From Salminus brasiliensis (lineage: Eukaryota; Chordata; Actinopteri; Characiformes; Bryconidae), in the NCBI RefSeq assembly GCF_030463535.1, contig NC_132893.1:23912782-23976781 (forward strand): a stretch of 64,000 nt of DNA, written 5' to 3'. A program made the position numbers and the translations under genes. Of this stretch, positions 1 through 64,000 are shown one piece after another. The first letter of the stretch is position 1. The number at the start of each line of letters is the position of its first letter. The notes below the pieces were generated by a model. It saw only the letters and a list, made by a program, of their open reading frames with translations, did not search any database and was not told where the DNA came from.

Positions 1-400
1 GTTACGCGATCCGTGGCCCAAATCCACGGTAATAAGTTGTCCAGGTGGATGCATTCTTCTTTCGGACAACACGAGCTTTGCTTTTCAGATGAGCCGTGCG
101 ATTCAAGGTAGTCGAGAAGTTTGTCAGTCTTTCATTAATTTTGAAAATAAAAAATATTACCCGCAACCAAATAGTGATGGTCTTTCTGCTGGAACAACAG
201 CACCCCGCTCAGGCACACAGAGGGAACTGCAGATTGAACCGAGTGCAATGGACACCTTTGATCTTCCAGCCATGCTTCTCTTCTGCCTCTGTGACTTTAG
301 CCTTGTGAAGAAATCTGTACTCGCCTCTGTTTTACAGTTAAAATACGGTGCCCCCAAAGTGTCAAGGTCGCAAAATAATATGTAGAGGCTTACAACGATC
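1..400. other. Unassigned sequence at the window edge
   Basis: Open frames of up to about 98 codons cross this stretch on both strands, but they overlap one another and none matches a family I recognise. The first 80 bases contain two related GC-rich words, one around GATCCGTGGCCC and one around AAATCCACGG, which look repeat-like. I see no convincing exon with both splice sites. It may belong to a repeat or to a feature cut by the window edge. Confidence 0.25.
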
Positions 401-451
401 CCTCAATTTCATAAATTATTCCCTCTATTATATAAATGATTCCCTCGATTT

Positions 452-493
452 AAATAATTAATTCTCTCAGTTTAACTGAGAGTTTAATTATTA
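452..493. repeat. AT-rich inverted repeat (possible MITE core)
   Basis: The centre CTCTCAGTTTAACTGAGAG is a perfect palindrome around a TTTAA core. Outside it, AATAATTAA on the left pairs with TTAATTATT on the right, with a one-base slip. The surrounding 400-620 carries further inverted words (CCCTCAATTT on the left, AAATTGAGAG on the right), so this could be the middle of a palindromic miniature transposon. The element ends were not resolved. Confidence 0.5.
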
Positions 494-1274
494 TTTTTTA
501 AAAAGATTTTTAAGAATTACTTAATAAATTGAGATAATTAGGAGAAATTGTTTAATTAAGAAACCGGTTAAGAAAATTGAGAGAATGGTTTCCCTAAATA
601 TTTTCTTCTACCTTAATATTTTAGGCTCCATAGAATCTCAAATAACAGTACAGAAGTAAAGTGAGTTAACTGGCCTGTATGCAAATGAACATGAGGGGAA
701 AAAAATAATATGGCCTGCTGTGCCATAACCGAACAGCAGGGCAGTCACTTAACAACAAGAGGTTCAGTAGAGTTTGGGTTCATTTAAAGTTAATTTCTAC
801 AAGAAACCTATGAACATTCACAGCAGTGCGTCTGTCATTAGCATATGGAAGTCGTGCCAAGTGTTCATATGGGATCTTATGGCCTTTCTTATGCAACATG
901 AATAATCTTTAACAGTGGAACTCCACAGCTGTGTCTGTGGGGGAGGAATTATGGTTCATTTGAGCCTGAAGATGTTATTTACTTGAGAAGCTGGACTCAT
1001 GAGCTAAATCTTTTGGAATGTATGTACTGAAAGACTACTAAGACTCCCTATATGCCAGCACAAGGAGAGGAAAGACAGATGGTCCATCTTTGCTCATACA
1101 TTCATTACATGCTGTGAATTAGTAACACTGCTTCCTGTTTTTGTATTTATTGACACGTTGTTCCAGGTCAATCTAATCAACAATCTCATTGCATCCTATT
1201 AGTGGCAGGAAACCTGACTCATTATTTAAGTTAAACTTAACTACAGAGCAAAGGTTTAGTGTTTTATAAATTAT

Positions 1275-1560
1275 CTGATCAGCCATGACATTAAAACCAC
1301 TGTCAGGGGGAAGGATATATTAGGCAGAACGTGAACAGTCAGTTCTTGAAGCTGGTGTGTTTTAAGTCTAGACTACAGCAGGTCTTGTGGGGTGTTCCCA
1401 GCATGCAGTGGTTAGTGTTCACCAAAAGCACTACAAAGAAGGATAATCAGTGAAACTGTGATGGGGTCATTGATGAGCATCTGAAGAAGTGAAAAACTGA
1501 AAATGCTAATGCTGTCTTATGCCCTGTTTTTGACAGTACAAGGGGGACCTACACAATGTT
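1275..1560. mobile_element. Non-autonomous Tc1/mariner-type repeat, 'ATCAGCCATGACATTAAAACC' family, copy 1
   Basis: It starts with GATCAGCCATGACATTAAAA, a terminus very common in teleost genomes. The middle carries the words for ACCACT, the CATGCAGTGGTTAGT stretch and a CACAAGACC-like segment on the opposite strand. It ends at GGGGGACCTACACAATGTTATGGCTC, the opposite terminus. The interior is shortened and has no reading frame. Related fragments lie at 27345-27630, 28985-29100, 31222-31256 and 47595-47880. Confidence 0.7.
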
Positions 1561-1597
1561 ATGGCTCGTTGGTGTGTGTATACATTGTGGACTGTTG

Positions 1598-1615
1598 AAA
1601 ACCAATGTATATATT

Positions 1616-1678
<63 letters not shown>

Positions 1679-1680
1679 AT
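1598..1680. repeat. (AT)n microsatellite followed by a T run
   Basis: About 50 bases of uninterrupted alternating AT run into about 18 T. This is simple sequence sitting immediately before a Tc1-like element. Confidence 0.95.
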
Positions 1681-1727
1681 GACAAAATTCACAATTACAT
1701 AAACTAAAGTAAGTAATTTGATCCCTA

Positions 1728-2625
1728 CAATGCATTCAGAAAATCCTCAGTCTCACTCTTTCACTTTTTCTGTTGAGGCCTTGTGTTTTCCCTGATCAAT
1801 CTACACTCAAAACCCCATCAATTTATATGAAAAAACGAACATTTCGCATGGACATAAGTGTAAAGACCTTGCTATGACACTTACACGGGGCCTCCCATTT
1901 CTGATTGGAGACCACCTGTGGTAATTTCTGTCTATATAGGGTCTCACAGCTGACAATATAACAAATAATGGCAAATATAAGAGCAAAAAACAAGCCAAGA
2001 GAAGGAAAGAACTACTTGTAGAGCTCAGAAACACGCCTGTGTGGAGGCACAGACCAGGAGTAAGGTATAAATAAAATACTCCTGCAGGTCAGCAGCAAGT
2101 AACTGAGGGAGAAGGGCCTTGGTAAGAGAGGTGACCAAGAACCCAATGGTCACTCTGGCTGAACTCCAAAGATCCAATGTGCAGATGGGAGAAACGTCCA
2201 GAAGGTCAACCATCACTGCAGCACTCCACCAATCTGGGCTTTATGGCAGAGTGGCCAGACAGGAGCTCAGTAAAAGACATTAAAGCCCCTAAAGGACTGT
2301 GCAATTAAATGTTTTGGCCTCAGTGCCCTTAAGTGGCCGAGCCAGAGCCCTGACTTGCACCCATTCTCTGGAGAGACCTGAAATGTCTGTCCACTGACAC
2401 TCCCCATCCAACCTGACAGAGCTTGAGAAGACCTGCGGAGAAGAATGGTAAAAAGTTCTTGTGGCAATTCTTGTGGCATCAAACCCAAGAGTCTGTAATC
2501 GATGCCAACGGTGCTTCAACTAGGAAATGAATAAAAGGTCTGAATACTTATGGCACTGTTTCTACAATTCTGTGTTCACTTTGTCATTATGGGATATTGA
2601 GTGCAGACTGAGGGGGATTTTGGTA
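1728..2625 (+). mobile_element. Degenerate Tc1-like transposon
   Basis: The left part carries words of the classical fish Tc1 left end: TGCATTCAGAAA, a TTTCACTTTTT stretch, and CCTGATCAATCTACACTCAA near 1790. The right part has the matching right end: GGTGCTTCAACTAGG, AATAAAAGGTCTGAATACTTATGG, then TTTGTCATTATGGGATATTG and the close at about 2620. Between them the 'CCAGAGCCCTGACTT' segment (2341-2360) is the SQSPDL-type transposase C-terminus on the plus strand. Only short broken frames remain, so it is inactive. Confidence 0.8.
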
Positions 2626-2807
2626 TGTTTTCATTATTATTTTTGTTTATTTTAGTACAAGGCTGCAACAATGTGACTTTCCGAAAGCAATGTATACAGC
2701 TTTTCAAAAGCTACAGGTCTAAAAGAGCAATGAAAACCTTAGGAAATGTGTGTCTGTGTTTTTGGGGGTTTTTATACACCAATCCTGCTTTTCCACACCT
2801 CTTATTA

Positions 2808-3020
2808 CATTTACGGCATTTAGCAGACGCTCTTATCCAGAGCGACTTACAAGGTAACTCGTATTACAGAGGTGGGCCAATGTAGTGTTAGGAGTCTTGC
2901 CCAGGGACTCTTATTGGTGTAGCGCAGCATAGTCACCCAGACCGGGAATCAAACCCTGGTCTCCCACATGGTGTAATAGCTCACTGGCTGCTAGTGGTTT
3001 TATCTGTTGTGCCACACCAA
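2808..3020 (+). repeat. Common teleost interspersed repeat with the GCATTTAGCAGACGCTCTTA core
   Basis: Positions 2812-2853 carry the highly conserved core that reads GCATTTAGCAGACGCTCTTA followed by TCCAGAGCGACTTACA. After it comes a body with CCCAGGGACTCTTATTGGTG, a GGGAATCAAACCCTGGTCTCC segment and a TTGTGCCACACCAAC tail. I recognise the core as abundant in teleosts but do not assign a formal family. A decayed relative lies at 39636-39790. Confidence 0.75.
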
Positions 3021-3400
3021 CAGATAAAACATCTGGACTTTTTAGATATAACAAACATTACATTTACATCACATTTTTTCAGCTGTTCTTTATTCACATC
3101 ATGACTCATTCATTGTTATACCTTTCACAGATGTAATTTCATGATGTAATACAGATGCATTTACATATAATTCACACAATGTCACATTTTGTTCAGTGAA
3201 CATGTCTTTTTAGACACTTCACATGTGAATCGTATGAGGTTTCAGTAATCAGTGTAACTGAAAATAAGGTATAGTCATGTTACAACTGAGACTTTGTATA
3301 AGAAAAATGCTACTTGTTGCTCCTCATGAACACTAAACAGAATAAATAAATGTGTAATATTATAACTCAAACATAAACATCTGGAGACCAGTCACATTTA
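3021..3400. other. Downstream region of the P2Y receptor gene
   Basis: AT-rich sequence with no reading frame of interest. A minus-strand AATAAA (plus-strand TTTATT at 3089-3094) lies about 550 bases beyond the receptor stop codon and could be its polyadenylation signal. Nothing else is evident. Confidence 0.35.
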
Positions 3401-3408
3401 CAGACCTA

Positions 3409-3625
3409 CACTCTTAAAAATAAAAGGTTTCCTGAACAGATCCTAAAAAAAACATTCATTATTACAGACCCTACATTACGTGAAGGTGCTTTAAACTGTA
3501 AAAGATTCTTCACTGTTGCATTCTCATTCACAAAAAGGGCTCCTTAAAGAACTGCCCTTTAAAATACTAATTAGAAACTGAGCTAATCCAAAGAACCCTT
3601 TTGTGTAGGCAAGAACCTTTGAGGA
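3409..3625. repeat. 'ACACTCTTAAAAATAAA' interspersed repeat
   Basis: It begins ACACTCTTAAAAATAAAAGG and ends in CAAAGAACCCTTTTGTG. Between are the paired words of a common fish non-autonomous element with GAAGGTGCTTTAAA and GATTCTTCAC. A clearer relative is at 50349-50510 and a third is at 57140-57245. It ends about 15 bases from the P2Y stop codon, so it probably forms part of that 3' UTR. Confidence 0.6.
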
Positions 3626-3638
3626 TTTGGGGTCATTC

Positions 3639-4901
3639 TCATGTTTGTGCTTTGCATGATTTCCCATGTTGCTCTCCACCATCTCGCTTTTTCAGTCCCC
3701 CAAAAATCCTCAGCGGCCAAATGGGACGTGTAGGATGCCTGCCTCCCGCGCATCTGCAGCACGGCATTGCTTTGTCCCCAGTGAGGAAGTAGAGCAGAGC
3801 GTTGAGCCAAGAGTTGCAGGATGCTAGGGGTCGAGTGATCTTGTAGCAGACGGAGATGGTGTGCATGGTGTGGCACTCTGCGTTCCTCTTTTTGAGGATG
3901 AGGAACAAGGTTCGGGTGATGTGGAATGGCAGGAAACACAGCGCAAACAGGAAGGTGATGGTGATGATGGTTTTGATGGATTTGCGCCGCCTGCTTATGT
4001 GTGGGCCGAACTGAGAGCTGGCAATGGAAACGGAAGTTCTGCATCTGTCCTCACCGGGGCCTCCCTCAGTATCTCCAACCTCCTGGACGTACGGCTGGGT
4101 GTGCAGGGTCTGAAAGATGGTTCGGACCACCTGTGAGTAACACCAGGCGATAATGGTGAAAGGAACGAAGAAGCCCAGCAGGTGGAGAACAATTCCATAT
4201 GGGACGTACTCTGAGAATTCACTGTCTGTTGCAACATCAAAGCAGTTCCTATACATCTCCAGTCCTGATCTACCAAGCTTTTCACTTGACCCCAAATCTG
4301 TGGCCCCATGTCTTCCACCTTCATTTTCCATCGCTCTCATTACATTGCCAGTTTGAGCAAAACGGAAGATGGGGCAGGTTAGTAGGAACACCACCACCCA
4401 CACCATGGCGCATATGCTCTTCACAGCCCGCTTGCTCTCCAGGGCGATGGTCCTGATGGGGTGGCAGATGCCCATGTACCGGTGCACAGAGATGCAGGTG
4501 AGGAAGAAAATGCTGCAGTATAGGTTGAAGTAAAAGAGGAAGCGTACCAACCTGCACATGAAGTCCCCAAACACCCAGTGGTCACGCATAACATAGCTGG
4601 CCACCAGAAGTGGCAGAGACAAACTGTACATCAAGTCAGTGGAAGCCAGGTTCACCATGTAAATCAGTGAGGCATTCCATCTGTGGGAACTGCGGTAGGA
4701 GCGCAGGAGAACGGTGGAGTTCAGGATGACGCTGAGCAGGAATGTGATGGAGTAACACAGAGGCAACACAATGTACTTGTAGGACTCATCATTGCTGCAG
4801 TTTAAAAGTTCCGTCAGAGTCGAAGCTGTGTAGTTGCTGGAGAAGTTGGAGGCCACCGAAGCACCTGCCATGTCACTGGAGGAAGCAGAGATCTTCATCA
4901 T
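3639..4901 (-). CDS. P2Y-type nucleotide G-protein-coupled receptor (P2Y2/4/6-like)
   Basis: A 420-residue class A GPCR from an intronless coding region. Seven hydrophobic segments lie at about 43-65, 78-100, 113-137, 163-180, 234-256, 309-335 and 348-373. N-glycosylation sequons are at N19, N23 and N34, and C116-C220 is the likely TM3-ECL2 disulphide. The P2Y nucleotide-binding signatures are kept: HxxR in TM6 (HITR, 327-330) and KxxR in TM7 (KITR, 354-357). The DRY position reads H140-R141-Y142, as in many P2Y receptors. Unusual points are a long ECL2 (about 189-219), a long third cytoplasmic loop (about 261-307), and NALLY (367-371) where P2Y receptors have DPxxY. C380, C381 and C383 could be palmitoylated. 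The expected ligand is an extracellular nucleotide. I chose the first ATG of an ATG-ATG pair. The bases just upstream read TTCTTTTTCAG, so a splice acceptor may sit directly before it. The exact P2Y subtype is uncertain. Confidence 0.9.
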   Translation of the reverse strand: MMKISASSSDMAGASVASNFSSNYTASTLTELLNCSNDESYKYIVLPLCYSITFLLSVILNSTVLLRSYRSSHRWNASLIYMVNLASTDLMYSLSLPLLVASYVMRDHWVFGDFMCRLVRFLFYFNLYCSIFFLTCISVHRYMGICHPIRTIALESKRAVKSICAMVWVVVFLLTCPIFRFAQTGNVMRAMENEGGRHGATDLGSSEKLGRSGLEMYRNCFDVATDSEFSEYVPYGIVLHLLGFFVPFTIIAWCYSQVVRTIFQTLHTQPYVQEVGDTEGGPGEDRCRTSVSIASSQFGPHISRRRKSIKTIITITFLFALCFLPFHITRTLFLILKKRNAECHTMHTISVCYKITRPLASCNSWLNALLYFLTGDKAMPCCRCAGGRHPTRPIWPLRIFGGLKKRDGGEQHGKSCKAQT

Positions 4902-5915
4902 CTGAAAAAGAACCTCATCCTGCACTTCTCGGTTGGTCCTGTCAGTGCTCCGCAGTTTAATGTCCAGGTAGTAAAATCCTCAAATCTTCCCAAGTATGTG
5001 ACGTCCTATGTTTTCCAAAAATACAAACAGTTATTTATAAGTGATTCACTTTTGAACTAAAGCTAAGAGACCATACCGATGTAAAGCATGATCATGGTGC
5101 AGTACGCGCCGCAAGTTGCCTTATCGGGTTCAGTATCAGCTTTGCCCTGCCTACTCTGTATTTCCAAAGAAAATTCATGTTGACCACTCGTTGTATTGTG
5201 CTGATTCAGCCTCACTTGGTCTATTAACCTTTCAATCAGTAACAAGGCTCTCCATTCATCCTTCCCTTTTCACATCATTTACTTTTTTCCCAGATACATA
5301 CACCAGAAAGATCTTCATATGCTGTTCTACTCTACCAGAGGCAGTGAATTCACCTGTGGTAGTGAATAGGGTGAATGGAAAACACATACGGTCCTGGCAG
5401 AACGTCTTGGGACACCAAAGCTAAATGTTAATCAAATACACTGACAAACATTCACCACCAACCACGATCACTGCATTTGTATTACTATCATTTGTATTTA
5501 TTCTCTTAATAGTAATATTACAACTTCTACGGCCCAATCGGAAAGCTTTTTAAATAGAGTTTGTGTTGGTGCCCAACACTGTGTATGGAAAGTCTTATTT
5601 GAGTAGCAACTCTGAACACTACAGTGCGGCCTGCGGTGTTTGTGACATGGAGGCCGCTTCTGCAATTCAACAGTGTGTGTTCCTGCAGGTATGTGTCTGT
5701 AAATAATTAATGTCCATTCATTCAGACAGAAAATGCTGAGTGGAAACCCAATACAGCGTACAGTACAGTGTGAGACTTCTGCAATAATAGTAAAGGAGCA
5801 ACATGAACTTTTTAATCAAAATAGCATTTAACAACATTGCCCAAAAGACTGAAGGCTATTTAACACTTCTAATGCTAGAGCAGAACTAAGTATATTGATG
5901 AGTTGGATATTTTAC

Positions 5916-6140
5916 CTGTTGAGGAAAGGAAATCACCATTCAGCACAGGTCCAGAGCGTACCATCCATACCTCTGTTCTTTTCATGAATTAAAACCAAGT
6001 CCACGAATAGGATAGAAGAAAGATTCCTATTCACTTGCTCTGTTTTTTCCAGCTTTTTGTCCTGCTGCTGCTGCTCTCCCTCTCTCTCTCGCTCTCAGAC
6101 CAGCCTTTACTGTGCTTGGCTGATCGGCTCAGCTACGTAA
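5916..6140 (-). other. Possible 5' non-coding exon and promoter area of the P2Y receptor
   Basis: On the minus strand CTCAACAG|GTAAAATA at 5916/5915 is a good donor. It would join to the acceptor-like TTCTTTTTCAG just before the receptor ATG, giving an intron of about 1 kb (4902-5915). The higher-coordinate side is a CTG- and CTCT-rich stretch (about 6060-6100). No coding potential is seen. The exon start is a guess, and the intron shows nothing notable. Confidence 0.3.
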
Positions 6141-6455
6141 GGTTGAAAGCTCATGTCTAGTAGACACTGACATGCGCTCCAGCGCTGTTTCACGGTAGAA
6201 AGTGGATCTTTGTCAGGTTGTAGGTTACAGCTTAGATTTCAGGACGCACTGCAAGTTAAGGTTTAACAAGGCACCTAAAAATGAGGCATTTGATTACATA
6301 GTTTAGTTTGTACTCTGTGACTTGCACTGACATGCACATGTAACAGCTGACTGTTGACTACCATGTCTGAGTCACTACTGTGCTGTGCTGAAAAGAAAAG
6401 ATCATAGGTTAGTTCTTCAGAAAACTGTAGATTCCTTCATTTTTGTTGGAGTTTA

Positions 6456-6943
6456 TACAGTATGTGTCCAAATGTTTGTGGACATCCCATTCAATGAATA
6501 CATTTAGCTACTGTAAGTTGCACCCATTGCTGCCTCAATAGATTGCCAATCTATTGCCAATGGAATAGAACTTTCTGAAGCTCATGATGTTCATTGTTCA
6601 TTGAACCTATTGGCACCATGCCTAATGCCAGGCGTGTGCTAGAGGGGTATAGAGCCCCCCAGCATTGAGCTGAGGAGCAGTGGAACTGTGTTCTCTGGAA
6701 TGATGGATGATGCTGATATGTTTGGGATGAGGTAGGGCGGTAATCATCCTGACCTTATTAAGGCTCTTGTTGCTGAATGGAATCAAATCCTCACAGCACA
6801 GCTCCAAAATCTCATAGAAAGTTTTTCCTGGACAGTAAAGACAGTTACTCCAATAAAAGCAGGACCAACTCTTTTTTTTAATACCCTTGATTTATGGAAG
6901 AAACAATCAATTAGCAGGTGTCTCAATACTTTTGTCTTTAGAT
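6456..6943 (-). mobile_element. 'TGTCCAAATGTTTGTGGACA' repeat, copy 1
   Basis: It opens with TGTGTCCAAATGTTTGTGGA and closes with GTGTCTCAATACTTTTGTC, the two recognisable ends of a widespread teleost non-autonomous element. Internal words include GGCACCATGCCTAATGCCAG, AGAGGGGTATAGAGCCCC and GATGAGGTAGGGCGGTAATC. Other copies are at 11552-11850, 28560-28935, 40051-40330 and 51771-52192. No intact frame is present. Confidence 0.75.
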
Positions 6944-7841
6944 GGGGGTTGAAATTTAGAGCCAAAACACGAGTTAAAAGTCAAAATACACTTTAACTCC
7001 CTTAACTGAGGTATTCTGAGCTTCAATTCTGGGGACCTATTACTCTACTAAATATTTCCTCTTCCACACTGATCCAGCTCATGAAAAGATTGATTATTGC
7101 CTAATTCATTTCATCACTTGTACCTTTACGGGACAGGAAATGCTAACTTTGTATTTTTATAATAAACCTATATTGTTTTCCAAGTAATTTTGGATCATTT
7201 CTGTTGGTCCATTCATCATGAACTCTCCACACACAATGTAAAAGGCAGCAGGTGTTTTCTGATGGTGTAAAATGGTATTAAATAATGTAAAAACGTTATT
7301 CAGTTGATATATATTCTGTCCATTTTTGAAAAATAAATACTGAATGTGTCAGTAATTAAATTCCCATTTGTAGTCGCACTTTCCTGGCAGATTCTCTAGT
7401 ATATTCTATGCAGTTTATATTCACATGAAGCATCTTTAATTAAAAATAAATCACTGATTAATATGTGTCACAGTTATCAATCACACATAGATTTTATAGC
7501 AGCTTTCAGAGTTCTTAATAGATGATAAAAACTGACCATTAATGACCAGGCATGTTTAATAATGCTGAACACACCTGCTTAAAACTTAAAGAGCTACTTG
7601 TTCACATTCAAAAAGCCAAAACTCTCACAATAAAACTTGTGATTGAAAATAATCTGACTCACATAATAAGCAACATTTCTGTGAGCAACTTGAGACAAAC
7701 AGGACGCTGTGGCTTTAGTTAGAGGAGAAGGTGAAGAAATGATCTTATCTAACAATGCACTGCAGATGTCAAAAAGGCCCATTTTCCACTGTAGTCCATT
7801 TAGTCCATTTTAGAGAATGGCTACTTATGGCCTGACGTGAG
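6944..7841. other. Intergenic / 3' flank of the SCHIP-domain gene
   Basis: AT-rich sequence without long frames, probably partly the 3' UTR of the minus-strand gene that ends at 7842. I found no well-placed minus-strand polyadenylation hexamer that I would defend. Confidence 0.3.
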
Positions 7842-10800
7842 TCATGAGGATGTCATATCCTGTACGTCCAGGAGCATGGCGTCCTGCTTTGTCCGAAGAT
7901 GGTCCCGCACCACTAGATGCTTCACTAATTCTGAGCTCAGATCTGGAAGTAAGATAAAAAAAAAAATAAACAAACAAATATTACTGAAATTAGTATTATT
8001 GAAATAAATAAATAAATAAATAAACTGTTACATATGAAAATAAAAAGACAACAATAGGAATAATAAATAAATATTATCATGTACTAATAATACAAATAAT
8101 AATTCCAGTTAGTAGTAGTATTTATGTATAGTACAGGGGAAGTAAAGCCAAAAACTGGAATACCTACAATGATCATGATGAATCACACCAGTAATGACAG
8201 AAAAGTGGACAAATCTGACCAATAATTAAAATAAATAATTCCATACACATGTATTGTATTCTAGAAGAGCAAAATGCTGAAGTATGATGCTAAGATATAC
8301 TTTTAACTAGTAACAGCAGGATACCATTTTCATTTTCGATACTAATTTTCAATCACTGAATATCACCAAATTAAAAATCTAAAATTACTTAAAAAAAAAA
8401 TATATGGATCGTGATATAATAGCATTTAAAACTGCATGTGTGAATGATGCAAAACCCCAACATTACCAGTAAAAGTATCCTGGTAAAATTCTGGGTTTAA
8501 AGGGGAATTTTACGAGAATTGGTATGTTTTGCTGTTGGGTTTTCCCTGGAGGCGTTTGAGCCCCAAAGCCTTAAAGTTAGCTGTATAACTTTGTTTAAAG
8601 GCTGAGTTGAATGATACAGAAAACAGCATCAGATGTGAAGGGAACATGTAGATTTTCAAGGTAAAGTAATATTAGTAAGCACAAAAATGACTAGTAGGAC
8701 AGATCATGCATCATTACGCAGTTCTCTCTTATGTTCTCTCTCAAGTTTCGTGCAGCTCCAGCAAAGTTCTAGGCTGGGAGAGGCAATAACAGAGACGCTG
8801 TTCTCCCTGTTACAGTCAGTGTACCAAGAACATGATTTTGAAGCTGCTATTTTAGGGTAACATACTTACATACTGTTGCTTTAAGTGAAAAAAAGGATTC
8901 TGCAATGTCTTTTTAAATAGATCATTTGATGTTTATGCATCGGTATCTGCATTGGCATTATCCACATCAGTGCATCCATAATTATTACAGCTAGTATATT
9001 ATAATACTATAACACATGCTTGTCTGACATTTGTGAGTACAGCTACATCCTTGACTTAAAGGTGAACATGATTTAAAACCCATGTAAAAAGAAGCAGGAC
9101 ATGCTAACCCTGAATGTCTTCGTTGAGGGAAGCACTGAGCGCGTTTAGTTGGAGAACAGAGCAGGTCTGCAGGTCGCTGCGGCTAAGCGTTTTTCTCCGG
9201 ATGTTCATGTCACTGCGGGACGGCTGCTGCTAAATCACCAAGACACACCTCAAGAATGCATACAAGACTCGTACAAGGGACTTAATCACAGTTGTCTTCA
9301 GTAAAAGCTAGAATGTGATACAGCTCAGGCCTCCTCTCACCTGCTGCTGCTTCTGTTCAGCCCAAAGCTTATCTCTGAGTTCACTCAGAGCGGCTCTCAC
9401 TTCCTGCTTCAGGCCCTCACAACAACGCCCATGTCCCGCTGTGTCACACGGGCTCTAGTGAACAAGCAGATTAAAAGATACATCCTAGGACATACACCCA
9501 GCTGTAGTAAGACAAATTGCAGTGCAAGACAAGCAATTAGTTTAGAATGTAAATGAACTGCCGCTCTGGCACTGCGAATACTCTACACCCACCTTTTTGC
9601 TGGATGTCTCTTTATCATCCTCTTCCTCGCTGTCACTGTTGTTGACAAAACATAGCTGCAGATTTTTAGGGCTGTTAAACCTACAGAACGAGATAAAGAA
9701 GAGAGACAATGTTATATTTCCAAAATGTGCTGTAGTACCCATGTCCTTTACAACCTTTAATCAGTGGCCTGTAGCCTGTCTTTAAGGCTTTGTCTTTAGC
9801 AAAACAATGAGAGTTCAGTAAATGGAACTGACATACAGTGAACCTCAAACACTGTTATTTCTTCATTAAAAAGGTAAACTGGCATAAACATGCCAATTCC
9901 AAAACACCCATAAGCTGTTATGTAACAGTCTTAGCTTGTTTTATCTCCACACCCAAATTTCAGGCCAAAAACAGCCTGATCAGGAGAATACTGTGTTGTT
10001 GATACTGAAGAGCAGCACATAAAACTGAAGACTCTGCTAGTTATGTAAATACAGGCCGCTACCTGGACAACACTAGCTTTTCTATCCATCGTCTGTTCCC
10101 TCGAGAACAAATTGGACTACCTCAGCTGACTACCAAACTGCAGCTAAAAACATCAGAAAAAAAGTGCTGGCTTTTTTCTTTTTACTGGTAAGAACCCACT
10201 AAATCAAATCCAATCAAATGAATTTGTATAGCTCTTTTTACAACTGGTGCTGTTACGAAGCAGCTTTACAGAATCAGTAATCAGTAAAAAGGCAAGAAAT
10301 CAACAACATAAAAAGACATGAAGACCTAAGACACTAGCGGCTACACTTTTTGTACAGTGTTACAGTGTTAAAAACTATGCTATGCTATGTGGCTCCTGTG
10401 AGCCATCATAATGACACATGCAGCCAATTAAAATGCTGAATTTTTATTTCTTTCCCCTCAAGCCCACCATAAAAAGAGAATCAGCATGTTTCATTCTGAG
10501 ACACAATGTTAGCATTGAAAATAACTGAGCATTTTTGTCCCAAAATGTCCCTCAAATCCCCAAAATGTCCCCAAAATCCCCAAATGTCCCCAAAAGTCAC
10601 ACACTTTTTATACATATAAGAACATGAACTAAAGGTGGCATCATTTATAAACTGACTAGGAGTAGAAATATATCAGGTCAAAAACTTCAAAGTACATCAG
10701 TGAAGCTTTATAGTACACACAGCCTCCATCAGCATATGAAATGATGTTTGCTAGGCACTGTTATTCTATTTTTGTGAGACTTTTGATCTAATACAAAATG

Positions 10801-12145
10801 ACGAAGCAGTCATGACACACCGAGATGTAATGAATGGAAAACGGCATCCTCCAAAGCCATCGTCATCTTCCCACTGCTTCCTGAGAGGCGACTGCTGCTT
10901 GACGTGAGACCACTGTCCCAGCTCTGATTCCTGTTCTGCTGAACCCTTGGACTAGAAAAAAACAATGGACAACAAAAGCATGTTAGAACCCAATTTTACA
11001 GTGGCTTTTAGAGCCTTTCATGTTTCTGATGATCGAAGATTAGGACAGACAAACTAAAGAGAAATTCTGAAGAAAACCAACGAACACTGTGATGTGACAG
11101 TAGGGTACTTTCTGTACACTCTTAAAACTGGTGCCATTAGAACACACCATATCTGGCAGAAACTGTTTAATTAGGATCTTACGGTATAGTGGCTGTAGTT
11201 CAACTAAAGGCTGTAACATTATATAGACTGTATATACACTACATGGTATATACATTTTGGTCCAAAACCTAACATTATCGTAAAAGTATATCTCAGGCAA
11301 CCTGAATATGTTCTATACTATTACCAATAATGACATTTCCTGTATCTTTCTGTGAGGTAGCTTTCAGAGACGTTAAACTACGGTGCCTGGTTCCTATCAT
11401 CATTACTATTACCATTACTGTTGGTTCTGCAGGATCAAACCACGCTGAATAACTGTTTAACTGTTTATCTCAATTCATATTAGTCTGGAATTAACACACT
11501 TGTTTTGAGAGTGTAAGTTTAGATCTTCAAGTCAATTATAACGCTAGTAATACAGTTTGTGTCCAAATGTTTGTGGACACCATTTCTAATGAATGCATTC
11601 AGCTACTTTAAGTTGTACAAAGTGCTAACACAGATGTGTAAATGCACACCTGCAGTTTGACTAGTCCCTACAGAGTAGTATAGCCAGGAGAATATGACTC
11701 TTTTGGCTGTTGGGGATTAGGTGGGGTGGTGACCCTCACAGCAATGCTCCAAAATCGAGTAGAAAGCTTTCCCTGGACAGTAGAGACTTTTTAATACGCT
11801 TGGTTTCGGAAAAAGCAGTGACTGAGCAGGTGTCCCAATACTTTTGTTCTGTTTGTTTATGTGTCTCTATAAAGAGACTATGGGAGGACTAAGATATTAC
11901 AGAGTCAGGCAGCCAAAGGATTATTGTCCCACCTCTGCTCTTCTCCTTCTCTCCTCCTCCTGTTTCTCAAGCTCTGCTATTCGCAAACTTAGGTCCTCCC
12001 AGTGCATGATGGGCATGTCCTGGTCTGGTGTTGTGGGCTCCTGGCTGTGCTGAAGCTGGGTCTCTACCTCTGCTTTGGGTCCAGGAAGAGCAGGGTCATC
12101 GCGGCTATGTTCTTCTTGCCCGTTGCTGTCCGCTTCCTCTTCCAT
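7842..12145 (-). CDS. SCHIP-1 (schwannomin-interacting protein 1) domain protein, six coding exons
   Basis: Reconstructed exons, in transcription order: 11933-12145, 10821-10951, 9593-9680, 9341-9454, 9109-9229 and 7842-7942. They total 768 bp, giving 255 aa. Phases 0, 2, 0, 0 and 1 agree at every junction, and all introns are GT-AG. The start is ATG in the first coding exon. Residues 1-71 are acidic/Glu-rich and contain MHWEDL, matching the MDWEAL segment of SCHIP1. Residues about 113-138 read RFNSPKNLQLCFVNNSDSEE, matching its NLQICFVNDSGSD motif. The C-terminal coiled coil (about 200-250) contains SSELVKHLVVRDHL and QDAMLLDVQDMT, aligning with ELVQLLLIRDEL and QDAMLVDIEDLT. Family members bind schwannomin/merlin and associate with the actin cortex and axon initial segment. 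The protein stops right after the DVQDMT segment, so the family's usual tail is missing. It is also much shorter than canonical SCHIP1, so I regard it as a paralogue or divergent member. Confidence 0.85.
10199..10290 (+). repeat. Common fish repeat fragment ('TTTGTATAGC...GAAGCAGCTTTACAG')
   Basis: AATTTGTATAGCTCTTTTTA and ACGAAGCAGCTTTACAGAAT are the conserved words of a dispersed teleost repeat. It lies in an intron of the SCHIP-domain gene. I know it only as a recurring repeat and give no family name. Confidence 0.5.
11552..11850 (-). mobile_element. 'TGTCCAAATGTTTGTGGACA' repeat, copy 2 (intronic)
   Basis: The ends TGTGTCCAAATGTTTGTGGA and GTGTCCCAATACTTTTGTTC match copy 1. It is internally shortened compared with the copy at 6456. 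It sits in the first intron between coding exons of the SCHIP-domain gene. Confidence 0.75.
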
Positions 12146-12590
12146 CTGCTGGCGAGTGAGGGAAACTCAGTGCTGCACATTGGAGATGGAGGGTATTCAA
12201 AATCGAATGAAATGCTTTACAAAAGAATGTGAAGCTGTTTATTCAGGAAAAGTGTTTATTTTTCTTCTTCACATCAAGCTTGCTGCCAAGAGGACATACA
12301 AATCACAGTCTTGATTGTGTGATAGGATTCACAATGTAAACACATGCAATTTACATCTGTCAATAGTAATAGTGGGAAATCCTCACTATTTCATCCTCGA
12401 CTGAGGTGGAGTTACAGACACAGAAGAGCTGAATTTTCAACATCTTGGGGTGCACTAACCAGAGTTGGAACAGCAAAAGGGTAGTTTATGGCTAATGTAT
12501 GTAAATGAGATGTCCTGTAATTGGTTTCCCTCTGGACTGAAACACTCCTTATAACTTCAAAGTGAATGGGAGTGGCTAAACTGCAGTAAG

Positions 12591-12591
<1 letters not shown>

Positions 12592-12629
<38 letters not shown>
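12592..12629. repeat. (TA)n microsatellite
   Basis: About 19 uninterrupted TA units. A second run of about 13 units is at 13048-13073, and a region of A/T homopolymers and AAT triplets lies between (12770-13020). Confidence 0.95.
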
Positions 12630-12633
<4 letters not shown>

Positions 12634-13048
12634 GTTTTTGTGACATTTTTTTGCTTGTTTTAACAAATGTATCATGTAGCATGTATGTGAAATCTCTGTG
12701 GATAAAAAGTTGATTAGTGTTTACTTCCTGTTTCAAAGTTTAGTCCTTAGTCCATATAGTTTATTTGGCAAAATAATAATAATAATAATAATATAAATAA
12801 ATAAAAAATACATAAATAATTTATTTAATAATAATAAATGTAAATGAGCTTTTTTACATACATCATCACAAAGGCCCAGAAACACAAGCAGCCTTTCACT
12901 TATATATTTATACAGCATTTGTAATTATATATGTTTTAATTATGGATAAAAAGAGAGCCTAAAAAATCTAATAATATAAAATAAATATAATATAATAATA
13001 GTTGACCTCAGGATTAAAATAATACAGGCATTTTGTAATAAATGTAAG

Positions 13049-13079
<31 letters not shown>

Positions 13080-13143
13080 AATGTTAAGACACATTACAGA
13101 ATACTGCAAAACTGCTTTCACTTTCCAAATGATGATTTTTGGA

Positions 13144-13903
13144 CTAGCACTGAGGGGTGTTAACAGTGCTGATTTTTGCTGTGAACTTCAGCACACACAC
13201 TCCCACCCTTGCACACACACCCAGGGTTCCTCCCTTCAGCTTCAAACATTCTGAGCTATTTCTGGGCTTTAAATCGCGACACATTACATTAACATGAACT
13301 ATAAAACCGCACACTTCACACACAGCGTGGTCCACAAGAGACCCTTTATCTCGACATTATCCACACGCTACCAGACCAAGTCTGAAGGACTATCCCACAG
13401 ACACCAACCACACAGTGCTGTTCTTCATGGGCGAGCAGTGAAGTTTCTTACCTCTTCTTATCGGAAGGCTGGTCTTGACATCTCCGATCCAACGTGCCAC
13501 AGCACCCCGGGGCTTCTAAGCACACACTGCTTAATTAATGAGATCTTATTAAGCAGGCTAAATCATTCCTCTTCTGAGAGGAAACCCCCCCTCTGTCTTC
13601 CATTTGCCCCCGCCCGCACGCCCGCCAGCTCCAGCTCCAGCTCCAGCTCCTTCTCCTCAGCCCTGTTTTGTTTTAACAGAAACTTCAGGCTGGGCGACTC
13701 GACGGACTCTCTGCGAGGTGTCACAGGCAGATATCGGCGTGGTGCTGAATATTAAACGGAGAACATTCATTAGACTAGCTAACATTCCCACCCCAGAGCG
13801 TGCAGGGCTGCTTTCCCAACTTTTAGAAGAGCGAGTGGAAAGGGCGGACGAGTTGGGAAGGGTTAAGAAACTAGGTGTCCAATTTCACAATGTTGGGAGA
13901 TGA
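13144..13903. other. GC-richer block without supported coding sequence
   Basis: Open frames of 99 and 153 codons on the plus strand overlap here but are low complexity (repeated Pro-Ala or Ser) and follow composition. They run opposite to the likely promoter of the SCHIP-domain gene. I treat them as chance. Confidence 0.4.
13452..13700 (-). promoter_or_regulatory. Candidate 5' non-coding exon and promoter of the SCHIP-domain gene
   Basis: On the minus strand GATAAGAAGAG|GTAAGAAAC at 13452/13451 is a strong donor. It could splice to CACTCGCCAG or the CAG immediately before the ATG at 12145, giving an intron of about 1.3 kb. The higher-coordinate side (13600-13660) is a C-rich local maximum with CCGCCCGCACGCCCGCC, in contrast to the AT-rich surroundings, as expected for a vertebrate promoter. 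This is inference: no TATA box was identified. Confidence 0.4.
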
Positions 13904-14399
13904 CGACTCCAACCAGATGGGAGAACTCAGAAGAACGTGTCGTAGTTCACTCTGTTTATGAGGGCCACGATGCAAGATGTAAATCACGTAGGAAATATCT
14001 GTGGGAAGAATTTCAGCCTTTCTAAACAGAAGCTTAATTTCTGTTGACAAATGGCTTTTTGGGCTAAATATCTGGTGTTCAAGAAGTGGATTTTTGCAGA
14101 GGGATGCTCAAACATTCTGGGGGAAAGAACAATTTAACACCCCCTAGCTCAGAAAAAGCCTGACCCTTGATTTAACCATCATTTTCTTTCATTACTTTAA
14201 GGTGTTATAGACTATTGCAAGAGGTAAAACAACAGACTTTTGAGCTGAGCTGCTGTAAGAGCACAAAACTCTCATATCTGTTTTTCTTCTTGTGGAGACT
14301 AATCCTAAAGTCTTTATATTTAAGTGTTTATAATACTACTATACTGAATAAAGCCTCACTTTGCTCTGAAAACAGTGCCATGAATTTCACAAGATGTTT

Positions 14400-15060
14400 C
14401 CTTTGAGATTCTTGTCCACGTTGACATGGTTGCATCACACAGTTCCTGCAGATGTACTTTAATACTGTGAGTCTGTTCCACTGGATCGAGAGCCAGTGAC
14501 TGGGAAGGCCACTGAGGAGCACTGAACTCATTGTCATGCTGGAACTACAACTGCATGGCTATATTGTGAACATCGAGCTTCATTATACTAGGCTATGTTT
14601 TTCCAGTCTTCAGCTGTCCAGTTTTGGTACGCTTGTGTCAACTGCAACCTCAGCTTTCTGTTCTTGACTGACAGATGTGAAAGCAGATGTTGTCTTCTGC
14701 TGTTGAAGCCCATCCGTCTGAAGGTTTGATGTCTGTCAGGTCATTCTCTAATGACCTCTCTCATCAACAGGGCGTTTCTGTGCAGAGAACTGCCATGTAC
14801 TGGATGTTTTTCACTGCACCATTCTAAGTCAAGTCTAGAGACTGTTGTGCAGGACAATCCCAGATCAGCAGTTCTAGAAGGACTCAAACCAGCCTATCAG
14901 ACACCAACAATTATGCAATGTTTAAAATTACTGAGATCACATTTTTCCCACATTCTGAGGTTTGATGTGAACTTTACCTAATCTCTGCAGGTTCACTATT
15001 ATTAGCATTGTAGATTAATATTAGGTAGGTGTACAGGGTGGTACAGTGGAGGTATATAAT
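14400..15060 (-). mobile_element. Degenerate Tc1-like element
   Basis: Words of a well-known fish element appear in order: TTTTTCCAGTCTTCAGCTGT, CTTCTGCTGTTGAAGCCCAT, ACCTCTCTCATCAACAGGGC, CTGGATGTTTTTCACTGCAC, AGAGACTGTTGTGCAGGACA, ATCACATTTTTCCCACATTC and, at the end, TAGGTGTACAGGGTGG. The reverse complement encodes helix-turn-helix and catalytic-region remnants broken by stops. It lies just downstream of the FMO gene. Confidence 0.75.
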
Positions 15061-15771
15061 GTTGAAGATTATCCATTCATATCAATTTACAATGATTGTA
15101 GCTACTGGTTATTGCACATATAATGCAATACATATAATAAAATGTTATAAACACATTTATTACTGCAAAGTGAATCACTCAATAAGACACAAGCAAGGTT
15201 CTGACAAAACAGAACATGATGAAAATGTCTTTTAATGTATTTTAGCTTAATCTTTATACATTATTAGAGAATCATTATACAGCACTATATTAATCATATA
15301 GATTCTAGCACTATTACTGCCATTTTTTGGGGGGGGAATTCCACAAAAAGATTATTAGGCTGATTTGTATGAATGTGTAGGACTCAGACTCAATCAAAAT
15401 ATTTCATTTGCATTAAAAAGTCATTAACCATAGTAATGACATTAAATACTCATGTAATTCATGCAGGATTTTAGAGTGTCCTATTCAGTATCAGTAAAAT
15501 AATTTGCATACTTAGTGATACCACTATTCCAGTGGGATTTGCAGTCATTTACTATTCATCCTATTCATGGTTCTGTTCCCTGTGGTACTCTACTTCCCAG
15601 CACCACTGAGAAAGCTAAATGTCAAGTTTAATATGAGCAGCACCTTATTCATAAAGACAGAACCTCTACAGAAGTAGACTACATGAATCTAGTGGATACT
15701 GCAAAGGTCACAAATAGTTCGCTGATGGATGAAACATCTACAGTCACATTCCCAAGATCCTGAACGTCGAA
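15061..15771. other. 3' flank of the FMO gene
   Basis: AT-rich sequence. A minus-strand AATAAA (plus TTTATT at 15156-15161) lies about 610 bases past the stop codon and is a possible polyadenylation signal. Nothing else is supported. Confidence 0.35.
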
Positions 15772-17117
15772 CTAAACCTTATCTGCCAGTGCAGACGGTG
15801 CTTCCAGAAGCTGCCACTGTGTGGCATCAACAATACTGTAGTTCATTTGTTTGTAAGCCTGGGGGCACGCCTGGCGCTGTTTTGCTACTTCTTCGTAAAG
15901 ACTCTGTATAGCTGGCTGAAGAGGCGGGAAGCCTGCTGTGGTTGCCAGGTCCAGATAGTAAGCCCACTGCTCAGAGTCCATCTGCAGAAGGTGTTTCGCT
16001 TGAACGCCCAACAGTGCCTTCCTCTGTCTCTCTTTTTCAGCATCTTCTGCCATCGCTTTACACGAGGGCAACTGAACCGTGCCCTCAAGAACTGCAAGTG
16101 CAAACTGGACCTAAGGGAAGAAAGACAGAGCGAGAGAGAAACACAGGCAGAGCGTCAGACAGAGAAATGTCAGTTTGCACCTCCCACCAAATAAACAGCT
16201 CCTCAGAATCCTTACCTGACAATCAAAGTGAGGAAATGGGCAGATAATTTTGCAGATGCCTACAAAGAAGATTGAGGGGAAGGCTGGAGGCAGCAGGTAC
16301 TTATAAAGAGGAGCCACTAGGTGGTGCTCTACCTCCAAGCCAAGCTGTTTGGGGCAGAGGAATGGGAAGTGGAAGTTGTATCCAGTGCAAAACAGAAGAA
16401 TTTGAGCTTTGGCCACGGATCCATCCTGGAACAGCAGAGAGCCATCCTCCAAGACCTTGACCACAGGGGCCACCTGCTGGATTTCTGGGGGCAAGGAGGA
16501 CTTCAGAGCAGATTTATTATGGCTCAGGGTCACCTAGAGATGGATTATAAGCAAAGAGGGAATAGGTCAGTATCTGCTTACTGTCAGCATTGCTACACAT
16601 AGCACACCTTTCTACATTATTTGAAAGGTCAACAATGAATTATTTATTTACCTTACTGGAAAGACATGTGAGCCTTAATATTGTATTCATGGCAGTAGTT
16701 ACAATACACTGTGTAGACCAAGCAAAATGATTTATATATTACTGGAAACTGACAAAATCCCACTAGTAGAAGATTGGTATTTCAGCATTTGCTAGAGTGT
16801 GCCATCACCCAAAAGAACAACTTTACTAAATGAGTCCAGACCTCCTAACATAAGTGCAACAGTGCTTTTTCCTATTTTGCAATTATTTTATTTTTTTTAT
16901 TATAATAAAATGGTTGATACAACACATGCTATTAGTACTGGGCACTATTTTAAGGTATACAGGTTTTAAAGGGCCCGTATACTACATTTGATTTATCCTC
17001 CTTTTTAGTATGCTTATTTTTTAGGGGTTTGTTTTACCATTTCATTATTTACTATCCTTATTTGCCCATTAAAATGTAATATTATGTTTGTTATTGTGTC
17101 ATTATATGTGTGTATAA

Positions 17118-17181
<64 letters not shown>

Positions 17182-19490
17182 ATCAATATGTCAATATTTA
17201 TATATGTCAGGCTAAAACACTAGTCATAACTTTAACATAAATGAGTGAAGCTAAATTGTTTTAGGCTTAGGAGGCAAATGTATGGTTGTGACATCACAAA
17301 AAAGATGAATTTGCAGCTTGGTATGCATGTATGAACAAAATAAAATACAATAAAATTAAATGTTTACATACTGTATCAAACCTTATTAAAACAAAGGAGA
17401 ATTCAGTTTTGCCTGAAATGAGTCATTTAAGTGACTTTAACAACATTGTTTATTAGGTACCTGTCTTAGCATCTCTACTGGCAACAACCAGTATTCAGAA
17501 GGTTACAGGAGGTTCATAAAATTAACTATTTAGAATATAGACCATGGTCTACTGTGGGACATACTGGTTCCAAACGAATGTTATGAGCAGTGACTGTTTC
17601 TATGATAAAGTCTCGAACCTTCACTTTAGCCTGAACCAGTTCGAATGAGATATCAACCCCAGAAGCTCCAGCACCCAGAACCACAACAGACTGATTGGCG
17701 AACGGCTCTGGACAGCGATAAGAGTGGCTGTGCATCACCTTTCCTGTGAAAGGACACGTGAAGAAAAGAGTGAATGAAGGAGCGAGGGACAAATCAACAG
17801 ACAGAGATATGGTAGAGTGTACACGAGTAACAGTTTGCAGTTTCAGGGTCATGTTTGTTGTTAACACTGAACATTTGCTGCACCTTTAAAATGCTCTATT
17901 CCCGGAATGGGGGGCAGGTGGGGCACGGAGTAATGTCTGTGAAAAAGGAAGGAACACATGAGTCATGCCTAGAGGTCTGCTGCTCTTTTCCCTCGCAGCT
18001 TCCTTCACACAATTTCCTCATGAATGGTTTAAACAGCGCTCATTCTTATCCTCACAGCGAGGCTGAAATCAGTTTTAATGCGGGGACAATGATTGAGAAA
18101 ATGGAAATAATCCTCTTTTGGGATGATAAAAATACACAATACAGAGAGTAACTCTGCAATATTGCGCCAAGGGATCAACTTCACTGCGAGCACAAGTGGC
18201 TTTTTGTGCTGTCAGAGAGCAGAAATGGCATTCCTCACCCACTGCAGATGAACACCGAGTCGAATGTCTGTGTGCTGTGCCCTCCGTACATGCCACGCGA
18301 AATTACCTCCCACGTCACAGCTCCCCCCTCCTCCGTCTCCATGGAGATGGGCTTCACCTCTTCCACCACGGTGCTGAACTGGCGACGAGAGAGAAGATCG
18401 TCACAAGCGCTACTTTATCCTCCAACAAGAAAACATCACTAATACCGTAGGACATTTGCAGGCCACTCCTCATTGGCCCTCAGGCATACCTGATTGGAGC
18501 TGTTTTTGGGGGGCATTTTTTTCCCTACTGTCTCTATGGCAATGCTTTAGGCCAGCGGTCAATGAAGTTTGGAAATGACTGCTTGAAGAGCTTGGGAACA
18601 TTGTGGTGCAATGTCTTTGTGCCTGGCCAGTTATGTGCTGAATACCAAATATGTTCATGTAGTTCAAATATCAAAATAAACAAAAAGACGGGATAATCCC
18701 AATCAAAAGACCTTTATATGCGGTGTGATGGCATGACTCTCGCAGTATCTCTCCAAATACTGCTGAACATCCTGGTGGGACAGAAATGAGGGCAGGTGGG
18801 AGTCGAAGGGAAAATCAGGGAACATCATAACCTCCTTTGGCAGGTTGGTTCTAAAAACAGAGAATACACAGAAAGACAGGAATTATGGCCTATATAAATA
18901 AGCATACGTCATTCACTGTGTGTAATTAAAAAATAGCCCAACTTAGTGATATACAACTTGATTCTGTGCCAATGCCCTGCACATTTAGGTGTTTTGGCTC
19001 ATTCTTTCCCTCATCAAGAGCTTACCAAGGCTTATTATTCTGTTATTAACCTTATGGTTCAGTAACTACTACATCATGATCTCTGCTGTAACAGAAGCAG
19101 CTGCTATTCCTAATTTAAGTTTTGAGTTTGACAGTGATGATGCACTGAAGTTTACTAACCTGATTAGTTGGATCTGGTGTCTAAGAGCAGGGAAAACACT
19201 ACAGTATGCATAACAGGAGGATGTATTCCAGGACTAGGACATATCACTGGTAAGTGTTCAAAAGCATTGTCTACAACGATCTACCTGAGGTCTCTGTACA
19301 TGCTGCTTTGGACAGGCAGGCCATTGTCATACGTGCCCACACGTTCCTCATAGAACCATGTGCCACCCACGTGGTCGGTCAGCTCATACACCACCGGGGG
19401 GTCAAACACTTTGGGTCGAGACAAGATGTGTCGGGCGGCGCACAACCCTGCAGCCCCTGCGCCCACCACTGCAACTCGGAGCCTCCCCAT
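15772..19490 (-). CDS. Flavin-containing monooxygenase, FMO GS-OX-like, seven coding exons
   Basis: Exons in transcription order: 19285-19490, 18712-18850, 18239-18378, 17884-17936, 17619-17743, 16216-16533 and 15772-16110. They sum to 1320 bp, giving 439 aa. Phases 2, 0, 2, 1, 0 and 0 agree at each GT-AG junction. The ATG is the first codon after a TCTCACAG acceptor, so the upstream exon is non-coding. The product would use FAD and NADPH to oxygenate soft nucleophiles (S or N). Motifs: FAD-binding GAGAAG at 10-15; FMO-identifying FxGxxxHxxxY as F178, G180, H184 and Y188; NADPH-binding GAGASG at 203-208; FCTGYNF at 269-275, the conserved TGY region. The length matches the short GS-OX-like group rather than the roughly 530-aa mammalian FMO1-5 with a C-terminal membrane anchor, and no anchor is seen. 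The physiological substrate cannot be told from sequence. Confidence 0.92.
17111..17179. repeat. (TA)n microsatellite in an FMO intron
   Basis: Two (TA)n blocks, split once by GTA, lie in the intron between FMO coding exons 5 and 6. Confidence 0.95.
18867..19443. repeat. Source copy of the duplicated FMO segment
   Basis: This segment covers the intron between coding exons 1 and 2 and about 155 bases of coding exon 1. It recurs in the same orientation at 21109-21682 with few differences. An 8-bp stretch (CCTCCTCT) is present only in the distal copy. Within it, 19150-19255 (ACCTGATTAGTTGGATCTGG and AGGGAAAACACTACAGTATG) is itself a dispersed fish repeat, seen again at 44082-44185. Confidence 0.9.
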
Positions 19491-20546
19491 CTGTGAGAGG
19501 AAGAACACTAAGGAGGGGGCGGACACACAAGCAAGAGGACACAGGCGAGGATAAAGTGTAATGACATTCACACACAAAAGCCAAACCGCAGGGGTGACGG
19601 AGAAAACCGAGTGACTCAAACGCAGCAGACCATTTCATGATGTTCTCAGAGGCAGGAAAAATAATGTGAAAGGCTGCATTCACAAACCAAACCACGTACG
19701 TAAGGCTCAGTATGTTGAAGCGAACACTTTGCCAGACTTTTGACAACCAGAAAAAGCCCTTTTGCTATTTTACATCATAATAAAATGATTTCTCCAAGCA
19801 AAATCAATTTAAATGTGTTTTATAAGCATGACCTGCTTGGCTACTTTAATTATAACAGATATGAACGTAGTAGTTTTTCCCAGCTAGGTTTTATGTACAT
19901 TGAGGCACGTTTAAGTCTTTATTATTTTTCTTAGTAAAACATTGGAATTAAAGCAGTTAAGTATATAAGTAAACCATAAAGGCTGTTAATGGATGTTTGA
20001 CATTTACATTTTTTGTATAATGTTGTATAAAGGTCCAGGCAATTACTTATTTACTTACTAATATTAACATTAATATTAATATATATATATAATTTTTTTC
20101 ACATTTTAATTGACTGTTTGTGATATTTATCCATAGTTATTAATAATGAATTTTAAAAAATAAATAAATAAATAAAACTTCTAACATTAGAATGAATAGA
20201 AATAAATAAACAACTACACATTGTTATTTATCAGGGTTTCAGTGTGTGTGACTGTTTGCCTAATCATTCCCCAAGTCCCTGAGAAGGCCAGTATTTACAG
20301 TTACCATCATTTACCAACAGTTACCTCCCAAACAGACCTTAAACCATAATGAAATAGTAAATTAATAAATCTGGTGAGCTGTAATTAGTTAGTTAAGCTC
20401 GCAGAGACTGTATGTCAGAAAGCTAGCAGTTCCCTAAATCAACACGTTCACTGCCTTTTGTTGACTCCAACGAGTTTTCACTGACATAAATACTCCGTAT
20501 AAGACTGTTAATGATATAACCAGGCTTCTGGGTTTTTGTTTTTTAC

Positions 20547-20665
20547 CTTTCCTCGCTTGTCAGAACGAGAAGCACTGAAACTTCAAGGCAGAAGTCGCCC
20601 CTGTCTCTCACGAGTCTAATCTGCTGTAGGTGTGGGAAGCTATATTCGCCATTTTGGAGCGAGTG
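20547..20665 (-). promoter_or_regulatory. Candidate FMO 5' non-coding exon and start region
   Basis: On the minus strand GCGAGGAAAG|GTAAAAAAC at 20547/20546 is a usable donor facing the acceptor before the FMO ATG, giving an intron of about 1.06 kb. At 20647-20657 the plus strand reads CGCCATTTTGG, a YY1-type word often found just inside vertebrate transcription starts. The surrounding 20560-20830 is GC-richer than its flanks. Exact ends are unknown. Confidence 0.4.
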
Positions 20666-21077
20666 TCACTAACGCGAACTTTGGTCCTTTAGATAGCCAG
20701 CGGTGTTGCAGACAACCACGGTTCATATACAAGGCATTAACCAGTCGTGACATATTCACCTCTATAACAACAAAACGCTAACTCTGCCCCTGCCGTAGAA
20801 ACGAGGCGGTCGCCGCACATCTCATGCATTTCTGCACTTCCTGCACAGCAGACCTGAAGCCCCCCATTCTACAAGACCACTGATGCAGTGCGACAGGGGC
20901 GTTGGGTACTTTTCTGCACTTTCCTGAAGTGTCCTCCTTCTTCCTCTTCCTCCTCCTGCCAAGCGCACAGCGTTAAGACCTCCTCCTATGACAAACACAC
21001 TGAGCGTCACTCAGCCAATGGCTTTCAGGCTAAAACCCTTTGTTGTCTGCTCACCTCCCTTACTTTTAGGATCTAGT

Positions 21078-21722
21078 GGATGGGTGTGTCATAATGACAT
21101 GTGTCTTACACAGAAAGACATAGGAGTGATGGCCTGTATACATAAGCATACATCATTGCTTGTGTGTAATTAAAAAATAGCCCAACTTAGTGATCTACAA
21201 CTTGATCCTGTGCCAATGCCCTGCACATTTAGGTGTTTTCCTCCTCTGGCTCATTCTTTCCCTCATCAAGAGCTTACCAAGGCTTATTATTCTGTTATTA
21301 ACCTTATGGTTCAGTAACTACTACATCATGATCTCTGCTGTAACAGAAGCAGCTGCTATTCCTAATTTAAGTTTTGAGTTTGACAGTGATGATGCACTGA
21401 AGTTTACTAACCTGATTAGTTGGATCTGGTGTCTAAGAGCAGGGAAAACACTACAGTATGCATAACAGGAGGACGTATTCCAGGACTAGGACATATCACT
21501 GGTAAGTGTTCAAAAGCATTGTCTACAACGATCTACCTGAGGTCTCTGTACATGCTGCTTTGGACAGGCAGGCCATTGTCATATGTGCCCACACGTTCCT
21601 CACAGAACCATGTGCCACCCATGTGGTTGGTCCGCTCGTACACCACCAGCAGGGTAAAACACTGTAGGTCGGGCGACACACTTTTAAGAAGTAGGGGATG
21701 GGTGTGTCATAATGACATATGT
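21078..21722. repeat. Direct repeats bracketing the FMO exon copy
   Basis: GGATGGGTGTGTCATAATGA plus CAT occurs at 21078-21100 and again at 21696-21718, on both sides of the duplicated FMO segment. Each contains TGTCATAATGACA, a near-palindrome. They are too long for a typical transposon target-site duplication. They could be element ends, or traces of the recombination that placed the copy. Confidence 0.75.
21109..21682 (-). pseudogene. Partial copy of FMO coding exon 1 and following intron
   Basis: A same-orientation duplicate of 18867-19443. The exon part runs from about 21660 down to 21537 and keeps the GT donor at 21536-21535. It can still be read without a stop, with changes such as Tyr to Cys in GTWFCEER and Asp to Asn in TNHMGG. 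The N-terminal half with the FAD-binding GAGAAG motif is missing and no start codon exists, so this piece cannot make an FMO. It lies upstream of the gene's presumed first exon. Near-identical 24-bp words sit on both sides (about 21078-21101 and 21696-21719). Confidence 0.85.
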
Positions 21723-23464
21723 TCACACGTGATTGTATTGCATAAATAATTAACATATTTTGTGTGAATCCATCATTTCACACAGGGGACTAAGCAAATG
21801 GGGACAGTTCTGTGACCAGAATACAGCTCCAATGTTACTCATAGTATAGGAAGCCTGTTCACTTTCTATTTCTCATTGACTTCTGAGGTTGTTGTCATTC
21901 TGTAGTGAAGTGCCGTGGCCAGTATCTTTGAGATAAAGGTTTCTGTATGTGAAATATTTATGACATTTTTTCCTATTTTACTGCCTGAGTGCCCCAGTGC
22001 CCAAAACACAATGGGTGTAACCAAAGTGGATCCCTTCTCCCTCATTAATATTGTGATTTATAGGGGGCGAGACTATTAAGTTGACTAAGTAGTGGTAGAA
22101 ACACAAGTAACAAGTGACACTTCCCGATCTTTCTCATGTGTCAGCGAGTGGCCAAGCTGTGTTTAACCCCCTCTAAAAGCCTACGGCCCACCGGAGGACC
22201 GAAAGTGTTATTACAAGTGTCTATTACCAAAGAACAGCCCCACCAGTTCTTATAGAAGTCCCTGTAGTTACTAAGTAATATGTGTTAGTGGGTAATAAGC
22301 AGTAAGGGGTTAAGATAACACAGTAGATTTACTAACAGCACACTAATAACACTACCTGACTAAGACCTGAAACATATATGGAGGAATGAGAGAGAGATAG
22401 AGAGGTCTACAGAAGTGCAGACTCTTCTCCTCCTCTCTGAGAAAGATATATTTTTTGTATCTGTAGATAACTGTAGGTCTTGTGCAGAACATTGGCTGTG
22501 TCTTCAGACGTCCAAACCTGCTGAAGCATCAGCAGTGCAAGATAGCAGACGTCCTTGCTTTTCACACCTACCTTGTGTGTAGGAACGTAGCAAATGACAA
22601 TGTCACCATCGTAAAGTCCAAATTATCACTGAACCGTCACACCTGCAGGTCACAAACAGAACATAAAGCAAACCATCACCTCTTATCAGAGCTGTGGTGG
22701 AAGGTTGACTCCCTGAAAGAGAAAGCACAATAAAAGAGACAGGAAGCGCTGATGGCAACAGCAGATAGCACAACTGGAATGGCAGTTTGGATTAGGTCTG
22801 GTAATCATCTCATCTAGTTGTTGATGATTTAGAAATCTGGGAATTTAACAATTTATTCATTGAGTGTGGACAAAACGGACTGGTCCAAGGTACGCCATGT
22901 GCGTTCACAGTGTGGAGTAAGCAAAGTGTCCAACGGTACGTCAAGTGCTTTTGTGGCTGATCGAAGTCTAAGATATGGAAAATAAGAAGTGTCAGAGACT
23001 GTACGAACATCACAGTTGTTACAGTGTGATACGCTGTCCGTGTTCCGGGCGTCATTCTTTCTATTACAAGCCAGTGTACTGTCACTGAAGCACTCACACT
23101 GCTGATGAATTATCTGGGGACAAAAACACATTTCAGAACATGTACATTACATTATTGACACCTTGCACACCAAAGACGTGAAGGAAGTATCAAACTTGTG
23201 TGCCCTTTTTCCTGCCAGACTCTACACAATTACTACAATCTACAATAATATCAGCATAAATATAATTTAATAAAAGTGCACACATTCAGGAACTGTTACA
23301 GAGGGCAAACACGTGTTCTCAGCACTGTGGCTGTATGATTCAGTGGGTAATCTCACATTTAACAGGCCAAATCCAGTTACCACAGCCACAATAAAGCTTG
23401 TTACAGCTTAGCACTAAGCTAACAATCTTGTACACTTCTCCACAATGAGTGCGTTACAGAAGCT
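21723..23464. other. Intergenic region without supported genes
   Basis: Short frames only. The frame ending at 22733 contains SELWWKVDSLKEKAQ, which faintly resembles ORF1-type segments of fish non-LTR retrotransposons, but I cannot prove that. The minus-strand frames at 22810-23131 are unassigned. Confidence 0.3.
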
Positions 23465-23661
23465 TTAGCCTAAGCTGTGACATTGAAAGATCATGCATGA
23501 AGTCATTCATGGGACATAGTGGAACAAAGTTGAACAGATAAAAATCAGCAGTGCACTTGTTTCTTTGTCATGTGAAACTCTGTGCAACAATGGGTTAACA
23601 ACATGTCATGTAAACACGTCTTTCACATACAAAGCGTGAAATTCTTGACACGCCAGAGAAT

Positions 23662-23868
23662 ATTATTATTCTCAGAGAATTTATTATTCTCTGGTCTGTA
23701 CTGTGTTGTGTTGTCTGTCCACACTTGTTTGTTTGTGTTGCACTTGTGTCTTGTATGCACTGTCTATGTTGCACCATGGTCCTGGGGGAACGTTATTTCG
23801 TTTCACTGTGTACTCTGTATGTAGTTGAAATGACAATAAACCCACTTGACTTGACTTGACTTGAAGAA
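23662..23868 (+). mobile_element. 3' tail of a non-LTR retrotransposon inserted in unit 1
   Basis: The segment reads TTGTCTGTCCACACTTGTTT, then GTCCTGGGGGAACGTTATTT, TTGAAATGACAATAAACCCA and four TTGAC units ending TTGAAG. This is the short tandem-repeat 3' end typical of fish L2-like LINEs. It interrupts sequence that is contiguous in unit 2 (CCAGAGAATGGCAG), so it arrived after the duplication. The start of the block has an inverted repeat of CCAGAGAATA and TATTCTCTGG type. Confidence 0.7.
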
Positions 23869-24269
23869 TAGCAGGTCTTCTCCATTACCTGGCAGAGTAG
23901 ATTCCTATGGAGAAGACTAGTCTGGTAATATATATACAATGTCTGTTTGCTTGGAGAATAAGAGCTATAGTATAATAGAATAATAGAATAAGCTCAGCCT
24001 TGGTTAAGCTGAGGCATCCTTGGCCCCAGCAAAGCCTTAGCAGCCTCAGTAACTAATCAAATATAAAATACAGTTTTTGTTTAGCAAAAATTAAAATTAC
24101 AGATTGTGTTTACTGCTTCTCAATTAAAAGAAAAGCATAAGAACATTTGTTATTTGGCCAATGGTGTCCAAGCAGGGGTAGGGCCACAGACTTTTGAAGG
24201 CCCCAAGCAAAACTGTACTTTTGAGGCCTTCTTCAATATGACACTTGCCCACTCATCTTAGAATCTGTG

Positions 24270-25045
24270 GAGGAATAAAAAAAGAAACTGAAATAAAGCA
24301 CGTCAGTAATGTGTTCCCAGTTATTTTGAGCAAAAAGAACAGAAAGCCGTGGACACAGGCTCACCAAAATTGGAAAGTTGAAGATCTGGACAAAAAAAAA
24401 AAAAAACACCTTTAGGAAGATTTAATAGACCCTGAAGTGGTGATTAACTATTCTACTGACTTCCATGGAAGAGTCATCAGAAGAAAAGCTTTCTTGTGTC
24501 CAAACACAAAATTCTGCAAGTTCTGTAGACTGATGCCGTTCAAATAGAACTCTTGGCTGCAATGAACAAAGGTATGTTTGGAAAAAGTTAGGGTGCAGAG
24601 TTTATTTAAAAAGAACACCTCTCCAACTGTTAAGCACAAGGGTGGATTGATCGTACCAGTGGCACAGCGAACATCTAATTGGTAGAGGGAATAACTGATT
24701 CAATTAAAGCAAACCTCACAGTCTCTGTAAAAAACCTGAAGATGAAAAGATGGCTTCCACAGCACGGCAATGATCCCAAACACACCTCAAAATCTATAAT
24801 GGACGACCTCAAGAGATGCAAGCTAAAGGTCTTGCCATAACCTTCACACTCCCCCGACCTGAACATCATTGAAGGTCTTGCTCAAGATGCTCAACGTGCT
24901 GTTTCAGACTTTCAGAAATTAAGTTTGTGCTTTTAGGAATCTTAACAAAATGCTATAGAGAAACCTTTGTTCAGAGAATGCCAGTGATGTTTGGAGGGCA
25001 TTCTTGAACATGCTGGCCTTAGTGCTACTCAGCCTGCAAATCAGT
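24270..25045 (+). mobile_element. Degenerate Tc1/mariner-type transposase, copy in unit 1
   Basis: Frames decayed by stops still show ACTGTTAAGCACAAGGGTGG (TVKHKGG, cf. the TVKHGGGS motif) near 24628-24647. Near 24765-24875 there is GGCAATGATCCCAAACACAC (GNDPKHT) and TCCCCCGACCTGAACATCAT (SPDLNII), the DPKHT and SPDLNPIE catalytic-region signatures. It is not active. Confidence 0.8.
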
Positions 25046-25340
25046 ATACTGGTCATTCCTCCTATAAAAATCCTCCTTTATTCTCAAGGTTTCAAAAGAG
25101 TGTTCTAGAGTTCTATTAAGGTCTAAAGTGTTCAATCTAACGTGATCTATGCCCATAATGAAGCAATATAACATTGACACATTACATTAGAGATGATTTA
25201 GGCAACAAATTGTTTTGAATTTTAAAACCACTATCTTGATTTAATCATAGCATGTAATGAATTACACAGGACAGTTGAACCCATGGGACAAAAGACAAAG
25301 CAGATAAGGGAGACCAAGGATGACAATCGATCAACTTGGG

Positions 25341-27170
25341 CAGCCTAAGCTGTGACATTGAAAGATTGTAAGTCACGCATGGGACATAGCTCTAACATAG
25401 TTGAAGAGATAAAAATCAGCAGTGCACTTGTTATTTGTCATGTGAAACTGTGCAGCATGGCTTTACATCATGTCATGTAAATGGGTCTTTCACATACAAA
25501 GTATGAAATTCTGGACATACCAGAGAATGGCAGTTATGGTCTTCTCCATTACCTCCATTACATCCCTATGGAGAATATTAGTGTGGTAAGTAGTAGGTTT
25601 GGAATAGATTATGGACATCTTATATCCAATGTCTGTTTGCTTGGAGAATAAGAGCTATAGTTATAGACTAAGCTTGTCTTTGGCTAAAGCTGAGACATCC
25701 TTGGCCCCACCAAAGCCTTGGCAGCCTCAGTAACTAATCAAACATAAAATACAGTGTTTTCTTTAAGCAAAAATTAAAATCATAAATTGTGTTTACTTCT
25801 CAGTTAAAAAAGGACAAAGAAATTGTGTCATTTGGTCAATGGTATCCAAAAAGGGCTAGAGCTAGACTTTTGAGGCCTCCTTCAAGGTGACCCTTGCCCA
25901 CTCATCTTAGAATCTGCGGAGGAATAAAGAAAGAAACTGAAATAAAGCATGTTAGCATCGTGTTCCTAGTTATTTTGAGCAAAAAGACAGAAATAGAAAG
26001 ACTGTTAAATTTTCCGAAAGGACCTTGGAGTGGTCTGCAAGTCTTGTAGACTGATGCCGTTCAAATAGAACTCTTGGCTGCAATTAACAAAGGTATATTT
26101 GGAAAAAAGTTAGGGTGCAGAGTTTGTTTAAAAACAGAACACCTCTCAAACTGTTAAACACAAGGGTGGATTGATCGTGCCAGTGGCACAGTGAACATCT
26201 AAATGGTAGAGGGAATATCTGATTCAATTAAACAAACCTCACAGTCTCTGTAAAAAAGCTGAAGATGAAAAGATGGCTTCCACAGCACGGCAATGATCCC
26301 AAACACACCTCAAAATCTATAATGGATGACCTCAAGAGATGAAAGCTAAAAGTTTTGCCATAGCCTTCACACTCCCCTGACCTGAACATCATTAAAGGTC
26401 TTCAGATGCTCAACGTGCTGTTTCAGACTTTCAGAAATTAGGTTTGTGCTTTTAGCAATCTTAACAAAATGCTGTAGAGAAACCTTTGTTCAGAGAATGC
26501 CAGTGATGTTTGGAGGGTATTTTTGAGCATGCAGGCCTTAGTGCTACTTAGCCTGCAAATCAGTATACTGGTTTGATGGGAAATCCTCAACAGCTTTGAA
26601 TTTTTGGGCACATTTTCATTCATGAAATTCATGATCTAATCACTCTGTGTTGTTTCTGCTCTACTTGTATTCTGTATGTGTGCAGTTTTGTACACATTTA
26701 ATTAGTTTGTGTTTAGTCACATATAAACAATGTTTATTAATATATTAATTTCAATTATCCTACAAAGCTTAAATTACAGGCTTTGCCATGTATACCCTGC
26801 TACTTTAGCAAAATCATAGCCTTGTCTTTTTCTTTTCTGGAAATTTTGTAATTATTTATACTCCATGTTCTGAATTTGTAATAGAGAGATGAAACTCAAT
26901 ATCAATATTGCTCTAATGTTCCTCCTAAAAATCCTTTATTCTCACGGTTCTAAAAGTCCACTGGGGTCTAAGTGTTTTTTGAACATGATCTATGCCCATT
27001 ATAAAGCATTATAAATTGTTTTGAATTCTTAGAAAACACTGTGAGTGAAACCATCTTGATTTAATCATAGCATGTAGTGAAGTACACAGGACAGATAAAC
27101 CCATGGGACAAAATACATCAAAGCAGATAGAGACCAAGGATGACAAATGATAAACTTGGACAGGTCTGCA
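25341..27170. repeat. Tandem duplication, unit 2
   Basis: Second copy of the 23465-25340 unit, without the LINE tail and with a partly deleted Tc1 remnant (about 25900-26570). It ends at GACCAAGGATGACAAATGAT followed by AACTTGGACAGG. About 300 bases before its end (26580-26900) is sequence not obviously shared with unit 1. Confidence 0.85.
25900..26570 (+). mobile_element. Degenerate Tc1/mariner-type transposase, copy in unit 2
   Basis: It carries the same signatures as the unit 1 copy: GACTGATGCCGTTCAAATAG, ACACAAGGGTGGATTGATCG, GGCAATGATCCCAAACACAC and CCCCTGACCTGAACATCATT. About 70 bases that lie between AAGATCTGGAC and TGCAAGTTCTG in unit 1 are lost here. It was copied as part of the tandem unit rather than inserted separately. 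Confidence 0.8.
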
Positions 27171-27344
27171 GCGGAGAGATGCAGGCAAGCATAACAGGTG
27201 TAGCAGGAAGGTGAAGGCAAGAGTGACAATAGATTTTGCAAATCTGACTACCTTGTTTATTTAGTGTGTGTGTACTGTTGTATGTAAAGATTGGGGCACG
27301 TCTGGCCAAATGACACACTTTATCATTTTTTAATTTTTCAGTAA

Positions 27345-27630
27345 GATGGGCAAATCAAGACATGAACGCCAAGAACCGGCATGAAAGCTTAGCTGAGTCA
27401 GAAGGGTGGTACTCTGTTACACTGTGCAGCATTGCTTGCACAAACATAATGTTCAGGGTAGAGTGATAAGAAGGAAACCTTAACGTTTCTGGTATGCAAT
27501 GGTCAGTACCTACCAAAAGTGGTCCAAAAAAGGACAACCGGTGACAGCCTTGATTTGACCTCAGATCTGTTGTGGTGGCACAAGGGGCACCTACTCAAAT
27601 TTAGGCAGGTGATATTAATGTTATGTGTAT
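27345..27630 (-). mobile_element. 'ATCAGCC...ACATTAAAACC' family fragment, copy 2
   Basis: It starts AAGATGGGCAAATCAAGACA and contains AATGGTCAGTACCTACCAAA, AGTGGTCCAAAAAAGGACAA, TGTTGTGGTGGCACAAGGGG and the closing AGGCAGGTGATATTAATGTT. These correspond to the body and one terminus of the family in copy 1. Confidence 0.65.
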
Positions 27631-27639
27631 TTTTATTTA

Positions 27640-28285
27640 GTAGTGAATATGTCTATGCCACTATGCTGCTGCACACCCCATGAAATTACCTGTATTGACT
27701 AAAATGCTGTATTGCATCTGACAGCTGCCAGTCAGCATCAGAGCTGACTTTTTTAAAAATTAAATCTAATAATAAATCCATGCAATAAACAGTCCCAGAT
27801 AATTGCTGAGGACTGATGATTGGTTCGAATCCTGGGTTATGCTGCTTGCCATTAGCAGAGAGAGACAGAGAGAGCACACTTGGCCTTGCTCTCTCACATC
27901 ACTCCTAGTGTGATGTTGGTCAGCACAGGCGTTCACATGAACAGGCATTGGGTAATTGTCCTTCCAAATTGGGTAGAAAATGGGGCTCAAATTAAAATAA
28001 ATTATTGAAAAAATTTGACAGTCACAGAAAATCACTGGTTTATATATGTTGGTGGGAAGAGGATAAATAATAAATCTAACAGCCAATTAGAGCCTCTAAG
28101 TATTCAGTGTGTCTCTAGTTGTAGTCCAGGTGAGCCTGTGCATTAAATCTCTCATTATAATGGCTCAATGTTTACAGATTTGAAAAGTCTTAAATACTTA
28201 AGACAACTCCTTAAATATGAAATCTCTTTTTATGGTAAGCTATAGAATCCCTCCCTCATGGTTGGTGGGAGGGAGTAAGAGGCAG
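27640..28285. other. Region upstream of the histidine N-acetyltransferase gene
   Basis: No supported gene. 27820-28010 contains CAGAGAGAGACAGAGAGAGC and a body resembling a short tRNA-derived SINE (GGTTCGAATCC at 27820-27830 is a B-box-like word), but I do not see a clear A box. Confidence in any call here is low. Confidence 0.3.
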
Positions 28286-28378
28286 CAGGGGTTTAAATAC
28301 AGCAACAATTTGCAAAATGTATCACAGACTTCTTAGGACTCAGGACACAGCTTTCTTTCAGACTTTTCTAACCAAAAG
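28286..28378 (+). promoter_or_regulatory. Candidate promoter and non-coding exon 1 of the histidine N-acetyltransferase gene
   Basis: GTTTAAATAC at 28291-28300 is TATA-like, and about 30 bases on the sequence reads to a consensus donor ACCAAAAG|GTAAGTCC at 28378/28379. With the coding exon beginning near 30296-30326, this would give an intron of about 1.9 kb. Transcript evidence would be needed to confirm the join. Confidence 0.45.
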
Positions 28379-28559
28379 GTAAGTCCAAAATGCACATCAT
28401 TGTACTACCAGTTTTGTTCAATACTGAATAGTCATATCCTAGATATGCCTCAGAATTTCTATGTCCACTTTCATTGTAGTCTTGACTGAAGATTATTCAG
28501 TACAGTTTCCTTGTATGATTTCTTTCTAACTAACCTTCTTTCACTACTTGAACAAATGT

Positions 28560-28935
28560 AAGGGCCACCTGCCCATTCATTGTTTCTTCCAAAACCAGGG
28601 GTATTAAAAAGTTAATCCTGCTTTTAACTGTCCATGGGAGGCTTTCTAGATTTGGGAACAATGCTGTGAGGATTTAACTGCAGGGACAAGAGCCTTAGTG
28701 AGGTCAGGATGTAGGATCATTACCACTTCACCTCATCACCAACTCACCAGCACCATCATTGCAGAAAACACAGTTCCACTGCTTAACAGCTCAATGCAGG
28801 GGAGCTTTATTCCCCTTCTAGCACACACCTTCCATTAGGCAGGGTGCCAATAGGTTCATGTTTATCTGCTCCAGGGAGTCCTATTATATTGGCAATACTT
28901 CTCTAGAGGGACCAGACAAGTTGTGTTTGCCTAAT
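28560..28935 (+). mobile_element. 'TGTCCAAATGTTTGTGGACA' repeat, copy 3 (intronic)
   Basis: Recognised from TTCATTGTTTCTTCCAAAAC, GGTATTAAAAAGTTAATCCT, TTAGTGAGGTCAGGATGT, CACAGTTCCACTGCTTAACA, GGTGCCAATAGGTTCATGTT and TATCTGCTCCAGGGAGTCCT, the body words of the family in plus orientation. Both ends are eroded. It lies in the putative first intron of the histidine N-acetyltransferase gene. A further fragment of the 'ATCAGCC' family follows at 28985-29100. Confidence 0.75.
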
Positions 28936-28984
28936 TGTGATGGCTGGGTCAGGGCATCTCCAAACCCTCAGACAGATGTGGAGG

Positions 28985-29100
28985 TTTGCATGCAGTGATC
29001 AGTACATATCAAGACCTTCAGAGGTCTTGTAAAGTCAATGCCTTGAATGGGCAGGTCTGTTGTGGCGGCACAAGGGGTACCTACTCAATATTAGGCAGTT
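28985..29100 (-). mobile_element. 'ATCAGCC...ACATTAAAACC' family fragment, copy 3
   Basis: GCATGCAGTGATCAGTACAT, TTGTGGCGGCACAAGGGGTA and CCTACTCAATATTAGGCAG are the same body words as in 27480-27625. Short and terminally truncated. Confidence 0.6.
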
Positions 29101-30325
29101 AAGTTAGAGCAAAGGCTAGAGTCACTTTAGAGTCACATGTCATCCTGTTGCACAAAAGCATCCTATCTCGAATATAATAACTTTACAGAAAGAGGGGAAA
29201 AAACTTTAGAACTTTCAATGAAAGTAAATGTAAAAAGAGTTTATTCAGAGTCATTGTGTAGTATTTCTATTGCTTCAAGAGATACATGTTTTGGTGCAAC
29301 AGCAATTATATTCTGGTTAATACTACTAAAGCTTTTGAATTTAACTTAGACCAAGCTTTGGGTATTAAATTACTCATTCTCAGACAGAAGCCTTTCCTTT
29401 TACAGAGCCTAATTAGCCACTCTCATCAACATTTTTTCACAGCTTAAATGGAGTTCTATCAACGGCAAACAAACCTATAAATAAACATTCTTTCGATTTG
29501 TTAGTACTGCTAACCATAGCCAATCATGATCTTGTCAGCACTGTTAACAACAGATTAATAGAACTGCAGCTTGTCTAATAGCAATGTTAATTGATCATGA
29601 ACATTTATGATCTTTGGTTGTGGTCAGAAAACATTTAGTGACTGTATGAATAACATTAACAACATTTCCCCTGATGAAGTATATAAGTCATGTGCACTCA
29701 ATCCATAAGTTGTCACTGGTTTTCTGCAGGATTGGACTAAACACTCTGTGTTACATGCAGTAATACATAGCAGGGTGGAAAGGAGCTAAACAGTGTAGGC
29801 TTCTCCAGACACTAGGCCAAGAACCCGCAGTCGTAGCAGAAGTTGAAACACAGCAAACATGGCTATGTTTGGCCTAAGCTAAGGCTTATAAAACCCATCA
29901 AAGTTCTCCAGAATGGTGCACAAACACCAACAACGGTCATTGCTGCTATGTGTCTAGCAGCATATTGCTGCACAGCATCCAGTCTAGTGCTTAATGGTTG
30001 AATAGTTACTGTATACTGTATAAAAGAGCATTTGCATAGTTTTCTGTCTGTGTTAATTGAATTGTGCAACTGTAAGTTCACTATGATACTAGTTTGGTAA
30101 AAAATGCAGGTCAGTGAGATCTGCTCATTGTTTTGGTGAGTATAAATTGTACTTGGGCTATGTTTGTTATTTGTATGCCTTGCTGAATCGTGTGTTGTAG
30201 GTGAAAGTTTTAGTGTAGTGCATATGAAAATAAAGAGTAAATTTGCTTGTGTGTAATCTGTGGCTGTTTCTGCTCAACTTTGGACACATTTTAGTATGTT
30301 TTTACCTGTTTTGTTCAAGGCTGCT

Positions 30326-32240
<1,915 letters not shown>

Positions 32241-32875
32241 GACAAAAATGACAGCACAATGCAAAATTTTGCAGTATTATTTTTAGCACAAAATCAATAT
32301 CACAGAATTTCAGTCTTTTCAAAATTAAACTACAGCAGAAAATATCAATGGGTCATTTGTACTCTCAAGGTGGTTGTTTACTTTTGCAAGGGACTTTATG
32401 TATTTTCGTAATTATATATGTTTGACAACGTTTCACATTTGTTGATTATACGAAATTGGGACCGTTTTTAAGGCCATAGTAGTTACTATGATAATTCCCT
32501 AACATCTTTTTAAGATCTAACACTTCATTTGCATTGTAACACCTGGTTATGTAATAATAGTTAGAGAAGGAGGGGGTTGGAACTCAGTTGGTAAAGAAAG
32601 AGGGCATACTGAAATTTGGTAGAGAACAGGTTGATTCACAGGGACAGCACAATACGTTTTTTCTTTTTATAGTAAGCCAGTTTCAATATCAGTAAATGTT
32701 TGGTTGGTAATCAAGGGCTTTTGAAAAAAATTGAAAAGGGATTAATTATTAAATTGTTCATGAAAGAGAATGTTTACATGAAGAAAACTGCTTACCAATA
32801 AGAGTTAACAAATCAGGTATTGTAAATGTATTATAACTATGTTATACTATTTATAATGTATTTATTTGAATAACA

Positions 32876-32881
32876 AATAAA
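32876..32881 (+). terminator. nat16: Polyadenylation signal AATAAA of the histidine N-acetyltransferase gene
   Basis: AATAAA about 640 bases after the stop codon, in AT-rich sequence. A second AATAAA at about 33321-33326 is an alternative. Confidence 0.45.
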
Positions 32882-33779
32882 CATCTGGGGCAGTATATTC
32901 AGTACTCAGCCATTGTTACTTTTCAAAGTATTTTACTCCACATACACAGACACAGAAATTCTTGTTATTCTTAACTATATTTATCATATTTTTATTTATT
33001 CAATTTAATGTTTACTGAATTGTAATTTTACTCAGTAACATGTTTGCACAATACTGTGTATTGTATGTGCATATACGTTTTTTCTGAGTAAAACAAAAGA
33101 AGAACCCAAAAAACAAAAACAACAACAAAAAAAAACTGTAATAATGTTTAGTAGATTTTTGTTCTTGTCTTTGAATTATGGATGCAATTTTCTCAATTTC
33201 CCCTTATTTCCACAGCTTCCATGCAAAAAGCATGGACATCTTCCAGAGATGTTATGTCTTCCATGATCTGTATTTGTATTGTTGCTTTGTATGTATTCTA
33301 ATATTGGTATTACTCTGAGAAAATAAACATTTATTCACAGGATAAACAGCATTACAGAGTATGGCCTTTTGCACACTACTGTGCGTACAGTATACAGTAC
33401 ATTATTGATTGTGATATTCCCTAGTTTCCAGCACTAGATCCACCATACTGTTTTCCATGAATTCCTTTCTCCCACTGGCAAATGTGACATGCTCTGTCCT
33501 TTCTTCTCCTTCAAATCAACATTACATATAAAAACTCCCAAGATGTGTGGGCAGACTGATTACTTTGGATAGCAAATAAAATTACAACCAATGAGAGTAG
33601 TCATAGGTGTCTTGGTGGCCTTCAAAAAAGCAATAAGAGCAATAAGCAATAATCGCACAAAATCTGAATCACAAAATTTGCTTTATCACTTAGACACTAA
33701 CGCACTTGTCTCTCAATAGAATTTCAAGCTTGTGTGTTAGTGAACCATTTGGTTTTCACCCCCAAATTATAACAGAACA

Positions 33780-35590
33780 AAATTCACAGAGACGGTTTAA
33801 AATTCTGTCATGCTGGTCCAGAAGATTAGCTAACATTGGCTATGTCTGATAACGTTTTTCCTGACTGCTACAATCAGTGTATGGTGGAATCTAACCGAAA
33901 AATCTACCTAGCCACAAAAGGAGGAGACAAGCTCTAATGATTTGCTTCAGGGAAATAATGGCGTACATTCGGCATATCAAAGAACTGTTTATTTTCCCCT
34001 GTAGGCAGGTAAGCTGTGCTAGTATACTAGTGTCAAATGATGTTGCTGTTTGTTCTTAACATACATGACAATGTGTGAGAAATGCTGAAAGTCAGTGTTG
34101 AAAGGCTGTGAAAATATTGCATGTGGCAGGTGGCTATGGAGTCAACACTGGTAGTTGATGACAGACTCACTCTGGTGGCTCAAGGCCTGAGGGTGAAGTC
34201 AGGGCAGAAAGAGGGCGGAAGCTTGCCCTGGAAGTTTCATAATTTTACAGAACTCTACATCTGAGACATCTACCCCACTGTGCGCTGCTGCAGGGCAGTT
34301 AACGATGACGATCTGGGGCCAGACAAACTGCGCAGCTTTGTAGAGCTGGATAAAAGGGTAAGCCACGTTCTGAGTATGAATCATTCACAGGAGCCTTGGT
34401 CCTTTCAAGCTTTCTATCTGGTGGAATTCTACAACAGTGCCACATTACAGCTTATAGCTAAGCCCTTTAATGCTTTTCATTTGGACAAATGGAATCTTAA
34501 AATAAGACTAGCAACCTTTAATTCAAAACTCTCAGTGAAACTCTACCAGTGAGGTCCAAAAATACCCTAAACAGCAGCACTGCATGACAATAAACTCTAT
34601 ATACAGTATATATACTGTATATACATACACGCTACATAAACACTATATACAGTAAGCCTTGATGCTCATCTAAATGCAGTTAAATGGAAAATGTTGGGCA
34701 CATGTCCTGGGTTTGGTTTCACATGAAAAAAATCAAGCACAGTAAAATGCATCAACAACCAATGGCATGAATGTTATTGGTCAGATCTGTCTGGGGCAGG
34801 AGCAAGAAAGTACATAAGAAAAGGTGTTCTGGACAGGGGCGTATTTCTGGGCAATTTAACGCAACGACAGAGATGGCCTTTGTTCATAGAAGCAGTAATC
34901 ATCTGGGCAATATACCACTTGGCTGTGTGAGCCCTCTGGCCCAAATCTATTGGTCCTCAACCGACAGCGATTTCTGTATTTACACTTCCCCAAACGAATT
35001 TCACCAAGGGTAAAATGAGCCAGAGCCCAAAAAAGTCCAGGTATAAAATGCTCTTAGAATCAGATGTTGAAGGACCATTTCTCTGAGAGCACACCAGAAA
35101 AGGCAAGGCGATATTGGGGCTCGTTTCGCCTGTTCGGAAAAAAAGATTATATCATTGTTTATCTTTTCAGAATTTCCAAAAACTATTCTGTGTAGCCAGG
35201 ATTGCCACTGATATGTTTTTTTTTATCTATTAGCTCAGTTCACTTCAAATGTCTAGCTTTCAGGTGATGTCTTAATTCAAAAGCCACCCCTCTATTCTAA
35301 GAAAGAAGGCCCTCACCTGGATTGATTATAGCCTGCATAGCCCTTTGTTTCTCTGCCTCCTCCTACCTTACCAGTACTCTTTAATGGAGGTTCAGTATTG
35401 GCCTGTTTGGGTCAGAAGGTGTTCTGGTACATAGAGCACTGTTAGAGCCTATCTGGGGAGGCTCAGGAGGAAGCTGCAGAAAGTGTTCTGGTAAATGTGT
35501 TCCTGCACCCATCCCTGCTAGCAGTTCTGTGAGAACATGCAACTCATCTGTGAATTAAGTTCTTGCTGAAAAAGAGATCTTTCTATTTGC
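33780..35590 (+). pseudogene. nat16: Tandem pseudogene copy of the histidine N-acetyltransferase gene
   Basis: Three blocks align in order with the intact gene about 3.1 kb upstream. 33780-33940 matches exon 30598-30792 but has lost codons and its frame. 34130-34357 matches exon 30976-31197, with acceptor CAG and donor GTAAGC kept. It is 228 bp, reads in one frame and is broken by a single TGA where the parent has Arg. 35270-35590 matches part of the last exon with several indels. Shared intron words such as TTCTTAACATACATGACAAT (34049 and 30899) show a DNA-level duplication, not a retrocopy. No exon matching the N-terminal coding exon was found. Confidence 0.9.
34590..34640. repeat. Palindromic ATATACAGTATATATACTGT cluster
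   Basis: TATACAGTATATATACTGTATATAC is built from inverted TACAGTATA/TATACTGTA words. Short, AT-rich and probably simple-sequence derived. Confidence 0.6.
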
Positions 35591-38389
35591 TCCTTTTTAC
35601 AACTACATAACTTGAATATTAGTTTCATGGTAGTCACTAAATAATTGATAGTAGCTACTGAATAATAACACAGACATTAGGAGATGGAGAGATAGAGTCA
35701 GAATCAAAAGTTAAGAACCGCAAAAACATTTGTAGGACACTTACTGTTCAGATAAGTTTAAGATAAGATCTACAACCAGTGTGCTGACGTGTTTCTCAGT
35801 GGTCTAATACATGCTGTTAATAATTAGATCACCCACAATATTTGGTGTAGTCAGAATGCTCCTGATTTCTGATTCATCAGATAGCTGATAGAGAGATATC
35901 ATTTTAATCTATTTAGATTTGTAGGTTACAAACACAGCAAGCAAAAATGTAAATGAACAAAATATATATACAGTATCTGAAACATTTAATCAGTTAAACA
36001 TTGGTAAATGATGAAGTCCTTTCAGTCACTTTCCTGAATTATATTTGTTTCAGAGACGACTGCTTTCAGCAGAACATCAAACTGATGGACGACTCTTTCT
36101 GTAGGGAAGGCTTGGAGAAGATTTCCAACCAGTGAATAAAAGTCATTTGGATAAAAAACTGAAAAGAAACTGCTTTGAAGACAATGCCTTTTGAAATAAT
36201 ATTTTGTCAGAACGTTCTTTAAAATAAATGCTCTTTGGTTTGACATTTTGTTTTTAAACAAGATAAAATGTAGTTTTGCAGAAATGTCTAGATACATTTT
36301 AAACAAAAAATGGAAACAAAAAAACAAAACAAAAAAGTAAGTATCTTGGCCAAATCAACCACTAATAATCAATAACAACTGAAGTGAAGGGCTTCAAAAT
36401 AACACAATTGACATGCCATTAAGAGATATTTTAGAGTGTGATGCTGCAGAGACAATTAAAAACGTAACAACTGTTGTTACAGTCTTTTTTTAAGTTGAAT
36501 GAAATCCAAAATCAATGGCAGCCAGGTTTTCTGTTTCTTTTAAATAAAAGCATTATTATTAAACTATTATAAACCAGCTGAGTCGGAATGGAAGTGTCAA
36601 CCCACTGAACTAGGTTTATTATTCAATTATTCATTAATTCATTACTCATTTGGTAACTATTTGCATTAGAATTTATTGTGGGTTCTTTTTTAGGGCCTAT
36701 GAAACTGATGTTAATTATGGCAACAATTATAGTAGTTATAAGAGTGAAGTGTGGGCTTAGATACAGGGTCTTAGGGCTTAACTATTAGCAGGTTACCTTG
36801 CTCTTTTAACAGTACAGATTAAACTTTTATTTGATTACATACTGTATACTGTATCTCTCACTGTTATACAAATCTCCCAACATTAATCAGATTATATTAA
36901 TATATTTTTAAATGCCACATTACTCAGTTCTAAAAGTGTATAGTTGGTATAACAGTCAGTTGAGTAGTTTTATGATTCAGTCTTAAAGATCATCTGACCC
37001 TTGGTTTTGTGCAGTTCACAATATTTTAACAAAACGGGAGTTGCTACATGAGTCATCACTGTTCCGATTTTTTTCCCCTTGCTCTTAAGGTGCTATATTG
37101 TTTTCAGTACCTTAGAAAATCAGTAGCAGCTGATTGAAGACTTTGATGCTGGAATTAGTGATGGTCTCTAGATGCTAATCTCTGATTAGATGTGATTTGT
37201 GAGAGGCAGAGAAAAAAAAAGATTAAGTAGGATTAATGCAAAGCACATATAACAGTAGTCTGCCTAACCTGATTAACCCTGGAGAAAATGATGACGCTCT
37301 TGCTCTACCTCCCACTGCCCCACTGCATGTCATGCTGCTTCAAGTGCTCAGTCATTTGCAGTATTTACAAAGACATGGTTGGAGTATGCACTGTGCAGAA
37401 CCCTATTAACATGAGACATGGTATACACAACATATGAGCTAATACTAGCCACTGAATTGTGTCAAGGATCTATGGTGCAGCACCATACAGTGCTTGTATT
37501 GTATGTAAGGAAATACACATACAGATTTGATCAGCATTACTCAGTGTTCCCACTCCCAAACACAGTTTGCTATCTGTATGAATCAAATGTATGACATTTT
37601 TAATACATACTGTAAATATGTCTCTTTGTGTTGATATATGAAGTAGCTGGAGCAGCAAGTCACAGTTTTGCCGAGGAGCCACTCGATGGCAGCATCCAGT
37701 CGCTGCTGCTGTCTGATGTGTTAATGCACTGTGACAGTCTTTGTGTCGAGCAGCAGGCAGTGGGATGGGGGAGTAGGAGGGGTCCATAATAACAAGACAA
37801 ATAAGAGGAAAATTGATTTTAGCCATGGTGTATTTGCCAAAGGGAGATAAGAGGAGATGTCAGCTTCTGGAAAATGCGGATAAAACTCTTTGTGGGGGTT
37901 CAGGTTTTTTGCATAGTGGGGGAGGGATGGAGAGAGGGCGTTTCGGAGAGGGAGAAGGGTGGCATTCCTTTGTCTCCAAAGCGGAAGGACATGTATGCCA
38001 CAGCTAGTGGTGAAAAAGTGATAGGTAGCTATATGCACGACTAGCGGCGTGGGGATACTGTGTGGCGCGGCAGTACCGATAAGCGTATCACACAATATCT
38101 TGTTTGTGTGTGTGTGTGTGTAAGATACGGTGTTCAGAAAGGGAAAGAAATTGTAAACGCATCAGAAAGGAGTTGCGGCGAGGAAAAGAACACATGAAAG
38201 TCGCAGAAGGTGCACAAAGGTGTGTGGGAAATGGAGGCAGATGTGAGGAAAGGAAACATATTTGTTTGCGACTAAAGAAGAAAATTGAGCAGAAAGCCAA
38301 AAGAAAGAAAGAAAGACAGAAAGAAAGAAAGAGTGAGGAGGAGGGGTGGAGAGGGAGAAATTGAAAGAGTGCCAGAGTGATTCAAGCCA

Positions 38390-38411
38390 CCCCCCCCCCC
38401 CCCCCCCCCCC
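38390..38411. repeat. Poly-C run
   Basis: Twenty-two consecutive C, next to an A/G-rich tract. The opposite strand is a G run able to form a quadruplex. A comparable G run of 21 is at 40819-40839. Confidence 0.95.
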
Positions 38412-38696
38412 ACCTCTTTTGTATTTTACATTCAGTGCGGGTCGCTTCCTGGCACTTCATGGTTTCGACCCAGGCGTATGACGCATCACTCCCAGATGAA
38501 GGGGACCTGCTGCTGCCGAGGCTGATAATGATAATAGTTATGATGATAACAATAATAACCAACTTCCCATGTCGCTCCCGCCCGGCCTGCTGCTTACGTG
38601 GCAGGAATATCAGCTGCTCTTGCACGCTGTGTGGAGATGCTGTGGTGGCCTGGGGTGTGTGTCTGTGTGTGTGGAAGGAAGAGTGTGTTATGTACG

Positions 38697-38699
38697 TGT

Positions 38700-38741
<42 letters not shown>
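38697..38741. repeat. (GT)n microsatellite
   Basis: About 20 GT units following TGTGTATGTGTG. Overlapping open frames are artefacts of the repeat. Confidence 0.95.
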
Positions 38742-38742
<1 letters not shown>

Positions 38743-39635
38743 AATGCGCTTATTTCTATCCCCCACCTACTATTTCCTGTCGATTACAAGCTTGCCTGAG
38801 TTTGGCAGCTCGGCCAGCTGTAAGTCCTCCTCTCACATCTGATTACGGATGGTCAGGATCCAGTACGACTCCCCTTACGGCATAGCTTCGGGCAGATCAC
38901 TGAGCGTGACAAAAAAGCAGATCCAACATTAGTGACTTGGTAAAACCGAAACATCTGAATCTCTCGTATAGGCTTTCTGTCACAAACGTAAGTCGCTGCT
39001 CCAAAGCATTCTGCCAGAACTAAAATGATAAACACACACACATGCGTCGCACAATTTCTCAACACACTTGCTCACACCCATCCGTCCCTGGTTGGTTTCT
39101 AAAAGTAGATTTGGGGAAAAGTCCAAGAAATAGTTTGCGTGGCCTGCAGCTGTTTTTGGATTTGAGCATCGTGACTCTGACTCATGCACCGTAATGCTTA
39201 CGCTCAGTACCATTGTTATTCTCCTGATGCTTTAAAACACTCAAGACAGTCTATTACCCTCTTTTTATCGTATTCAGGCATGACTGACTTGAACATCTCT
39301 GACAACAGTAAAAGTTGTTGTGCACACTCCATGTTAATTGCTGAAGTATCGATCCAAACAAAGCCCACATCCAAATTGCAACCTCTGATTAGAGTTGATT
39401 GGCAAACCAACAAATCAACGTAGATCTCGGACACTGAATTCACAATGATTTTGCTGGTTGTATTCACCATTGTGGACTCAATGTTAATTAAACAGCTCTC
39501 ACTGATGGTGGAATAATTGCCGATCTAACAGTTTAGGACTGATGCTGATTTAATGTTGAAACAATCTTCACTCTGCAAAAAGCATACAAAATTCAGTTCA
39601 GTATTTACTCATCTAAACACCACATTATTATACTT

Positions 39636-39790
39636 AGGCATTCAACAGACACTCTTGTCCAGCTACTTATAGTGAGAGGTGAGGGCAGTGCCAAAGGACT
39701 TTTATTATGGCAATATGGGATGGTGATTGATTTTCCAATCTTCTAAATGGAGGGCAACTGCGTTACCCACTGGTCTATTATTTATAGCCT
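39636..39790 (+). repeat. Decayed 'GCATTTAGCAGACGCTCTTA' repeat
   Basis: AGGCATTCAACAGACACTCTTGTCCAGC at 39638-39665 is a mutated form of the core seen intact at 2812-2853. It is followed by a matching but eroded body (GTTACCCACTGGTC). Confidence 0.5.
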
Positions 39791-40050
39791 TCCTGTCTTT
39801 TCTAAATGGCAATAAGACTTTGTGTTGTCAAGCACCAATTCTCTCTAACTGAAGACAGTAGCATCAGTGGACCCTAGCAGCTGCTTAGTTAACTTTAATT
39901 TCAAATGATACTAAAACCTCAAATTGGAAACTAGAATAAAACTAGACCATGGTTGGTTTATTGAACACATTGTTGGTGTATTGAACATATATTAACAGTA
40001 TCAATGTTGAATTTACATGAGATTTTCAGTGCTGAAATTCTTCATTGAAA

Positions 40051-40330
40051 CACTATATGGACAAAAGTATTAAGACACCTGCTCATTCAGCGTTTCTTCT
40101 AAAATCAAGGGTATTCAAAAATAGCTTATCCTGCTTTTGTTGCAGTAACTGTCTCTACAGTCAATGGAGGAGCATTGCTGTGAGAATTTGATTAAATCCA
40201 GCGACAAGATTGTTAGTGAGGTCAGGATGTTGGATGATCACCACCCCACCATGGGCTTTGTACCCGTCTTTTAGGTATTGTGCCAGTAGGTTCATAGTTA
40301 TCTACTCCAGAGAGTTCTAATCTAGTTCTA
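40051..40330 (+). mobile_element. 'TGTCCAAATGTTTGTGGACA' repeat, copy 4
   Basis: It begins CACTATATGGACAAAAGTAT, runs through GCTCATTCAGCGTTTCTTCT, TTATCCTGCTTTTGTTGCAG, GATGTTGGATGATCACCACC and GTGCCAGTAGGTTCATAGTT, and ends near 40330. The left end is well kept and the right end is missing. Confidence 0.75.
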
Positions 40331-41344
40331 CTGATGAACATAAGTAAGTGGATAAGCCGGTATAATAAACAGTGAGTGTAAAAACAAGGAGACATACATC
40401 AGATTTTGATGTGAAACGTGTAAAAGGTTCCATATATTGAGCTTACATGTAGTAACAGATTCTCTGTGTGGAAATCTTTCCTCTGGTGTCTTTAAACATT
40501 TCTGAAATGTTTCCTGCATCGTCACCATCTGCTGTGCAGAGTCCCCATCACCCCTCTTGGTGTAGAATAATTAAAAGCCACATTGTATGAGCAAAATGCT
40601 TTTAATTGTTAAAAAGTGGGGTTTTTAGTGTGCACATTTGCCCTCGCACAACAGAGACTTAATTACTGCCTGCAAATGAAGGAATAGATTGAGTGCCATT
40701 AGGTGTGGGGTGGTAGGCACAGCAGCCATTAGCAATGAGCTAAATTGAGCTGATTTCCATTCAGGGACACAGGATTGGTGGAGAAAGAAAGAAAGAGGAA
40801 GAGCCACAGAAATATGGAGGGGGGGGGGGGGGGGGGGGGCACATAAGCAGAGGATAATAAGACTGTGGCCAAATGATGTGCATGAGGCAAATATTGAGGA
40901 ATAAAATGCTTTGTTAATGAGAGATTGTCATAGTTATTGCTCTGTTTGGCCTTTTAGCGTATCTGCTAAGCGTGTCACACCACACCCTCCCTTTCTGATG
41001 ATAAACATCTCTGTGGGTCCCTTTAATTTATCTACCACTGTGTTAAAAAGGATTAGTTCAGTCTGGCTTCCTTTTGCTATTTTTAAACATGTCAAGGGCC
41101 CAGCCAGAGCAGCGCACTTGCGTAAACAGTGCCGTACAAAGATGGTATCTTGGAGTTATAAGGCCACGTTTAGACACATTTGGACCCCCTTCATGAGACG
41201 TGACGTTTCGAACAGCAATGCACGTGCCTGACATTGTGCCGCCGCACTGGCTCCAACACACAATGAGGTCAGCGTTTATAAGCTCAGGAGGGTACGCCAT
41301 CTATTGAATAGAGCAGTGTGTCCATTGTTCAGATAAACACAGGG

Positions 41345-41462
41345 GCTGTTTTTCCTGGACACAGATTAAGCCTAGTCATAGATTAAAAAGGATTTTTTGT
41401 GGAAAATCCCCATTGACTGTTTCATGTAGCCAGGAACCGGACTTAATCTGTATTCGAAAAAC
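41345..41462. repeat. Small dispersed repeat ('CCTGGACACAGATTAAGCCTAG')
   Basis: TTTTTCCTGGACACAGATTA with AAGCCTAGTC opens it, and CCAGGAACCGGACTTAATCT closes it in inverted relation, giving terminal inverted words of a miniature element. A second copy with TCCATGTCCAGGAAACTGAC lies at 59770-59903 in the vgf intron. Confidence 0.6.
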
Positions 41463-44400
41463 TGTCTGCGCTATTGAGCCGCTCGTACGCCGCACATGGA
41501 GATTGGGCAAAGCTAATTTGAGCCGCCGCAATAGGCTGAGATGATCGCCTACCAGTCTGCAGCTGCCTCACGCCACACATTAGCCATTTGCTGTGGGGGA
41601 GAGAATAAGTCCATTTGTGCTTATTATAATAAAATAGGTAGCTTTTGTCTGAAGATGGGGATTTGTTAGCTGTTTTCACATATTCGCTTTCCTTTCGTTT
41701 GTTGTGTTTGTGTATGTTGTATGTTCATTTGTATTTGGCTCGTGTTTCACATGTCCTGCGGGTCCCTTTTGGGACCTTTTGCCTGTGATGGCTGTGTTAA
41801 TGTCGACAGCTGGTCTAATTGAATCCTTTATTTTGACCTTTTCCTTTAAACACATTGTTTCGGCCACACTTGTTTTGACATTTCTCCCCTTTTCTCTGTT
41901 TATTCTGATACGGGTTTGTGTGCTTGCATGTGTGTTTGAGGATAGTGATGGCTCTGTGAGCCTTAATCCGAGTTCTGATGCCACTGTTTACATATCTCTT
42001 GACGCGTGCAGTGTTAAAGCAGCCATGTTTGTGCGTGCAGGTGCCTGGGTGTGTATGTGTGCATGTGTGTGTGTGAGGGAGTGATAATGTGTTACTTTCT
42101 TCTGCGGCTTTTCTGTTACTCGTCTCTTTTCATCCTTTGAACACTTTAACCTCAGCATTTTTGATGCTTCATATCAAAGCAGCTCAGACAGATGAAAAGG
42201 AATGGACATTGTCCATCAGCTTGTGTGGGAGAGCGAAGGAGAGCAATGGAAGGCAAGAAAATGAGCATATAACACATAGTGACTTGTGTCCTTGGCTCAG
42301 ACACAAGAAAGGTTTGAAGGGAAATTCCACCCCATTTTCTATAATTCTGCATTAGTCAGTGGTTAAGATGTAAACAACATCATTCAGTTTGGGGTTTGAT
42401 GTGACATTCTAGAAAAACGTACCCAGTCGGAATTGTTAGAAGAGCATAAAGCCTCTGAATGTTACGTCACAAAGTTATTACATAGTTACATATGTTACGA
42501 ACAAGTCTTCTCAATCGAAAAAATATATTAATAATGGTCTGTAGAATTCTGTAAGACTTCAGTACCTGTTAAGGTCATTTATGCCTCTGCTACACCATGT
42601 ATGGAAGCAACCAGACGTCACTTCCCTGTCACCTGAACAACCACGTTTCCTTTTGGGTGAAAACAAATTATGCTGCTGCTGCCAAATCGGAAGTAATTGT
42701 GTCAGCAAGCTTAAAAGCTGCTGCACAACAATAAATCAAATGGTTTTGATTTACTTACGGTTTTCTTTACTTCCCCAAAGAGTGAAGGACAGCAAAAGGA
42801 GAGATCTGTGGCTTCAGGCCATCCACAGAGAGAATGAAGATGGTAACCTGTGCAACACAGTAATCAACACGTGTAGATCTGTGGCAAACTCTTCATCACA
42901 GGTCAGCTGATGTCTACAATTATAATGTAAAAAGTCAGAGTACCGAATGTTAATATTAACCTAATGATTATTGTCATAATAATCCAAATTCAAAGTGGGT
43001 CTAAATACTGCAATAATACCATGATGACAGGATTATGCTAATAGCTGTTGTGTACTTTTTTAAATATAATATGATGCTACCAAGGGGACCAGTAACAGTT
43101 GCTGGGGTCACCACAACACGTATTCACATTTATACAGAGGAGTGCATTAGGCAATGGCATAAATTTGAGGCAGAAGCATAAAATGACCTTTAGTTCAACA
43201 CAATAGACCAACTTGGCTTAAATAAGAAATGTATATTAGACAGATAAAAGCCAAAAAGCTCCAATTGAGCCAACGTTAAATTGCTTGCTCGGTTGATGAC
43301 GACAATTGTATTGAGCAAACTCAATAGGCTAGTATGAGTTTAGTTTAGGTCTTGTTACCCATGAACTAGATAAAAAAAACACATAAATTTACACAAATGA
43401 TCTTGTTACAAAAGCACCTGTCAAGGGTCGGGTCGATCTACATATTAGGCAGCAAGTGATCAGCCAGATGTGTTGAAAACAGGAAAGAAGTGCATAAGAA
43501 TCTGAGCCACTTTTTGAGGAGTAAACATTATACTTGCATTATAGACTTTTAGCCTTTTTTACCAACAGTTACTAACAAGAAATTTCTTCCTAAAACTCAT
43601 AGGATACATAGGATTGTGTAATTTTCAAAAACAGTGTGGTTCATCATTATAAAAGCATATCTGTGAACAGTTATCAGTTTATTAACACATTACAAAAATG
43701 TAAGACAATTCATAGGAAGATGATGAATAAGGTTCAATGATATCCCTGTTTCCTATCACAACCCCTGTAAAGAAGGTTACTTACAATGCATTGTTTCACA
43801 TCAGAATCCTCTGTATGACTGTGAGATCACAGAGATGACACTTTTCAGAAATGTAAGGGTGTCTTTAAGATTGAATAGAGTTATGATTTGGTTCTTCAAA
43901 CACAGAGTTGGTTCTCTACAATGGACCATTTCACACCAAACCACTATGGCTTTGTTTATACCTCAATATTTGAATTATGCCAAAATAAAAACCCATCAGT
44001 GAATGTTCTTAAAAACAGCGATTGACATAAAACAGAAAGCATCCATTGAAAAGTTCTTTGGGTGAATCTCAGAAAGGGCTTGTTAATGAGCTGATTAGTT
44101 TGGATCAGGTGGGTAGGGAGCTGGAAAAGCACTAAAATGTGGAGGGCAGGGTCATGACCAGGGTTGAGAAACACTGTTCTATGTGAATGCTTCAGGGACA
44201 TTTACTTTTGAGAGTGCTGTCTTGCTGTTAAAATAGGTCTTCAATTCAGGACTCATGAGATGACAAAGGAGACCATGACATTATAATCAACCTCTATCAT
44301 AAAACAACAACTGCTGAAAAATCTTGGTACACCAAATCCAGGATTGTTATAAGCATACTAAAATATCTAGCGTGGCTGTCACACAAAAAGCTTGTATCTC

Positions 44401-45979
44401 TAAAACAGTAACCTTTTAAACAGTTACAGGATTAAAATGGGAAACAAGGTTTTTGCGTGACAGCATCATCATTTTAAAGGTCTAGTGATTTTCAGAACTG
44501 ACATATTCTTTTGTTCTTCTTAAACCTCTCTTTCTGTCTCTCATTCTCTCTCTCTCTCTCGCTCTCTCACCTGTCTTTCCTTCACTATTTTCCTGAATCT
44601 ACCCCCTGCTTCTATCTCAGCCTTTATCAGCCAACCTAAATATAGCTTGAGAAGCGTCCCAATTATGGACCTCTTTATTAACGTTAAAAGACAGGATTGC
44701 ACATGTGTGCTGTGCTCAACCTCCCCCACTGTCCAATCACAAGACAAAACACCACCTTCACACAGTCATGCTGATGTCAGAGGGGGCCGTGGAACGTGTG
44801 TGTTTCGTAGCGAGTGGGCACACAGTGGCAGAGCGGCAGCACAAATCAGATTTATTGTGAGTGTCACCCATTTTCCTTCCGCCCTCCCTGTCATTTAATG
44901 TCAATTTCACATCAATCATTACTTTTGTCTGCTTCTGCTCTCGCTCTCTCTCTCTTTCCCTTTCTCTCTCTCTCCTTTTCCCAATCTGTCCCCCCTTTGC
45001 TCTTTCTCCATTTGTCATCTGCTTCAATCTATCCATCTCTCCATCCGCATCTCTGTCCCTCCAAAGCCATTTCTCTTCCTTTTATCAGTCTGTTTGTCCG
45101 TTCCCCCCATTCATCATGTGCTCTCGTGCCTTATTATTATTGCCCTGTTATGAGCATCCTGCAACATCCAAACTATTTACTGGTTGCGGCGTGCAATCCT
45201 TCAGCGCAAAACAAATGGAAGAGCCACTCGCGAATCCCGAAATGAGCACATTACAGAAAAATATGTAGCGTGACGGGGGGGTGTATCAGGTTATCTGACA
45301 TGCAGGACAGTAAAGCTATACGGGCACTGCAGGAGAATGTAATAGGCTTTATTATTCACTCCCTCGCCTTTTGGTGGTCTATCTCAAATAATTTCAAAAG
45401 GAGAGAAAATGCAGCTTCTCTCGCAGCTGAGGCTGATTACTGAAGCGTTTCAAAGCCATTTGATTGAAAATGAGTGCAACTCGAGCGTGAAAATGGCAAG
45501 CTGTTTGTGATGTCACATAAGGCCTGACTCATACTGTAGTTCTGCATTCTGCCTTAGTCCAAAAATAAAAAAATAAAAAAAAATACACGGCCGCTGCAGA
45601 TGCGGCGTGGAGATAGTAGCTCATTTTCACAGTTAGAAAATCCTTTTCGCCTGCAGGTGCTATAAACATCTGACATTTGCATGTGAGCGCCTGACATTTG
45701 TTCCATCACAAAACGAATGACGCTCGGCTGTGCTTTTGGCAATGTTCTCGGCAATCCCCTTCCTTCTGTCTGAATGAAAACGGGAGCCTTGTTCGCTGAG
45801 GTAGGTAGGTTTCTGTCAGGGTCGTATTTTTTCTGCTTCTTCTTCTTTTTTTTTTTTTTAACCCGGAGCAGGTCCAGCAGCTCGCCAGCTCAGCCCGAGG
45901 CAGCCATGTTGGAGCTGAAACGAAATGGCGCCACGTTCTGTTTTGCTCTTGTGCTTTTTTGAGAGCTCGCCGCCACCGC

Positions 45980-45995
45980 ATTGGCCAATCATTGG
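45980..45995. promoter_or_regulatory. Clustered CCAAT-box cores
   Basis: ATTGGCCAATCATTGG packs three CCAAT cores in 16 bases, inside a GC-richer block that also has GGCGCCACG and GAGCTCGCCGCCACC. It could be a regulatory or promoter element, but no transcript can be assigned. Confidence 0.35.
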
Positions 45996-46183
45996 CACGG
46001 CATGCAGCCTCTCTCTGTTCTTTCTGCTTTCCTTGGAATGCTGTTGTTTGCTTAAATTGCTCTCTTCTTGTGCTAGAAACCCGGAACAGAGTGTGCAGCT
46101 CGCGAAAGGGCGGCTGATTGCAGCTATTGTCTACAGAGTGTGGCTTGCAGGCACTCACGGGATAACTGCTGCTCAAGGAGAGT

Positions 46184-46283
<100 letters not shown>

Positions 46284-46639
46284 AGCTGAAACGTCTAAGA
46301 GAGAAAATGCAAAATATACAATGGGTTAAGTTTCTAGCTTGTGGTTCTAAAACCAGAGTCTTTTAGTTTGTAAAACCCTCCTGTGAGACCCAGTGTGCAG
46401 AGAGGTTCATTGTTTTATGAATGACACACACTACTCTGTGAATGGCATCATTTCAAGAGAGGAAACCACAGAATGAGCTTTGTAATGTGTGTGTATTTCA
46501 TTGCTACTGTATACCAGTAGCCCACAGTGATTGGCTTTCAATCAAATTGCTTAGCTCAAGACATGCACCTAACCAACATGTCTGTCAAATAAAGCATTGT
46601 CAAAGACTAGAATATAGGTAGAATCTTTGCAGTATGCCA

Positions 46640-47595
46640 CAGTACAATGGGTCAGCGGCAGTGGTTTTAAATAAAAAAAGGAACAAAAAGTCCTTTAACT
46701 TCCTGTTAGTAATCACTATTGACTACACCTGGGAGCTTCTCTTTGCCTAGGATTGACTTGGATTGACCAACACACTGTACAATGGAAAAGTCCAAAGAGT
46801 GCAGTGCAGAAGGATGGCTGTAGATTTACACAGACTGGAAGCCATGTTTAAATAACTGCAGATTCCAAGATCATCAGTTCATACAATTGAGCGCAAGTAC
46901 CAGTTATTGGGAGGTGTAACCAAGGTTTGCAGGAAGACCCAAACTGTTACCCTCAGCTGAGAGGAAACTCAAGAACTATCAAGGCAGAACAGATCTGCCA
47001 AGAACTAGAAGCTGCTGGAACACCAGTGTCACTGTCACCAGTGTCGACATAGACTGCCCCATGCCCCTAGAAAGCCCCTGCTCCTAAATCGCCACCTTCA
47101 AGCTTGACTTCAATGTTTGCAGCTGATCACATAAACAAAGAAAAAGCGTTCAGGAGGAAAGTTCTATGGTCAGATGAGACAAAGATTGGGTTTTCTGACA
47201 ATAAATAGGTATTACATTTGATTTAACCCTACGAATACTATACCAGCATGGAGGTGGTAGCATCATGCTCTGCAGCTGCACAAAGTGGATGAAGTAATGA
47301 AAAAGGACGACTACATTAATATTCTTTAGCATAACCTCAAACTATCAGCCAGATGGTTGAAATCTGGACGCAGTTGGTTGTTTCAACAAGAGGGTGACTC
47401 AGACACACATCAAAGTTGGTCATGCAATGAATAAAGCAGCCTAAAAAGAAGCTTTTGGAACGGCCTTCGCAAAATCTTGGCCTCAGCTCTGTCAGAAATA
47501 TGTGGATTGTGTTTAGAAGTCAGGTGTGTGCCAGGAAACTAATTTGAAACCAAATCTTGCAAGACAAGAGGTCAAATATCCAACCAGGATTCTGC
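46640..47595 (+). mobile_element. Degenerate Tc1-like element
   Basis: Decayed transposase words occur in order: GTTCTATGGTCAGATGAGAC (the LWSDET block), GGAGGTGGTAGCATCATGCT (GGGSIM), TTGTTTCAACAAGAGGGTGA (FQQxGD) and ACACATCAAAGTTGGTC. Stops and frame changes are frequent. The right side runs directly into an 'ATCAGCC' family copy. Confidence 0.75.
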
Positions 47596-47880
47596 TAGAG
47601 GGCTTGCTGATGGCTACCAAAAGGTGGCCACCATCTAAGGTGCAACTTTCTAGGGCCTTATGGGGTGCCTTGATTTACAGACTCACTGATGTTCATGGAG
47701 GACCCACCTCACAATTTACAGGACTTACAGGATGTGCTGCATATTTCTTGGTGCCAGATACCACAAGACACATTTAAAGGTCTTATGGAGTCCATGCCTC
47801 AATGGGTCAGAGTTGTTTTGGTGGCATAAGAGGGCCTACACAACATTAGGCAGGTAGTTTTAATGTTATGGCTACATACT
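47595..47880 (+). mobile_element. 'ATCAGCC...ACATTAAAACC' family fragment, copy 4
   Basis: TTGCTGATGGCTACCAAAAG, TCTTGGTGCCAGATACCACA, GTCTTATGGAGTCCATGCCT, CAATGGGTCAGAGTTGTTTT and the terminus GGCAGGTAGTTTTAATGTTA match the family consensus words. The distal terminus is missing. Confidence 0.7.
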
Positions 47881-50207
47881 CTTCCTGCTACCTAAAAACA
47901 ACAAACAAGAAATCATTGCAAGCCCAATATAGCTGTAAAGTGAACCCCCCCACATATTTTTGAGCGCCTACAGCTTACATACAGTGATTTAATTGTAAGA
48001 ATAGGCAAATAAATAGTTAGATATGGTGAATGTTATATTTATATGATGATACTAATAAATAAATATATAAAAAATATAAAGTGGAAAGATAATGTTATGT
48101 ATTTCTGATAAACAATCAGTATGGAGGTTCAATTGTATTGCTTTGCCTTTTCATTTCATTTTTTCCATCATCTTATTATTATTCTCATTAACCTGCCCGA
48201 GACCTATCTGGTATAATTTCTATAAAATAAAGGCGCCCCATTCCTCTTGAGTCGGCACGAGTGTGCTTAGCCAATGGCATATGACTTAGAAACTGCCAAT
48301 TAACTCATGTCTCTTACAGAAGATCCTCTGATATCTCCACAGCTTTGTCTTTAAACACATTTCCATATGGATGAGGAGGGAAAGCATCTGCACACAGATA
48401 CTGCAGCCAAACCGGACACAATTTCATATTGCACTGGCACGGTAAGGGGGAATTTCCATGTTTACAAATGTGAGGGTCTTTGGTCTTTGAACATACGTTA
48501 TCATATGCTGGCATTAGTGAGAGGGAGAGAGCGAGATATAGAGAACGTGAGAGATCGAGAGAGAAAGAGAGAGAGAGAAATGTGTGTGTGTGTACACTGT
48601 ATATAAATTGGCAGGTTGTAATTAAATGTGCAGACCTCTCCACTATCTCCTCCTCCAGCCGTGCGCCAGTGACGCACACGCCGGCTGCAGAGAAGTGAGT
48701 CATCCAGCCCCGAGGATCACCACCCCTCCCTCTGTCTCTCCAGCCTCCCCACCCGTCCCCCCTTTACCTTTTTTCCCTCCATTCACTTCCCAACACACTC
48801 TCTGTGCCTCCAGCCCCTCTTCTCTTTCCTCCACCCTTTTTTTTTCCTCCCTCAGAACACGTTCTACCGTGCGCCCAATTTCCTTCCCCCTTTATGCATT
48901 CCTCTGGATCGCCCTCTCTCTCACACACTCTCTCTTTCACGCTGTCTCTCTCTCTCTATCTCTTTCCTCCAAATTCTACAACTTGTCCTACGTGTGCCTT
49001 ACTTTTTCCCTTTTTCCTCTCTTTGCTCTTTAAAGACAAACAGCAGTTTCTTCCCCTTTCTTTAAAAAGACAAACTGCAAAATTTCTATTTCCCATTTCC
49101 ATACATGAGGGGGTGGGGGTAAGGGGTTGTGGAATCTAAAACGCAGACAGAGGCAGCCGGGATGATGCGGCAGCTTATCTTTTCTGAACTACACACACAC
49201 ACATACAAAAAAATGATAAAGCTGATGACTTTTCACGCTTCAGCTCTCACCCCACTGCAAGGAACCCGGGAGAATGTGATCGATGGCTCCAAGTTATAGA
49301 AAGAGCGAAACAAAAGAAAAAAAGAAGTGAGGCATTATGTAGAGAAGTGTAAGAGCTCAGAAGAAGACGGCCACGGCTTGCCACAATTGCCAAACAGAGC
49401 CCTGAGTCATTATCTGACTCATAATTAATTATTACCTCGGGCTTTGGACAAAGGCTCAACCTGCCAAAGGATGACAGTGATGACAAAAACAAATGAAGCG
49501 GGGAGCAGTGACAATGCAACAAAGGTGTAACAGAGATCCAGTGACTAGACCCAGGCCAATCTTATCAGTCTGCTGCAGTGGTAAAGGCAGCAGCCTGGAG
49601 TGTTCCACTCTTCACTCCAGCTTTTAATCATGCCGATATGCTCTTACCGAGGCCATGTATGGCTCTCCGGTCATTTATAGAGCGAGTGGGAAGAGAAGAC
49701 ATTAAATTCATGACTCACGTAATTGTGTGCACCAGCCTGGTCCATTTTTCCCCTAAAAAGAGAAGTTTATCCCCCTGCAAAAAAAAAAGAAAAAAGAAAA
49801 AGCAATTTAACGCCTAACTTTGCACGGTTATCCAATTAGCTTCATCCAGCATGCAGATGTGCACAGGGGAAATACTCATGTTCTTAAGCATTTAAACACT
49901 CAAAAGAAAGCATTTCAAAGGCATGCTATGGAGGGGGGAAAAGGCGCATTGTGAAACAGAATCAATTTAGTTGTGAAAACAAAAAAAGCCAGGATGAAAC
50001 GCAGGGTGTGAAGTTCAGAGTTCAGGCAATTGACCCCATTAAAGCAGAGAGTGTGTTTTGAAAATCCTCTAAACAGAGACTCTCCAGCCTGCGCTCTGAC
50101 TCATGCGGTTCTCCATGGAGCTGGACTGGCGAGGTGGAGTGAGGTGGGGTGGGGTGGTAGACGCAGTCACAGTGAGTGCTCTCCAGTCCCCCAAACTCTC
50201 CGCTCAC
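47881..50207. other. Gene-free interval, third part
   Basis: Simple sequence at 48520-48597 (AG then GT) and C/T-rich 48640-49060. The CT-rich stretch gives long Ser/Pro/Phe frames on the plus strand that I regard as composition. 49380-49460 contains ATAATTAATTATTACCTCGG-type mixed sequence that might be conserved non-coding DNA, but that cannot be tested here. Confidence 0.35.
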
Positions 50208-50283
50208 CCTCCTCCTCAGCACCTCCTGCAGTTGTGCCACAGGGTCCGAGAAGCACCAGAAGTACCACTGCACAGCCTTCATT
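50208..50283 (-). other. Possible orphan exon
   Basis: On the minus strand CTCTGCTATTGCAG precedes 50283 and AGGAGG|GTGAGCGG follows 50208, a convincing acceptor-donor pair 76 bp apart. The open frame between starts MKAVQWYFWCFSDP and continues VAQLQEVLRR. I recognise no family. It may be an alternative first exon, a non-coding RNA exon or chance. Confidence 0.2.
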
Positions 50284-50348
50284 CTGCAATAGCAGAGGCT
50301 TTCAGATCACGACAAGCAACGAAACAGCAGCCTCCAACGCTTGTGCTA

Positions 50349-50510
50349 CACTCTTAAAAATAAGGGTGCTTCAAATGGTTCTTTGAGTGATGTCAGAGAA
50401 GAACCACTTCAGGATCCGTGAAGAACCATGTTGTATAAAGATGTGTGAGTGTGAAGAATCCTTAAATCGGTAAAAAAGGTTCTTCACACTTACACACCTT
50501 TTTAATAAAC
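50349..50510 (+). repeat. 'ACACTCTTAAAAATAA' interspersed repeat, best copy
   Basis: ACACTCTTAAAAATAAGGGT, CTTCAAATGGTTCTTTGAGT, GATGTCAGAGAAGAACCACT and AAAAAAGGTTCTTCACACTT are the standard words of this family. The GGTTCTT/AAGAACC pairs give internal inverted symmetry. Confidence 0.7.
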
Positions 50511-51199
50511 ATGGACCAAAAGTGGTCTAGGTCTATGCTGGTCCTCTTCCAGTCTACCGCTTAGTCTAGCTAGTCCTGGTCTTAGCAGTCTTGATTGGGA
50601 TTTATTGAAATAAAAAGTGCTGTAAGAGCCTCAATAAGCAGATATGAAACTAGGCCTATTCTATGCAAAGCATGAACCATTTGTTCAGTTAATTAAACTG
50701 ATTGATTACCCAGCCTTCAGTCAGCATTATAGATGCTGTGGAAGTATGCTGGACACGCTTGCTTCATTTAGACGCATCGCACAGCTGTAAGATCAGCTCA
50801 TCCTTGTGTATTTCTGCCAGCAAGAGAGGGCTGTGGGGTCACAGGGAGGGCTGCAGTGTTCGGACCATTTTATCAAAACATCATCTAAAACAACAAGGTC
50901 ACTCCTCAACAGAGGACACTACCCAATCCTCTCCGCACTCAGCCCAGACTCTTAAAAGACTGCCCACCCACAGTCAGCTCAAAGGGACGATTCAATATCG
51001 CATTTCGAGTCATGTTCTGCTTTAGGTCATTTTTTTAAGCACAAAATCAAAATGTGATATTATAAAAAAACAGATAAATCTTTAGCTACACACTTAGCAT
51101 CCATGGCCAAACGACACTTCAGCTATTAGTGTGGCCTGTGGAAAGGTTTGGGGAACTTACAAAAGAAAGTTAGAAAAGAAACAGTAACACCTGCTTTGG

Positions 51200-51700
51200 T
51201 GGAAACTTTGCATTTTCAACTCTTCTTTTCAGAAGGTCTCTAGTTCTTGGGTCATCTTTTAGGTCTATCCGCAAATGTCCTATGGTGTTTAGGGCAGGAC
51301 ACTACTTCAGTTTGTCTCCTCAGGTTGTTCACAGTGAATGCCGAGGTTTGTTTTGGATCCTTAACCTGTTTACAGCTCCAGGCTTTTAACAAATGGTCTG
51401 ACGTTTGCATCCAAGGCTTGCAGTTATTGAGTGTAATCCATTCTTCCCTCCATCTGTGCAATACTGACAGTGCCACTAAGGGCAGTACAACCCCAAATCC
51501 TGATAGATCCACCTCTATGCTTCATAGTTGGCAAGGTGTTCTTTTCATGAAATGCAGTTTATTTTCCGAATGTACCTTTGCTGATTGTGGCCCAAGACTT
51601 CTATTTTGAGCATTTCTCTCTGAAGGTTTTCTAGCTCTTTCAGACCTCAACTTCACCTCCACCTTTCTTGTTAACTGCCATTTCTTATTCACATCTCTTA
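51200..51700 (-). mobile_element. Probable decayed DNA transposon
   Basis: The 120-codon plus-strand frame through here and its antisense show no intact protein. On the minus strand AGCATAGAGGTGGATCTATC matches the order of the 'KHGGGSIM' region of Tc1-like transposases in degenerate form, followed by TGTCAGTATTGCACAGATGG. The assignment is tentative. Confidence 0.4.
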
Positions 51701-51770
51701 CAAACTAAAAGGTTAATCATGAGACATGGTGCTGTTCCAGTGATTCCCACCTTTATGTGACAACTGTATA

Positions 51771-52192
51771 CATACACTATATGTCCAAATGAAGGCATTC
51801 ATTCCTTACGTAGCTACTTTACGAAGTGCCAATGCACACACACACACAGTTTGTGTAGTCCCTGTAGAAAAGTACTATAGGACTCTCTGGAGCAGATGAG
51901 AATAAACATACTGACATCCTGTCTGATGCCACGCATGGGCTAGAGGGGTATAAAGCCTGTCAACACTGAGCTGTGTTCTCAGGAATGGACCATCCACTAT
52001 CCATTATTTTTGGGATGAGTTGGGGAGTTGAAGATGAGGTGGAGTGGTGATCATCCAACATCCTTACCAATCTAATCCTCACACAATGCTCCAAAGTGTA
52101 GGAGAGGGCCTTCCCTGGACAGTAGAGACAGTCACTCCAACAAAAGCAATGAATGAGCAGGTATTCTAATACGTCCATGTAGTATACATGAC
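51771..52192 (-). mobile_element. 'TGTCCAAATGTTTGTGGACA' repeat, copy 5
   Basis: It starts ATACACTATATGTCCAAATG and ends near CAGGTATTCTAATACGTCC. Internal GAGGGGTATAAAGCCTG, TTTGGGATGAGTTGGGGA and TTCCCTGGACAGTAGAGACA match copies 1 and 2. Near full length, no coding capacity. Confidence 0.75.
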
Positions 52193-53546
52193 ACTTTGTA
52201 ACGCTACAACTTACCATCTGTGTAACCAACCTTTACAGAGGTCTGAATGACCTCAGTGTAGGAGTTTGCTGAGTTTGCTGGAAATGACTTTCATCTCGTT
52301 TTGTAGTGGGCAGATCTGTCACGCTAATGCAGCCATAACACTCATTATAAAACATATTGCCCTAAACCAACCAGCCATCTGCTTCTCTGAATGTGACGTT
52401 CTTACACAGACTACTACAAGAGACACTGTGTTCCCTTCATGTCGTATAACAGTTACACGGCAAACAACTGTGCAGCGGCTGAGCGTTTGACTGACTAGTG
52501 CACGAATGACCTCGGAGTCTATGCATTTGTATGAGGCACACCATGGCGTGATTTGATGGATTGAATCAGGCAGTGGTAATTAAACGATTAATAGTACTTA
52601 GCTCAAGTCAGTCCATCTCCTGTGCTGGCTCCCACAGGGCCCATCATCACGGGAAAATTACACAGATGTTATCTCCCGCCTTGCCTACGCACACACACAC
52701 ACACACATACACACACAATCAGCATATAGAATAAAGCCAGTGCACGTATACTCAGATGTTCCTCATCAGCGGCATAGTGAGACAGGATAACAGCTACGGG
52801 GGATAGGGTATGTGGTACACTTCCCATGAACTGCGGCAATGGAGACTGATGTCTAAGAGGTCACATGAACTGTAACACTGCCATTCTCCATGTTTGCCTT
52901 GTATCTGCAATGGACTCCATGATCTCTACGGTCAAACGCTTGCACAGTATTTTCAGTCATTTAGAATCAATGTGAATCAGGTGTGTCCAGTGCCTGGCTC
53001 TATCAGTTAAAGGCTTTTTGTCCTGTGGTCTTCATTGTAAGGGGCATGGTTCCACTACACTCCAGGGTCTCTGAGAGGGGGAATGGTGACAGAAAGGAGG
53101 AAGAGGGAGTCCATCTGGATCTTAGAAATCTTTGCGCTCTCTAAGCGAACATGATTCCACTTTGTAAGTTACCATTCTTCCCTTAGGCGCTTTAGTGCAT
53201 ACTCACACACCATCTCCATTCATCTTCTGAGCTTTTTCTGCCTCGCTCTCTCTTGCTCTCTCACTCACTCACACACATATGCGCGCGCGCGTAACCCGTG
53301 CGCGCACACATCCAAATTCGTTCCCCTCCCTCCCTTTGGATGGATCAGAGCCTTGTAAGCTGTGGGTGTCTCGGATGAGTCACATCGGCAAATTACCCAG
53401 TTTAAAGCCTCTCTCAAATGACTTCCCTTCCAGTCGGCCGCCGCGCTGATAACCGATAACAGTTTTCATTTCCACAAGGAGTTTTGGAGGACACTTGTGT
53501 GCGCGCACGTACAACATTTTTGGCAACGCGTACGTTCGCTTGTTCG

Positions 53547-53580
<34 letters not shown>

Positions 53581-54430
53581 AGGAGAGAACGAGTGTAGAT
53601 GAGGTGAGCGCGCGCTCAAAGTAATTTGTGAACCACGTGGCTGAAAATGTGAAAAAAAAGGTGTCGAATACAGACAAATCGATGGGAAAGTGACGAAGTT
53701 CTAGATAAGCTCTTTGTTATTTTTACGAGCTCGCCTCCACCCTGATGGTGGTTTCACTCGTTTTGTCATTTAGTGGTCGGTGCCGATCGTTTAATTGTTT
53801 AATTAATTAATTAATTAATTAATTAATTAATCCCTATCGGACCGCGGAGGATGGATTTACTCATGGATTAGTTATGCCAATCATTCTAAAACATTGGCCA
53901 TAATATCGAACAAGCAGTCCTTCTGCTTCCAGCAGGGTCTCTAAAGCCCTCCATGTGTTTCTGTAGATCTTTCAGACCTAATTAATCTATCTATGGGATC
54001 ACAATGGAAATCGGCCCTCTCGCTCTTTTGTATTATTATTGACTTTAAATTATAACAGTCAGTAATCGGTTCAGTTAAATGTAAAATAAATCAGTGTATG
54101 CGTATGACTGCATTATTATTATTGTTATTTTTTATTATTATTAATTTAATTATTATTTTTGAATCCATTTGCATTACGCTTATTAGTGACCATTGGCTTT
54201 CATTCATTGTTAGCAACATTAGCTTTTTTGGACGGCACTGTGCCTTTAAGACAAATGTGGACCCGCTTGACCCTGTTTTTTTTTTTTTTTACTGTTGTCG
54301 CTGACGTATCCAAAAAGGCTTACTGCTTTTTTTTTTTAATGTTTACCACGATACCGGACTGAAACGTGAACTTGGCAACATCACATGGTGAACGTCGCTC
54401 ATCAAGCGCTGTTTTTCTCCGCCCGTTTTC
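52193..54430. other. Gene-free interval, fourth part
   Basis: No supported gene. Contains (CA)n at 52691-52720, an alternating GCGCGC block at 53281-53293, (GT)n at 53548-53577, and a run of AATT tetranucleotides at 53790-53832. Frames over the CA/GT tracts are artefacts. Confidence 0.4.
53790..53832. repeat. (AATT)n tetranucleotide repeat
   Basis: About nine TTAA/AATT units, self-complementary and so able to form a hairpin. Confidence 0.9.
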
Positions 54431-54680
54431 CGCTCGCTGCGCTAGAATTGGCTACTAGGCCATACTATGAGCGAACAGCCAATCGTAACGTAGGACACCT
54501 CCGCCACCAGCCAATCACAGCACACGGAAGCAAGGTCTGTCGCAAAACGGGTGTGGAACGAAGGAACAATGGCGCTGGATAGAGCGACGCGGCAGTGCCC
54601 TCTGCCGGCGAATCGGTTCACAGAGCCACGGTGCCTCGCATCCAGTACACTGTTCACATCCACACTGCAGCTTTCCCGAA
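54430..54680 (+). promoter_or_regulatory. Candidate CCAAT-type promoter with a short ORF
   Basis: ATTGG at 54447-54451 and CCAAT at 54479-54483 and 54511-54515 are spaced exactly 32 bp apart, about three helical turns, in a locally GC-rich island. Downstream, GGAACAATGGCGCTGG at 54563-54578 starts a 51-codon ORF (54569-54724) without known homology. The layout resembles an NF-Y-driven promoter, but no gene is recognised on either side. Confidence 0.35.
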
Positions 54681-55173
54681 ATACAGAAGCACAGGCGGAA
54701 TTTGATTCAGGGAACGGAATCTAAAATGTGACACACGTCTGAATCCATCTATTATTAAAAATCCATTTTCAATTCGTGGAGGAAATCTGAACAGGTCCAT
54801 AATACCATCATATAAACATATCCGCGTTTGTACATGTGTGTCATTTTGAGCGCTGATACAGCTTCTGTTACTAAACTCGGGTCCTAATTTTACCTTTTAA
54901 TTTTAGACGGGAGGAAAACTGTTCATTAAGGTTTATATGAAATAAATGAATGACGTGGCCTTGACGAACGTCTTTTAGTCAGAAATAACAGTGAAGTGTC
55001 CAACAGCACTTTCACTCTACGCACGTATATATATTTATATTGTATTCATTTTATTTATTTTGTATAAATTCTTGTTGGACTTCATAAGCAGATTTAATTT
55101 TACTGTAACTTAAACTGCTTTGCACTGCATTTCGACTTCACCATTTATTAATGCTGTATTAAATGTATGTAAA

Positions 55174-55231
55174 AGTATATATAAATATAATATATAATAT
55201 AAAAAAATAATATAATATAATATAATATAAT

Positions 55232-55303
<72 letters not shown>
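55174..55303. repeat. AT-rich, (CA)n and (TA)n compound microsatellite
   Basis: TATAA units are followed by about 13 CA units and then about 22 TA units. The frame reading YIYIYIY is a translation of this repeat. Confidence 0.95.
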
Positions 55304-55307
<4 letters not shown>

Positions 55308-55784
55308 TTGGAAAGATATGTATATTCAGACTGGATAGTCTATATATACTCTTAAACTGCAATACAGTATTTATGTCTAATCTACAGACATCTCTCTCTC
55401 TGTACATAAATATATATATATATATTCAGACTGGAGAGGCTATGAAACTAAAATTCCTATTTTTTAATTCAACAGATCTATCAGGTTTATTTTATAGATA
55501 CACTCAGATATACACTCATATATAGATAGATATACACAGATCTGCATTAACGTGCTGCTGGTTTACTCACTATTCCACTGATGACTGTACAAAGCCTAAA
55601 GTCTTTGTGTGACCTGTCCATTCATTCATTTTTTTCATACATACAATTAGTCTATTAGTCAGTTCGTCTGTATGCTGTGGAGGCCTTTAACGCGTCATCA
55701 CGTTCAACCTCCTGTTTTATGAAACATCACCAAGCTGCCAAATAGAGAGGCGCGTTGTTGGTGAACGCCTATAGTCTTCAGTAG

Positions 55785-55793
55785 AGAGAGACC

Positions 55794-55851
<58 letters not shown>

Positions 55852-55861
55852 GAGAGAGAGA
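55785..55861. repeat. (AG)n microsatellite
   Basis: About 35 AG units with minor interruptions. The Leu-Ser frames on the opposite strand are its translation. Confidence 0.95.
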
Positions 55862-55899
55862 CGAGGGTGATTGATCGCAGAGAACCGACGGCTCGCGCT

Positions 55900-56455
55900 G
55901 ATATGAATCGGCTCATTAACTCCGAATACGAAGCCCAGAGCTCGGACGTGATCCGTCACTGACGCGTTCAGCGCGCGCTCCCGAAGCTGACGATACAGGA
56001 GTGGTCAGCAGGACCGCAGAAAGTACACCACACAGAAACCCTGTTTTAATAAGGATCAGTACGGTAGCCTACACACCAGACCGTGCGCTGCCCCATCTAC
56101 ATGATCGTGTTTATTTAGTGCTGTAAACCACGCCACGACACACCGCCCACCGCCCACCGCGCGCGCGCACACACACACAGACGGACAGTGGACCCTCATG
56201 GCTCTGAACGGCAGAATAACCATCCACGTGCCGCATGCAGCACTCTTTCTGTGCCCCCCTCTTGCGCTGCACGCCCCCTTCTCGCGTCGCCTTACTGAGG
56301 AGCTTCAGCCGGGTCGCCCTTAGCCCCCTGCGGTTAGTGGCTGTGTTTTTGGGGGGCTGCTGCGTAACCGACACACACCTCTCAGTCCGACATTTTGGGC
56401 ACTGCCTCGCTTCTGCTGCTGAGAGACGCGACGCTTTAGCCCCCACCCAGCCAAA

Positions 56456-56514
<59 letters not shown>

Positions 56515-57465
56515 GCACACTCACTCAGGTCCGCGCGTGGGCGCCAAGCGCGGGTTCCACACCATTACGCCCGAGCCGCAGAGGGTGTGTACGCGTGCGG
56601 AGGGGGGCTTAGTCGTCCCCACAACGATCATTTGTTTCGTTTCATCTCGTGGGAGGAAAAGAGTCCTTTTATGCGCGCGCTGTCTGTTATGGCTCCTCCA
56701 TTAGGCTGCTTTGTACTTCGATGCATTAATGCACGATTCAATGTTTTTTTTTTTTGGGGGGGGGGGGGGGGGGTCCATAATAAAGGTCTACCTGTCCTTC
56801 TTCTGCGCGAGTGGTACAGTTTTAGTGTTTTAATAATAAGAACAGAACCCCCCCCCAACCCCTCCCAACCCCCGTGAAGCCACTCACTGCATACCGGTGT
56901 CCACTGCTACGCACCGAGCCAAGGGGCCTGTCTTAGGTGGATTTGAGAGGAGGTAAAGGGTTGGGGGGCTTCGACGCTGGTGGCTCTCACTATAGGAGGA
57001 TTTTGAAGGAGGGCACTGTGTTTGGGGGGGGGTTTACTGGACCTCCAAATGGCCTCTAATTCAGCAAGACTAACAAGAGGCTCATAAGAGACCAGAGGTC
57101 TTACTTATGTAGAGGTCACTTAGAGGTCCTGTAGAAACCTACCCTACCCTTCAAATAGTTCCAAAAAGAACCACGCGTGAGTGAGAGGAACCTTTCATTT
57201 GCTAAAGAACATTTACCTCAAGAAAAGGTTCCTCAAACCTTTAAAAGGTCCGACCTCAAGCAGCCTTCGCAGCGCGTGCTTGTTAGCCTACATGACCAGA
57301 AGCGCGGCTGATTGTACCGCGCCTTCATTAGAAGATCAGAACCACGGCTGATTAGAGCGCGCTCAACTCTACAGGCCCGTGATTGGATCACTAAAGCGCA
57401 CTGGTGTTTCGGGAAGCCGCCGTGACGCATGCGGCGTTTTCAGAAATCGAAATTAGATTTCCATA

Positions 57466-57498
<33 letters not shown>

Positions 57499-58260
57499 TC
57501 GTGGCTTGCAGGAGGGGCTTCAATATTCGCGCTGAGACTGATCCAATTAAACAAATCATAAAGTGAGATTGGTGGAGGTGGTGGGGGCCCGGATTCCACG
57601 CAGTGCTTTCCAGTTAGGTCCAGAATATTTATGATGAATTTCTAACCCCGTACATGGGGCAGAGAGGGAGGAGGGGGAGGGGGGGGGGCAATTGTCTCTT
57701 AAAATTGGGTAATTTACACACGCGCGCACGCACTCTCATAGGACGAGACTAAAGGCTGCCAGCAACCACTTCACCCCCACCCGATTTAGGATGCATGTAG
57801 AAGAATTGATCCAGATCACTCCTGACACAGGCCGTAAATAAGTGCAGGAGATGCGCGAGGGGGAATCACGGGGAGACAAAAGGAGCTCGGGCGCAATGGA
57901 GCGTCACGGTGGCCCCAGCCGCCCGCGTCCTCTCCGGCTGGGTTCGAGCATCTGCCCCTCCTGCCTTCCGATTCCTCCATCGCATCCCATGTCTCCTTCC
58001 TCGCCCTCTTGCTTCCAGATTCACGAGGCTCGAACGGGAATTCTGTAACGGGGCTGGGGAAGATGGGGCGGTGTGTGTGTGTGTGTGTGTGTGTGTGTTG
58101 GGGGGGAGGGGGTACGTCGCTTTAAATGCGAGCGGGTTCGTGCTTCGCGCCGCGGCTCTTAATGGAGAGGCCCGTTTCATTCATGCCGTTTCCGTTCATT
58201 CATCAGAGCGGCGGAGCGCGAGAGCGACGCACGAAATTCTTATCAATGAAGAGGATGACG
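55900..58260. other. GC-rich island upstream of vgf
   Basis: Repeated CpG, GCGC and CACGCG words make this the most GC-rich part of the window. It contains CT/CA/CG compound repeats at 56456-56512, a T-run plus G-run at 56743-56773, a 'TTCCAAAAAGAACC' repeat at 57140-57245, (ATG)n at 57465-57498, G-rich 57660-57690 and (GT)n at 58071-58099. No exon is convincing. It may include distal vgf regulatory sequence. Confidence 0.5.
57465..57498. repeat. (ATG)n trinucleotide repeat
   Basis: Eleven ATG units in a row between CCATA and TCGTGG. No open frame of interest uses it. Confidence 0.9.
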
Positions 58261-58263
58261 TCA
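58256..58263. promoter_or_regulatory. vgf: cAMP response element of vgf
   Basis: TGACGTCA is the full palindromic CRE bound by CREB/ATF. Mammalian VGF promoters are known to depend on such a site about 70-80 bases before the transcription start. Here it lies 65 bases before a TATA-like TACATATT (58321-58328) and near an E-box CACGTG at 58301-58306, consistent with the same role. Confidence 0.8.
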
Positions 58264-58320
58264 AACGCGCCGCGAGGCTTTTTCTCCCCCCTCCTCGCGT
58301 CACGTGGCCAGGAGCGCCGG

Positions 58321-58633
58321 TACATATTGGCGCTGCGCTGTCCGCGGTGCTGAACCGCAAAAAAACCCCAAAAACACACAAAAACCAACACAGCATCACG
58401 CGCCGCGCGTTCATGTGCAGCTCACAAACGACCTATTTCACATGTGCCCGAAAGAGCGAATCGTGAACCAAAGCAGGTGTGCGTTTTTTCGGGGGGGGGA
58501 AGAAACTTTTTTTCTTCTTCAGTTCTGAATGAAATTAAGGAGCGAGAGCAGCGCTTGAAGTTCACGCGTTTAGACACGAAGAGGCACACAGACGCGCTTC
58601 GGAGTTCCTGGCTGATTTCTTGCGGGATAGCAG
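58321..58633 (+). promoter_or_regulatory. vgf: vgf core promoter and non-coding exon 1
   Basis: A TATA-like TACATATT at 58321 predicts a start near 58350. The exon would end at GATAGCAG|GTGAGTGG (58633/58634), a consensus donor. It pairs with the acceptor GTCTCTTCTAG ending at 59988, giving a 1355-bp intron. The exon has no start codon in a good frame. A non-coding leader with the whole protein in a later exon is the known layout of mammalian VGF. Confidence 0.65.
58335..58354 (-). promoter_or_regulatory. vgf: RE1/NRSE silencer element of vgf
   Basis: The minus strand reads TTCAGCACCGCGGACAGCGC, which matches the REST/NRSF consensus at all its conserved positions. It lies just after the TATA-like word and would overlap the expected transcription start. 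REST keeps neuronal and neuroendocrine genes off in other tissues, and VGF belongs to that gene class. Confidence 0.85.
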
Positions 58634-59988
58634 GTGAGTGGAGACTCCACGGTTCTCTTCAAAACACCCTAAAAACGGTGAAGTATTAGAGCAGACTGGA
58701 CGTTTTGCAGAATACTGCTTTAACGTTGAGGCTGATGTGAAGGTTCTCAGCTGAGGAGTCGGTTTTCCAAGACACGGACTGAGGCTAATGCTCGACTAGA
58801 AAGAAAAAAGAGACTTTGACTGGATCTGCACTAATGCAGAGTAGGCTGTTCTAGTCTAAGACCTGGCTTTACCTGAAGGAAAGTGGTCTATCTTTGCTGA
58901 ACATCTGCAGCACCAAAGACTAGCGGGAGAACGCGAGAAGCCTGCAGCCTACATTCAGTTCCATTCCGGAGCAGAACTTCGCAATTTTTATTGGTGTGAA
59001 GCAGAATTCACTGACATTCTCGATGCCACTGCTCTGTCCTGTATCAGGAGTTAGGCTGGTGTATCCTGCATCATTTTGAGTTCATTGCAGACTGAACAGA
59101 CAAACACAGAAGGGACCATTTCCTGCGTAAAACCACCCATTCATGCGCTACGGTTCTGATTTCGCTTTTTAATGACCCTAATCCTGACAGACATACCTTT
59201 GGAGCCCAAACCGACTGTCTTTCCAACTATTCCTCGAAAATGAAGCATGTAAAGAGCGCACTGGATTCTACTGGGCTTTTATAGAGAGTAGCCTATAGAG
59301 AGTATGAGGAATATAGACTAGGTGCAAGCTGATCTGAAGGGAAGAGGATGCGCGCAATAGTCCCACTAGATCACCATTTCTCCATCTACGGTATAACGGC
59401 ACGGTATATCGTATTTGTTGAATTAGCCAATCTCGCAATAATCGGATCAAGGTGTGAAATCTGTCTTAGAAAAGTTCTATTCCGAGGAAAATGTTACAGT
59501 GCAGTGCAACACAGTGCAGGCATAGGAAGACTGGGCGCAAGGTAATTAGAAGGCGCACTGCAACTGCAGCTAGAGATCGGCTATTAACTCTGTCCTCCGC
59601 TTTTTGTGGAGCAGTGCAACCGGTTTGGGAATTCAGACGTGTTTATAATTTTATACGGTGTATTTATGTGTCATTTGTACAGACTTGACTTTCCTAAAAG
59701 TATCATAAGATGGAAATACCATCCCTAATTTACCATCTTCAATAATACAAATTACTTTACCACTTTAATAATTTAGGGTTGGTCCCTCAGACAAGCCTAG
59801 TCTTGGACTACATTATTTTTTTTGACAGATAATCTAAATCAGAATTCTGTGCAGTCAAGGCTAAATCTAGGCTTAATCCATGTCCAGGAAACTGACCCCT
59901 AATGTCAAGAGTTAATAATGACCAAGACCTATATTTTAAAGAGGTCATGGGTGTCAACACTTTCTGTTGTGGTTTTTGTCTCTTCTAG
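58634..59988 (+). other. vgf: vgf 5' UTR intron
   Basis: Bounded by GTGAGT and TCTTCTAG. It contains a 'CCTGGACACAGATT' type repeat in inverted form at 59770-59903. Small frames (up to 65 codons) here have no support. Confidence 0.6.
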
Positions 59989-60037
59989 GTGCTTGCCCTG
60001 TCCCCCTCTCCCCCTGGCCGTATCCGGTCTGCTCTGC

Positions 60038-61888
60038 ATGGTCATGATCTGCTGCCATACTTCCTCCAGTACCTCTGCTCTATTGCTAATCCTGCTCAGC
60101 ATTGCCCCACAGCTGTCCACTGCTGCCCCGCTGCTTACTGAGAGTCCTCTCACCCGCACCAGCAATGAGACGCTCCAGCTGGTGCACCAGGACCTGGCCA
60201 CGGCAGACGGAGCAGCCAGGACACACAGAAGGGTGGATAGGGTTTTCCAGTCACCCACAGGACAGGGCCACCTCACAGACATGGATTCTGCGAGGGCACT
60301 AGCTTCTGTCCTGCTGGAGGCTCTCGACCACCCAGCCAGAGAAAAGATAGGTAGCCGGATGGAGACAGAGGAGTTTGTGAGGATGGAGCCAGGGAAGGAG
60401 CTGGAGATGTGGAGGGATCAGGATGAACACAGGGAAAGAATGGAAGAGGAGGAGAACATAAAGACGTTACAGTCTGGAGTCACTGAGTCTACTGTGAGCG
60501 AGGGGAAGGGAGGAGAAGAAAAGGTAGGATTAACAGAGGCACGACTTTCTGGTGAGAATGAAAAGGGAAATGACGCAATCACATTTGAGGGAAAGGAAGA
60601 GCTTCTGCAGAGCTTACTCAGTAAGAAAACCGAAGTTCCACCTCAACTCGCCACCTCCCTTCAGCGTAAAACCAGGGGCTATTTCCAAAACATTGACCTT
60701 GGTCTGCAGGACAATGAGATCCTCCCACCTCTGAAGGGTTACAAAGCCTATAACCAGCAGCTGGCCATGGCCAGCAAGAAGCTCAAGTGGCAGGAAGAGA
60801 GAGAGAGAAACCCTTCCCAGCTCGACAGGAACTTCATGGATGATTTCGACTTCATTGAGGAGGAGGAGGAGGTCCTCCCCCGTGAGGAAGAAGAGGCGAG
60901 GGCACGAGCTGAGCAGGAAGAGGTGCGGAGGCAGGAGGCAGAGGCACAGGAGGCGCGTGAAGAGGAGCAGAGATTGGCAGACATCGCTTCGGACATGCTT
61001 CTGCAGTACATGGGCAGAAAACAGAAAGCAGCCTCATACATGAAAGACATGAAGAAAGCTTCGCTGCTCAACAACGTGGCTGAGGACAAACGCTCGAATG
61101 AAGTGGAGGACAGTGATGACGATGAAATGGACCCCGAGACCATTGACAAGCTGATCGAAATCTCCAGTAAGCTGCACCTACCTGCTGATGACGTGGTCGA
61201 GATCATCACAGATGTGGAAGAGAAGAAGAAGAGGAAGGACTCACCCCCCGTTAATGCTCCTCGTTTCCGTCCTTTAGTCCCCCTCAAAGCCAAGCAAAGG
61301 GCTCCTGCTTATCAATACCCCAAGTCCCCAAAGAAATCTGCCCACAAGGTGAACCCATATAAGAAATGGTACAAGGAGAAAAGCAAAGCCAAGTTCAACA
61401 AGCAGGACTACTGGTTTAAACCACAGAAGCAGTTACTAGCATATCCTTCCTTTCCTTATTACCAGAAGCCATATCGAGCCTATTACCCTGTTTACTTCCC
61501 ACCTCCCGAACCGCGCTTCTACACAAATCCTGCCCTCTCTTTTGACTACAACTTTGGGGGCTCCATGGGTTACGGATTCAAGCCCCCCAAGCGCAGATAC
61601 AGGGACAGGGCCAAGACAAGGGAGCGAAACTGGGCACAGGGGGCACGTCAGCCTCAGAGCCCCTTCCCTTTAGTGGACACAGTAATTTCTAACTACATCC
61701 TCCCTCATCCCCGAACTTACCAGACCCTCCCTGTGCCCAAACCCCGTTCTCCCCCTCAGAGTGCAGCAGCACCCAACTACTTTTTCCACCCAGACTATGC
61801 GTACGATGAGCCAGAGCCAGTGCCAGACAGCGATGATGAGCTGGAGAACTTCATCGAGAAGATTTACTACAACCGCAGGTTGTTTTAG
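60038..61888 (+). CDS. vgf: Neurosecretory protein VGF precursor
   Basis: 616 aa, compared with about 615-617 in mammals, all in one exon opened by the acceptor at 59988. The ATG at 60038 begins a signal peptide (core SALLLILLSIA, predicted cut after A30). An upstream in-frame ATG at 59918 lies in the intron. Family signatures: ARALASVLLEALDHPA (85-100); an acidic block (273-310); RLADIASDMLLQYM (312-325); EDKR (349-352); DDEMDPETIDKLIEISSKLH (361-380) followed by LPADDVVEIITDVEEKKKRK. VGF is sorted to dense-core granules of neurons and endocrine cells and cut at basic sites into bioactive peptides. Dibasic sites include 64-65, 196-197, 210-211, 247-248, 297-298, 339-340, 351-352, 396-400, 432-433, 442-443, 518-520 and 613-614. 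SNYILPHPRTYQTLP (551-565) is the counterpart of the mammalian TLQP start. The C-terminus DDELENFIEKIYYNRRLF matches ELENYIEHVLLRRP. Unusual: a Tyr/Pro/Lys-rich segment at about 426-515. Confidence 0.96.
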   Translation: MVMICCHTSSSTSALLLILLSIAPQLSTAAPLLTESPLTRTSNETLQLVHQDLATADGAARTHRRVDRVFQSPTGQGHLTDMDSARALASVLLEALDHPAREKIGSRMETEEFVRMEPGKELEMWRDQDEHRERMEEEENIKTLQSGVTESTVSEGKGGEEKVGLTEARLSGENEKGNDAITFEGKEELLQSLLSKKTEVPPQLATSLQRKTRGYFQNIDLGLQDNEILPPLKGYKAYNQQLAMASKKLKWQEERERNPSQLDRNFMDDFDFIEEEEEVLPREEEEARARAEQEEVRRQEAEAQEAREEEQRLADIASDMLLQYMGRKQKAASYMKDMKKASLLNNVAEDKRSNEVEDSDDDEMDPETIDKLIEISSKLHLPADDVVEIITDVEEKKKRKDSPPVNAPRFRPLVPLKAKQRAPAYQYPKSPKKSAHKVNPYKKWYKEKSKAKFNKQDYWFKPQKQLLAYPSFPYYQKPYRAYYPVYFPPPEPRFYTNPALSFDYNFGGSMGYGFKPPKRRYRDRAKTRERNWAQGARQPQSPFPLVDTVISNYILPHPRTYQTLPVPKPRSPPQSAAAPNYFFHPDYAYDEPEPVPDSDDELENFIEKIYYNRRLF

Positions 61889-63120
61889 AAGCCGGGAGGA
61901 AGACCGGTGATATTCTATAGCGATGAAAAAAGAGTGAGGAGAACAAAGAGGAAACCTGAGCGAGTGACGGGCATGAGGTTAGGGGCTGAGAAAAGACTAA
62001 TTCTATGTTACTTCTCCACTCTTGTTTTAAAAACATTCCAGGTCAGGCCAGAAAGCGATGTTAATGAGGTTATGGACCCTCTGTGTGTGTTTGCATTCCG
62101 CTCCTCTCGCAGTTTACATTTTCATTTGGTGAGAGAACTTACGGGTGAATTTGTCAGGTTTCATTCAGGTATGGTTTTACTCTTGCATGTCAAAAAAAAA
62201 AGGTGCCAACTGCAAGAGACCCATGTTTACAGAAAGATTTTCTTTTTGTTTTGGTCTAATGTGATTAATTAATGTGATCTGAAAAAAGGGTCTAAGCTTG
62301 GAGCTGAAATCTTGAATCACTTGGCACTGCAGGGCACATCTTATAGCTTTCTTCTGGTTCTGTAACTCCAGTCAAAGGAGTATCATTATTGACCCATCTT
62401 TTTCATAGGCTCTGTTTAGGTGTGATTATCAGTGCTCCTATTGCCTTAATATGGATCCGTTTAATTCACGTGCATGCAGGTCTTGCACCAGAGAAAACAA
62501 CTTTATGTGAAACAACAGCAACAACAAAAAGAAATAGCCACCACAAACAATACTTGAAAGAAAATTCTTCCATTCTGTTGAAAGGAATGCAAAATGGTGG
62601 GTGTCTTTCATGGATAGGTGCCCTGTTAAGGTAGTCTTTTGGTATTCTTTCCCCATGCCAGTGATTTTCTGTACACTTCACATATCGTTTTCTTATTGTC
62701 AAGTTGAAAAGGTCTTGAAACCTACGCCTGTGGGTTATGGGGTTACCTCTGACATTCTATCAACACACTGTATCTTCGTCTTGAGGGTCAAATGAAAGCT
62801 GTATATATTATGTCTATTCTAAAGAAGTTTTAAAATGTTTGAAAAGTCGTGAGAACTGAACCGAGGTCGAAACGAACGTCTGCACGTCTATCTGTATTTG
62901 CATCTTTTAAAAAAAGCCGAAAAAAAAAATGTGGGGGAAATTGCCTCTTTGAAAAACTGTGGTTATTTAAAAAACACAAAAAAACCCTAAGAAAGAAAAC
63001 TAATTATGATAAACAAGTGTTTCCACAAGTGAACCAGTCTTGTGAAAGGAATTTGTTGTTGATGTCAACTTCCAGATTGTAAGTTGTACAGTGTCAAATA
63101 AACAAGTGTGTGCAATGTGT
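61889..63120 (+). other. vgf: vgf 3' UTR
   Basis: About 1.2 kb of AT-rich sequence after the stop. It ends at AATAAA (63097-63102) with a GTGTGTGCAATGTGT downstream element. A second AATAAA at 63163-63168 offers a longer form. Open frames up to 121 codons here are not conserved-looking. Confidence 0.75.
63097..63102 (+). terminator. vgf: vgf polyadenylation signal
   Basis: Canonical AATAAA followed within 12 bases by a GT-rich stretch. Confidence 0.75.
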
Positions 63121-63189
63121 AAATAACAGCATGTTGATTACTAGTTTTGCTATATGACGAAAAATAAAAGCAACTATTTTATTAAAGAT

Positions 63190-64000
63190 CAGTTTTTTAA
63201 AATGCCTTATTGGAGAGCGTTTGATTAGTCATCCAGAATAATGTGCCATTTATCCATTCAAGTGCACTATTTCATATCTCACAAGAATGGACCTTGACTG
63301 TAATAGACTGTATTATTTTTCCTTTCACCTGCCCACACAATTGAAAATACAATGGTCGAAATTATAAGCCTTCGGCTGCAGTTGGCAGCAGAACGTGGAA
63401 ATCTGTGCGGAAACAAAATGAAAGCAACCGTAGAACAGTACAGATCTTATGCTTGAAGCTAAACAAAAGCTATGTAGATATCACTCATGAACCTTAAAAC
63501 AACAAAAATGTAATTATAAATAAAAATATTAAGTAAATACGGATTTACAGCGTAGCAGCTGAATTAAAGGTCTGGAGGTATTTGCTGCGCTTGATGCACT
63601 TGATTCAAATGAGGCTTTTTCATATTCATTCCTGCACTTGGAGACACACACCACATGTCCTCTGTGACTCAATAAATCACATACCATTAAAAATAAACCA
63701 CTACTTTCTGTGACCAATTGACTATTATTGCGCTCAGTGAAATGGGGAGACATGAAAAAGTATATGTTTAAGAGTCATTCACAAATGCAGGGAGAAAGAG
63801 AAAGAGACTGGAATGTAGAAAGGACAATGATGTGACGGGAATACGTATGGGGACACAACTGGAACCAAAAGAGAGGGGTGGGCTGAAAGAGAGAGAGAAA
63901 GAGAGAGAGAGTGAGAGAGAGAGCGAGCTGCAGTGATTAATGAGTCACATGATTGACGGGTGAGTCATCTACTGCCATGCACCACTGCAGAACCCCAAGC
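63190..64000. other. Downstream flank of vgf
   Basis: No gene is supported. AG-rich microsatellite at 63886-63925, and TGAGTCA AP-1-type words at 63941-63947 and 63961-63967. The sequence ends at the window edge. Confidence 0.4.

Follow-up and report, generated by a model that had tools for sequence, protein, structure and literature searches.

The promoter described here, which lies in the analysed stretch of 64 kb of DNA (the window), quite probably comprises the core and proximal promoter regions of one of the two vgf copies in this fish, with activation by CREB and bHLH-zip factors and repression by REST over the transcription start. The CRE, the E-box, the silencer and repression by REST have already been reported for VGF in mammals. 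What appears to be new is the retention of the CRE/E-box/RE1 layout in both fish copies, together with their reciprocal strengths: the window copy combines a perfect RE1 with a broken TATA, and the copy on chromosome C9 combines a consensus TATA with a weakened RE1.

The predicted REST site (RE1/NRSE, TTCAGCACCGCGGACAGCGC) occupies positions 58335–58354 of the minus strand. Compared with the consensus TTCAGCACCNNGGACAGCGC(C), it agrees at all 18 fixed positions of the 20-mer and has a single mismatch in the 21-mer, where the base after the 20-mer is A and not C. An earlier reading of the letters alone (the sequence-only reading) had called this site near-canonical and unlikely to occur by chance, and both statements are confirmed. 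When the whole window was shuffled 100 times, the expected number of RE1s was 0 even at a tolerance of three mismatches, and after 1000 shuffles of the promoter piece no match had fewer than four mismatches, against the one observed in the 21-mer. Across the 1.07-Gb genome, the exact pattern (20-mer, 18 fixed bases) occurs 81 times and its reversed control 0 times, while a relaxed pattern, with the exact sites included, occurs 226 times against 0 for the control. Since, in addition, the REST zinc finger family PF24540 (zf-C2H2_REST) has one match in the genome above the cut-off (2.1e-16), this genome has a predicted REST as well as an over-represented set of predicted RE1s, and the vgf site is among the exact ones. 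Ten of the 81 exact sites lie in CpG-island-like DNA, and the vgf RE1 has the highest CpG observed/expected ratio among them (1.35).

No further RE1 with up to five mismatches was found in the window, in the piece holding the second vgf copy (L011) or in L012. A search for half-site pairs allowed at most one mismatch in the left half and two in the right. In the window it returned a register variant of the RE1 itself and, at 58906, a single weak pair; L011, L012 and L023–L026 gave no pair, the RE1-like site of the second copy failing this stricter test. Elsewhere in the genome, the 100 of 226 places listed for the relaxed pattern include clusters of RE1-type sites, with four in 185 bp (C4:3073938-3074122, L036), three in about 410 bp (C3:1818142-1818553) and three in about 3.9 kb (C1:92630998-92634841). 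Two exact RE1s also stand about 30 bp apart on opposite strands at C12:3449233 and 3449265 (L059).

The perfect CRE claimed for 58256–58263 is present on the plus strand (TGACGTCA) as the only one in the window, and it lies inside a 10-mer (ATGACGTCAA, 58255–58264) that recurs identically at L011:3356. Because at least one CRE appears in 46 of 100 window shuffles (0.67 expected) but in only 0.46% of cases when the 300-bp promoter piece is shuffled 5000 times, the element is unremarkable over 64 kb and notable only by its location, less than about 200 bp from the predicted start and conserved in the second copy. A CRE in both vgf copies was obtained in none of 5000 paired shuffles. The E-box CACGTG is likewise where it had been placed (58301–58306, plus strand), within the 10-mer GTCACGTGGC (58299–58308) that is identical at L011:3385. 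This word is by itself weak evidence, occurring 11 times in the window and in 9.9% of the 5000 shuffles of the promoter piece.

The TATA-like word proposed at 58321–58328 proved right in position and wanting in quality. Its sequence, TACATATT, is a poor TATA, with a degraded slot reading CATATT (58323–58328, plus strand) and with last bases that double as an inverted CCAAT (ATTGG, 58326–58330). TATAWA was not found on the plus strand between 57700 and 58700, and at the place expected of a TATA promoter, about 30 bp 5' of the start, the window copy reads CATATT and the second copy TATAAA. The slot aligns without gaps to that true TATAAA at L011:3411 (TATAAAGG).

The second copy, one of two vgf matches in the genome, lies on a different chromosome (C9), and its protein is identical to that of the window copy at 272 of 574 aligned residues. 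Two copies are consistent with the teleost duplication. Two vgf genes are likewise reported in the available passages on a cichlid (VGF1 and VGF2; PMC4992253) and on zebrafish (vgf and si:dkey-175g6.2; PMC12190319). These passages do not deal with the promoters. The two promoters share a common order of blocks, namely TTTCATTCAT, CCGTTCATTCATC, TTCTTATCAATG, ATGACGTCAA, GTCACGTGGC, the TATA slot, GGCG and the RE1 or RE1-like site. In the second copy the latter is TTCAGCACCCTGGTCAACTCC (L011:3422-3442), with the left half TTCAGCACC intact and three mismatches in the right half. No gap interrupts the alignment of the copies between the start of the TATA slot and the end of the RE1, and the distance from the slot to the gene-proximal end of the RE1 is 31 bp in both, whereas the distance from the CRE to the E-box is unequal (45 bp in the window, 30 bp in the second copy). 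Local alignment of the two promoters scores 130; the highest score among 1000 shuffles is 62. When 20 tiles over 57000–60049 are aligned, the two at 58050–58399 score 69 and 89.5, and the other 18 score between 31.5 and 53. Searched as DNA against the whole genome, the 191-bp window promoter matched only itself, so the similarity must be block-wise and not continuous. The sequence-only reading had proposed that the CRE and RE1 are conserved; in the second vgf copy, where this was tested, the CRE, the E-box, the TATA slot and an RE1-like site are, at the level of sequence, kept in order.

Three further blocks, all 5' of the CRE and on the plus strand, are letter-identical in both copies: TTTCATTCAT at 58175–58184 (L011:3259), CCGTTCATTCATC at 58192–58204 (L011:3276), which occurs once in the window on both strands taken together, and TTCTTATCAATG at 58237–58248 (L011:3337). 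The last of these contains TGATAA on the minus strand, which we take to be GATA-like.

The assignment of the downstream gene to vgf, made at first from the letters only, is supported by database matches and by synteny. For the open reading frame 3' of the promoter, the best PDB match is the chain 'Neurosecretory protein VGF' (7d13), and the same chain is the best match for the second copy; both matches are weak (E 0.0084 and 0.001, respectively), and no Pfam family exceeds the cut-off for the protein of either copy. The predicted coding sequence (60044–61888, plus strand) encodes 614 amino acids. Two in-frame ATGs lie six bases apart at 60038 and 60044, and the latter is the likelier start because the second copy carries only that ATG, with ACG at the other position. 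Upstream of it, a non-coding exon 1 is predicted at 58352–58633 on the plus strand, its start being set from the TATA slot and its donor being GCAG/GTGAGT after 58633, which aligns with GTAAGT in the second copy. It would be followed by a 5'-UTR intron (GTGAGT...TCTTCTAG, 58634–59988, plus strand) with the acceptor before 59989. The donor, the acceptor and the non-coding status of exon 1 were read by eye and not by a splice predictor, and a similar exon/intron layout was read in the same way in the second copy (L011 3659-5909).

On the upstream side, exons resembling histidine N-acetyltransferase (30544–32237, plus strand) form a syntenic neighbor in the same orientation as vgf. Its last exon (31671–32237) matches Pfam Hisat_C at 2.1e-38, and the piece at 30544–30810 returned no family in the Pfam search. 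Similar acetyltransferase exons stand 5' of the second vgf copy in three pieces with 41–52% identity; the remaining rows of this neighbor search were vgf itself or repeat-like. The neighbor is presumably NAT16-like, and human NAT16 is, on our assumption, adjacent to VGF. The locus accordingly holds what would be expected of a vgf gene: a precursor that matches VGF, a non-coding first exon and a conserved neighbor.

Transcription directed by a TATA box starts about 30 bp downstream of it. A start near 58350, as originally predicted, is backed at the sequence level by the TATAAA at the aligned position in the second copy, and it would fall at about 58352; the absence of a good TATA from the window copy is a point against this model of the promoter. 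Given this rule and the 31-bp spacing, the RE1 would span about -20 to +1 in both copies. CREB-family factors bound to the CRE, about 95 bp 5' of the predicted start, would confer responsiveness to activity and cAMP, to which a bHLH-zip factor on CACGTG would contribute. REST is present in non-neural cells and progenitors and, where present, would occupy the RE1, which fills the interval of about -20 to +1 separating TATA slot and start, silence vgf through the recruitment of corepressors and possibly also shut out the initiation complex, the direct block that the sequence-only reading had proposed. In this scheme we infer the occupancy by factors, the exact start, the direction of effect and the steric blocking.

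It is conceivable, though we hold it doubtful, that REST does use the RE1 but transcription starts mainly at another place, such as a point further 3' in exon 1, with ATTGG serving as a CCAAT box and REST acting through chromatin only. This alternative departs from the preferred explanation in the position of the start alone, and the confidences attached to the explanations do not sum to one. REST is effective at many distances, TACATATT makes a weak TATA, and ATTGG reads as an inverted CCAAT, an element that, in the passages available on the mammalian gene, matters for NGF induction (PMC4313783). It has to be set against a second copy that holds a consensus TATAAA in the slot, keeps the 31-bp spacing to the RE1 and does not conserve ATTGG (TATAAAGG).

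That only the left half of the RE1 matters, together with the CRE and E-box, the perfect right half in the window being a product of lineage chance or drift, is unlikely. The second copy does retain TTCAGCACC and differs at three positions of the right half, and in a hand count of 100 of 226 places listed for the relaxed pattern, T stands at position 14 in six and A at position 17 in two, the second vgf copy belonging to both sets. Opposed to this, the excess of the relaxed pattern over its control (226 to 0) shows a two-half element to be selected genome-wide, and the window RE1 matches at 18 of 18 fixed positions. A chance gathering of functionless motif words is most improbable and already disfavored by the conserved order of blocks between the copies, for even with CACGTG as common as 11 per window and 0.67 CREs expected, no RE1 is expected in 100 shuffles and no paired shuffle of 5000 yields a CRE in both copies.

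For each of the 81 exact RE1 sites, the flanking 300 bp in both directions were inspected. One of the 81, that of vgf, has a perfect CRE in this range, compared with a shuffle mean of 0.4; since 68 of 200 shuffle sets reach at least one, CRE-RE1 pairing is not a genome-wide rule, and selection is not thereby shown. A general CRE-RE1 module is therefore not supported for perfect RE1 sites. No enrichment was found around the 81 sites for CRE, half-CRE, CACGTG, TATA, CCAAT or GC box. A general class of RE1s lying over TATAWA-predicted starts was not supported either (0 of 81; shuffle mean 1.9), a test in which the window copy fails through its degraded TATA and which the C9 copy passes while lying outside the 81.

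Among known systems, the neuronal promoters of CHRNB2 and AVP are repressed by REST and have an RE1 that covers the start. The RE1 of fish vgf similarly overlaps the core promoter, but unlike those of CHRNB2 and AVP it is accompanied, within 100 bp, by a full CRE as well as an E-box, and the combination is retained in two gene copies. The mammalian VGF promoter, as far as the available passages describe it, resembles that of the window in having a CRE, a CACGTG close to the start, a neuronal-gene type of silencer and reported repression by REST (PMC4313783, PMC5099284, PMC10605157). Mutations in its CRE abolish the responses to NGF and cAMP (PMC4313783). The differences lie in the silencer, reported some 400 bp 5' of the start in mammals (PMC4313783) and lying at the predicted start in the fish copy; in the CRE, which belongs to a 14-bp palindrome in mammals and is palindromic only over its 8-bp core in fish; and in the CCAAT box, which mammalian VGF possesses (PMC4313783) and for which the fish copy offers no more than a possible alternative reading of its TATA slot.

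The part of the literature available on REST and VGF points mainly to repression. Vgf is among the genes near REST-bound regions that lose H3K27me3 without REST in mouse ES cells (PMC4371837), VGF is inhibited by REST in NMB cells (PMC10605157, citing Moon 2015) and rises upon REST knock-down (PMC11071216), and antisense oligonucleotides directed at REST splicing derepress Vgf among other genes (PMC5661251). Contrary reports in the passages available are that VGF is unchanged in PC12 cells with high REST (PMC4639699) and that two REST-VGF correlations listed for neuroblastoma, 0.018 and -0.106, are not significant (PMC4139778). In zebrafish carrying a Timothy-syndrome CaV1.2 mutation, both vgf and its paralogue are reported to be up, which would indirectly support control of fish vgf by activity (PMC12190319). 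In the open-licence literature searched, no fish vgf promoter was seen described and no mammalian VGF promoter sequence was found, and the titles listed on teleost RE1s include neither a vgf paper nor an RE1 census.

On the preferred explanation, both inputs of mammalian VGF, activity through the CRE and neuronal restriction through REST, would be indicated in both fish vgf copies, with the REST site placed on the presumed start point. The opposite strengths of the copies allow a further, tentative proposal, namely that an ancestral start module of TATA and RE1 was split reciprocally after duplication, with CRE and E-box kept by both copies and with REST and the initiation complex competing for the same DNA. 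This reading rests on two sequences and is inseparable from drift; the competition is suggested because the RE1 fills the gap between TATA and start, at a 31-bp spacing fixed in both copies. If it is true, the window copy would be tightly silenced with a low basal level and the C9 copy leakier and stronger, so that the two should differ in leakiness and induction. The pair may therefore offer a natural experiment on the steric action of REST at transcription starts and on the subfunctionalization of promoters after gene duplication.
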